Shown here piece by piece: positions 1 through 39,471 of a stretch of 39,471 bases of DNA. Under the pieces are notes generated by a model. That model did not search any database, was not told where the DNA came from, and was given only the letters and a program-made list of their open reading frames with translations. Both the position numbers and the translations under genes were made by a program. Every line of letters begins with the position of its first letter. Position 1 is the first letter of the stretch. Source of the DNA: a virus; IMG/VR virus record IMGVR_UViG_3300037119_001690, positions 1 to 39,471 of that record. One strand, 5' to 3'.

Positions 1-2038
1 GGATCACCGCGTACTTCCCGGGCCCGGCGTACAGGAGCTGCTGTCCAGGCAGCGTCTTCACGAACTGATCGAGCGGTACGGCCACCCCGCCGGCGCGCAC
101 CAGGCCCTCCGGCGCCTGCTTGCGCAGTTCGTCGACCGTCACCGACTTCACCCGCTTTTCCAGCATGTCCTGCGTGACGCCGGCCGGCAGCGGCATCTTG
201 CGGCCGTTGTATTCCACGATGTTGCCGCCCAAGGCAAGGCTCACGGCGCGCGTCAGGTCCTTCTTGCTCAGCTCCCCGCCCTGCTCGGAAGCAATGCCGT
301 GGGCGATCAGCACGGCGGCCTCGCGCGTCTGGTCGGTCAGCGTCTGTGCGGGGAATACGCCGTCCAGCTCCTCGGCAATGTGCGCTGACCAGCCGGAGAC
401 CTTCAGATCTGGCTGCTTGGCGCCCTTCGTGCTGGTGCCGTCCAACTTCGCCTGTTGGCCGCGCAGCACGAGCTCGGAGGTGTAGCGGCCCTGCGATGTC
501 TGCATGGTGGAGAAGGCGAACGACAGGGCCAGCGCCTTGTCCTTCTTGTCCATCTGCGCGGCCAGGCCCTGCGCTGCCTGCGGCCCGACTGCCTGGGCGA
601 CGGCCGCCACCACGCCAGCGCGCTCCTTCGCTGGCAGCGCGTCCAGCTGCGCCTTGAACTTCGAGGACTCCTCGTCGGTCATGGGCGATACGCGGCGGCC
701 AGCCCACATGCTGACGCGTTCGGCCAACGGCACACGCTCCAGCAGCTGCTGCACCGTGCCCGGCACGCCCTTGCTCAGGTCCAGCGGCCGCAGCTCGGTG
801 ATCACCCCGCGCTCCAGGCCCGCGCGCAGGCCGTCCTTCTCCACATCCTGCTCGCTGCCGCGCACGATCTTCTCGATCTGCTCGCGGCGCTTGTCCAGCT
901 CCGGCGAGCGGCCGTTCTTCGCAATCAGGGCGTTCACCTCGTCCAGCATCTGCAGCTGGCGGGGGATCGGCTGCGCGGCGACACCAGCGCCGGCTGCGGC
1001 CTGCTGCGCCAGCGCCCGGATCCCGGCGGCGTACGGAGTGCCGGAGGTGGCGGAAAGCGCCCGGTCGATGTATTCCGGAGCCATCACAGTGCCCTTGTCG
1101 GCCAGCGACTGGAACACGTTGAACTCGGCCTCGGCCTTCTTCAGCCGGCGCTCCCCTTCGCGCTCGGCGCGCGCAGCCGCTAATTCCGCCTTCTGCAGGT
1201 GGTGCATGCGGTAGCTGGAGATCCGGTCGCCCAGCGACGCGCGCTTTTGCGGGTCCAGGTCCGGGAAGCCGCCGGCGATCGCGCGCTCCGCGGCGTCCAG
1301 CAGCTTCGGGTCGCTGCGGCCGGCGCTCACCAGCTCGTACGCGGCGGTGAACTGGGTGCCCTCCTTCCAAGTCTGCTTCGCCTTCGCCACTTGTTCCGGG
1401 TTCAGGGTGGAGTGCGCGCCCAGCTGGTCGAGCGTGTCCATGGCCTGCTGCGTCGCCTTCACCGGGTCCGCCTTGTACTGGCGCTGCAGGTACTCCAGCG
1501 TCTGGGTGATGCCGCTCGTCACATCCTGCCGATTGCGCTGCGTCACCTGCTTGCGCACGCCGTTGGCCAGCTTGGCGGCATCGCCCTGCAACTCCGCGGC
1601 CACCAGGGGGCGGATGTGCTCCGGCAAGTCGGTGCCGATGCCCTCCAGCACCTTCGCGGACCGGCTGGCGAACTCGCTTTCCGCCTTCTCCTTCGGCACC
1701 GTGCCATCCAGTACGCCCTGGCCGATCTCGTCGTGCAGGTCGGCCAGCTTGTCCTTCGTGCCGTTCAGCGTGGTGATCATCTTGGCGCGATCGGCTGCCG
1801 CCTTGATCTCCTTCTGCTGGCGCAGCTCCTCGGCTTCAACCTTCTCGCGGCGGCGCATTTCCTCGTCGCGCTCCTTCAGTTGCAGGCGGGTGTTGGCCTC
1901 TGCGCCGTCGATCACGACGTTCTGTGCAATCTGCCCTGTGCGCTGGGCCGCATCGCCAATGGGGTTGCCGCGTGGCAGGTCCGCCAGCTGGGGCGAGCGT
2001 GCGACGGTGTTGCCGAAGTTGCCGGTCGGGATTTGCAT
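1..2038 (-). CDS. Internal virion (ejection) protein, 5' part of a 698-residue protein cut by the window edge
   Basis: An open minus-strand frame starts at ATG 2038 and runs off the left edge. Through the terminal repeat it continues in phase at 39355 and stops at 39296, giving 698 residues. Residues about 10-330 are rich in Ala, Glu, Lys and Arg and look mostly alpha-helical with coiled-coil stretches; the start is MQIPTGNFGNTVARSPQLAD-like. An AGG of the preceding stop region serves as a weak ribosome site. It follows the gp14-like protein and precedes more virion genes, the place of T7 gp15, so an ejection or internal core role is inferred from position and composition. No enzyme motif is seen. 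The role is moderately sure; the reading frame is certain. Confidence 0.8.
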   Translation of the reverse strand, partial: MQIPTGNFGNTVARSPQLADLPRGNPIGDAAQRTGQIAQNVVIDGAEANTRLQLKERDEEMRRREKVEAEELRQQKEIKAAADRAKMITTLNGTKDKLADLHDEIGQGVLDGTVPKEKAESEFASRSAKVLEGIGTDLPEHIRPLVAAELQGDAAKLANGVRKQVTQRNRQDVTSGITQTLEYLQRQYKADPVKATQQAMDTLDQLGAHSTLNPEQVAKAKQTWKEGTQFTAAYELVSAGRSDPKLLDAAERAIAGGFPDLDPQKRASLGDRISSYRMHHLQKAELAAARAEREGERRLKKAEAEFNVFQSLADKGTVMAPEYIDRALSATSGTPYAAGIRALAQQAAAGAGVAAQPIPRQLQMLDEVNALIAKNGRSPELDKRREQIEKIVRGSEQDVEKDGLRAGLERGVITELRPLDLSKGVPGTVQQLLERVPLAERVSMWAGRRVSPMTDEESSKFKAQLDALPAKERAGVVAAVAQAVGPQAAQGLAAQMDKKDKALALSFAFSTMQTSQGRYTSELVLRGQQAKLDGTSTKGAKQPDLKVSGWSAHIAEELDGVFPAQTLTDQTREAAVLIAHGIASEQGGELSKKDLTRAVSLALGGNIVEYNGRKMPLPAGVTQDMLEKRVKSVTVDELRKQAPEGLVRAGGVAVPLDQFVKTLPGQQLLYAGPGKYAVI
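2..114. repeat. Terminal direct repeat, left copy
   Basis: This 113-base stretch is identical to 39356-39468. Base 1 and bases 115-117 differ from the equivalent bases at the right end, so the identity is bounded at both sides. It lies inside a continuous minus-strand reading frame that continues in phase across the join, which shows the molecule is circular or terminally redundant. It may be an assembly overlap rather than a physical terminal repeat. Confidence 0.95.
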
Positions 2039-2044
2039 CGTGGT

Positions 2045-2563
2045 CTACCTGTAGATCGTGGGCTCGCGGGTCTCCACGGGCGCGGGCGCCTGCGTGCCGC
2101 TGAAGCCCGGGCCGGCAGTGCGCCAGCCGTTGGCGCGCATGCCCTGGTACGTGCCGCCCAAGGCGGTGCCGGCCGCGTTCACATAGCCGGCCGTGGCCCG
2201 CATGCTGCCGTCCAGGCGCAACATTGCGGCGCCGACCTGCATGCCCCGCCCGCGGCGGTTGCCCTCCAGCAACGCCTGGAACGCGTCATGCTCCACGTCC
2301 TGCCGGATATGGCCTTCCACCTCGCCAGCGCTGCCCTCGCCCACCACCACACCGGAGGCGGCATAGGCGGCGTTCGCCTGACCTACTTGGCGCCGGCCAG
2401 CGCGCCGGATGATCTCGGCGGTCTTCAGGGCGTTCTCCTGCTCCACCTGCGCGAGATACTCCTGCTGCCCGGCCATCAGCTCGGCTTGCTTCTCGGCGTA
2501 CCGGCCGGCTTGGATCTGATTGAAGGCGTTCGTGAACGACGTGGCGACGGATACGTAAGACAC
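2045..2563 (-). CDS. T7 gp14-like internal virion protein
   Basis: 172 residues from a GTG at 2563, preceded by AGGAG at a good distance and starting just after the stop of the tail tubular B gene. The upstream part of the longer open frame overlaps that gene and is not used. The N-terminal half (FNQIQAGRYAEKQAELMAGQ and on) is a helical, Gln/Glu/Ala-rich segment, and the second half has Gly/Ala-rich stretches typical of podoviral gp14-type internal core proteins that leave the capsid during DNA ejection. It lies between tail tubular protein B and the 698-residue protein, matching T7 order. Family assignment is by size, composition and position. Confidence 0.7.
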   Translation of the reverse strand: MSYVSVATSFTNAFNQIQAGRYAEKQAELMAGQQEYLAQVEQENALKTAEIIRRAGRRQVGQANAAYAASGVVVGEGSAGEVEGHIRQDVEHDAFQALLEGNRRGRGMQVGAAMLRLDGSMRATAGYVNAAGTALGGTYQGMRANGWRTAGPGFSGTQAPAPVETREPTIYR

Positions 2564-2573
2564 TCTGGCTCCT

Positions 2574-5042
2574 TCAGTCGTTGACCTGGAATTTGCGCAC
2601 CACGGACAGCAGGTGCATGGGAAGCGGCTGGTCCTGCACGATGGAGAACTCTGACTTGCCGCGCTCCCAGCCGAGGGTTTCGATGCGAACGGAGCCAGTG
2701 AAGGGCTCGGGCGGCTGGTCCAGGATCTCGGGCCCGAAGCGCCGGAACGGCACCTCTTGCTCGACGCCCTCACCGTCGAACACCTGCGCGCCAATCGTGT
2801 CGAGGAAGCGCATCGTGATCTCGCTTGTGCGCATGCTGTTGCCTTGGGCCGTGCCGGTGCCAGTGCCGACTTCCGGCGACAGCAGACCGATCTCAGTGCG
2901 AAAGTGCAGGCCGATCAGCGTGCGGTAGGAGGCCCGTGTCAGCGTCACGTTGCCGGACGCGGGGACCAGCTGCTGCGGCATGACAGCACCGTCGGCCACG
3001 ATGTCGACCGTCTTGCCGATCAGGTGCGGCACGTTGAACACCGTCTGCCCGCCAGCGTTGTCGAAGGATTGGCCGCAGTCCACCGTGTAGCCGTAGACCT
3101 TGACGGCAGGCGCCGGCGGGTAGCCGGTGTAGGCAGCGCCCGGCAGCATGGGCTCCCAGGTGTCGTCCAGGATCTCGATGTAGCGCACCGTGGCGCCGTT
3201 GACCGTGCGCTTCACGATCAGCCAGGTCTCCTCGCTGTCGCCGTTCGGGATGGTCGCAACGGATTCGACGGCGCCGTCGGTGAACTGTTCGGCCCAGGCC
3301 ACCACCGATTGATCGCGGTCCAGCGTGCACGCCAGCAGCGCGCCGTCTCCGCGTCCGGCCCAGATGGTCTGATCCGGCTCCTGCTGGTAGGCCAGTGTCT
3401 CGATGCCGCCTCCCGCGGTGATGTGCTCGGCCAGCACCGTCAGGTCAGGCGCGATGTAGCCGTCCTGTTCGTAACGGTAGCCAAGCGCGCGCAACTTCCG
3501 GCCCGCGCGCTGCACGAAGACGGATTCCTTGCCCACCGTGATCGGCCGTACGCCCCTTGATCCGTGCGCCGACTCGGGCCGCACGCGGACGTTCGTCGGT
3601 GTGATCGGCTTTTCCACGCCCCCCTGCACCGAGAACTCGCCGCCGTAGGTGTGCACGACCAGGTTGCGCAGCGAAGTCACATAGATGATCGGGTTCACCT
3701 CGTCCGACGAGATGGTGAAGCTGTAGGAGTCGTCGTCGTTCGTGCCCTTGGTGAAGTCCAGGTATTCCGCCGTGCGCGAGCCCCACAGGGTCTGAGGATA
3801 TTTCTCGGTTCCGGCGGCGATCAGGCGCTGCTCGTGCAGGGTGACTGTGCGTGGGAAGCCATTGGCCACCGACCACACCGAAGACTCCAAGGACCAGGCC
3901 AAGGGCGGCGCGGCGACGGTGAAGCTGAGCGCGGTAATGATGGTCGCCCGCGCCACGCTCGCCGACGTCAGCGCATCAATACGCACGAGGCCGCCATTAA
4001 TTCGCACAAAGCTGTCGATGTCCTCGGTGCGCCAGGTGTCCGCCGTGATGCCATAGCCTCCTTCGTTGTGCGTGAGGGAGGTGAAGTCGAAACCGGTGTC
4101 CACGGTCGCATCCACGTGCGTCGGATCCGTGTAGACGGTGATGGTGGCGATGCCGTCGCCGGCGAAGATCTTCTTCCCGACGTCGCCAACCACGAAGATC
4201 GCTGCCGACGCGGTCACGGTGATGGCGCCGGTCAAAGCGGAAAGCGTGAGGTTGGCCGCTCGGGTCCTCGATCCGTACAGGTCGACTGTGGCGGCGACCG
4301 GCTCCGCGATGGATGGCCGCACCAGCGCCTGCGGCGACACGTCCAGGTACCAGTCGCCCGAGGCCAGCGCCACGCCTGAGAAGGCGACGCTGATGTCGAT
4401 GGTTACGACCGTGGGCGACGTGTAGCCAACCACTTCGCCGACACCTGCGCCGCTCAGAAGGAACCGGCCCACGTCGGTCGGCAGGAAGACGCCGACGCTG
4501 GCGGTGGCAGTGCGGCCTGCCCCCACCGTCGCCAAGGACAGTGTGACATCGGCGGCCAGGTAGTGCCCCTGCTCCTCGAAAGGGGTGGTCGTGAATGACG
4601 CCAGCGATAGGTCGAAGGAGGTGGGCGAGAAGCGGCGCAGCCGCCGAATCCGCTTGCTCGGGTGCGCGATGAACATCGTGTCGGCGCCCTGCGCATAGTC
4701 GATCTCGTCCAGATCCGCCTCGTTGTAGGTGGTCGCCAGTTCGACGCCGGTGTAGGTGCCGCCAGCGGCGTACACCCGCAGATAGTTGTCACCCACCTCC
4801 AGCATGTACGCGGCATCGCGGCTCACGACGAATGGGATCAAGCGGGAGCGCTGGGCGTTGATCTTGGTGCCGGCGGCGTAACGGGTGCCTGGCCTGCGCT
4901 TGGCGCCGCCGTGAACCAAGGCGATGGCGTTGGTCAGCTTGCGCGCGGCGTTGCTGTACCGCTCGATGTCCGTGCGGCCCACCAGGCGCGGGCTGATCTC
5001 GCCGGCGGTGAAGTTGGTCTGTACCAGGCTGACGCGGGACAT
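2574..5042 (-). CDS. Tail tubular protein B (T7 gp12-like nozzle protein)
   Basis: 822 residues. The N-terminus (VSLVQTNFTAGEISPRLVGR then DIERY, HGGAKRRPGTRY) is the conserved opening of podoviral tail tubular protein B, the nozzle subunit at the distal end of the short tail. The rest is beta-rich with no enzymatic motif. ATG at 5042 has GGAGG upstream, placed over the end of the tail tubular A gene four bases away, so the two are coupled. The length fits the family (about 800 residues). The stop at 2574-2576 is followed by the gp14-like gene. Confidence 0.9.
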   Translation of the reverse strand: MSRVSLVQTNFTAGEISPRLVGRTDIERYSNAARKLTNAIALVHGGAKRRPGTRYAAGTKINAQRSRLIPFVVSRDAAYMLEVGDNYLRVYAAGGTYTGVELATTYNEADLDEIDYAQGADTMFIAHPSKRIRRLRRFSPTSFDLSLASFTTTPFEEQGHYLAADVTLSLATVGAGRTATASVGVFLPTDVGRFLLSGAGVGEVVGYTSPTVVTIDISVAFSGVALASGDWYLDVSPQALVRPSIAEPVAATVDLYGSRTRAANLTLSALTGAITVTASAAIFVVGDVGKKIFAGDGIATITVYTDPTHVDATVDTGFDFTSLTHNEGGYGITADTWRTEDIDSFVRINGGLVRIDALTSASVARATIITALSFTVAAPPLAWSLESSVWSVANGFPRTVTLHEQRLIAAGTEKYPQTLWGSRTAEYLDFTKGTNDDDSYSFTISSDEVNPIIYVTSLRNLVVHTYGGEFSVQGGVEKPITPTNVRVRPESAHGSRGVRPITVGKESVFVQRAGRKLRALGYRYEQDGYIAPDLTVLAEHITAGGGIETLAYQQEPDQTIWAGRGDGALLACTLDRDQSVVAWAEQFTDGAVESVATIPNGDSEETWLIVKRTVNGATVRYIEILDDTWEPMLPGAAYTGYPPAPAVKVYGYTVDCGQSFDNAGGQTVFNVPHLIGKTVDIVADGAVMPQQLVPASGNVTLTRASYRTLIGLHFRTEIGLLSPEVGTGTGTAQGNSMRTSEITMRFLDTIGAQVFDGEGVEQEVPFRRFGPEILDQPPEPFTGSVRIETLGWERGKSEFSIVQDQPLPMHLLSVVRKFQVND

Positions 5043-5045
5043 CGC

Positions 5046-5636
5046 TTAGCGCCTCCAGCTGCCGCTGCCGCCGAAGCGGGCATTCAGGAGCGGCGAGTCG
5101 CCGAACTGCTCCGGGGTCTCATCCTGACCGTCCACGGAGCGCGCCTTCTTCAGCACCTTCTCGCAGGCCTTCTCCACCAGGTCTTCCAGGCTGGCGGACT
5201 GCGTGATCGGGTAGGCCAGCGCTGCCTTCATGGACTGCGTCACCCCCCACACCAGCATGTCGTCCCACGTGGCCGGGTTCTCGTTGCGCCAGATGTAGCG
5301 CAGGTAGGCCGGGTTCTCGTCGCACATCAGCTTGCCGCTCTCGATCTTGAACGCCGCCTCCGCGCCGGCTTCACCCACGGCCAGTACGCGCATGAAGTCG
5401 CTCGGCAGGGTGAACTGGAAGGCCCAGTCGAAGGCGGGGGTCTCGGTGTCCGGCGCCAGGGCGACCCGCTTCACCGCACAGTTCCACGGATGCGAGCGCA
5501 GCAGGTAGTTGCGCACCATCGGGTAGAGGTTGCTGGCCGCGCGTGCCCGGTCATTGGCCTCGTCCAGGCTGTTGATCGGCTGCGATCCCAGCAGGAGCAG
5601 CGCGTTGGAGCAGATGCTGACTTCGGAGGCGGCCAT
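5046..5636 (-). CDS. Tail tubular protein A (T7 gp11-like adaptor)
   Basis: 196 residues, the usual size of gp11-type adaptors that sit between portal and nozzle. Typical features are the N-terminal helix with SICSNALLLLGSQPI, then RARAASNLYPMVRNYLLRSHPWN, and a DMLVWGVTQSMKAALAYPIT helix. The start ATG 5636 has AAGGA upstream. It is the first gene after the intrinsic terminator at 5655-5681 and is closely followed by tail tubular protein B. Confidence 0.9.
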   Translation of the reverse strand: MAASEVSICSNALLLLGSQPINSLDEANDRARAASNLYPMVRNYLLRSHPWNCAVKRVALAPDTETPAFDWAFQFTLPSDFMRVLAVGEAGAEAAFKIESGKLMCDENPAYLRYIWRNENPATWDDMLVWGVTQSMKAALAYPITQSASLEDLVEKACEKVLKKARSVDGQDETPEQFGDSPLLNARFGGSGSWRR

Positions 5637-5654
5637 CGATTCAGTCCTTCAATG

Positions 5655-5681
5655 AAAAACGGGGAGCCGTTGGGCTCCCCG
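5655..5681 (-). terminator. Intrinsic terminator between head and tail genes (minus strand)
   Basis: On the minus strand a GGGGAGCC stem (5680-5673), CAAC loop and GGCTCCCC stem (5668-5661), extended by a C-G pair, is followed by TTTTT (5659-5655). This is a canonical rho-independent hairpin. It lies between the 212-residue virion protein gene and tail tubular A, so it would reduce transcription from head into tail genes unless antitermination acts. Confidence 0.75.
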
Positions 5682-5689
5682 ATCAACAA

Positions 5690-5708
5690 GCACCCCGGGG
5701 AGGGGTGC
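5690..5708. other. Second hairpin next to the terminator
   Basis: GCACCCC (5690-5696) and GGGGTGC (5702-5708) form a 7-bp stem with a 5-base loop, 10 bases upstream (minus-strand sense) of the intrinsic terminator. There is no T-run, so it may stabilise the 3' end of the upstream transcript. Confidence 0.5.
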
Positions 5709-5717
5709 CAGGAGACA

Positions 5718-6356
5718 TCAGTCGCACACGTACGCGATGCGCAGCGTGATCACCTGGCCGACCAGCAGCGTGCCGCCGGCCACCGTGGAGATCAGCGTGC
5801 AGTCGTCGGTCGCGGACACGAAGGCATTGGCCACGCTGGCGGTGTCGTCCGAGGTTTCGAACGACGCGCCGGACGCGGACTGGGCGTTCGGTACCGCGGT
5901 GCCGGCCGCGTTGACGGCGGTGGCCGCCAGGTGCCGCGCCGCGCTGGCGTTGTCGCCCAGGTTGAGCGTGGTGGCCGCAGTGCCAGCAGCGAAGCTGAGC
6001 GAGCTGAGGTGCCCCAGCACGCGGGCGCGCACCGGAAGCTTCCCCCAGACGATCTTGTCGCCGATGGGAACGACGCCGGCCACGGTGTAGGTGGCCTCGA
6101 ACAGTCGGATGCGGCCGCCCTGCTTGTTGGCCTTGACCCGGGTGGCCGGGGCATTGCCATACATCGGGCCGTTGAGCGTGGTCTGCTCGGTGGAGTAGAC
6201 CGTGGCACACAGCAGCAGGCCCTGGCGGGCCATGTAGCCGGTGACGCTGTCGTGCGCCTTCTGGGCGACACCGACCACCACGGCTTGGACCGTGGAGGCG
6301 ATGGCGCCCATGGCAGCGACGCAGAGCGCCGCCAGTGCGAGGAGGGACTTTTTCAT
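5718..6356 (-). CDS. Probable virion protein downstream of capsid, with signal-peptide-like N-terminus
   Basis: 212 residues starting at ATG 6356 (AAGGAATCGAG before it). The first 25 residues (MKKSLLALAALCVAAMG... to TVQA) have a positive start, hydrophobic core and an AxA-type end like a Sec signal peptide. The rest is Ala/Thr/Gly/Val-rich and beta-prone, ending in ITLRIAYVCD. It sits between major capsid and tail tubular A, where podoviruses often carry a decoration or head-joining protein. I do not recognise a named family. Structural role is inferred from position; the leader is seen in sequence and unexplained. Confidence 0.7.
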   Translation of the reverse strand: MKKSLLALAALCVAAMGAIASTVQAVVVGVAQKAHDSVTGYMARQGLLLCATVYSTEQTTLNGPMYGNAPATRVKANKQGGRIRLFEATYTVAGVVPIGDKIVWGKLPVRARVLGHLSSLSFAAGTAATTLNLGDNASAARHLAATAVNAAGTAVPNAQSASGASFETSDDTASVANAFVSATDDCTLISTVAGGTLLVGQVITLRIAYVCD

Positions 6357-6396
6357 CTCGATTCCTTGGTAGTTGCGGGGTTGTGCTCTGTGCCGA

Positions 6397-7284
6397 TCAG
6401 GCGCAGGCGATCTCCACGACGCCCTCGTCCTCGAGGCGGGTGGCGCCGATGGACATGTCGGCGAAGACCTGCCAGGCGTTGTTCTTGTCCGGGCGGCGGT
6501 CTACGGACGTGTTGATGTCCTGGCCGATGCCCAGCGCCACGCAGCTCTTCGCCCACGCGACCGCGTAGCCGGTGGTGGCGGTGCCGTCCGTGACCACGCG
6601 TTGCGTGCGCACGAACTTGAAGCCCAGGAACGTGTCGATGGTGCCGTTGGCCAGCGCCTTCACCGAGTTGTAGTCGACCGACTTGATCTCGGTCGTGCCG
6701 TACAGGTTGGTGAGCATCTTGGCGTTGACCACCATGACGCGCGAGGGCGTGCCACCTTGGCCGTCAGCGTCCATGCTGGCGTCGTCGTCCACCTCGTTGG
6801 TGTCGAGGATTTCCTTGGTCGTCAGCAGCTTGGCCAGCGTCAGCGAGGTGCCGCCGACGGCAACCTTCTGCGCGGCGGGCAGCGCCACCAGGCTGGTGTT
6901 GCTGCGCGCGTTGCCGCGGGCGGCGCCCAGGATGATGTCGTCCATCTGGCGGTTCAGCGCGGCGTTCGCCAGCGCGGCGTAGCCTTGCGACGGATCGGCC
7001 AGCAGGCGGACCTTGTCGAGCTTGTCGATCAGCTCGGCCCAGCCCTTGTCCTGCAGGTCCAGCCAGCGACGGCTGTGCGGGACTTCGACGAACTTGGTGT
7101 CCGCGTGGCGCGACGTGATGTCGTACGCCTCGGCCTTGCCCATGCGCTCGGTGGACTTCGACTGGCCGACGATGCCGGCTTCGATCTGGCACCACGCGCG
7201 CAGGCGGGATTGTTTCTGCTGGTACAGCACGCGGAAGTTGTTCGCGTACTGCTGCACCATGTTCTCGGGGATCTGGAAGCTCAT
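6397..7284 (-). CDS. Major capsid protein
   Basis: 295 residues, starting at ATG 7284 with AGGAG upstream. It begins MSFQIPENMVQQYANNFRVLYQQ, continues through SRRWLDLQDKGWAELIDKLD and AALNRQMDDIILGAARGNA, and ends in a TGYAVAWAKSCVALGIGQDI / ARLEDEGVVEI-like region. This pattern belongs to the HK97-fold-type capsid proteins of temperate podoviruses related to Bordetella and Burkholderia phages. It directly follows the scaffold gene, the standard arrangement. Confidence 0.88.
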   Translation of the reverse strand: MSFQIPENMVQQYANNFRVLYQQKQSRLRAWCQIEAGIVGQSKSTERMGKAEAYDITSRHADTKFVEVPHSRRWLDLQDKGWAELIDKLDKVRLLADPSQGYAALANAALNRQMDDIILGAARGNARSNTSLVALPAAQKVAVGGTSLTLAKLLTTKEILDTNEVDDDASMDADGQGGTPSRVMVVNAKMLTNLYGTTEIKSVDYNSVKALANGTIDTFLGFKFVRTQRVVTDGTATTGYAVAWAKSCVALGIGQDINTSVDRRPDKNNAWQVFADMSIGATRLEDEGVVEIACA

Positions 7285-7452
7285 GGCTCACTCCTGAAGT
7301 TGAACTGGTTCGGTTCGCCTTGCAGGGTGTCCACGCGGAGACGTGGGCCTGAGCTTCGGGGGGTGCGCCGGCTACCGCGCGCCCCTGCGGGCTGGTACCG
7401 GGTATCCGCTTGCCATGGCGGGCCGGTGAATGGCCGCCATGGTTTGCGAGAA

Positions 7453-7474
7453 GGGCTGGCGGATTCCAGCCCGG
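7453..7474 (-). repeat. Hairpin repeat after scaffold stop, copy 1
   Basis: GGGCTGG (7453-7459) and CCAGCCC (7466-7472) form a 7-bp stem with a 6-base loop, starting 5 bases after the minus-strand stop of the scaffold gene. The 17-base stretch 7458-7474 is identical to 12856-12872, which also directly follows a minus-strand stop codon. The 7285-7478 interval holds no gene that I can support. Confidence 0.6.
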
Positions 7475-7478
7475 CGCT

Positions 7479-8510
7479 TTATGCGCTCTTGAAGGAGATC
7501 GTCTTGCCGCTGGCCACCGGCTTGGTGCCGGACTGCTGCGCGGTCAGCGCGTTCACCTTGGCGAGCGTTGCCGCGTGCGCCGGGTCGTTGGCGTTCAGAT
7601 ACGCCGGCGTGTTCATCAGCTGGTCCAGGCTGGCTTGCACCTGCGCCATCGCTTCGGGCGAGGGGCCGGCGTCCTCCTGCATTTCCTTGCCGATCGACGC
7701 CAGGCCACGGATGAAGCGCGGGTCGTTGCCGTAATCCTTGACCAGGCCGTCGAAGTCCTTGCCGAAGATCTGCTTGCCGGCGTTGAACGCGGTGCCGATC
7801 TGCGCCTTGTATTCCTGGTCCGACTTCCAGCCATCCGCCTGCCGCAGGGTGGCGACGCACTCGGCCTCGTCCAGCATCGGCATGGCTTCGCGCAAGCTCA
7901 CCCCGCGCTCCAGCATTTCCGACACCGCGGCGTCCACCACCTTCTGCGATGCGCCGGCGGCGTGCAGCTTGCCCATGAAGCCCTTGAAGCCCTCGTCGGC
8001 CACCAGCGCCTCCATGGGGACCTTGTCCTTCAGCGTCTCCGGGATGTTGACCTTGTAGCCGTCGACGGTGGCGGGCGGTGCGTCGCCGCTGCCCAGGCGC
8101 TTCTCCAGGTGGCCGTGTGCCTCGGCTACCTTGCGCGCCGACGCTTCGACGTCGACCTTTCCGTCTTCGCCGAGGACCCGGTGCTTCTCCGGGATCCAGT
8201 CGTGCGTGCCGGCTCCAGCGCCGCCAGTACCACCTCCCGCGGCAGCACCGCCGCCAGCTCCTGCGGCACCACCCCCGCCCGCACCAGCAGCGCCTGCTGC
8301 TGCACCAGCTGCAAGGGCACTCCCGGCGGCAGCACCACCACCTGGCGCGCCCGCGGCCGCGCCAGCAGCAGCACCGCCCGCGCCTGCTCCTGCAGCCGCT
8401 GCAGCGCCCGCGCCCGCCGCGCCGCCGCCGCCCTCGCCAGTGGCACCAGCAGCACCTGCAGCGCCTGCGCCAGCCTCGTTCCGATAGACATGGTGGAACC
8501 TCCGGTTCAT
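7479..8510 (-). CDS. Capsid scaffolding protein with long Ala/Gly-rich N-terminal region
   Basis: 343 residues. Residues about 12-105 are almost only Ala and Gly, built from GCN/GGN codons. The conserved part follows: HDWIPEKHRVLGEDGKVDVE, ARKVAEAHGHLEKRLG, then helical acidic segments to the C-terminus. Scaffold proteins direct procapsid assembly and are absent from mature heads; identification rests on the acidic helical body and position between portal-side genes and capsid. ATG 8510 has GGAGAG upstream. An ATG at 8491 has a good GGAGG too but opens a different frame that does not give the conserved part. Confidence 0.8.
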   Translation of the reverse strand: MNRRFHHVYRNEAGAGAAGAAGATGEGGGGAAGAGAAAAAGAGAGGAAAGAAAGAPGGGAAAGSALAAGAAAGAAGAGGGGAAGAGGGAAAGGGTGGAGAGTHDWIPEKHRVLGEDGKVDVEASARKVAEAHGHLEKRLGSGDAPPATVDGYKVNIPETLKDKVPMEALVADEGFKGFMGKLHAAGASQKVVDAAVSEMLERGVSLREAMPMLDEAECVATLRQADGWKSDQEYKAQIGTAFNAGKQIFGKDFDGLVKDYGNDPRFIRGLASIGKEMQEDAGPSPEAMAQVQASLDQLMNTPAYLNANDPAHAATLAKVNALTAQQSGTKPVASGKTISFKSA

Positions 8511-8540
8511 GGATCTCTCCTCAGTTGAAAAAGGCCGCGC

Positions 8541-8789
8541 TCAGGCGGCCGGTTGGGAATCGTCGTCCGGCGGTGGTTCCTTCACCTGGCCGATCATGTG
8601 CAGGATGAAGTGCACCACCTCGCGGCGAGCGGCGCGCCGGTCGGTCTCGCGGGCACCTTCGACGCCGCCGGGCTTGAAGACGTTCACGTCATAGAAGCGC
8701 GCGACCAGGTCTTCCAGGATCAGGGCGCCCTCGGCATGGCCTTCGAATACCCGGCCATACATGCTCGGGTCGCAGCGGCGTTCGCTCAC
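8541..8789 (-). CDS. Conserved small phage protein upstream of scaffold
   Basis: 82 residues: DPSMYGRVFEGHAEGALILE, DLVARFYDVNVFKPGGVEGA then RETDRRAARREVVHFILHMI. This pattern recurs between portal and scaffold in related temperate podoviruses; its role is not known to me. It overlaps the preceding gene by four bases (ATGA). It is soluble, charged and probably helical. Likely a virion or assembly factor by position. Confidence 0.75.
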   Translation of the reverse strand: MSERRCDPSMYGRVFEGHAEGALILEDLVARFYDVNVFKPGGVEGARETDRRAARREVVHFILHMIGQVKEPPPDDDSQPAA

Positions 8790-9634
8790 AGGGCGATACC
8801 CATCTTCCCCGCGATGTACCGTTCGCCGGCCGAGCGCTGCGCTGCGTCAAGCACGGCCCCGCGCACGATCAGGCCGTAGATCCGGCCGGTGAACGGCGCA
8901 CTAGCCCCGCCGCGGCGCGCGATGTACAAGGCGGCGTTCGCGAATGCCACGCCTGGCGTGATGTCCGGCGCGTAGCTGGGAGTCACCGCCACGCCGTTGC
9001 GACGCAGGGTGGTGTTGCCGGCGCCGCCGTTGGCGATGGTGAGATCGAAGGCGGCTGTGAGCACGGCCGAATCCGGAGCTGCGTACACGCCGGCTCCCAG
9101 GCCTCCGACAGTCGGGCCCGGGCCCGTGATGAAAGCGCCGTACGTTCTGCGCGACGCGTCACCGGAGGTGGTCGACGCCCCCAGCGCGAACGTGTTGGGG
9201 TTCGCGTTGGGATCTGCGCTCAAGTCGACCAGGGCTTCGAATGCGGCCGGCGCCACGTTCGTCTTCATTGCACCAGCGACCACCGTGATCTTGCTGGTCC
9301 CGGTGAAGTTGATCGCGGAGGAAACGATGCCGTCGTCTACGCCGTCGCACGCCAGGTAGTAGAAGCCGCTGGCGTCCTGCTGCAGCGTGGGGCGACTGGC
9401 GGCCGTGGCCTGGGTGGCATGGTTGCCCCGCCCGCTCTTGTCGTTGATCTTGCCCACCGGCTGGCCAGCGGCTGTAACCGGAGTCGTGCCCGCGCTGTCC
9501 TGGAACATCGAGGACAGGTCGCTTGGGTCGTACCAGACGCCCTGCTCGCCGGCTGCGAACAGCGACGTGGGCGACCACCGGCCGCGCTGGCGCACATCCC
9601 GCAGCAGCGGCCGCAGCAACGGCCTGGCGGTCAT
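8786..9634 (-). CDS. Virion protein with LamG/concanavalin-like (lectin) fold
   Basis: 282 residues. After a short basic start comes LFAAGEQGVWYDPSDLSSMF, QDSAGTTPVTAAGQPVGKIN and DKSGRGNHATQATAASRPT, the typical opening of LamG-like jelly-roll modules in phage structural proteins. The remainder is beta-rich and ends with a GRIYGLIVRGAVLDAAQRSA segment typical of the last strand of this fold. It may bind carbohydrate at the particle surface. It is coupled by ATGA overlaps to both neighbours. Confidence 0.72.
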   Translation of the reverse strand: MTARPLLRPLLRDVRQRGRWSPTSLFAAGEQGVWYDPSDLSSMFQDSAGTTPVTAAGQPVGKINDKSGRGNHATQATAASRPTLQQDASGFYYLACDGVDDGIVSSAINFTGTSKITVVAGAMKTNVAPAAFEALVDLSADPNANPNTFALGASTTSGDASRRTYGAFITGPGPTVGGLGAGVYAAPDSAVLTAAFDLTIANGGAGNTTLRRNGVAVTPSYAPDITPGVAFANAALYIARRGGASAPFTGRIYGLIVRGAVLDAAQRSAGERYIAGKMGIAL

Positions 9635-9903
9635 TCCTTGTCGACGCCGAAGGACGGACCTGCGTACTTCTGCACCCGGAAGGTGCCGGGGCCGTCGATC
9701 ACCTGCACAGGGTTCGCGCCCGTGAGCTGGCCGACGGTGAAGTACTGGCCGCCGGCGTCCTTGATCTGGATGGCCGCGCGCGCCTGCGTGTCGAGCACCG
9801 GGCCCGCGGCGTCCTTCAGGAACACGGTGGCGGGCGTGCCGGCGACGACTGCGAAATCGGCGGAGTCAGCGTCGGCGGTGCCGGTGGCGATGAGAAGGGT
9901 CAT
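9631..9903 (-). CDS. Small beta-rich virion protein
   Basis: 90 residues from ATG 9903 (GGAG upstream). The sequence alternates hydrophobic and polar residues (TLLIATGTADADSADFAVVA, GPGTFRVQKYAG), consistent with a small beta-sandwich. It lies between portal and the LamG-like protein. I do not recognise a named family; a head decoration or fibre-associated role is only inferred from position. Confidence 0.65.
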   Translation of the reverse strand: MTLLIATGTADADSADFAVVAGTPATVFLKDAAGPVLDTQARAAIQIKDAGGQYFTVGQLTGANPVQVIDGPGTFRVQKYAGPSFGVDKE

Positions 9904-9919
9904 GGGGTTCTCCGGAGGA

Positions 9920-11599
9920 TCAGGCGGCCTTCACCGAGCGCTGCATCGCAGTGTCGGCGGCCATGGTTTGCATTTCGTCGGCCTTCGCTGCCTGCGCTGC
10001 GGCGGCTTGCGCTTCAGCACGCGCCTTGCGGAAGGCGGCCAGCGAGTCCACGTCGCGGGTGGCCTTCAGCGGCACGCCCAGGCCGTCGATGGTGATGCGC
10101 AGCTTCTCGTCGAAGTCGATCACATCGAGCGCGGCGGCGGCGGCGGGCACCGTGGCGCCCAGGCTCGCGTACGTCACCAGCGTCTGGTCCAGGCGCTCGG
10201 ACGCAGCCACGTCCTCCATCTTCTGCGCGCGAGCCAGCGGATTGTTGTACTTCACCTTCAGGTTCGCGCCACCCAGCGATTCGGGAGCCATTCCGAAGAG
10301 GCCGGCGCGGTAGGCCAGGCCGAAGCAGCGCTCCACCATCGGCGCCAGGTATTCGGCCTGCAGCCGGCCGTAGATCGGGCCGAGCAGCTGGCGGATGAGG
10401 CCCACGCGCACGTGCACCTCGGTGGCAGTCATGGCCGGTCCGTCTTGCGGCTGCAGCTGGTCGGCCATCAGGATGCGGCGGATCGCGGCGTGCAGCTGCG
10501 CGATGCGGGTGTCTGCGAGCTGCCAGTCGCCGCCGGCGGACAGCTGCTTCATGCTCTCCACGCTGTTGGCCACGATCACCTTGCGCGGGCCGACCTTCAC
10601 CGAGCGCGGGTTCAGCACGCCGTCGTCCTCGGCGATCCACATGCCGGCGATGGCCAGCTCCGCGTTCATGGTGTCCATGCGCATCAGCTCGTTGAGCTGG
10701 CGCGCATCCGGCAACGCGTCGAACATCGGGCCGATGGCGTAGACGCTGTTCGGAATCACGGCCCAGCGCGGCACGATCACCGGCATTTCGTGGTAACCGC
10801 TCTCGCGCAGCAGGTGCTGGTGGTCCACCTCGAAGTGGCAGGACGCGATCGGCATGTTCTTGGCCAGGCGCGCGTTCACCACGTACGGCCGGCGCGGGTA
10901 GATCGCGTGGCAGATGGTGACCGGGCTGTCCGGGTCGGCCTTGAACTTCTTCAGCGTGTCCTGCGACACCGCGCCTTCGCCGAATTCGGTGACGCACTGC
11001 TCGGCGGTCAGCGTGTATTCGCGGAACACGGTGTCCACCAGGCCGCCTGCCTTGGTGCTGCCGGCGTAGACCGACGAGATCGGCCACTGGGTGAACGTGA
11101 AGCCGCCCTGCTCGCGGTCGACGTCGATGTAGAGGGCGAACCACCCGGCGGCGACCAGGTCCATGGCGCACTCGAAGGCGGCCGCGTCGAAGGTGGAGCC
11201 GTGGATCTCCTCGTGCAGCTGCTTGGCCTTGTCGTCCAGCCAGCGCTTGCCCTCGTCGTCGGCGTTCGACACCTCGAGCAGACCCCACACCGAGCTGGAA
11301 GGTGTGGATCCGGAGACGATGGCTGCGGCGAGCGTGCGGCCAGCGTCGGTGCTGGCGCTGTGCATCAGCGTGGCCTTGCGGTCCATCGCCTGTTGCGCGT
11401 CCATAGGAGCGCCACCCTGCAGGCCGGAGCCGCGGATTGGGAAGCTGTGGTCGAAGCAATCCCGCCACACCGGCTCGTGCGGCTGGCGCAGCTGCTTCAG
11501 GCGTTGCAGTCGCTTGACCAGCGCGGCCACGCTCGCACCGGACTGCTGCACCATGGTTTGTGCGGCTTGCGCGGTCGGGGTGAGCTGGGCCTGTTGCAT
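9920..11599 (-). CDS. Portal (head-tail connector) protein, T7-like
   Basis: 559 residues, close to the T7 gp8 size. It starts with a helical segment (VAALVKRLQRLKQLRQPHEP then VWRDCFDHSFPIRG) and has the family blocks ASTDAGRTLAAAIVSGSTPS, AIYPRR, PNSVYAIGPMFDALPDARQL and PAMTATEVHVRVGLIRQLLG, ending in an Ala/Gln-rich helical tail. The dodecameric portal is the channel for DNA packaging and exit. The start ATG 11599 has GAGGTAA upstream. Confidence 0.93.
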   Translation of the reverse strand: MQQAQLTPTAQAAQTMVQQSGASVAALVKRLQRLKQLRQPHEPVWRDCFDHSFPIRGSGLQGGAPMDAQQAMDRKATLMHSASTDAGRTLAAAIVSGSTPSSSVWGLLEVSNADDEGKRWLDDKAKQLHEEIHGSTFDAAAFECAMDLVAAGWFALYIDVDREQGGFTFTQWPISSVYAGSTKAGGLVDTVFREYTLTAEQCVTEFGEGAVSQDTLKKFKADPDSPVTICHAIYPRRPYVVNARLAKNMPIASCHFEVDHQHLLRESGYHEMPVIVPRWAVIPNSVYAIGPMFDALPDARQLNELMRMDTMNAELAIAGMWIAEDDGVLNPRSVKVGPRKVIVANSVESMKQLSAGGDWQLADTRIAQLHAAIRRILMADQLQPQDGPAMTATEVHVRVGLIRQLLGPIYGRLQAEYLAPMVERCFGLAYRAGLFGMAPESLGGANLKVKYNNPLARAQKMEDVAASERLDQTLVTYASLGATVPAAAAALDVIDFDEKLRITIDGLGVPLKATRDVDSLAAFRKARAEAQAAAAQAAKADEMQTMAADTAMQRSVKAA

Positions 11600-11604
11600 G
11601 GGGA

Positions 11605-11943
11605 TTACCTCGCGCCCGCGCCGAGTGCGTTGCGGGCAGCCTTCGAAGCAACCGGGACGCCCGATCCTGCGCCGAGCACTGACGTTCCCCCCAGCGTCCC
11701 GCCGGACGTGTCGCCCAGCGCCAGCGCGTTGCCGCGGCGGCGGCGCTTGGCGTCGGCCGTAGCCGCATTGGCCGCCGCTGCTGCGTCACCCTCGGCAGCG
11801 GCGGCCTCGCGCTCGTCCGCGATCTGCGCCTCCTCCAGCGTCTTCTTCTGCTCGCTTATTGCCTTCTTCTGCTGCTGGTTGCTGTAGATCGCAGTGCCGG
11901 CGGAGACGACGATGGATGCGATGGCGACGTAGACGAAGCTCAT
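11605..11943 (-). CDS. Small membrane-anchored or virion-associated coiled-coil protein
   Basis: 112 residues from ATG 11943, with GGAGG eight bases upstream. Residues about 3-20 (VYVAIASIVVSAGTAIYS) form one hydrophobic segment; residues 22-70 are a charged, Gln/Glu/Lys/Ala-rich coiled coil; the end is Gly/Ser/Ala-rich. This design resembles the small virion proteins next to the portal in T7-like phages. No named family is recognised. It overlaps the cupin-like gene by four bases. Confidence 0.65.
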   Translation of the reverse strand: MSFVYVAIASIVVSAGTAIYSNQQQKKAISEQKKTLEEAQIADEREAAAAEGDAAAAANAATADAKRRRRGNALALGDTSGGTLGGTSVLGAGSGVPVASKAARNALGAGAR

Positions 11944-12404
11944 ACCAGGGCCTCCGTGTGCTTGTTGTCGATGAGCGCCAGGCGTCGACCTTGCAGCTGG
12001 TCGGCGGCCACCACCAGCGCGTCTTCCAGCTTGGCGATGTCGCGCTCGTTCGTGGGGTTCAGGTGCACCGTGGTCCACCACGTGCCGGCGTGCGTGCGTC
12101 CGATGCGCTTGGCGCCAGGCAGCGACGGCAGGACGTGGTAGCCGGTCAGGCGCTGCATGCCGCTCTCCGTCCACACGGTGATGTCGCCGGCGCAGATGTT
12201 CATGTGCTCCGCGCGGTGCGGCGCGCCGGCCAGGTCGGTGCCGGCCGGAATGAAGATCGTACGGGCGACCAGGCCGTCCGCGAAGTGGTGCCACGTCTCG
12301 ATCGCGACGCCGAAGCCATGCCTTTCCAGCGCGAGCATCTGCTGCTCGGCCTCCTCGATACGCTCGCGGGTCGGAGCGTCAGGCAGGGCGACGGCGTCGT
12401 GCAC
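11940..12404 (-). CDS. Cupin-like phage protein
   Basis: 154 residues from GTG 12404. The central part (FADGLVARTIFIPAGTDLAG, PHRAEHMNICAGDITVWTES then a GYHVLPSLPGAKRIG strand and TWWTTVHLNPTNERDIAKLE) has the spacing of a small cupin barrel found in many podoviruses near the portal. H at GAPHRAEHMN could be metal ligands. The substrate is unknown. It is placed between a hypothetical protein and the coiled-coil protein, coupled by overlap. Confidence 0.6.
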   Translation of the reverse strand: MHDAVALPDAPTRERIEEAEQQMLALERHGFGVAIETWHHFADGLVARTIFIPAGTDLAGAPHRAEHMNICAGDITVWTESGMQRLTGYHVLPSLPGAKRIGRTHAGTWWTTVHLNPTNERDIAKLEDALVVAADQLQGRRLALIDNKHTEALV

Positions 12405-12407
12405 CGA

Positions 12408-12794
12408 TCAGCCCTGGCGGTCGCGCTTGTCGGCGTCCGGATTCACGTACCAGCCATCCTTGCACAGCACGTGGTGCTCGGCCAGCTTCACCTTGCCGGA
12501 GCGCACCTGCTTGTCCAGCTCGGCGGACGTCAGGTGGAGATGCTTGCTCTCGGCCTTGTGGCGGCGCACGTTCGGGCCGTCGGCTTCCATGATCAGCTGC
12601 TCGCCGGGCGGAGCGTTCTTCGCGGCGATCTCCGCACGCAGGCGGGCGATCTCGGCGTCGCGCGGGTCGACTTCCGCGACAGCGTCGGAGCCGGCAGCGG
12701 GCGGGGCGCCAGCCGCGGCAGTGTCGGGCGCGGCAGCGCCTGGTGAGGCGGCGGGTGCGCCGGGGATCTGAACGTCGGAAGTGGCTTTGCCCAT
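12408..12794 (-). CDS. Hypothetical protein with Ala/Pro-rich N-terminus
   Basis: 128 residues from ATG 12794, with AAAGGAG upstream. Residues 10-40 are Ala/Pro/Gly-rich and probably disordered; 43-60 is a charged helix (DPRDAEIARLRAEIAAKNAP); the C-terminal half (HLTSAELDKQVRSGKVKLAE then HHVLCKDGWYVNPDADK) looks folded. I do not recognise a function. Position between the regulatory/recombination block and the virion genes makes it a candidate first gene of the late set. Confidence 0.6.
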   Translation of the reverse strand: MGKATSDVQIPGAPAASPGAAAPDTAAAGAPPAAGSDAVAEVDPRDAEIARLRAEIAAKNAPPGEQLIMEADGPNVRRHKAESKHLHLTSAELDKQVRSGKVKLAEHHVLCKDGWYVNPDADKRDRQG

Positions 12795-12848
12795 GCGGGT
12801 CGCTCCTTTGCGGTTGCGGGAAGGGATAGCCGCGGCAGTGTCGGGCGC

Positions 12849-12872
12849 GGCTGTGGGCGGATTCCAGCCCGG
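12849..12872 (-). repeat. Hairpin repeat after a stop codon, copy 2
   Basis: 12856-12872 is identical over 17 bases to 7458-7474 and starts immediately after the minus-strand stop at 12873. GGCTG (12849-12853) can pair with CAGCC (12865-12869). A 15-base version also occurs at 30884-30898, but there it is inside the terminase frame. The interval 12795-12872 between genes holds nothing else recognisable. Confidence 0.55.
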
Positions 12873-13274
12873 TCAGCGCACGGACTCGATGGCCTTGCTG
12901 GTCACCAGGGCGGCTTTCAGCTCCGCCGCCGACCCGTGTTCGTTGTCGCTGCGCGACTTCGTGCCGCCGGCCTTCGCGGCTGAGTACACGTAGCGGTCGA
13001 CCGGGGCGAAGGTGCGCGCCTTGCCGGTCAGGCGACTCCAGTAGCCCAGGATCCGCTCGCCGTCCGAGTGCTTCGGTTCCGACCCATCGAGCCAGCCGCG
13101 CACGGTTCCACGTGGAGCGTCGAGCGCGTCGGCCAGCTTCTCCTGCGACACGGAGGCGCGCAGCAGCTCGTTGGCCGGCAGCGGCTCGCCGAGCAGGTAG
13201 GCGATGTCGTCCAGCACCTTCGGCCAGTCGATGCGGGCGGTTTGTGCGGGGGTCCAGGCTTCGGGATTGGTCAT
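12873..13274 (-). CDS. HTH DNA-binding protein
   Basis: 133 residues from ATG 13274. Residues about 40-72 (RASVSQEKLADALDAPRGTV then RGWLDGSEPKHSDGERILGY) read as a helix-turn-helix of XRE-like type followed by a WSRLTGK helix. It lies between the replication/Tad2 block and the virion genes, and could be a late regulator or a packaging-associated DNA binder; the DNA target is unknown. It overlaps the preceding short gene by four bases. Confidence 0.65.
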   Translation of the reverse strand: MTNPEAWTPAQTARIDWPKVLDDIAYLLGEPLPANELLRASVSQEKLADALDAPRGTVRGWLDGSEPKHSDGERILGYWSRLTGKARTFAPVDRYVYSAAKAGGTKSRSDNEHGSAAELKAALVTSKAIESVR

Positions 13275-13423
13275 GGCAGCACCTTGGAAATTCGGAACTC
13301 CTGGCCGCCCAGGTTGATGCGTTGTCCGGCGCGCACCAGCAGCGGACACGCACGCGCCCCCTCCACCCGCAGGATCACGGGCTTCCAGTTGCCGCGGCCA
13401 GGCGGGCGGAGGGTGAGGGTCAT
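13271..13423 (-). CDS. Small hypothetical protein (50 residues)
   Basis: Starts at ATG 13423, a few bases after the stop of the Tad2-like gene, and ends in an ATGA overlap with the HTH gene. The longer open frame upstream overlaps the Tad2-like gene and is discarded. The sequence (TLTLRPPGRGNWKPVILRVE, RAGQRINLGGQEFRISKVLP) is beta-prone and resembles small conserved phage proteins of unknown function. Confidence 0.6.
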   Translation of the reverse strand: MTLTLRPPGRGNWKPVILRVEGARACPLLVRAGQRINLGGQEFRISKVLP

Positions 13424-13428
13424 CGGTC

Positions 13429-13941
13429 TTAGGCGACGACCGACCAGTCGGCGGCCAGCATGTCGGTTTGACTCGCCAACCACCCCGGCAACATCGCGCG
13501 TCGCCCTTCGGCGTTGATCGTCCACATGTCGATGTGCGGCAGGATCTCGCACGCGTCTTGCCCGAGCGCTTCGCGGTACGGCGTCCCCTCGCGCAACTGC
13601 GCCGACGGCGTGCCGGGCACCAGCACCAGCCACATGCCCTTGCCGTTCCACCCGGCACGCGCAACCTTCTGCCCTGCCTTGAGCATCACGAGGGCGTCAC
13701 CGAACGTCATGCGCGCCGTGGTGCGGTAGGCGTTGTCGAATTGCTCCTTCGGGCTCCAGCTGACGTAGCCTGCGTGCGCAGGGTGGTTCGGCTTGCCGCC
13801 GTCCAGGTACTCCACCAGGTAGCCGTCGTCGGCGCCGTTCTCGTCGGCGGGCAACGTCCACCCCCGGTAGACGTTGTAATCGGCCCGGTTCATCGGGACG
13901 GCGGCGATCAACTTCGTGCCGATGTAGGTTTGGCTGTCCAT
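13429..13941 (-). CDS. tad2: Tad2-like (DUF2829) protein, predicted anti-Thoeris factor, with extra N-terminal phage domain
   Basis: 170 residues from ATG 13941. Residues about 79-170 carry the DUF2829 signature: TFGDALVMLKAGQKVARAGW, NGKGMWLVLVPG, ILPHIDMW and the closing PGWLASQTDMLAADW. In characterised Tad2 proteins this domain binds the cyclic ADP-ribose isomer made by Thoeris TIR enzymes and so blocks the defence. Residues 1-73 (YIGTKLIAAVPMNRADYNVY, RGWTLPADENGADDGYLVEY) form a separate module common in phage proteins. The family is clear; the activity is inferred. It is in the leftward block between a zinc-finger-like protein and the HTH gene. Confidence 0.82.
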   Translation of the reverse strand: MDSQTYIGTKLIAAVPMNRADYNVYRGWTLPADENGADDGYLVEYLDGGKPNHPAHAGYVSWSPKEQFDNAYRTTARMTFGDALVMLKAGQKVARAGWNGKGMWLVLVPGTPSAQLREGTPYREALGQDACEILPHIDMWTINAEGRRAMLPGWLASQTDMLAADWSVVA

Positions 13942-13957
13942 GGGTTCTTCTCCTGTC

Positions 13958-13981
13958 GCCGGGCATGAAGGGCCGCCCGGC
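13958..13981 (-). other. Hairpin in the leader of the Tad2-like gene
   Basis: GCCGGGC (13958-13964) and GCCCGGC (13975-13981) form a perfect 7-bp stem with a 10-base loop in the 47-base gap between the zinc-finger-like gene and the Tad2-like gene. There is no T-run. It could influence RNA stability or translation of the downstream gene. Confidence 0.4.
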
Positions 13982-13988
13982 TTAGCCC

Positions 13989-14369
13989 TCAATGCAAGTC
14001 GCGCTGGGTGATCACGGTGAACTCGCCACCACCCATCCGGTCCATGAAGACCCGCAGGGCAGCGTTGCGGCCGCGCTCGTATGCCGCGCGCTCGGCTGGC
14101 GTCAGCGCCTTGCGGCCACGCTCGGGAGGGATGCGGGGTGACCAGTTCGCACCGAACTCCACGGCGCCGCCCTTCTGTCGTGGCACTTCGAGGTGCACGA
14201 CGTAGCGCTCGCTGACCGGGAAGATCGCGATGAAGGGGCGCTCGCCGGGTTCGTCGGTGATGAAGCCGTGACCGTCGCACCTGGTGCACAGGTTCATCAG
14301 CTCGCCGAACTTCGCGCGCATGCCATCGCCGATGCCGTTGCCCTGGCACTGGGCGCACATCAGCCGCAT
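13989..14369 (-). CDS. Small protein with DnaJ-type CxxCxGxG zinc motifs
   Basis: 126 residues from ATG 14369, which has GGAGG just upstream (a second ATG at 14360 overlaps the rusA stop and is the alternative). CAQCQGNG and CTRCDGHG near the N-terminus are two CxxCxGxG half-sites, the pattern of DnaJ-like zinc ribbons. The rest includes PPERGRKALTPAERAAYERG and ends FTVITQRDL. Probably a small zinc-binding nucleic-acid-associated protein; the role is unknown. It overlaps rusA. Confidence 0.7.
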   Translation of the reverse strand: MRLMCAQCQGNGIGDGMRAKFGELMNLCTRCDGHGFITDEPGERPFIAIFPVSERYVVHLEVPRQKGGAVEFGANWSPRIPPERGRKALTPAERAAYERGRNAALRVFMDRMGGGEFTVITQRDLH

Positions 14370-14896
14370 GTCGCCTCCCGGATCGGGAACGGTGCGTCGG
14401 GGCCTTGCGGGTTTTCCCATCTCACCGCGTGCGTGGGCAGCAGTTCAGCCTGCGGGCTGGCCGGCAGCGCCAGCGGCGTGATTGTCACCACCACGCGGGC
14501 CTCGCCGTCCGGCTCCATGCGCTGCGAGTGCAGCTCACGCACCCACTTGTCGTCCTCGATGGCGATGCCCTTGAGGGCGTCGAGCAGCACCTTGTTGGCG
14601 TTGTCCAGGTCGATGCAGCGGACGTCGTCGTCCCAGGTCAGCGGCGCGACACGGGCCCGCTTCACCCAGTCCTGCGGACGGTGCGGGTACAGCGCGATGT
14701 CGATTCGCACGCGGCCGGCCAGTGGCTTGCCGATCGCGCACAGGACAGCGGCCTGTTCCACCTGGCGGCGGTACGCCTGCGCCTCGGTGCTCGGGTGCGT
14801 GATCGCCATCGGCTTGCGCGTGCCTTTCGGCGTCACCACGCGCGTCGTCCAGTAGCGGTTCGCGCTGATCGGGTACGGGAGGGTGAGCGTGATCAC
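14360..14896 (-). CDS. rusA: RusA-family Holliday junction resolvase
   Basis: 178 residues from GTG 14896 (GTGA overlap with the preceding gene). The N-terminus ITLTLPYPISANRYW and the block CIDLDNANKVLLDALKGIAI then EDDKW are the RusA signature; D96, D98, K102 and D115/D116 match the catalytic Asp and Lys spacing of E. coli RusA. It resolves branched DNA during replication and recombination, before or during packaging. The C-terminal 40 residues extend beyond the usual 120-140-residue core. Confidence 0.9.
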   Translation of the reverse strand: MITLTLPYPISANRYWTTRVVTPKGTRKPMAITHPSTEAQAYRRQVEQAAVLCAIGKPLAGRVRIDIALYPHRPQDWVKRARVAPLTWDDDVRCIDLDNANKVLLDALKGIAIEDDKWVRELHSQRMEPDGEARVVVTITPLALPASPQAELLPTHAVRWENPQGPDAPFPIREATCG

Positions 14897-15522
14897 GGAG
14901 CCTCCCGGCCGGTCAGAAGGCGGCGCACGATCGCGACGTGTTCGTCCGTCAGCACGACATCGCCGTCCGGCTGGACGTGCACGCCTTGCAGGACGAGCTC
15001 ACCGCTGACGCCGGACAGCCAGGCATCGAACGGCACAGGCGCCGCTGGCTTCTCCTCGGCCTCCACGATTTCACGCATCGTCATCGGCGCGCCCCAGACC
15101 ACAGGCGGAGAGGGCGGAGGTTCAGCCGGCGCGGGTGCCGGCGCTGGTGCTGGGCGCGGGGTCGGTGCCGGCTTCGACACTTCCGCGGCGCTGGTGCTGG
15201 GCGCGGGGCTGGCTGTGATCGTAGTGCTGGCCTTCACGACTCGCTGGATCGGGCGCTCGTCGTCATCGGGCTCTTCCGGCAGCTCGGCGCGCTTGCCATC
15301 ACCGAGCGCGAACCACATTGGCCGCGTGATGCCGTCCTTCGTGAAACGTTTCACCCGCCCGGCGTCGATCGCCGGCTTCAGGCAGATGCTCAACGTGTTG
15401 CCGTCGACGTTGCCCATCGCCTCGGCCCACACGCTGGCGGTCACCTCGGTCCCTGGCTTCTGCTTCTCCAGCCAGGCGATCGCGCGGAAGGCGATGGTCC
15501 CGGGTTGCGGTTCGTAGCTCAC
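14893..15522 (-). CDS. Hypothetical protein with winged-helix-like N-terminus and Pro/Ala linker
   Basis: 209 residues from GTG 15522. Residues 8-75 (TIAFRAIAWLEKQKPGTEVT, ICLKPAIDAGRVKRFTKDGI, RPMWFALGDG) look like a winged helix-turn-helix seen in phage replication-module proteins. Residues 105-140 are a low-complexity Pro/Ala tract. The C-terminal 60 residues form a second small module. It lies between two small genes of the replication block. DNA binding is inferred. Confidence 0.65.
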   Translation of the reverse strand: MSYEPQPGTIAFRAIAWLEKQKPGTEVTASVWAEAMGNVDGNTLSICLKPAIDAGRVKRFTKDGITRPMWFALGDGKRAELPEEPDDDERPIQRVVKASTTITASPAPSTSAAEVSKPAPTPRPAPAPAPAPAEPPPSPPVVWGAPMTMREIVEAEEKPAAPVPFDAWLSGVSGELVLQGVHVQPDGDVVLTDEHVAIVRRLLTGREAP

Positions 15523-15737
15523 GGGCGTGCTCCCTCGGCAAATGCGCGCACGCGCGCGTGGTGGCGGATGTGGCCGAATCGCAACCCGACTCGCACCTCC
15601 TCGGCGGAAAGTGGCGTCTCATGCGGCTCGGGGTGGCGCAGCGGAAGACCGCGATCGGCGAAGGAGGCGTGGTTCCGGTTGCGCACTGCGGTGGCAGCCT
15701 GGTGGCGAATCTGGGCGGGGGACAGCGGGCGCTTCAT
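15519..15737 (-). CDS. Small basic hypothetical protein (72 residues)
   Basis: Starts at ATG 15737 (ATGA overlap with the P-like gene) and ends in a GTGA overlap with the winged-helix gene, so it is tightly coupled on both sides. It is rich in Arg and His (RHPEPHETPLSAEEVRVGLR, FGHIRHHARVRAF). No domain is recognised. The longer upstream frame is a shadow of the P-like gene. Confidence 0.6.
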   Translation of the reverse strand: MKRPLSPAQIRHQAATAVRNRNHASFADRGLPLRHPEPHETPLSAEEVRVGLRFGHIRHHARVRAFAEGARP

Positions 15738-16216
15738 GCCGGGACCCTCCCGCCGTGCTTTCGGTAGTTGCCGATCGCCTCGCGGTACAGCTCGCGCACC
15801 AGGGGCGTCACCTTCGCGTGGTCTTCGCGGTCCTTGAGCTCCAGCGCGAAGGCCCAGGCGTAGCCGCCAACGTCCGGGATGGCTGCGCGCACGCGCTGCA
15901 GGCGCTCCAGCGTCCTCGAGCCGTCGTCCTCGCGCTCCAGCATCGCCGGCAAAGCCAGGACCCTCTCCGGCTCCGGTGCCTGCGGGCTGTTGCAGATGGC
16001 CCGGAACTCCAGCACGGTCGGCGCCTTGCCGGCGGGCAGGTGTTCCAGCGCGTACGAAATCGCGCCGGGGTTCTGCTGGAACCGGGCGAGCTCGTGCCCC
16101 CAGTCCGCCTTGACGTCGGCAATGGCCAGGCCGTCCCACCGGGACAGGAACTGGTGCCCGTACACGAGCGAGAGCTTCGTGAAAATGCGATCAACCCACG
16201 CTTCGGGGAGTGACAT
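15734..16216 (-). CDS. Replication protein P-like (helicase-loader candidate)
   Basis: 160 residues from ATG 16216, overlapping the end of the DUF1376 gene by 26 bases. The pattern WVDRIFTKLSLVYGHQFLSR, VKADWGHELARFQQNP, ISYALEHLPAGKAPTVLEFR then AICNSPQ matches small phage proteins that follow an O-like initiator and are often called P-like. A role in loading the host helicase is inferred from position next to the initiator and origin; no catalytic motif is present. Confidence 0.65.
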   Translation of the reverse strand: MSLPEAWVDRIFTKLSLVYGHQFLSRWDGLAIADVKADWGHELARFQQNPGAISYALEHLPAGKAPTVLEFRAICNSPQAPEPERVLALPAMLEREDDGSRTLERLQRVRAAIPDVGGYAWAFALELKDREDHAKVTPLVRELYREAIGNYRKHGGRVPA

Positions 16217-17105
16217 CGCGTGTCTCCGTGTCGATGAAATCGCCCACTGGGCGGGGTCCGCCAACGGCTTCGGCCATGCGGGCTGCGCGCGCTGCGCCTC
16301 CGCTGGATCCGTTGAGGTGGCTGGTGGTGGTCGTGCGGCCCGCAGCCGCGAGTTGCCGGGCGTCGGCCATCTGGCCTTCGACGGTGCCGAGGAGGTAAGC
16401 GAAGCCCTTGCCGCGGTGCACCCGCGCAGCGTCGACGAACTGCTGCACCTCGGCGCCGCCTGCGATCAGCGCGATCAGCCGGGGGTGGCCCGGGCTGACG
16501 CTCCCCACTCCCTCGGCCTTCAGCGCCAGGCACACGGCCGTCGCGATCGAAGGGCGCGCGGGGATTCCGGTGTCCTCGGCGTGATCGGGTGGAGAGTCCC
16601 CGCCCTTTAAGTCTGGTGTCTGGCTAGTGGTGTCTGGTGTCTTGGCGTCTGGTGTCTGGCTAGGTTCACGAACGCGCAACGATTCGTGCTCGCCGGGCTG
16701 CAACGATTCGTGCACCACACCGTTCAACGATTCGTGCGACGAACCGTGCTGCTGTCGTTCCTTGCGGCGAGCCTCGCGCTCCTCGGCTATGCGACGGTTC
16801 GTTTCTGCCTGCGCGTTGGCTTTGGCCAGCTCGGCGTCGCAGCGTTTGTTGTGCCAGCCGTCTCCGGTCAGCTTGAAGAACTCCTCCAGCACGGACTGGA
16901 CGGCGTCCTTCTCGTCGCGCGTGCGGGCGCCCACCAGGCGCTGCACGGCTTTGAGATCGGCGGGCAGCGGGCGCTCGTCGGCGTAATACTTGCGGATCAG
17001 GCGGCTGTATGCGGCGTCCTCGACGAACGACAGGTGGCCAGTGGCCTGGGCGTAGTCGCCGATGTGGTGCTTGTAGAAGTTCAACGGACGCACTCCGTCA
17101 GCCAC
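16191..17105 (-). CDS. DUF1376 replication initiator (O-like), containing the putative origin
   Basis: 304 residues from GTG 17105. The N-terminus NFYKHHIGDYAQATGHLSFV, EDAAYSRLIRKYYADERPLP is the DUF1376 domain of phage replication initiators (residues about 8-95). Then comes a charged helix, a linker with repeated HESL and (S/K)TPD motifs at about 120-165, and a C-terminal helical module. The linker repeats reflect iterons in the DNA (16677-16737 and 16611-16663), so the gene probably carries the origin, as lambda O does. Initiation function is inferred from family and context. Confidence 0.8.
   Translation of the reverse strand: MADGVRPLNFYKHHIGDYAQATGHLSFVEDAAYSRLIRKYYADERPLPADLKAVQRLVGARTRDEKDAVQSVLEEFFKLTGDGWHNKRCDAELAKANAQAETNRRIAEEREARRKERQQHGSSHESLNGVVHESLQPGEHESLRVREPSQTPDAKTPDTTSQTPDLKGGDSPPDHAEDTGIPARPSIATAVCLALKAEGVGSVSPGHPRLIALIAGGAEVQQFVDAARVHRGKGFAYLLGTVEGQMADARQLAAAGRTTTTSHLNGSSGGAARAARMAEAVGGPRPVGDFIDTETRDVTPRSVG
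16611..16663. repeat. Second repeat set in the initiator gene (17-bp direct repeat)
   Basis: GTCTGGTGTCTGGCTAG occurs at 16611-16627 and again at 16647-16663 (36 bases apart), with a related GTGTCTGGTGTCTTGGC copy between them. The stretch starts at CTTTAAG and is less GC-rich than its surroundings. It is adjacent to the iterons and may be part of the origin, for example the region that opens first. Confidence 0.6.
16677..16737. other. Iterons, putative phage replication origin
   Basis: The 13-mer CAACGATTCGTGC occurs at 16677-16689, 16701-16713 and 16725-16737, exactly 24 bases apart, with a degenerate fourth unit around 16738-16749. The core ACGATTCGT is nearly palindromic. The position inside the replication-initiator gene and the regular spacing are those of lambda-like origins, where the initiator binds its own gene. 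Confidence 0.75.
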
Positions 17106-17166
17106 GTCCTACGCCTGCCGCGCTTGAACGCGGACAGATTTCGTGTCGATGAGTGGGACTTCGGCT

Positions 17167-17310
17167 TCACGAGCGCTGCTCCTGCTGCCGCCATTCGGCA
17201 TAGGCTTCAATCGGCGTATAGCCGTGGCCGAGCGGCCTCACCAGCAAGCCGTGGGACCCGCGCAAGCCGCAGTACCAGATGCCGTAGCGAAGACGGATGC
17301 GAGGCTTCAT
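17167..17310 (-). CDS. Small conserved phage protein (47 residues)
   Basis: Reads from ATG 17310 to TGA 17167-17169 on the minus strand, beginning KPRIRLRYGIWYCGLRG and ending with GYTPIEAYAEWRQQEQRS. The start overlaps the stop of the CII-like gene (ATGA). This opening and the GYTPxEAYxEW ending recur in small phage proteins from replication modules. The function is unknown. Confidence 0.65.
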   Translation of the reverse strand: MKPRIRLRYGIWYCGLRGSHGLLVRPLGHGYTPIEAYAEWRQQEQRS

Positions 17311-17696
17311 GCCGGCGCCCTCCCCTGCAGGCGCAACATCCTGGTCTCGATGTCCTTCAGGTGGCCGACGGCGGCGACGAAATCGCGCTGCAGCTGGGCC
17401 TCCTGCGTGAGAGGGTCGACTGGCTCGGCACGGTAGCCGGTGTCGAAGGCGATGAACTGCATCGCTGCGTGGTAGCCCTTCTCTCGCGCCAGGCGCAGGA
17501 TGAACACCACCTGCTCCGGCGACAGCTTCTCGCGCCGATCCGGATTGAGGCAGTCGCCCAGCTTGTTTCCGGCCGTGTCGATCGGCAGTTCCGGCCAGAG
17601 CTTGGCGCCAACCTTCTTGTTGCCCCCCAGGGCCTTCACCGCCTGCTTCAGGGCGTCGTTGATGTCCTCGAAAAACTCACCCATTTCGAGCTGCAT
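17307..17696 (-). CDS. CII-like or replication-module regulator (129 residues)
   Basis: ATG at 17696 (a GTG lies three bases earlier), with GGAGG just upstream. MGEFFEDINDALKQAVKALG, GNKKVGAKLWPELP then DCLNPDRREKLSPEQVVFIL and RLAREKGYHAAMQFIAFDTG is a pattern of small phage helix-turn-helix proteins located just after the Cro gene, the position of cII. DNA binding is inferred. It heads the leftward replication block. Confidence 0.6.
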   Translation of the reverse strand: MQLEMGEFFEDINDALKQAVKALGGNKKVGAKLWPELPIDTAGNKLGDCLNPDRREKLSPEQVVFILRLAREKGYHAAMQFIAFDTGYRAEPVDPLTQEAQLQRDFVAAVGHLKDIETRMLRLQGRAPA

Positions 17697-17782
17697 CACC
17701 CTCCCCTTTCCGGACCCGTGCGTTTTTCACGGACAAGCACGTACAGACGAGCCACGGCAAAAAAAAGAGACTGCCGGCCCAT
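17696..17782 (-). CDS. Possible 28-residue leader peptide
   Basis: The open frame fills the gap between the Cro-like gene (stop at 17787) and the CII-like gene, and its TGA overlaps that gene's ATG (TGATG). It contains a run of eight T in its coding strand (LFF). No ribosome site is evident. It could be a coupled leader or simply open by chance. Confidence 0.3.
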   Translation of the reverse strand: MGRQSLFFAVARLYVLVREKRTGPERGG

Positions 17783-17786
17783 GACG

Positions 17787-18023
17787 TCACGCTTCCTGCT
17801 CGGGACCGGCCGCGCTGGCCAACTCTTTCTCCAGGGCCTGCAACTTCAGCGCGTCGTCTGCGCCGTCAGCGACATCGCCGTTCTCCCAGCGCGACAACTT
17901 CGGCTGAGAGATCTGCGTGCGGCGGGAAATCTCGCTCTGGCTCAGCCCTCGTGCGCGAAGGCGTTTCAGCAGAGCTTGCGTGGGGCTCGGGTCGGGGCTG
18001 CGCGTGGTGTCTGAGGCTTCCAT
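17787..18023 (-). CDS. Cro-like XRE transcriptional regulator
   Basis: 78 residues from ATG 18023. Residues about 15-48 (TQALLKRLRARGLSQSEISR then RTQISQPKLSRWENGD) are a textbook XRE helix-turn-helix. The promoter TTGCAT-17-TAGTAT (18059-18031) would start transcription only one or two bases before this ATG, so the messenger is nearly leaderless; an upstream in-frame ATG at 18059 would lie inside the promoter. It is divergent from the CI-like gene and first in the leftward operon, the position of Cro. Its operator lies in its own promoter. Confidence 0.82.
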   Translation of the reverse strand: MEASDTTRSPDPSPTQALLKRLRARGLSQSEISRRTQISQPKLSRWENGDVADGADDALKLQALEKELASAAGPEQEA

Positions 18024-18030
18024 GCCCGAG

Positions 18031-18059
18031 ATACTATGCGATAGCGCATCGTTATGCAA
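18031..18059 (-). promoter_or_regulatory. Leftward promoter with operator (PL/PRcro-type)
   Basis: On the minus strand TTGCAT (18059-18054), a 17-base spacer and TAGTAT (18036-18031) form a sigma-70 promoter for the Cro-like gene. The spacer holds the operator, read on the plus strand as TATGCGATAGCGCAT (18035-18049), with ATGCG/CGCAT arms. The inverse of this sequence recurs with one mismatch in the rightward promoter at 19087-19115. Half-sites ATCGCAT (18066-18072) and GCATAGT (18084-18090) follow. Confidence 0.75.
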
Positions 18060-18084
18060 TGCCGAATCGCATCATTTGCTTCTG

Positions 18085-18090
18085 CATAGT
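18085..18090 (+). promoter_or_regulatory. Possible -10 box of the repressor promoter
   Basis: CATAGT ends 6 bases before the ATG (18097) of the CI-like gene, so transcription could start at or close to the A of the start codon, as in leaderless CI messages. No convincing -35 is visible, which fits a promoter that needs activation. Confidence 0.35.
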
Positions 18091-18096
18091 GGCGCC

Positions 18097-18762
18097 ATGG
18101 AGCCAAGGAAGCTGTTGCAGGCGCTGATGGATCGAGCGGAGGAGAACTCGCACTCGCTCGCGGTGAAGCTGCGCGGGCGCCCCGGCCAACCCCAAATTCA
18201 CAAGTTCCTGAGTGGCGTGGCGAAGGAGCCGCGGCGCGCGACGTTGGAGCCGCTCGCGAAGCATTACGACATCCCGGTTGAGGCGTTCTACAGCGAGGAG
18301 ATAGCTGCAGAGGTGGCCGATCAGCTTGGGCTAGCCGCGCCGACGCCGGATCCCGCGCCAGGGCAGGCACCTCCTCCGCCTCCAGCTGCGCTTTCGGCCG
18401 TCCACCGGCAGTTGATCAAGGACCTCGAGGATCTACCGCCAGCGAAGGCGTCGAAGTTCATCGACATGATCCACCAGGCGGCAGAGGACGCGCGCGAAGC
18501 AGCGGACCACCTCGCCGCCCGACGCAAGACACCGGTTACCGCAGCGGCACGAAAGTCCACGGGCAAGCACGTCGCCACGATCTCTTGGGGCGACGGCAAC
18601 CAGCGCCAGGCGTCACTCCCGCTGGCAACGGTGCGAGATCCATTCACAGCCGCGCCGAGCGAGCGCGAATCGGCGCTGTACCGACGCATCGCGAAGGCGT
18701 CGAAGGAGCCGAAAGGCTCGGCGGCAGAACCTCCACGAGCGCGGGCAGCGAAGAAGAAGTGA
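18097..18762 (+). CDS. CI-like repressor without peptidase domain
   Basis: 221 residues from ATG 18097. The N-terminal 70 residues (EPRKLLQALMDRAEENSHSL, GQPQIHKFLSGVAKEPRRAT then LEPLAKHYDIPVEAFYSEE) have the helix-turn-helix and following 'KHYDIPVEAFY' segment typical of phage CI-like proteins. A Pro/Ala linker follows (about 85-105). The C-terminal part is helical and basic, ending in a Lys/Arg/Ala tail; no S24 Ser-Lys peptidase motifs are present, so SOS self-cleavage is not expected. It is divergent from the Cro-like gene and probably maintains lysogeny by binding the shared operator. Confidence 0.75.
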   Translation: MEPRKLLQALMDRAEENSHSLAVKLRGRPGQPQIHKFLSGVAKEPRRATLEPLAKHYDIPVEAFYSEEIAAEVADQLGLAAPTPDPAPGQAPPPPPAALSAVHRQLIKDLEDLPPAKASKFIDMIHQAAEDAREAADHLAARRKTPVTAAARKSTGKHVATISWGDGNQRQASLPLATVRDPFTAAPSERESALYRRIAKASKEPKGSAAEPPRARAAKKK

Positions 18763-19022
18763 AGCCGATCGTTCGCAACGCGCTCTACTGGGTGCCGGCA
18801 TGGGTCGCGGTCTCGATCCCGGTCGGCGCCTCTCGTGGCTGGTGCCCGGCCACCGTGCACTGGGCCGAATGCGCCTCTGGATCGTTGGCCTATACCGGCC
18901 TCGCCTTCGCGGCCGGCTACTGGATTGCGCACCCATTCGCCAAGGATCGCCCCTGGGTGAAAGCCGTCGGCGCGCTGGCCGGCGTGGCCGTCTTCTACGC
19001 CTTTACCGCCATCGGTCGCTGA
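18759..19022 (+). CDS. Small 3-TM membrane protein coupled to the repressor
   Basis: 87 residues from GTG 18759, whose GTGA overlaps the repressor stop. Three hydrophobic segments are visible: LYWVPAWVAVSIPVG, SLAYTGLAFAAGYWI and VKAVGALAGVAVFYAFTAI. As it should be expressed together with the repressor in the lysogen, it is a candidate superinfection-exclusion or lysogenic-conversion protein. No named family is recognised; that role is inference. Confidence 0.65.
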   Translation: MKPIVRNALYWVPAWVAVSIPVGASRGWCPATVHWAECASGSLAYTGLAFAAGYWIAHPFAKDRPWVKAVGALAGVAVFYAFTAIGR

Positions 19023-19086
19023 CCCACAACTGCCGCGGTACGTATCCACGTAAGTAATCGGCGCGCCGGTTTCTATTCGATTTCGA

Positions 19087-19115
19087 TTGACAGAGCCTAT
19101 TCGCTATCGCATACT
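19087..19115 (+). promoter_or_regulatory. Rightward early promoter with operator
   Basis: TTGACA (19087-19092), a 17-base spacer and CATACT (19110-19115) make a strong sigma-70 promoter. ATTCGCTATCGCATA (19099-19113) in the spacer is, in reverse complement, 14 of 15 bases identical to the operator in the leftward promoter at 18035-18049. It drives the rightward early operon starting at 19144 and is predicted to be repressed by the same regulator. Confidence 0.8.
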
Positions 19116-19143
19116 TGGGCCCATCAACCCGATGGAGCCGCAC

Positions 19144-19530
19144 ATGTCGATCAGCACCCTTGAGTCAGCAGGAAGCCGCCGCGCCCTGAGCGCGATGGAT
19201 GTCGAGTCCGCAGCCCGCGAGCGCGCGATGGCCAGCCTGGTCAATGAGTGCAAGGGCGCCTTCGCACGCGGCGATGCCTCTGCCGTGGCCACTTTCGCCG
19301 GCACGTGCACGGACTGGTCGAATCGCCTGCCTGGCGGCGGCTACGGCAAGCGCATGCAGAAGGTGGCGGACGTGATGTCGGAAACCGTCGAAGGCCACAA
19401 GTTCGAACAGCGCGCGATGCAGATCCTGCTCAGCGCTGCTGCCGGCCGTGGCTGCCAGCGCGAAGCGCAGCAGCTGCTCGACGAGTTGGCCGCGAAGTGG
19501 GCCGACGACAACGTGGACAATTACCTGTGA
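19144..19530 (+). CDS. First gene of the rightward early operon, unknown function
   Basis: 128 residues from ATG 19144; GGAG lies eight bases upstream, and the in-frame ATG at 19132 is less likely. It is mainly helical (DVESAARERAMASLVNECKG, RMQKVADVMSETVEGHKFEQ, REAQQLLDELAAKWADDNVD). No domain is recognised. As the first gene after the strong repressed promoter it may be an early takeover or regulatory protein. Confidence 0.65.
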   Translation: MSISTLESAGSRRALSAMDVESAARERAMASLVNECKGAFARGDASAVATFAGTCTDWSNRLPGGGYGKRMQKVADVMSETVEGHKFEQRAMQILLSAAAGRGCQREAQQLLDELAAKWADDNVDNYL

Positions 19531-19796
19531 GCGCCGCGCACAACGGCGGCCCCGCCTTCCCTCGGCCGGCTGCCGAGTATCAGGAGGACTGCGGCGACTT
19601 CAAGCGCGCCGCGTACTGCGAGCCGCAGGACGGCATGACGCTGCGCGACTACTTCACGGCGAAGGCGCTTTCGGGAGTCCACATGGAGTACCTGGCGGCG
19701 GCAAATGGTCGTGGGCTGATCTTGACCGACTACCGGGACATGGCCGCCGACGCCTACACGCTGGCTGACGCCATGCTGAAGGCGAGGGAAACATGA
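19527..19796 (+). CDS. Conserved small early phage protein ('GMTLRDYF')
   Basis: 89 residues from GTG 19527 (GTGA overlap). The core GMTLRDYFTAKALSGVH then DYRDMAADAYTLADAMLKAR is a very common pattern in small proteins of phages from many Gram-negative hosts, with unknown function. It is coupled to the next gene by an ATGA overlap. Confidence 0.75.
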   Translation: MSAAHNGGPAFPRPAAEYQEDCGDFKRAAYCEPQDGMTLRDYFTAKALSGVHMEYLAAANGRGLILTDYRDMAADAYTLADAMLKARET

Positions 19797-19891
19797 GCGG
19801 CCGCCGCATTACTTCGCGCGGCTGGGCGTGGATTTCCGCGCTGGCATTCTGTGTTGCGTGCTGGGCTGGCGCCGCATGGGTGCTGCGATGA
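19793..19891 (+). CDS. Single-TM mini-protein (32 residues)
   Basis: The frame ATG 19793 to TGA 19889-19891 overlaps both neighbours by four bases (ATGA on each side), which argues that it is translated. Residues about 12-30 (AWISALAFCVACWAGAAWVL) form one membrane segment after a basic start. The function is unknown. Confidence 0.6.
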   Translation: MSGRRITSRGWAWISALAFCVACWAGAAWVLR

Positions 19892-20115
19892 ACCCGTGCT
19901 TCCCTTCCCCTGACTCGCGCGAACCCGCCGACCACGCGCCGCGCACGGTGCCGTATCACACCGGCAAGGTGCAGATCGGCATCGCCTACACACCGAAGCC
20001 GGCCATGCTGACGGCCGACCAGGAGAGCATCCAGGCAGCGCTGCTGGAGCCGCGCACCACGCGCCCGCAATCGGCGCTGCAGCGGGTGTTCGGGAGGGTC
20101 TGGCAATGGCTCTGA
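19888..20115 (+). CDS. Hypothetical early protein (75 residues)
   Basis: From ATG 19888 to TGA 20113-20115. It is Pro/Arg-rich at the N-terminus; the second half (TADQESIQAALLEPRTTRPQ, QRVFGRVWQWL) could form an amphipathic helix. No family is recognised. It overlaps the preceding mini-protein and the following gene. Confidence 0.55.
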   Translation: MNPCFPSPDSREPADHAPRTVPYHTGKVQIGIAYTPKPAMLTADQESIQAALLEPRTTRPQSALQRVFGRVWQWL

Positions 20116-20411
20116 GCTTCGCCGAAGAGACCGCCGCGTCTCGCGAGGATCACGCGCAGGCGCTCGCCATCCAGATCGCCGACGAATACGCGCGCTCGGA
20201 CATCGAGTGCAAGGCGGTGGCCGCGATCACGAACTTCCCGAGGCCCGTGTACGACATCAGCCAGGCGGAGGGCCCCGGCGACCCTGCGCTCATCGAAGCC
20301 GCGATGGAAGACGTGCAGCGCGCGGTGCGCTACCTCGATCTGCGCGGCCTTATCGTGCGGCCGTTCCCCGGCCAGCCGCAGTTCGTCAGCTTCCCCGACG
20401 AGGCCGTGTAA
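20106..20411 (+). CDS. Hypothetical early protein with winged-helix-like C-terminus
   Basis: 101 residues from ATG 20106, overlapping the previous gene by ten bases. ALAIQIADEYARSDIECKAV is helical; the end (DVQRAVRYLDLRGLIVRPFP, GQPQFVSFPD) reads like the last helix and wing of a small winged-helix fold. DNA binding is a guess. The stop overlaps the next ATG (TAATG). Confidence 0.6.
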   Translation: MALSFAEETAASREDHAQALAIQIADEYARSDIECKAVAAITNFPRPVYDISQAEGPGDPALIEAAMEDVQRAVRYLDLRGLIVRPFPGQPQFVSFPDEAV

Positions 20412-20599
20412 TGGAGCAGCCGATCCCGAATCTGCGCACCGCCGAAGGCGCGCACCAGGTGGACACCGACGTCGCTTGCTCCTCGTGCGGCGGCGACTGC
20501 CCGTGTCCGCAGGCGTGCGAGCGACGCGAGGATGCGCAGCAGGTGCGCCAACCCGCGACCGGCTCCTGGGTCTCGCTGTTCAGGTGGGGCCGCGCATGA
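20411..20599 (+). CDS. Small Cys-rich protein (62 residues)
   Basis: From ATG 20411. It holds CSSCGGDCPCPQAC, five Cys in 14 residues, a possible metal-binding knuckle. The C-terminus is QPATGSWVSLFRWGRA. Tight overlaps with both neighbours (TAATG, ATGA) support translation. The role is unknown. Confidence 0.6.
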   Translation: MEQPIPNLRTAEGAHQVDTDVACSSCGGDCPCPQACERREDAQQVRQPATGSWVSLFRWGRA

Positions 20600-21042
20600 A
20601 CAAGACGCACGGCATGTCCAGGTCGCCGACCTGGTCCACGTGGAGCACGATGAAGGCGCGTTGTTTTAACCCTTCGACGGACAGCTACCCGAACTACGGC
20701 GGCCGCGGCATCACCGTCTGCGACCGTTGGCTTTCCTTCGAGAACTTCCTGGCTGACATGGGCGAGAAGCCACCGGGCAAGTCGCTCGAACGAATGGACA
20801 ACGACAAGGGTTATGAGCCCGGCAACTGCTGCTGGGCGACGGAGCTTGAGCAGCAGCGAAACAAGCGCTCAGTGAGGCGCATCACGGCGCGCGGCAAGAC
20901 GCAGACTATCCCCGAATGGGCCGCCGAGAGCGGCATCGCGCAAAGCTCCATCTACTCGCGCATCTACTGGGGCTGGCCCCTGGAGGATGCGGTAACGATT
21001 CCGCGCGTCAAGCGGTCGGGCCCGCAAAGGAGTGCCGCATGA
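20596..21042 (+). CDS. HNH-type / AP2-like phage endonuclease candidate
   Basis: 148 residues from ATG 20596. PTWSTWSTMKARCFNPSTDS, YPNYGGRGITVCDRW, FENFLADMG and LERMDNDKGYEPGNCCWAT form the 'GGRGI ... DND ... NCxWAT' pattern of small phage HNH homing-type proteins. The C-terminus (TIPEWAAESGIAQSSIYSRI then YWGWPLEDAV) is a helix-turn-helix-like DNA-recognition module. It sits directly before the exonuclease gene. Nuclease activity is likely from family but not shown. Confidence 0.72.
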   Translation: MNKTHGMSRSPTWSTWSTMKARCFNPSTDSYPNYGGRGITVCDRWLSFENFLADMGEKPPGKSLERMDNDKGYEPGNCCWATELEQQRNKRSVRRITARGKTQTIPEWAAESGIAQSSIYSRIYWGWPLEDAVTIPRVKRSGPQRSAA

Positions 21043-21926
21043 GCAGGCCCATGGGGCTCTATCGCGACATGTCCTTTTCGGACTACCTCGCGGTCGATGC
21101 CTTTTCAAATTCCGACATGTCACTTCTGGCGCGCTCGCCGTGGCACTGGAAGAACCGGCTGCCGAAGGTGCCGACGCGGGCGATGCTGCGCGGCTCGCTG
21201 GCCCACTGCGCGCAGCTGGAGCCGGACGTGCTGGACAAGCGCTACGTGGTGGTGCCGGAGGATGCGCCGCGCCGGCCGACGGACGCGCAATGGAACGCCG
21301 CCAAGTCGAACGAGAGCAGCGCCGCCGCCAAGGCATGGTGGACCGACTTCACGAACAACCTGGCCGGGCGCGAGATCGTCACCGCGGCGGAGTTCGATGT
21401 CACCAGGATGCAGCTGGCCGCGCTCGCCGCGGAGCCGACGATCTCGCGAATGCTGGCCACGGGTTTCAGCGAGTGCTCGGTGTTCTGGGTGGACAAGGAA
21501 ACCGGCGTGTACTGCAAGGCGCGCCCGGACCATGTGTATCCGGAGGACGCGCGCAGCGTGACGCTGATCGACCTGAAGAGCACGGTAGACGAGTCCCCGG
21601 ATGGCTTCGGCCGGACCGCCGCCCGCATGGGGTACCACCGCCAGGCGGCGCACTACAGCGCCGGGTTCCGGGCGGCCACCGGGCTGAAGGTCGAGGGTTT
21701 CGTCTTGGCCGCGGTCACCAGCCAGCCGCCGGTGCTCGCCGTGCCCTACATCCTGACCGAAGAGATCGCCTCGCAGGCCAACGACGAGCGCCGCGAGCTG
21801 CTGGAGCTGTACGCGCGCTGCCAGCGCGATGACTTCTGGCCGCCCTATGGCACCGGCCTGCAGTTGCTCGATTTTCCCGCATACGCGAAACGTTCCAACG
21901 AAGTGGAGGTGTCCTTTGCCGACTGA
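21039..21926 (+). CDS. RecE-like / PD-(D/E)XK exonuclease (DUF3799 type)
   Basis: 295 residues from ATG 21039 (ATGA overlap). The fold markers are the N-terminal SFSDYLAVDAFSNSDMSLLA, H56 in RGSLAHCAQLEPD, D164 in ARPDHV, D178 and K180 in LIDLKST, and Y199/Q202/Y206 in GYHRQAAHY. This is the active-site order of RecB/RecE-family nucleases used in phage recombination to resect double-strand ends. A partner annealing protein should be nearby; two unrecognised genes follow. Confidence 0.87.
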   Translation: MSRPMGLYRDMSFSDYLAVDAFSNSDMSLLARSPWHWKNRLPKVPTRAMLRGSLAHCAQLEPDVLDKRYVVVPEDAPRRPTDAQWNAAKSNESSAAAKAWWTDFTNNLAGREIVTAAEFDVTRMQLAALAAEPTISRMLATGFSECSVFWVDKETGVYCKARPDHVYPEDARSVTLIDLKSTVDESPDGFGRTAARMGYHRQAAHYSAGFRAATGLKVEGFVLAAVTSQPPVLAVPYILTEEIASQANDERRELLELYARCQRDDFWPPYGTGLQLLDFPAYAKRSNEVEVSFAD

Positions 21927-22236
21927 AGATTTCCATGTGAAGTACCGCGCCCGACAGGCGCATCTTGCGGCGGTGCCGCTCGCGCTGGAGCACGCGCGAA
22001 GCCTGCTGATCGACTTCAACGGCCAGCCACTTGCCGACGGTGAGGCGCAGCGGGACGGCCTGACCGCCGGTGAGCTGCGCACACTGGTCGCGGAAGTGGA
22101 TCGCCTGCAGGCGCTGGTGAAGCAGCAGCAGCGCGACGCGGCCGAGGAGCAGCGCGAGTTCCAGCGCGAGGCCCGGAGCATCGCCGCCGAAGCCCGCTGG
22201 GAAGCGCAGGAAGAAACGCGCGGAGGGCACTACTGA
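21916..22236 (+). CDS. Coiled-coil hypothetical protein with TTG start
   Basis: 106 residues. GGAGG at 21905-21909 lies six bases before the TTG at 21916, the only candidate start with a good ribosome site (a GTG at 21934 is the alternative). It is entirely helical: AHLAAVPLALEHARSLLIDF then LVKQQQRDAAEEQREFQREA forms a coiled coil. The start lies within the exonuclease gene and the stop overlaps the next ATG (TGATG). Possibly an accessory factor of recombination. Confidence 0.65.
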   Translation: MPTEDFHVKYRARQAHLAAVPLALEHARSLLIDFNGQPLADGEAQRDGLTAGELRTLVAEVDRLQALVKQQQRDAAEEQREFQREARSIAAEARWEAQEETRGGHY

Positions 22237-23033
22237 TGGCCGACATCCAAGACCTGCGCAGCACGATCATCCCGCGCAGCGATCAACTCAACTCGGAGCA
22301 GCTGCTGGGCGGCCCGATGATCATCACCGTCTCCGAGGTACGCCTGGGCAGCGGCGAAGAGCAGCCGGTGTCGATCTTCTATGACGCCGATCCGGCGCGC
22401 CCGTTCAAGCCCTGCAAGACGATGCGGAAGGTGTTGATCCTGGCCTGGGGCCCCGACGGCACGCAGTGGGTGGGCAAGTCGATGGAGCTGTACTGCGATC
22501 CGTCCGTGAAGTTCGGCGGCGAAGTGGTGGGCGGCATCCGGATCTCGCGGCTGTCGGACATCCCGCGTGACATCAAGGTGTCGCTGACCGCGACGAAGGG
22601 CCGCAAGGCGATGCACGAGATCCGGCCGCTCACCGCGTCGCCGGAGCTGACGAAGGTGCTGGCGGCGATCACCGCGGCCACGAACGGCGAGAGCATGAAG
22701 AAGGCCCGCGCCCTGGCCGAGTCGACGCTCACTGCGGACGCCGACGTGGCGGTGGCGGCTGCTGCGTACAAGAAGAAGGCGACCGAGCTGAAGGCGAAGC
22801 CGCCCGCCCCGGCTCCGAGCGCTTCCGCCGCCTTTGATGCCGCCGAAGAGGACGGCGAGGAGATCGCCTTCTCCGCCGACCAGGTCGAAGAACGCATCAA
22901 GGGCGCGTCCTCCGTCGATGTCCTGGACATGGCGCGCGAGCAGATCGCCGGTGTGAAGGACGAGGCGGCGCGGCTGCGGCTGACCGAGCTGGCTGACAAG
23001 CGCGACGTCGAGCTCCTCGAGGCCGGGCAATGA
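22236..23033 (+). CDS. Recombination-module protein of unknown family (265 residues)
   Basis: Starts at ATG 22236. Residues 1-140 (STIIPRSDQLNSEQLLGGPM, SVFYDADPARPFKPC-like, VLILAWGPDGTQWVGKSMEL, YCDPSVKFGGEVVGGIRISR) are a conserved beta-rich domain seen beside phage exonucleases; the middle is helical and Ala/Lys-rich; the C-terminus is acidic with repeated helices. It could bind or anneal single-stranded DNA in place of RecT/Beta; this is inference from position. No RecT or ERF motif is seen. Confidence 0.7.
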   Translation: MADIQDLRSTIIPRSDQLNSEQLLGGPMIITVSEVRLGSGEEQPVSIFYDADPARPFKPCKTMRKVLILAWGPDGTQWVGKSMELYCDPSVKFGGEVVGGIRISRLSDIPRDIKVSLTATKGRKAMHEIRPLTASPELTKVLAAITAATNGESMKKARALAESTLTADADVAVAAAAYKKKATELKAKPPAPAPSASAAFDAAEEDGEEIAFSADQVEERIKGASSVDVLDMAREQIAGVKDEAARLRLTELADKRDVELLEAGQ

Positions 23034-23089
23034 GCACGCCTGCCTGGCCCTTCCCCACTTCCCGCCACAACACCCGGAGAGAGAAACCT

Positions 23090-23635
23090 ATGGCCTTCGA
23101 GCTTCTGAGCCCCACCACCGCGAAACTCACGGACGTCATCGTCCTGTCCGACAAGGACCGCGCGCCCGAAACCAACCCGGGCGCCGGCCTGGACTTCGCG
23201 ATGACCATCGGCAACGACGTGCTCACGATGTTCGACGGCTTCCTGCGCGGCATGCTGTACTCGAAGAACGCCAACAGCAGCTCCGCGCCGGCGCAGGGCC
23301 AGCTCGAGGGCGTGCCGCCCGTGTCCGACCTGCCAAACCTCACCGAGATCGGCAAGAAGCTCGGCCGGTTCTCGTGGGACCTGGAGCTGACTGGCTACAC
23401 GCTCACCTGCGACCAGGGCCTCGGCGGGCCGAAGTCGAACCTGGAGCTGGGCGACTGCAAGCTCACGAACTGGAGCTTCAAGCCGAAGGAGGGCGGCAGC
23501 GTGGAGGTGAAGTTCCGCGCCGAGTCGCCGGACGTCACCGAGAAGATCCACGGCAAGCTGGCGCTGCTGAAGACGCGCGAGTTCCCGATCACGCTGGCGG
23601 CGCCGGAAGTGTCGCAGCAGGACGTCGAGGACTGA
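23090..23635 (+). CDS. Recombination-module protein, possible ssDNA-binding partner (181 residues)
   Basis: ATG 23090 is chosen because GGAGAGAG stands about nine bases upstream and the conserved part starts AFELLSPTTAKLTDVIVLSD. An in-frame ATG at 23030 overlapping the previous stop would add 20 residues. The body is beta-rich (FAMTIGNDVLTMFDGFLRGM, GKKLGRFSWDLELTGYTLTC, KLTNWSFKPKEGGSVEVKFR) with an acidic tail (QQDVED) like many single-strand-binding proteins. The role is inferred from the exonuclease context. Confidence 0.68.
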   Translation: MAFELLSPTTAKLTDVIVLSDKDRAPETNPGAGLDFAMTIGNDVLTMFDGFLRGMLYSKNANSSSAPAQGQLEGVPPVSDLPNLTEIGKKLGRFSWDLELTGYTLTCDQGLGGPKSNLELGDCKLTNWSFKPKEGGSVEVKFRAESPDVTEKIHGKLALLKTREFPITLAAPEVSQQDVED

Positions 23636-23636
23636 C

Positions 23637-23900
23637 GTGCCGAAGCCGTGCCGCCTTGAAATGAACAACTCCGGCAGCTGGAAGCTGTTGGGGACGTTCG
23701 ACGCCGCCGAGGAGGACTATGCCGACGACATCCTCACCTGCGCCGGCAACCTGGCGGACGCGCTGAATGCCGCCAATCCTGGCCGTGGTAAGGGTGTGAC
23801 GCTGCGCGTGGCCACCAACGAAGCGCTGCCCGACGTGCTGATGCGGTACGAAGGTCGCGAGCACGGCTGGCGCGACGCTCGCACCGGGGAGCCGGCGTGA
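23637..23900 (+). CDS. Small hypothetical protein (87 residues)
   Basis: From GTG 23637, right after the previous stop. It has a mixed alpha/beta pattern (GSWKLLGTFDAAEEDYADDI, GRGKGVTLRVATNEALPDVL then MRYEGREHGWRDARTGEP). No named family is recognised. The last rightward gene before the antisense mini-operon; its stop lies three bases from the end of the convergent minus-strand gene. Confidence 0.6.
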   Translation: MPKPCRLEMNNSGSWKLLGTFDAAEEDYADDILTCAGNLADALNAANPGRGKGVTLRVATNEALPDVLMRYEGREHGWRDARTGEPA

Positions 23901-23902
23901 CG

Positions 23903-24130
23903 CTACGCCTTCAGGTTCCAGCGGCTGCGCACGTCCTGCAAGGCGGAAACGAACACCGCTTGGATGCCGCGATCGCGCGTCTTCAGCAACGGCATGCCCC
24001 AGTTGCAGGCACCGGGCTCAGGCGCTGCGATCAGGACCGGCTGCGGCACCCGCTTCTTCATCGAACCATGCGGGTCGAACAGCCGCTTCACCTCGGCGCG
24101 GATCTCGGCGGCGGTGTGCTGCTCGCGCAC
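23903..24130 (-). CDS. Antisense small protein B (75 residues)
   Basis: From GTG 24130 to TAG 23903-23905. It begins with a charged helix (REQHTAAEIRAEVKRLFDPH) and continues KKRVPQPVLIAAPEPGACNW, GMPLLKTRDRGIQAVFVSAL. It is the second gene of a two-gene minus-strand unit in the middle of plus-strand early genes. No family is recognised. Confidence 0.6.
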   Translation of the reverse strand: MREQHTAAEIRAEVKRLFDPHGSMKKRVPQPVLIAAPEPGACNWGMPLLKTRDRGIQAVFVSALQDVRSRWNLKA

Positions 24131-24133
24131 AGC

Positions 24134-24343
24134 CTACGGCGCTGGCTTCGGGCCGGCCGCGTAATTCGTCGCGATCGCCACGACCAGGGCGCCGATCAGA
24201 GCCTGATCGGGCGTATGCCCGCTGGGGACCACGCTCTGGGCGATTTGCTGTGCGTACTTCAGCTGCTCCTCGGCAAGCGCGGCGGCCAAGTTGACGCCGC
24301 GCTGGTGGGGAAGTCCGAGCGTCTGGATCTGGAGCTGGGGCAT
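24134..24343 (-). CDS. Antisense small protein A (69 residues)
   Basis: From ATG 24343 with GGAGG six bases upstream on the minus strand. PQLQIQTLGLPHQRGVNLAA then ALAEEQLKYAQQIAQSVVPS is followed by an Ala/Ile-rich helix (ALIGALVVAIATNYAAG) that could touch membrane. The upstream part of the longer open frame is a shadow of the plus-strand gene at 24476. It is read from its own predicted promoter. Confidence 0.65.
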   Translation of the reverse strand: MPQLQIQTLGLPHQRGVNLAAALAEEQLKYAQQIAQSVVPSGHTPDQALIGALVVAIATNYAAGPKPAP

Positions 24344-24368
24344 GGGTCCTCCGGTGGTGAAAGCGCGG

Positions 24369-24397
24369 AGCCTACCCGTGTGCAGTCGGCCCGACAA
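24369..24397 (-). promoter_or_regulatory. Predicted promoter of the antisense mini-operon
   Basis: On the minus strand TTGTCG (24397-24392), a 17-base spacer and TAGGCT (24374-24369) resemble a moderate sigma-70 promoter, with a start near 24362 and a short leader before the ribosome site. The 24344-24475 gap contains this and the ribosome site of the plus-strand gene at 24476. Confidence 0.4.
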
Positions 24398-24475
24398 CAG
24401 CGAGGGAACCGACGGTGAATACGAACGAAAGCGCCGCTGGCGTGAAGGGCATTTTGAACACCGAGGAGAACAAGC

Positions 24476-24817
24476 ATGGCTGACGCTCGCCCCGACGCCT
24501 GGAGGCCGATGGAAACCGCACCCACGGACGGCACCATTGTTCGCCTGTTGGTGGACTACACAGGCGAGGACGCCTGCCACCCGCTGGAAGACGCCGAGAT
24601 CGCGCAGACCATCGGAGGTAACACCGATGGCAACACCCTGGACAAAGAGGGGTGGAAGTTCGCGGGCTGGTCCTGGGAGCAGGACTGCTTCTGCGAAGGG
24701 CGCGGAAAGCCCATCGGCTGGCTTCCATTCGCGCACCTGGACCTGACACACGAATCTGGCGTGGTGGTGGATCGCCATCAGACGTTTTCACCGGCACCCA
24801 CCGATGGGGGCGGCTGA
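24476..24817 (+). CDS. DUF551-like small phage protein
   Basis: 113 residues from ATG 24476, preceded by GAGGAG. WRPMETAPTDGTIVRLLVDY and a later GRGKPIGWLPF correspond to the two conserved ends of the DUF551-type domain ('W.pMetAPkDGt ... W.P') widespread in phages; no function is established. The stop overlaps the next start (TGATG). Confidence 0.72.
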   Translation: MADARPDAWRPMETAPTDGTIVRLLVDYTGEDACHPLEDAEIAQTIGGNTDGNTLDKEGWKFAGWSWEQDCFCEGRGKPIGWLPFAHLDLTHESGVVVDRHQTFSPAPTDGGG

Positions 24818-25143
24818 TGCCGATCAAGCCGGAGAACCGCCGCCGCTACCCGCCAAACTGGCGGGAGATCGTCGCCCAGGTGCGCGAGCGCTCGGGCGAC
24901 TGCTGCGAGGGTTCGCCAGCCTTCCCGGACTGCCGCGCTCCGAACGGCGAGCCGCACCCGGTCACCGGCAGCAGGGTGGTGCTGACCACCGGCCACCTGG
25001 ACCACGTCCCGGAGCACTGCCAGCTTGAGAACCTGCGGCACTGGTGCCAGCGCTGCCACCTGGTGTACGACGGTAAGCACCACGCCGAGACCGCATATGC
25101 CACCCGCAAGGCTTGGGCGAACACCCGGGATTTGCCGCTGTGA
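24817..25143 (+). CDS. HNH endonuclease
   Basis: 108 residues from ATG 24817. RYPPNWREIVAQVRERSGDC is followed by C-rich SPAFPDCRA, then VVLTTGHLDHVPEHCQLENL, RHWCQRCHLVYDGKHH: H, the N of ENL and the terminal CxxCHxxxDxxHH form a compact HNH nuclease site with structural Cys. Small HNH proteins of this type often lie near the integrase or packaging genes in temperate phages; its target is unknown. Confidence 0.8.
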   Translation: MPIKPENRRRYPPNWREIVAQVRERSGDCCEGSPAFPDCRAPNGEPHPVTGSRVVLTTGHLDHVPEHCQLENLRHWCQRCHLVYDGKHHAETAYATRKAWANTRDLPL

Positions 25144-25364
25144 GCGTCACCCTCTCCCCCGAAGAAGTTCAGGCGGCGTCCGGCGGGTACAAGCGCCCGG
25201 CCGAGCAGCTGCGGGAGTTGCACCGTCGCGGCTTCTTCCGGGCCTACCGCAGCAAGGTGACCGGCGAGGTGGTGCTGGAGCGGCCCCACTATGATGCGGT
25301 GGCGGCCGGCATCCAGCCCAGCACCCAGCCGGGCAGCCGTCCGAGACTGCGCATCGCCACATGA
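25140..25364 (+). CDS. DUF4224 protein next to integrase, directionality-factor candidate
   Basis: 74 residues from GTG 25140 (GTGA overlap). LSPEEVQAASGGYKRPAEQL then RELHRRGFFRAYRSKVTGEV is the DUF4224 signature, a small winged-helix-like domain typically encoded just before tyrosine integrases. By place it may act as an excisionase or control int. Its stop overlaps the integrase ATG (ATGA). Confidence 0.75.
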   Translation: MSVTLSPEEVQAASGGYKRPAEQLRELHRRGFFRAYRSKVTGEVVLERPHYDAVAAGIQPSTQPGSRPRLRIAT

Positions 25365-26455
25365 GCCGATCCCCGGAGCTTCCGCCGCGCGTGTACCCCA
25401 AGGGCCGCTGGTACTACCTGGTCACGGCCGAGGGCGCCAAGCGCGTCTGGACGAAGCTCACGCTGGTCCGCGAGGGCCTGCCGCCCCTGTACCGGAAGCT
25501 CGCCGACATGAAGGCGCGCGACGTGGCGCCCGACCGCGTGCCGGCGCTGGCGGTCGAATGGCTGAAGGACCGCGGCGGCGACTCGCCGGCCGAGAATGAC
25601 GAATGGGCGGTGCGCGAGATCAGCAAGGCGTTCGCCGAGTTTCGCGCCCGCGACGTCACCACGCCCGCCTGCCTGGCCTTCCTGCAGCAGTGGAAGGACA
25701 AGGACCAGGCCCGCACGTACAACCTGATGCGCTTCAGCCTGGGCGACCTGATGCGCTTCGCCGAGGGCCGCGAGCAGGACGGCGTGCCGTTCCGAGATCC
25801 GGGCACGAACCCCGTGCCCAGCATCAAGCGCATGTCCACGCCAGCGCGCGACCGCTACCCGACCGACAGCGAGGTGCGGCGCATCAAGTACCACGCGATG
25901 ATCGGCCGGCCGGACAGGTGGGGCAACTGCAACCGCACGCGCTCCGGCCCGATGCTGGCGGCGCTGATCGACCTTGCCTACCTGACCGGGCAGCGCGTGG
26001 GCGACCTGCTGGAGCTGCGCTGGAACAAGCGCGCGGCGCTGGATGCTGCCGGCGAGGTGGAGGCGCCGTACATCGCCGCCGAGGGCATCTTCTTCAAGCC
26101 GTCGAAGACCGAGAAGACGACCGGCGCCAAGGTGCTGATCACCTGGACGCCGCGCCTGCGGGCCGTGATCGCGCGCATCGAGGCGATCGGCCGGCGCAAC
26201 CTGCGGCACGTCCTGACCAACCAGGAGGCCCAGCCGCTGATCTATTCCACCTTCGCGACGGCCTGGTGGCGGGCGTGCGACCGGGCGGGAATCAAGGGCC
26301 TGCACTTCCACGATCTGCGCGCGAAGGCGCTGACCGATACCGACGAATCGCACGGCAGCAAGGCCGCGCAGACGAAGGGCGCCCACAGCACCGAGCGGCA
26401 GACCAGCGACTATGTGCGCCGGCGCAAGGCGCTGAAGTCAGAGGCAACGCGTTAG
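25361..26455 (+). CDS. int: Tyrosine integrase
   Basis: 364 residues. The N-terminal 70 residues form an arm-binding-like domain, about 75-160 the SAM-like core-binding domain, and 165-364 the catalytic domain. The catalytic set is visible: R212 in LTGQRVGDLLELRW, H317 and R320 in HFHDLR, H342 in KGAHS, and the nucleophile Y351 in TSDYVRRR. The stop TAG lies inside the first arm-type repeat of attP. It integrates the phage into a tRNA-Arg gene by site-specific recombination. Confidence 0.93.
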   Translation: MSRSPELPPRVYPKGRWYYLVTAEGAKRVWTKLTLVREGLPPLYRKLADMKARDVAPDRVPALAVEWLKDRGGDSPAENDEWAVREISKAFAEFRARDVTTPACLAFLQQWKDKDQARTYNLMRFSLGDLMRFAEGREQDGVPFRDPGTNPVPSIKRMSTPARDRYPTDSEVRRIKYHAMIGRPDRWGNCNRTRSGPMLAALIDLAYLTGQRVGDLLELRWNKRAALDAAGEVEAPYIAAEGIFFKPSKTEKTTGAKVLITWTPRLRAVIARIEAIGRRNLRHVLTNQEAQPLIYSTFATAWWRACDRAGIKGLHFHDLRAKALTDTDESHGSKAAQTKGAHSTERQTSDYVRRRKALKSEATR

Positions 26456-26635
26456 AAGAATTGGCCGCCGTTAGAAACTGAATTGGCCTGCCCGGAGGGA
26501 ATCGAACCCCCGACAACCTGCTTAGAAGGCAGCGGGCCAATTAAGCGAAATCAATGGCTTACGGCAATTCCTTCTAACGCATGAATTGCGAATTGCGCCT
26601 CAATTCCAGAGGGAGCCCAATTCCGCGTTAGAAGG
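26449..26635. repeat. Integrase arm-type binding sites around attP
   Basis: GCGTTAGAAG occurs at 26449-26458 and 26625-26634 in the plus direction and at 26571-26580 in the minus direction; a variant CCGTTAGAAA is at 26468-26477. CAATTCC or AATTGG elements stand next to each copy (26459-26466, 26481-26488, 26565-26571, 26601-26607, 26618-26624). The stretch is AT-rich compared with its surroundings. Copies flank the tRNA-like core on both sides, as P and P' arms do. Confidence 0.7.
26484..26532 (-). other. attP: attP core, 3' part of a tRNA-Arg(UCU) gene
   Basis: Read on the minus strand, these 49 bases are positions 28-76 of a tRNA: anticodon stem and loop CTTCTAA (anticodon TCT, Arg), variable loop TTGTC, T-arm GGGGG/TTCGATT/CCCTC, acceptor strand CGGGCAG, discriminator G and CCA. 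No 5' half is present, and base 27 would not pair, so the tRNA homology starts at position 28. Integration would rebuild the host tRNA-Arg gene. Not a functional tRNA gene by itself. Confidence 0.85.
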
Positions 26636-26655
26636 TTTTCGGCTATGGTTCAGCC

Positions 26656-26853
26656 GTGGAAACCCGCCGCCCCTCCCGCCTCCCCAACCCGCCCTGCGGC
26701 ATGGCCAGCTACCGCTCCACGCCTGACGATCCGGGCGTCAAGGTGATGATCACCTTCATCGAGGGCGACCACGTCGTGGAGATCCTGGAGGGCGAGGACG
26801 CTGGTGAGATCGTGCCAGTGGCTGGGATGCCAGGCGCGTTCGTGCCGGCCTAG
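26656..26853 (+). CDS. Small protein beside attP, possibly leaderless
   Basis: 65 residues from GTG 26656 (or 50 from ATG 26701). No ribosome site precedes either start; TATGGT at 26644-26649 could be a -10 with a start at the GTG. The core YRSTPDDPGVKVMITFIEGD, HVVEILEGEDAGEIVPVAG is a short beta-type fold. Its stop TAG shares the CTAG with the stop of the convergent minus-strand gene. In a prophage it would lie next to the host junction. Function unknown. Confidence 0.5.
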   Translation: METRRPSRLPNPPCGMASYRSTPDDPGVKVMITFIEGDHVVEILEGEDAGEIVPVAGMPGAFVPA

Positions 26854-27170
26854 ATCACCGGATCCTTGAACTTGGACAGCTTGAAGTCTGTCCGCGAGCC
26901 GTCCTCGAACACGATCAGCACCGTCTCTTCCACCTCGGCCCAGCAGCCGTAAGCCTCGATGGTGCCGCGCCGGTCAAGGATCCGGGCGTTTTGGAATCGG
27001 GTTCGGAACTCCGCTGGAATATGCGTCAGCGTTCCGGCGTGGGAGCAGATCGACTCGTAAAGGCGCAGCTCGCGCGTGCCGTCGCCATTGGACATCACCA
27101 GGTCGGCGCGCGAGGGGGGGGTAACCGCTGCCAGACAAAGGCCGAGAAGCAAGGCAATGGCGCGGCGCAT
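26850..27170 (-). CDS. Secreted/periplasmic small protein at the end of the lysis region
   Basis: 106 residues. The N-terminus (MRRAIALLLGLCLAAVTPPS then RADL) is a Sec signal peptide with likely cleavage after A22; the Cys at 12 is not in a lipobox. The mature part has Cys42 and Cys76, which may pair, and an alternating beta-like pattern (TRELRLYESICSHAGTLTH, EETVLIVFEDGSRTDFKLSK). It is last in the leftward operon. It could be a lysis accessory, but it does not look like a typical spanin. Confidence 0.65.
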   Translation of the reverse strand: MRRAIALLLGLCLAAVTPPSRADLVMSNGDGTRELRLYESICSHAGTLTHIPAEFRTRFQNARILDRRGTIEAYGCWAEVEETVLIVFEDGSRTDFKLSKFKDPVI

Positions 27171-27173
27171 GGT

Positions 27174-27602
27174 CTATCTCCAGGCGTTTGAAGCGATCTG
27201 CGAGCGGATCTCGGCCGGCTGCAGGATGTTGGTGCTGTCTTCCCAGCCGCCGTTGCCAAACCAGCGCACCCCGCGGTGCATGGTGTAGGCCAGGCCCGGC
27301 GGGATCAGCGGATTGAGCAGCAAGGCCTCCAGGAAGATCGCGTCAGCCTCCTCGCGCGAACGCCGGCGCACCGTGTATTCGAAGTCGTGCAGCGTGGCTT
27401 CCTTGTGCGCACGGTCGCCAGCCAGCAGGAAGATCAGTGGCAGCCGCGGCACGGATGCGAAGTTCGTGCGAAAGGTGGGAGGCACGACGATGTGCTCGAA
27501 CTGGTCGGACTCGAACCACAGCGGGTCCAGCAGCTCCCACACCGCCCGGCCGTTCAGGTCGTGCCCGGCCTCCTCGACGCGAAGGCGGGTGCGCCAGGTC
27601 AT
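27174..27602 (-). CDS. DUF1353 protein
   Basis: 142 residues from ATG 27602. The core VVPPTFRTNFASVPRLPLIF, RAHKEATLHDFEYT is the DUF1353 signature, with the short H-D motif typical of the family, and DAIFLEALLLNPLIPPGLAY follows. DUF1353 genes commonly stand by the endolysin in podoviruses; the molecular role is not established. It overlaps the endolysin stop. Confidence 0.8.
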   Translation of the reverse strand: MTWRTRLRVEEAGHDLNGRAVWELLDPLWFESDQFEHIVVPPTFRTNFASVPRLPLIFLLAGDRAHKEATLHDFEYTVRRRSREEADAIFLEALLLNPLIPPGLAYTMHRGVRWFGNGGWEDSTNILQPAEIRSQIASNAWR

Positions 27603-28174
27603 GCAACGTCCTCCTTCAGCACGTTCATGGCGGTCTCGTAGCGGCCTAGCCGGTCGGCGTACCCGTTCGTGCCGCCGTTGATCTTTCGCGTGATCCGCAT
27701 GAAGTTACTGTTGTCGGCCAGCTCATTCAGGTTGTGGCTGTCCCAGTAGTCGCCGGCGGAAAGCGCAGCCCACTCAGGCTCGGCCAGGCGGTGCGGCACG
27801 TCTTCGAAGTCGGGCACCCGTGTGCCGAACTTCACGCGTAGGCGGTCGCGCGCGGCGGCGTGGTTTGCGCGGCCGGTGACCTGGATCAGGCCGTGGCCGC
27901 GGAACTTGAAGCCGTCGCCCTTTTCGGTGTTGCCCAAGTCAGCGCGGCCCTCGTAGCGCCCTTGGGCTTCCACCTGCGCCGGGTTCCAGATCTCGGTGGT
28001 GAACCGCAGGCCGGCGGACTCGTGGCCGATCTGGGCGAGGAAGGCCGAGGCGCGAAGCCAGGTGTTGATCTCGTAGGCGTCGATCGTGCGCTGGATGTGC
28101 GGCAGCCAGTTCTGCGCCCGAACCACCCCCGCGCCGGTGGCGCTGGCGAGCTGCTCGAGCGTGAGCGGCTTCAT
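27599..28174 (-). CDS. Endolysin, glycoside hydrolase family 19
   Basis: 191 residues from ATG 28174, whose ATG overlaps the holin stop (TGATG); the extra upstream part of the open frame overlaps the holin and is rejected. IDAYEINTWLRASAFLAQIG followed by HESAGLRFTTEIWNP carries the catalytic glutamates E52 (GHES) and E61; GFKFRGHGLIQVTGRANH forms the substrate groove. GH19 lysozymes cut the glycan of peptidoglycan. No signal peptide, so export depends on the holin. Confidence 0.9.
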   Translation of the reverse strand: MKPLTLEQLASATGAGVVRAQNWLPHIQRTIDAYEINTWLRASAFLAQIGHESAGLRFTTEIWNPAQVEAQGRYEGRADLGNTEKGDGFKFRGHGLIQVTGRANHAAARDRLRVKFGTRVPDFEDVPHRLAEPEWAALSAGDYWDSHNLNELADNSNFMRITRKINGGTNGYADRLGRYETAMNVLKEDVA

Positions 28175-28554
28175 CAGCTTTCCCGGGAGGCCAGGAACTT
28201 GGCCAGCGCCGCCAGCGCCGACCAGCCGCCCACGGCGTAGACCAGGCTGCCCAGGAACAGGAACAGCAGGGCGCGCTTCAGCAGCGCCTTGATCGCACCG
28301 CCAGCCACCTCCACCGACTTCTCGGCGGCCATCTTCTGCGCCTCGGCCCACATGCTGCGCACGAACTTCTGTGCGTTGGCGTCCGTCATGGCGCCACTGA
28401 CGCCCTCGGCAACGGCGATGCGCAGCTCGTCGCGCATTTCGTTGCGCAGGAACCCGATCAATAGGACACGCGACTCGTCAGTGATCGCCTGCTGGCTCTC
28501 ATTGATAGTCTTGCTCGCCCGGAGGGCCGCCGCTGTTTCTTCTGCTGTGCTCAT
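28174..28554 (-). CDS. Holin candidate with one C-terminal TM
   Basis: 126 residues from ATG 28554. Residues 1-90 are charged and helical; the only hydrophobic segment is near the C-terminus (LLKRALLFLFLGSLVYAVGG then WSALAALAKFL). Position directly before and overlapping the endolysin supports a holin role, but the single-TM topology could also fit an accessory lysis protein. Confidence 0.6.
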   Translation of the reverse strand: MSTAEETAAALRASKTINESQQAITDESRVLLIGFLRNEMRDELRIAVAEGVSGAMTDANAQKFVRSMWAEAQKMAAEKSVEVAGGAIKALLKRALLFLFLGSLVYAVGGWSALAALAKFLASRES

Positions 28555-28575
28555 GGGCGCGTTCCTTTCGTCGCG

Positions 28576-30783
28576 TCAGTAGTACTCGACGATGGCGATG
28601 CCACCCTGCGGGAGCTGGTCGGTGAGCACCGTGGAATACAGGCGCAACGTGCGCTCATTCGCGCTGCTGCCGACGTGGTAGAAGATGTTGTCCTCCGAGA
28701 TCGAGGCGGCGAGCTGGTACTGCGCGGCAGCGGTGATCGCGTGGGGCGTGCCGGCCTTGTTGTTCCGGCCGACCGCAAGCTGGGTCACCGTCACTGAAGT
28801 GCCGAACGCCGGCTTGCGCAGATGGATCGCTTTGATGATCGCGTTCTTCGGCAGCTTCAGCGTGTGTTCTTGCTCGCTGGGCCAGAGCTCGATCGGCATC
28901 TTGATCTGCGCGGTCTTCAGGCGCCACATCGTGTCCGAGGAGCTGCCATCGGACTTCAGCGTGGCACCGCTGGCGTCCCACCCCGTGTAGTCGCCGGCTG
29001 CGGACTGGTCCCAGTGCAGGTCGAAGTCGTGGGCGTAGTGCTCGCCAGCCGCCAGCACGCCGATGCCGGTCGGCCTGGTGCCGATCGCCGAGATTCCGCC
29101 GTAGCTTCCGGTGATGGTGCATCGATCGGACCAGTCGATAGCCAGGTCGCAGTCCACGAAGTCGATCCGGCCGGACTGCCCGTAATTGGCGACGGTGTTG
29201 ACGTCGAAAAGGAAGTCCCCGGTGGACTGTTCGTTGAAGCCGCAGCGGCTGAACTTGACCGACGCGTAACCCCCGATGGACACGATCGTCTTGTCGGCCG
29301 TGTTGGTTCCGAGGAAAAAGCAGTCGCTGAAGCCCACGTCCATGATGGACAGGTTCGCGATCGACGCCAGCTTCGTGCGGTTGCCGCGCAGTTCGAAACG
29401 CACGCCGCTGAACAGCATCGGGTAGGCATTTACGCCGGAGGCTCCGTTAAGCACCTTCAGGACGTACGTGTCGGTCGTGCCGTTGTCGAAGGGGATGACG
29501 GAGCCGCCGAACATCTTGATGGCCCCCCCGCCCAGGTTGCCGATCTTGAAGATGTCGCCATAGATCTGCTCGATGTCCGTGGAGACGTATTCGTGGTTCA
29601 GCGTCTGCAGGTTGTTCAGGTTCTTGACCGTGCTGCGGATGCGCTTAATCTTGCAGCCGAAGTACTTGATCTCCGACGACGTCTCGTCACCCTCGTTGGA
29701 CTCCACGACATCGAGCGCGTCGAAGTTGCACCGGTGGAACTGGAAGCCCTGTTCGTGGTTGCCGGTTGCTCCCGCGGAGTAGATGCGGAACCCTTTCGCG
29801 TTCGCGTCCAGCGAGGCGTAGCTCACAGCCAGGTCCGGGTCCATCCCTTCGAAGCCGACATCCATGAACACCGGGAACTGCAAGCGGGCAGTGGCGACGT
29901 TGTTGTAGAACCAGATGTTCGAGCCCGACGTGTCCAGCCGGAAGATCGACGCGTACATGCCCTCGCCGCGGATCAGCAGGCCTGTGCGGCTCGTGGAGGC
30001 GATGTCGTTGAAGACCCCCGTTTCGGTGATGCGGTAGATGCCGGCGGGCACCGTGCCGGCCACCAGGCCCAGGCCGGCTGCTGGCACCAGCGCCTGGATC
30101 CACAGCCGCAGCGCAGCGGTGTCGTCAGTGACGCCGTCGCCGACAGCACCGAAGTCCTTGCAGCTGATGGCCAGCTCGCGCAGCTTCGTCCGCGCCGACC
30201 GAAGGACACCGCCAGTTCCAGCCTGGCGGAAGCCAACCAGGGCTGCTCCAGAGACGGCAGCCAGGTCCTCCCGCAGTCCGGCATCAGATCCAGTGCCCTC
30301 GGAGGGCACGGGGTTGCCATCTGCGTCGAAGGCCATGTACAGCCCGGCCAGATCCAGTTTCGCGGGCAGCTGCGCGAACTCGTCGCCAATCTGGCCGCGC
30401 AAAATGTTGCCGGCCAGCCGTGTGCCGTATTCGAACTCCTGCAGCGCCAGCCAGAGCGCGTCGACGTCGTCGTTCAGGGTGTCGGCCAATAGGTCGCCGT
30501 TGTCCTGGTAATCGATGGAGCGGAGCAGGTCGGATACGCGGCGGGTCCTTACCGTGATCCCGCTCGCCGGCGCGTCGATGAAGGTGATCTCTCCGCCGGT
30601 GCCGGACCCGACGCCGCTCACGGTGTAGTCGGCGCCCAGGGTTTGTTCGTCAAGGTCGCCGTCGGAGTCTTCGAGCTCCACCACGATGTCCGTCTCGCTG
30701 CGGATCTCGTAGGCGAACGGGAAGACGGTGGTGACTCCGTTGGCAGCCTGGGAGCTGTACGGCGTCTGAGCAGAAACGGTCAT
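28576..30783 (-). CDS. Tail spike or fibre with T7 gp17-type anchor and beta-helix body
   Basis: 735 residues. Residues 1-115 (VSAQTPYSSQAANGVTTVFP then FAYEIRSETDIVVELEDSDG) are the T7 tail-fibre N-terminal domain that binds the tail. DFGAVGDGVTDDTAALRLW at about 210-228 starts a pectate-lyase-type beta-helix, followed by rungs to about 560 and a C-terminal beta domain. Such trimers bind and often cut host surface polysaccharide. The catalytic residues cannot be set from sequence alone. Confidence 0.85.
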   Translation of the reverse strand: MTVSAQTPYSSQAANGVTTVFPFAYEIRSETDIVVELEDSDGDLDEQTLGADYTVSGVGSGTGGEITFIDAPASGITVRTRRVSDLLRSIDYQDNGDLLADTLNDDVDALWLALQEFEYGTRLAGNILRGQIGDEFAQLPAKLDLAGLYMAFDADGNPVPSEGTGSDAGLREDLAAVSGAALVGFRQAGTGGVLRSARTKLRELAISCKDFGAVGDGVTDDTAALRLWIQALVPAAGLGLVAGTVPAGIYRITETGVFNDIASTSRTGLLIRGEGMYASIFRLDTSGSNIWFYNNVATARLQFPVFMDVGFEGMDPDLAVSYASLDANAKGFRIYSAGATGNHEQGFQFHRCNFDALDVVESNEGDETSSEIKYFGCKIKRIRSTVKNLNNLQTLNHEYVSTDIEQIYGDIFKIGNLGGGAIKMFGGSVIPFDNGTTDTYVLKVLNGASGVNAYPMLFSGVRFELRGNRTKLASIANLSIMDVGFSDCFFLGTNTADKTIVSIGGYASVKFSRCGFNEQSTGDFLFDVNTVANYGQSGRIDFVDCDLAIDWSDRCTITGSYGGISAIGTRPTGIGVLAAGEHYAHDFDLHWDQSAAGDYTGWDASGATLKSDGSSSDTMWRLKTAQIKMPIELWPSEQEHTLKLPKNAIIKAIHLRKPAFGTSVTVTQLAVGRNNKAGTPHAITAAAQYQLAASISEDNIFYHVGSSANERTLRLYSTVLTDQLPQGGIAIVEYY

Positions 30784-30819
30784 TGGGCGCCTCGGGCTGG
30801 TGGGCCGGGCGCTCGGTGG

Positions 30820-32487
30820 TCAGCCTTCCAGCTCCACCTCGTGAACGCCCGCTGATGGGCGCCAATCGTCCCGCCCCTCACCGGGCGGATTCCAGCCCAT
30901 GAAACGGCCGATCCGCTCGGGCGTCTCGCTCACGGCGCCGGCCAGGGAGTCGAGGTGATCGTCCGGCTGGTCCTTGATTGCGGGATTCCAGTCGCGCATC
31001 TGCTCGTAGGCGTCACCTTCCAGCACGGAGGTGTGCGCCCATAGGGTGCCGGAAGCCAGCGGGTCCTCCAGGGCTTCGAGCACCCGCTTGTTCTTGTTCT
31101 CCGTGCTCTGGATCTCCGACACGCCGCAGTCGTGAATCTTGGCCTGCTTCAGCGCCGCCTTCAGCACGGTGGGAGCGAAGCCCCCGATGCCATTCGTTTC
31201 AATGGAGACCCGGTGAAGCTGGAAGTCCTTGACCACCTGCACGATGTCCAGCACCTGGCCGCCGATGATCGACTTGCCGTCGTCATCGAACACTGCCACC
31301 TGGCCCCGCAGCGCGAGCGCCCGATGCCAGTAGCGGTGCCCGCGGTCGTCCTGCAGCACCAGCGCCAGTGCTGAAACGTCCGACTTCAGTTTCCCCGATG
31401 CCGGGTCCCAGCGGCACGCGGCGCCCACGATCCGTGCTTGGCCGAGCCACATATTCGCCCGCCGCTCGCCACCGCGCATCACGGGCTCCAGCACCACCCG
31501 CGGCTCCACGGCATACGCCTTGATCTTGTCGGGGTCCAAGCGAATCTCCGTCAGGGGTTTGGCTTCGAGCAGGTATTGGCTGTCCCAGCCGTTGAGGGTG
31601 CGCGTCTTGCGCCGGCGCAGCGCGATCTCGTCGCGCGTGAATCGCTCCGGCCAGGCGCAGCAACTGGCGATGTCGATCGTGGCTTCGGGCGGGCGTGGGA
31701 AGACCACGTCGCCGCCTTCGAGCAGGTAGTCGCGCCCCTCGATCAGCATCGCGGCGCCCTTGTGGATGCCGCTCATCACGTACAGGCCGTCCGGCCCGAC
31801 TGGGTGAGGGAACGCGAAGCGCGTCCTCCTGCCGGTGTCCGTGTAACGCACCGAGTGAGCGAACAGCGCGATCTTCAGCACCGCGGCGCCTGCGGCGATT
31901 TGCTCCGGGTAGATGGAGTCGGTGGTGTGCGGGGTGCCGATGTACGTGGCCTGGCCGCCGGGCACCAGGATGTGGGTGCTGTCGCCGATGCGGTTACGCA
32001 GCTTCAGCCGCGCTTCGATTGTCTCGATGTTACCGGGCACCTCGATGTCGTCGAAGTCGACGTCGTCAGCGCGCGCGCCGGTGGCGTTCGAATCGACGCC
32101 AACCGAGCGCATGCTGGCGTTGCGCGCGTCGTTGGTGCCATTCACCCAGAAGCGCTTCTTGCCCGGCTTCCTGCCTCCGAGCAGCGGCACGGTGAGCGGG
32201 TGATTGCGCAGCACGTTGATCACGTCGGCCGTCAGCATTTCCGCTGTCGGGCCATCGGCCGACCAGACGAGGGAGCGGTGTCGCGCGTCGCGGTGCAGGC
32301 GCCAGGCCTTGTAGACCGCATAGATCGTCGACTTGGCGGCGCCGCGGAAGACCATCAGCACGCGCTCGGGCTCGGTGCAGGTCTCCAGCCACATGCAGAT
32401 CTGCACGTGGAGCAGCGGCACCTTCCAGCCCTGCAGGCGCGCCCACAGGATGAAGAAGGTCAGGAAGTCAACCGGGCGCGCGTCCAT
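30820..32487 (-). CDS. terL: Terminase large subunit, T7 gp19-like
   Basis: 555 residues from ATG 32487 (an upstream GTG at 32493 would add two). VFRGAAKST at residues 46-54 is the Walker A site and VDFDDIEV at 143-150 the Walker B site; the C-terminal half holds the nuclease domain, with acidic residues in SALALVLQDD and DDHLDSLAG. The ATPase pumps DNA into the head. It overlaps the small terminase and is next to the tail spike gene as in T7. Confidence 0.9.
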   Translation of the reverse strand: MDARPVDFLTFFILWARLQGWKVPLLHVQICMWLETCTEPERVLMVFRGAAKSTIYAVYKAWRLHRDARHRSLVWSADGPTAEMLTADVINVLRNHPLTVPLLGGRKPGKKRFWVNGTNDARNASMRSVGVDSNATGARADDVDFDDIEVPGNIETIEARLKLRNRIGDSTHILVPGGQATYIGTPHTTDSIYPEQIAAGAAVLKIALFAHSVRYTDTGRRTRFAFPHPVGPDGLYVMSGIHKGAAMLIEGRDYLLEGGDVVFPRPPEATIDIASCCAWPERFTRDEIALRRRKTRTLNGWDSQYLLEAKPLTEIRLDPDKIKAYAVEPRVVLEPVMRGGERRANMWLGQARIVGAACRWDPASGKLKSDVSALALVLQDDRGHRYWHRALALRGQVAVFDDDGKSIIGGQVLDIVQVVKDFQLHRVSIETNGIGGFAPTVLKAALKQAKIHDCGVSEIQSTENKNKRVLEALEDPLASGTLWAHTSVLEGDAYEQMRDWNPAIKDQPDDHLDSLAGAVSETPERIGRFMGWNPPGEGRDDWRPSAGVHEVELEG

Positions 32488-32860
32488 GCACACGCTTGTC
32501 GAACGCCGCCTTGCCGACGCCCGACTGCAGCTCGCGCATCAGCTGCTTGGCCTCCTTCTCGGCGGAGGCGATCTCGTCGTCCAGGTGGTCCGGCTGGCCC
32601 TCAGCGCCTTCCGCTGCCGGCGGCGTCGTGCCTGCGCCGCGCAGCTGCACCACGCCGATCAGCGTGCCCACGCGCTGCACCAGGGACAGGGTGGCCACGG
32701 CGTTCTTCTTGCACCAGTAGCGGTCGCCGCGGGTCTTCTGGTCCATGGCGCCCGGATCCATGCCGGCGCCTGGCCACTTCTCCGGCACTGCCTCGCCGAT
32801 GAAGGCGTCCGTCAGCTGCTCCTCGAGCTGCTGCAGCTTCTCGTACTGGTCCTGCCTCAT
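32468..32860 (-). CDS. Terminase small subunit candidate
   Basis: 130 residues from ATG 32860, which overlaps the stop of the 843-residue protein. It is helical: RQDQYEKLQQLEEQLTDAFI, KNAVATLSLVQRVGTLIGVV, DEIASAEKEAKQLMRELQSG. Its last 20 bases overlap the large terminase start. Size and position match T7 gp18-type small subunits that recognise concatemeric DNA. Longer upstream frame is shadow. Confidence 0.75.
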   Translation of the reverse strand: MRQDQYEKLQQLEEQLTDAFIGEAVPEKWPGAGMDPGAMDQKTRGDRYWCKKNAVATLSLVQRVGTLIGVVQLRGAGTTPPAAEGAEGQPDHLDDEIASAEKEAKQLMRELQSGVGKAAFDKRVHGRAPG

Positions 32861-35388
32861 TCGCCCACCATCCTTTCGAAGTCCGGCGCGCGATCGGGCA
32901 GCGCTTCGCCCGGCGCCCACCAGTAGCCCTGCCCCCAGTCCTTCATCGCGCGCTGGCGCATGCGTGACAGGTAGCCAGGGTTCACCGCCTCCTGGGCGTT
33001 GTGCAGGAACCAATGCTCCCACGCGCCGCGGATCTGCCAGAGGCTGGCGTACGGCAGCTGCGCGTTCGTCCAGCGCAACGCCTCCGCGGCGAAGTGCGTG
33101 TCCTTGCCCTTGGCTGCCTCCCACGCGTTCACCACCCCGATGTCGCCCACCAGGCCCGCCACAGCGCCGGCTGCCGGGCCGAGGATGGTCCCGACGCCCT
33201 GCTCCACGGTGCTGCTGCGCTGCTCGGTGGGGTCCTTGAACAGCAGGTCGCCCAGGTAGCCGGCGCCGCCGCCCTGGGCCATGGCACGCATCCAGAATTT
33301 CCCCTCGGTGAGATCGTACGGGTCCTTCCCCTGCACCAGCGCCTTGTTCTGCAGCACCACGGCGCCGAGCGTCATCAGCGTCACGTTCAGCGCGGCCAGC
33401 ACCGCCACCTTGTTGATCGCCGCACCTGTGGACGTCTCAGCTCCGAAGCCCGCCGGCGCGCCCTCCAGCCCCTGCGGGGTGTCGAACACCCGGCGCCAGT
33501 GCCGCGTGAGCATCGCCACCGGGAAGCTCTTGAACTGCATGAAGGAGCGCATCGCCTCGCCGCGCAAGGTGCCGGCCGGCATGCCGCCGCCGGTGACGAT
33601 CGCGCGCGTGGCCAGGTCCGGGTTCACCACCGCGAACTGGGCCTCGTCGGTGACGAAGGCCATCCACTTCGTGGCGGCGGTCTGCGCCTCCGGGTCACCC
33701 GTTCGGATGATGGCGTCGTGCGTCAGGTAGCCCACGCCGTTACGGTCGGTGGGGGTGGCGCGGGAGATCACCGCCCAGTCCGCCTCCGTGATGCCCTTGC
33801 GCGTCATCAGCCAGCGGTCCCACTCGTCCAGCTGCGCCCAGCCCTTGCCCAGCTTCTTCGTGAAGCCCTGCATCAGGGTGGCCGCGAAGGCGCCGCGCAG
33901 GCCGTCGGTCCAGGCGTTCATCAGCGACAGCTTCATCACGCTGCCGGCGACCCGGCCGGTGAGGCTGTGCGTCATGTTGTCACCGGTCCAGCGGTTCAGG
34001 GTGGACGACAGCGCCTCACCGATCACCCCGTGAGCCTGCAGGAACTCGCGCTGCTCGCGGCTCGCCTGGCGGCCGATGTTCGACAGCATCTGGAAGTAGG
34101 GCAGCCGGTTGTAATGCAGCGTCGCGGCGATGGTGGCCACGTCCGTGGTGGACGACAGCACCGCCCCGCCCAGCTTGGCGGCCGTCTGCACGTTGCGGAT
34201 GTCCTGTCCCACCTGGCCGACCAGCAGGTTCTCCGGGGTGGTGGCCTTGCCGCTGATCAGGGACCAGTACGCCTCGGGCGTGTTGCCAGCGGCGCGGTTC
34301 TTCGTGGTTCCCTTGCCGTCGGCGCGCTCGGCGAGATCGGCCTGCACGCGGAACTGCTGCTCCGGGTTTGGGCCATAGCGCTCCACCAGGCCGATGTCCC
34401 GCGCCATCTTGCCCACGTGGCCGACCATGGAGTCGTACAGCGAGCCCTGGCCGTATTCCGTCATGTACGCCATCCAGGCGTCGCCGTCACGGAAGTGCAG
34501 CACGCGGTGGTCGCTGCCGTGATTCGCGCGCGCGCCGGATCCACGGTACTGGCCCGGCGCCACCTTGTTGTCGCCCTCGGTGGCGATCGTGCGCCAAGCT
34601 CCGCGCAGCACCTCCAGAAGCTCCACGTCGCCCATCAGGCCGCCATCCGGCTTCACGTACTGCTCGCGGTCGACCAGGGGCAACACCTTCTTCGCCCAGG
34701 CGTCTGCGCCCACCGCCATTACCCGGGCTGCGTCGTGAGCCTGGGAGAGGTAGCCGTACGCCAGCTTCCCGACAGCGCCGCCGGCTGCGTTGAACCGCAC
34801 CCGCATGGCTTCGATGGTGTCCAGCCAGGCGCGAGCGCCGGCTTGCGCAGCCTTGTTCCCCGTGGAGCCGTCGGCCAGGCGGAACACCTCGCGCACCACG
34901 TCGGCCGTCATGCGCGGGTTGTCCATGTCGAAGATCCGCATCGCCAGGTTGCGCAGCGCCCCGGTGCCGTCCTTGTTGCCGGCGGCGTCCATCAGGTCGG
35001 TGAGGCCGGAAATCCCCTCGTTGCGCACCGCCGCGATGTAGCTGTCGGTCTGCTCGATGTGCCGGATCGTGGCCTGCGACCTGGTCACCTTGCCGAGCGC
35101 CATCTGCTCCGCGATGCCAGCTTCCACTTCCGCGGTGCGCAGCACCTGCAAGCGGGCCCGGTGTTCCTTCAGCGCTGCCTCCGCCTGCACGTCCTCAATG
35201 GCCTTCGCCGACGCCTCCGCCACGCGCTGGTCTCGGGTGAGCGACTGCCAGCGGGCGCGGTCCTGCCGTGCGAGCTGGCGCATGGTCCCGCTGATTGCGT
35301 CCTCGATCATCTGCAGCTTCGCATCGCTGATCTGCCGGCCGGCCGCCGCGGCGCGGACGGCTGTGACACACTGGGGTTTCATGGACAT
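32857..35388 (-). CDS. Large internal virion (ejection) protein
   Basis: 843 residues from ATG 35388, with GAGGAG seven bases upstream; 35382 is a second ATG. MKPQCVTAVRAAAAGRQISD then helical TMRQLARQDRARWQSLTRDQ is a common opening of podoviral internal proteins. Ala-rich and mostly helical throughout; no lytic transglycosylase motif is seen. Last structural gene before the terminase, the place of T7 gp16. It probably forms part of the channel for genome entry. Confidence 0.78.
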   Translation of the reverse strand: MSMKPQCVTAVRAAAAGRQISDAKLQMIEDAISGTMRQLARQDRARWQSLTRDQRVAEASAKAIEDVQAEAALKEHRARLQVLRTAEVEAGIAEQMALGKVTRSQATIRHIEQTDSYIAAVRNEGISGLTDLMDAAGNKDGTGALRNLAMRIFDMDNPRMTADVVREVFRLADGSTGNKAAQAGARAWLDTIEAMRVRFNAAGGAVGKLAYGYLSQAHDAARVMAVGADAWAKKVLPLVDREQYVKPDGGLMGDVELLEVLRGAWRTIATEGDNKVAPGQYRGSGARANHGSDHRVLHFRDGDAWMAYMTEYGQGSLYDSMVGHVGKMARDIGLVERYGPNPEQQFRVQADLAERADGKGTTKNRAAGNTPEAYWSLISGKATTPENLLVGQVGQDIRNVQTAAKLGGAVLSSTTDVATIAATLHYNRLPYFQMLSNIGRQASREQREFLQAHGVIGEALSSTLNRWTGDNMTHSLTGRVAGSVMKLSLMNAWTDGLRGAFAATLMQGFTKKLGKGWAQLDEWDRWLMTRKGITEADWAVISRATPTDRNGVGYLTHDAIIRTGDPEAQTAATKWMAFVTDEAQFAVVNPDLATRAIVTGGGMPAGTLRGEAMRSFMQFKSFPVAMLTRHWRRVFDTPQGLEGAPAGFGAETSTGAAINKVAVLAALNVTLMTLGAVVLQNKALVQGKDPYDLTEGKFWMRAMAQGGGAGYLGDLLFKDPTEQRSSTVEQGVGTILGPAAGAVAGLVGDIGVVNAWEAAKGKDTHFAAEALRWTNAQLPYASLWQIRGAWEHWFLHNAQEAVNPGYLSRMRQRAMKDWGQGYWWAPGEALPDRAPDFERMVGE

Positions 35389-35584
35389 CGTCCAGCTCCT
35401 CAAGTTTCTCGGTTACCTGGCGGTGATGCTCAGCGTCGTGCCGCTGGTGGGCATGTGCGTGTTCGGCTCGCCCAAGCTGGCCTGGCGGTACACGGTCGCG
35501 TGGGGCCGGGTCATGCTGATCACCATGGCGGCCGGCGTGCTGGTGTGGCTGGCGATCTCGCCCTTCATACCGTCCCCGCACTGA
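35381..35584 (+). CDS. Opposite-strand small membrane protein inside the virion operon (moron candidate)
   Basis: 67 residues from ATG 35381 on the plus strand, exactly filling the gap between two minus-strand virion genes; its start overlaps the start of one and its end overlaps the end of the other by 20 bases. Two clear membrane segments: FLGYLAVMLSVVPLVGMCVF and VMLITMAAGVLVWLAISPFI, with a basic-aromatic loop between. No minus-strand gene fits the gap. No certain promoter is visible. A role in the lysogen, such as superinfection exclusion, is inference. Confidence 0.65.
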   Translation: MDIVQLLKFLGYLAVMLSVVPLVGMCVFGSPKLAWRYTVAWGRVMLITMAAGVLVWLAISPFIPSPH

Positions 35585-36059
35585 GCGCGCATTCGGCGGC
35601 GACGCGGATCAGGTCCGCATCCAGCGCGCCCAGCTCGATGTCCGTTCCCTCCGCTGCCTCGCGACGGATTCTCGCCAGTTCCTCCGCCGCCGTCACCGGC
35701 TTTCCATCTTCAGCGGTGCGCACGATGGTGTCCGGCGCTTCGGTCTCGATGCGCTTGACGCGCTCGGCCACGCTTTTCAGGTGCGCGTCGGTGCCATCCT
35801 TCGGCTGGACTTCCACGCCGGTAAGCTGCTCGCGCGTGAGGGGCGCGGCAGCTGCCGGCTCAGGCTTCGCAGGGGCGGCCTTCTTCTTCTCCGAAGCCAG
35901 CGTCGACAGCGCCTCCATCTGCGATCGCACCGCGGCCGCTGCGGCTTCGCCTGGCGCCATGCCCTGACGGCGCAGATCGGCCGCCGCGGCCTGGATGGCG
36001 GCGCGGTCCTCTGCAGAGACGTTCTTGCCCAGCTTTCGCAGGCACCCGGTAAGGCTCAT
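35565..36059 (-). CDS. Virion-operon protein with disordered linker (164 residues)
   Basis: From ATG 36059 (ATGA overlap). A short start (SLTGCLRKLGKNVSAEDRAA), a Lys/Ala/Pro-rich linker at about 57-75, and a C-terminal module PDTIVRTAEDGKPVTAAEEL, ARIRREAAEGTDIELGALDA then DLIRVAAECAL. The C-terminal module resembles the end of large polyvalent proteins encoded in podovirus virion operons. The function is unknown. Confidence 0.6.
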   Translation of the reverse strand: MSLTGCLRKLGKNVSAEDRAAIQAAAADLRRQGMAPGEAAAAAVRSQMEALSTLASEKKKAAPAKPEPAAAAPLTREQLTGVEVQPKDGTDAHLKSVAERVKRIETEAPDTIVRTAEDGKPVTAAEELARIRREAAEGTDIELGALDADLIRVAAECALSAGTV

Positions 36060-36268
36060 TCCAGCACTCCTGTGGTGAGCATCGCCATCGTCATCGCGAT
36101 CACGCGCCCGTTCTGTTCACGGATAAACACTTCCTGTTCGCTCTCGATGCTCTCGCGGTGCCAGCCGCCGGAAAGTTCGACGGTCTCCGGCGGTTCAACA
36201 TCCCCCTCGGTGGCCCAGATGTCCCCCCAGATGTCCCCCCAAATGTCGCCCCAGATCTTGAAGGGCAT
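36056..36268 (-). CDS. Small protein with (W/D)GDI tandem repeats
   Basis: 70 residues from ATG 36268. Near the start come four successive IWGDIWGDIWGDIW units, encoded by a 12-base tandem repeat (36217-36252). The C-terminus is HRESIESEQEVFIREQNGRV then IAMTMAMLTTG. The start is closely coupled to the 448-residue gene. Similar WGDIWGD repeats occur in some phage proteins; the function is unknown. Confidence 0.6.
   Translation of the reverse strand: MPFKIWGDIWGDIWGDIWATEGDVEPPETVELSGGWHRESIESEQEVFIREQNGRVIAMTMAMLTTGVLE
36217..36252. repeat. Three-unit 12-bp tandem repeat in a coding region
   Basis: AGATGTCCCCCC occurs at 36217-36228 and 36229-36240, then AAATGTCGCCCC at 36241-36252. It encodes the WGDI repeats of the 70-residue protein and is in frame, so unit gain or loss would change repeat number without shifting the frame. 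Confidence 0.85.
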
Positions 36269-36271
36269 CGA

Positions 36272-37618
36272 TCACACCCGGAACTTGTCGCCGCCCGAGC
36301 CGTCGCCGATCAGCGCGATCCCGTTGACCGTCTCCATGTTGGCGTTCACGTTGCCGCCGGTGAAGGCGAGCTGGTCGGTCTTCGCTTGAATCGCGGCGAT
36401 ACCCGCGTTGTCCGGTGCCACCAGCGCGGCCACCGCGGCGCCCACGGTGGTGACGTCACCGGTGGATGCGGGAGCGGCCGGCAGGTTGTCGGTCTTCAGC
36501 TTGATCGCCGCGACGCTGGCGTTGTCCGGTGCCGTGTAGCTTCCACTCGCCAGCCTGGTGCTGGTCGCCACGTCGGTGCGCGCGAAGATGGCAGCGAGCC
36601 CGACGCTGTTCGAGTCGATCTCCGCCCTGATTGCGGCGGCGGTCGGGGGCGCGGTGTAGCCGGCGCTGGCCAGGCGCGTGCTGACTGCGGCGTCGATGCG
36701 CCCAGTGACCACGGCCGTCACACCGACGTCGGCCAGGGCAGTGTCGGCCTCGGCATTCACCTGCGCCGCCGATAGGTCGTTGAAGCCGGTAACGCCCGTC
36801 CCCTTGGCCAGGACGATGTTCGTGCCAGCCGTCAGCGTGCGCGTGGCGGCCGCCCAGACGTCAGCAACGAGTGTGCCGAAGGTGGTCAGGGACCGTGCCG
36901 CTGTGCTCCACACCTTGTCGGCCGCGCCCTGCGCGAAGTCGCCGGCAGCCTGGATGCTGGAGTCGACCTTGTTGGCCAGGGTGAACGTGAGCTGATCGGT
37001 TTTCGCCTTGATCGCGGCCACTTCGGTGTCCACGGCCGCGAGGATGGCCGCTACTTCGGTGTCGAGATAGCCCGCGATGGTGGTGAGCAGGGAGCCGTTG
37101 GCTACGGCCTGCGCTTGCAGCGAACTGGTCGGCATCGACGCGGGCAGGTAGGTAGGCGCCGCGTCGAATACGGAGAAGGAGATTCCTCCGAAGGCGTCGC
37201 CTGCCGTCGTGTTGTTGTTCGGGCCGCCGTACTTCAGCCCCGTCGCCGCCACCAGCCCCTCCACGCCGTAGGCCATGTCCCATACGGTGGCAGCGCCGGG
37301 CGTGACGGCCACCGTGAACTCGGCGTAGAGGCTGGCCGGCGTCGTGGCAGCCGGCGCACCGCAGACGGTGACGTTCGGCACCACGCGGGCAATGACGGAG
37401 GCGCCCGACAGAACGCCCAGCAGGATGAACGGGTACGTGGCCGCGCCGTGCAGCGCGCCGCCGCTCATCACCACCTTTACCTTGCCGGACAGCGGCGCCG
37501 TGAAGCTCACGCGCAGGTTCGTCGTATCCAGCGCCGTCATCGCCAGGAGCGCAGTCGTGGCCTTGCTGACCGCCGCGCCGCCGGTGGGATCGTAGAAGGC
37601 AGAGCCGAGCAGGTTCAT
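36272..37618 (-). CDS. Virion fibre-like protein with internal repeats
   Basis: 448 residues from ATG 37618. The N-terminal 160 residues are a beta-type head (NLRVSFTAPLSGKVKVVMSG, ATVWDMAYGVEGLVAATGLK). The remainder carries degenerate repeats: KTDQL/KTDNL at 206, 375 and 413, STRLAS at 313 and 353, APDNA at 363 and 401, typical of phage fibre shaft or appendage proteins. No chaperone or enzyme motif is seen. It probably forms an extra fibre or decoration. Confidence 0.7.
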   Translation of the reverse strand: MNLLGSAFYDPTGGAAVSKATTALLAMTALDTTNLRVSFTAPLSGKVKVVMSGGALHGAATYPFILLGVLSGASVIARVVPNVTVCGAPAATTPASLYAEFTVAVTPGAATVWDMAYGVEGLVAATGLKYGGPNNNTTAGDAFGGISFSVFDAAPTYLPASMPTSSLQAQAVANGSLLTTIAGYLDTEVAAILAAVDTEVAAIKAKTDQLTFTLANKVDSSIQAAGDFAQGAADKVWSTAARSLTTFGTLVADVWAAATRTLTAGTNIVLAKGTGVTGFNDLSAAQVNAEADTALADVGVTAVVTGRIDAAVSTRLASAGYTAPPTAAAIRAEIDSNSVGLAAIFARTDVATSTRLASGSYTAPDNASVAAIKLKTDNLPAAPASTGDVTTVGAAVAALVAPDNAGIAAIQAKTDQLAFTGGNVNANMETVNGIALIGDGSGGDKFRV

Positions 37619-37890
37619 GCGCTTCCTCCGGGAATGCGGCGCGCGATCGAGGTGATGCAGCGGTTCATGCCGTCGTACTTGTGTTCGAACTTCCAGTCGT
37701 GGGTCGGTGCCGGCGCGGCCTGCACCGTGTTCGACACCTTCACTTCCGGCGCCTTGGGCTCCGCTGCCGGCTTGCGCAGTACGTTCAGCAGCTCCACGAT
37801 CTGGCCGTGCAGATGCTGCTGGTTGGCATTGCCAGCCTTCAGCTGCTCCTCGATGGCCGACAGTCCGGTGATCAGGTCGAGTTCTTCCAT
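37615..37890 (-). CDS. Small virion-operon protein (91 residues)
   Basis: From ATG 37890 (TGATG overlap with the preceding gene). A helical N-terminus (ELDLITGLSAIEEQLKAGNA then HLHGQIVELLNVLR), a Pro/Ala linker, and DWKFEHKYDGMNRCITSIAR near the C-terminus. No family is recognised; likely a small virion or fibre-assembly factor by position. Confidence 0.6.
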   Translation of the reverse strand: MEELDLITGLSAIEEQLKAGNANQQHLHGQIVELLNVLRKPAAEPKAPEVKVSNTVQAAPAPTHDWKFEHKYDGMNRCITSIARRIPGGSA

Positions 37891-39296
37891 CAGGCCCCCA
37901 GGCAGTCGAGAAGTGTTTGCAGGGTGGTGTGGCGCTTGTCGATCAGCTCGATCTCGCGGGCCAGTGCCGCCTCCGCCTTGACCCGCTCCACCTCGGCCCG
38001 CACGGCTTCCACCTCGGCGGGATCGGCTGCTTTCGCCGTCCGCGTGGGTGGCACCAGCTCAGGCGGGTTCTTGTCGTAGAAGTCGACGATCTTTCGGGCG
38101 ACCATTTCAACTCGCGCCGCCGCTTCTGCCGGCCAGGTGTCCGTCGCCCTTGCTTCTGAGTAGGGGGTGGCCAGTTCTTCGAATCGCCGCTCGCCCACCA
38201 GGCGCTGCGCCTCCTCGACTGCTTCCACGGTGCGCATCGTGTACGCCCGCGCATCCTGGTTCACGTTGAAGGCGTCGTCCACGTAGGCCGGGTCGAACGG
38301 CTTGGCCCCCGGCGTCGGCTCGATCTCGGCGCGCCGGGTCAGGAAGTCCACAGCCTGCGGCGGGACTGCGTCGTGCACGTCCTGGCGGGCGGTAAGGTTC
38401 TGCACCATGGCGGCGTCGACGACTTCGTGCGGCACTGCAGGCTCGTGTGGCACCGGCTCGTTTACCGGCGCGCCTGCTGCTTCGGCCGCGCGCCCGGCGC
38501 GGATGTTCCTGGCAGCACCGACCGCAGCGAACGGCAGCGGGATCAGCGCCGACAGCATCAGCCCGGTGGGGTCGAAGGGGTCGAACTGCTCGGCGATCTT
38601 GTCGTAGCCGGCGTGCTGCAGGATCGACCGGGACAGCGCTTGCTGCGCCATGAAGGCGCCGGGCCCGCCTGCCAGGTACAGGCCCGCGGTTGCTTTCAGC
38701 GTGGGCCCAGCCATCGGCAGGTAGGCGCTCGCGGCGTTCATGCCGGCGGTCAGCGCGCCGACCTTCGAGCGTGTGCCGACGTCCACGCCCTGCTCGCGCA
38801 ACTCCTCGGACTGGGTGAAGCCCTCCTCCAGCGACGCACCGACGATGCCGAAGGGGCCCGCCAGCAGGCCGCCCGCGATCAGCTTGGACACCGGCCGCAC
38901 GACGCCGAAGATGATCTGCTCGGCCTTGCTCGCGGTGGCTGGATCGGGGCGCTGGTCGCGCGCCACGTTGCGGAAGGACCGGCCGAAACCTTCGGACGTC
39001 AAGGCCTCGCCGGAGTCGATTAGTCGCCGACCCTCCGCCGCGCCCTCCCTTGCCGCCTTCTCGCCCACTGCGGCGCGGGCGAAGGGGTCGGACTCCAAAC
39101 CGATCGCAGAGGCTGCTCCGTAGGCTTTCAGCACGTCCGCCATGGATCCGCCGACTTCCCCGGCCGCCGCCTTCACCGCGCGCCACGGTGCGCCCCACGC
39201 GCTGCGGTCGCTTTCCGGCGGCTTCAGTGTCGCCGGCAGCGTGCCCATGGTGCCCAGCGCCTGGTCGACGTCGCCCTGGTACAGGTCGCCCAGCAT
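37890..39296 (-). CDS. Internal virion protein with hydrophobic central region (468 residues)
   Basis: From ATG 39296, which overlaps the stop of the 698-residue gene (a GTG one codon earlier is possible). N-terminal 100 residues are helical and Ala-rich; hydrophobic Gly/Ala-rich stretches follow at about 135-260 (PVSKLIAGGLLAGPFGIVGA, LMLSALIPLPFAAVGAA), then a charged helical C-terminus (VEAVRAEVERVKAEAALARE). Membrane-active helices fit an ejection protein; the role is inferred from position among internal virion genes. Confidence 0.7.
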   Translation of the reverse strand: MLGDLYQGDVDQALGTMGTLPATLKPPESDRSAWGAPWRAVKAAAGEVGGSMADVLKAYGAASAIGLESDPFARAAVGEKAAREGAAEGRRLIDSGEALTSEGFGRSFRNVARDQRPDPATASKAEQIIFGVVRPVSKLIAGGLLAGPFGIVGASLEEGFTQSEELREQGVDVGTRSKVGALTAGMNAASAYLPMAGPTLKATAGLYLAGGPGAFMAQQALSRSILQHAGYDKIAEQFDPFDPTGLMLSALIPLPFAAVGAARNIRAGRAAEAAGAPVNEPVPHEPAVPHEVVDAAMVQNLTARQDVHDAVPPQAVDFLTRRAEIEPTPGAKPFDPAYVDDAFNVNQDARAYTMRTVEAVEEAQRLVGERRFEELATPYSEARATDTWPAEAAARVEMVARKIVDFYDKNPPELVPPTRTAKAADPAEVEAVRAEVERVKAEAALAREIELIDKRHTTLQTLLDCLGA

Positions 39297-39471
39297 CACT
39301 GCACCCCGATCACGATGGGCCGGTTCGCACCGTTCAGAACCGGTCGGCCGCCGACGATCACCGCGTACTTCCCGGGCCCGGCGTACAGGAGCTGCTGTCC
39401 AGGCAGCGTCTTCACGAACTGATCGAGCGGTACGGCCACCCCGCCGGCGCGCACCAGGCCCTCCGGCGTTC
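39296..39471 (-). CDS. 3' part of the 698-residue internal virion protein (continuation of 1-2038)
   Basis: This carries the C-terminal end of the gene that starts at 2038. Within the repeat it duplicates coding bases 2-114, then adds about 19 codons ending in PIVIGVQ and a TGA at 39298-39296. That TGA overlaps the ATG of the next virion gene (TGATG), indicating translational coupling. The last three bases of the window disagree with the left copy, so the right-hand limit of the frame is artificial. Confidence 0.8.
   Translation of the reverse strand, partial: TPEGLVRAGGVAVPLDQFVKTLPGQQLLYAGPGKYAVIVGGRPVLNGANRPIVIGVQ
39356..39468. repeat. Terminal direct repeat, right copy
   Basis: Exact copy of 2-114, offset by 39354 bases. 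Removing one copy gives a circle of about 39,354 bases. The last three bases of the window (39469-39471) do not match the left end; they may be an assembly edge error. Confidence 0.95.

Follow-up and report, generated by a model that had tools for sequence, protein, structure and literature searches.

The window analyzed here is the whole of a 39,471-nucleotide stretch of viral DNA (IMG/VR record IMGVR_UViG_3300037119_001690, positions 1 to 39,471). On its minus strand, between positions 13429 and 13941, lies an intact open reading frame, with its ATG at 13941 and its stop at 13429-13431. The features of the gene are as follows.

13429..13941, minus strand: coding sequence, 170 aa, fusion of an N-terminal module (N-module) with a Tad2 domain (PHROG 872; N4 gp49-like); from the open reading frame, Pfam, PHROG and predicted structure
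13948..13954, minus strand: Shine-Dalgarno-like AGGAGAA, 6 nt before the ATG; read from the sequence
13720..13941, minus strand: N-terminal module, aa 1-74; from conservation and predicted structure
13435..13710, minus strand: Tad2-like domain PF11195, aa 78-169; from Pfam and a fold match to 8wjd
13630..13653, minus strand: GWNGKGMW, aa 97-104, the loop between beta1 and beta2, which in solved Tad2 borders the ligand pocket; from conservation and the model (PMC12043709)
13483..13632, minus strand: variable insert of the Tad2 domain, aa 104-153, exchanged among close relatives; from pairwise comparisons
13444..13482, minus strand: WLASQTDMLAADW, aa 154-166, pocket segment made up of the beta4-alpha3 loop and helix alpha3; from conservation and the model (PMC12043709)

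Upstream of the gene, on the same strand, are a RusA resolvase gene and a DUF1376 replication-type gene, which bears out the siting among replication genes that had been read from the sequence; the cluster is of the early type, and the gene itself stands near late genes of a podovirus. Its upstream neighbor (13989-14420, minus strand) encodes a small protein with a weak match, under the Pfam cut-off, to a DnaJ-like zinc ribbon. Scans with PADLOC and NCBIfam gave no match, and megablast over 8-20 kb matched the window to no named phage at the nucleotide level.

The first-pass annotation had assigned the C-terminal half to DUF2829/Tad2, and this identity is upheld by Pfam, by solved relatives and by fold. 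Residues 78-169 match PF11195 with E=1.5e-22 (80.4 bits against a cut-off of 25, profile positions 1-73 of 73), and the only relatives of solved structure returned by phmmer are chains of Tad2 and AcrIIA7: the best are SptTad2 (2e-12), HgmTad2/AcrIIA7, SPO1 Tad2 and ModTad2. Structure prediction followed by superposition on Tad2, which had been proposed as a check, gave a full-length AlphaFold2 model (91 relatives; pLDDT 95.2, pTM 0.80) in which residues 75-170 superpose on SptTad2 (8wjd) at 2.9 A over 92 residues (Z 13.2), the scores for the Hgm, Myroides and SPO1 proteins being Z 10.5-11.9. The C-terminal domain is thus alike to SptTad2, HgmTad2 (AcrIIA7), SPO1 Tad2 and ModTad2 in fold (Z 13.2 to 10.5), in its loop motifs and in sequence (34-42% identity). 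The long insert is shared with the Spt and Hgm proteins, whereas the sequence of that insert is the window protein's own; known Tad2 structures, moreover, are without the N-module (no PDB sequence matches it).

In solved Tad2 proteins the ADPR pocket is formed by loops beta1-beta2, beta3-beta4 and beta4-alpha3 together with helix alpha3, and a cyclic-dinucleotide pocket lies in an insertion between beta2 and beta5 (reviewed in PMC12043709). The pocket residues are kept in the window protein (GWNGKGM, WLASQTD..ADW) and no loss was seen: R95, W98, W154, Q158, D160 and W166 are invariant across the 91 relatives and other residues of the loop motifs nearly so, and W98, N99-M103, W154, A156-Q158, D160, D165 and W166, all invariant or nearly so in that set, are all present here. 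Depending on the member, Tad2-family proteins bind gcADPR, His-ADPR or cyclic dinucleotides, His-ADPR being the ligand of ModTad2 (PMC13299392). Judged from its sequence, the predicted protein is most likely a phage nucleotide-signal sponge: fold, motifs and gene neighbors make it likely that the Tad2 domain acts stoichiometrically, and the defense it targets may be Thoeris or CBASS.

The relationship to AcrIIA7 raises a different reading, namely that the Tad2 half is an anti-CRISPR and not a nucleotide sponge. HgmTad2 and AcrIIA7 are the same PDB chain (8kbi), and the anti-CRISPR label has been given to several homologues. However, the partner domains and gene neighbors described below all belong to nucleotide-signal evasion and not to CRISPR, and AcrIIA7 itself was crystallized with 1',2'-cADPR and cGG (title of 8kbk); we regard this reading as highly improbable.

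The extra N-terminal module had also been noticed, and residues 1-74 indeed constitute a strongly conserved, confidently predicted unit separate from the Tad2 domain. Its pattern is YIGTK..A.PM.R..YN..RGW.LP.DE....GYLVEY.DGG..N....GY.SWSPK..F..AY, and when modeled alone it yields a small beta-alpha-beta-beta-alpha domain with pLDDT 96.6. The module has no match in Pfam and no credible relative in the PDB by profile or by fold; its closest fold resemblance is to chromodomains, at noise level (Z 2.6 over 44 residues, Foldseek E 4.6) and with no profile match. That the module might be Acb4 (PF13876, 'N4 gp49/Sf6 gp66') was rejected, there being no match up to E=10. The name of that family is a trap: Pfam calls it 'N4 Gp49', yet it is N4 gp48 that matches, and gp49 is the module-Tad2 protein (L088:2606-3459). 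On the open-licence texts surveyed the N-module is a so far unnamed domain, although a prior description may exist.

The fusion of Tad2 to a second phage domain is real, but it is not unusual. PHROG 872 spans both domains (residues 4-169 against profile positions 14-171 of 172, E=9.6e-57); matches were found in 362 phage records, 90 of which cover 80% or more of the protein, and a scan of viral contigs returned at least 592 viral stretches encoding relatives. The window protein is an ordinary member of its family, and module-Tad2 is the usual arrangement in a large family to which gp49 of coliphage N4 belongs; the window protein and gp49 correspond in both domains along their full length (41.7% identity). 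The two differ in that the Tad2 insert of gp49 is shorter, and in that N4 has as neighbor gp48, a proven Acb4, whereas no Acb4 gene – and no second sponge gene of any of the kinds sought – was detected within the window. In three large viral contigs (L135, L137 and L138) module-Tad2 proteins are extended at the C terminus by a further, unassigned domain of about 110 aa.

The module is not confined to Tad2 proteins. A search of named phages with the module alone recovered proteins whose C-terminal halves are PF21825 (Burkholderia phage CSP3, a jumbo phage) or PF13876 (crAssphages). A scan of genomes, one per species and seeded only with the most conserved module motif (a seed on which the partner counts depend), yielded 80 loci, spread over Pseudomonadota, Bacteroidota, Bacillota, Spirochaetota and others. 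Only four Pfam partners occur in these 80 proteins: Tad2 (49), PF21825 (22), Acb4 (PF13876; 8) and the Acb2/Tad1 hairpin (4), some proteins bearing two of the families; the hairpin partners are Tad1 (E=3e-34 to 8kbb). When profiles made for this analysis were applied to the motif-seeded set, one or more of the four families turned up in 71 of its 73 distinct ORFs. This is a fairer figure than that for all sets pooled (256 of 265 distinct ORFs with a known partner), since partner sequences had served as part of the seed for the other sets.

A further partner, the RyR domain, was pointed to by a structure search of viral models: Yersinia phage TG1 encodes the module and an above-cut-off RyR domain in one frame, and the module-RyR fusion is covered to at least 80% in 14 phage records. 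Phage RyR proteins are the RyDEP anti-Thoeris family, which cleave or bind 2'/3'cADPR (PMC13232231), and PF13876 is the Acb4 sponge family (PMC11722364). The proteins of phage TG1 and Pectobacterium phage CB4 thus have the N-module in common with the window protein (E=3e-8), but their C-terminal domain is RyR/RyDEP (PF02026); similarly, crAssphage and clostridial module-Acb4 proteins (PHROG 9467) share the N-module, but end in Acb4 (PF13876) and not in Tad2. Used as a query in the viral scan, the crAssphage Acb4 fusion found no relatives.

Across these partners the consensus of the module is unchanged (G-T-K, A-x-P, G-Y-x-V-x-Y-x-D, G-Y-x-S-W-S-P-K-x-x-F-x-x-A-Y). Longer chains also exist: module+PF21825+Tad2, module+Tad2+PF21825, module+Acb4+Tad2, Acb4+module and Acb4+module+PF21825. 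Since the module is N-terminal in some chains and C-terminal to Acb4 in others, it is tolerated at either end. Tad1, Tad2, Acb4 and RyDEP are unrelated families for which action on nucleotide immune signals (binding or cleavage) has been shown experimentally; the module is therefore joined to four unrelated signal-acting families plus PF21825, and as an association its devotion to signal evasion is plain. The first-pass annotation had suggested that the fusion might change the ligand choice of Tad2. Because the same module is found on Tad1, Acb4, PF21825 and RyR, this is unlikely to be its general function.

Separate sponge genes also lie beside module genes. Within the fetched flanks, 60 of the 265 distinct module ORFs have a separate sponge ORF, always on the same strand, within 150 bp in 46 cases and encoding Acb4 in 51; the Acb4 count is evidence of clustering and, having no background rate from random phage loci, is not a calibrated enrichment. 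In N4, the gene for gp48 (PF13876) shares a single base with the start of the gp49 gene, and gp48 has been shown to function as an Acb4 sponge and to trigger the Panoptes system (PMC12657230). Among hosts, Thoeris (ThsB-TIR) was weakly and at most suggestively raised, at 9 of 32 compared to 22 of 185 gammaproteobacteria (Fisher p 0.03, the groups being unmatched for genome size and taxon), and SMODS in 5 of 32, a count that has no control group.

What, then, does the module do? One answer is that the module too soaks up a nucleotide, a signal that its partners do not cover, so that each fusion would combine sponges for several ligands in a single chain. The set is rich in tandem fusions of different sponges (PF21825+Tad2, Acb4+Tad2, Acb4+module+PF21825), the module is found at either end of Acb4, and it occurs alone in Pectobacterium phage Possum (71 aa) and in the T7-like Aeromonas phage JELG-KS1 (69 aa). 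Possum and CB4 have nearly identical genomes, and at the same locus CB4 encodes module+RyR and Possum the module alone (L362 and L360), RyR being cleanly present or absent in frame with DNA 95-98% identical on both sides, so that the RyR half is missing and the module retained. Yet in the sampled sets the module is almost never alone (256 of 265 with a known partner), Tad2, Acb4, Tad1 and RyR also occur without it, and it has no fold match to a nucleotide-binding domain. A second answer is that the module is a targeting or assembly adaptor, which by binding itself, another sponge subunit, or a host or phage partner raises avidity or places the sponge near the source of the signal. The same module sits on proteins that, according to the literature, differ in symmetry (Tad2 tetramer, Tad1 hexamer, Acb4 tetramer, RyDEP dimer), the Acb4 neighbor genes suggest partner complexes, and chromodomains – the weak resemblance noted above (Z 2.6, 44 residues) – are peptide binders; that resemblance, however, is at noise level and unsupported by any profile, and standalone modules would have no cargo. 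Binding of a signal by the module and assembly or placement of the sponge carry about equal weight, each a serious possibility that falls somewhat short of even.

The standalone modules bear on one more interpretation. Those of Possum (L360:1501-1716) and JELG-KS1 (L361:1195-1404) are labeled 'putative capsid decoration protein', and a jumbo-phage protein (L084) bears a similar note: were the module a structural decoration domain of the capsid, fusions would put sponges on virions. But the labels are notes by other annotators, that of Possum referring back to N4 gp49, and the genes of the window, CB4 and Possum are among replication genes and not head genes. We think this very unlikely.

If the module does not set ligand choice, the variation may reside elsewhere. 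Comparison of close relatives points to the insert of the Tad2 domain. In 157 pairs with modules at least 85% identical, mean identity is 87% for the Tad2 core and 89% for the tail, but 45% for the insert; in the 100 of these comparisons with inserts below 50% identity (mean 25%), mean identity is still 90% for the module, 84% for the core and 85% for the tail. One pair (L206 and L209) has identical modules and identical tails, and inserts that are 33% identical. The same is evident in the DNA: for this pair identity is 96% in the module, 95% in the core, 59% in the insert and 92% in the tail, and for L009 and L079 it is 97, 97, 49 and 88%, where unrelated flanks in the same alignments give 45-50%. 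Between GWNGKGM and WLASQ the insert is swapped in the manner of a cassette among otherwise almost identical proteins, in L206, L208 and L209, in L009 and L079, and in L022 and L180. Because the dinucleotide pocket of solved Tad2 lies in the insert, its exchange seems to be how phages alter the choice of signal, and the ligand variation of the family more likely sits there, as far as sequence comparison can tell. Such swaps on near-identical backbones provide natural sets for mapping loop sequence to signal.

Together these data favor, with good probability, a two-domain protein of phage nucleotide-signal evasion, in which a Tad2 sponge is coupled to an N-module dedicated to evasion. The Tad2 domain would fold, and presumably tetramerize, as in the SPO1, Spt and Hgm proteins, and its pockets would be built from the GWNGKGM loop, the WLASQTD..DW segment and the rapidly exchanged insert, the last of which would set ligand choice; the immune nucleotide held in them would be a cyclic ADP-ribose isomer, His-ADPR or a cyclic dinucleotide of CBASS. 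The N-module – here on Tad2, elsewhere on Tad1, Acb4, PF21825 or RyR – would be a separate domain devoted to nucleotide-signal evasion: in our preferred reading a self-sufficient accessory, either ligand-binding or concerned with assembly and targeting, that would widen or strengthen sequestration. We consider it somewhat probable, with less assurance, that the module is a general domain of phage counter-immunity attached to unrelated sponges and degrading enzymes; domains fused to it, such as PF21825, the DYAWxWHCNIAM domain and the L090 domain, would then be candidate neutralizers of nucleotide signals, and the module may itself bind an immune signal. Tad1, Tad2, Acb4 and RyDEP came from separate screens; if the proposal is true, one small shared domain is a common denominator of phage nucleotide-signal evasion and a sequence handle by which further sponges can be found by fusion, PF21825 first. 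For the laboratory phage N4 it designates gp49 as a second candidate sponge gene beside the proven Acb4 gene gp48.

Several partner domains are without assigned function. PF21825 (crAss001_48), the second commonest partner of the module, is a helical hairpin as predicted from sequence, is unassigned in both Pfam and PHROGs, and is a candidate new signal-binding domain; examples include L083, L084, L089, L158 and L250, and it also occurs with Acb4 in PHROG 3934. The idea that it is a distant Acb2 was rejected: an alignment profile found no Acb2 PDB chain, the probability against T4 Acb2 relatives was 0.3%, and no relation was detected at the sensitivity of the profile searches used. Another C-terminal half, found in L090 (2001-2522; AEMAVVIYGTYGGVFHVESTVSGVEALGVMALGERTM), is without assignment, and named phages yielded no relative. 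Pfam likewise has no match for one more partner domain, DPxYAWxWHCNIAMxxxDxGxxHxxANxxAARFMxLxFGVDT (DYAWxWHCNIAM), which is present in L082 (798-1340), L114, L141, L142 and L363, as well as in jumbo and T4-like phages. Finally, in L294 and L292, genes for module-PF21825, Tad2 and Tad1 – and in L294 also for PF21825 – lie close together, forming a cluster of sponge genes.
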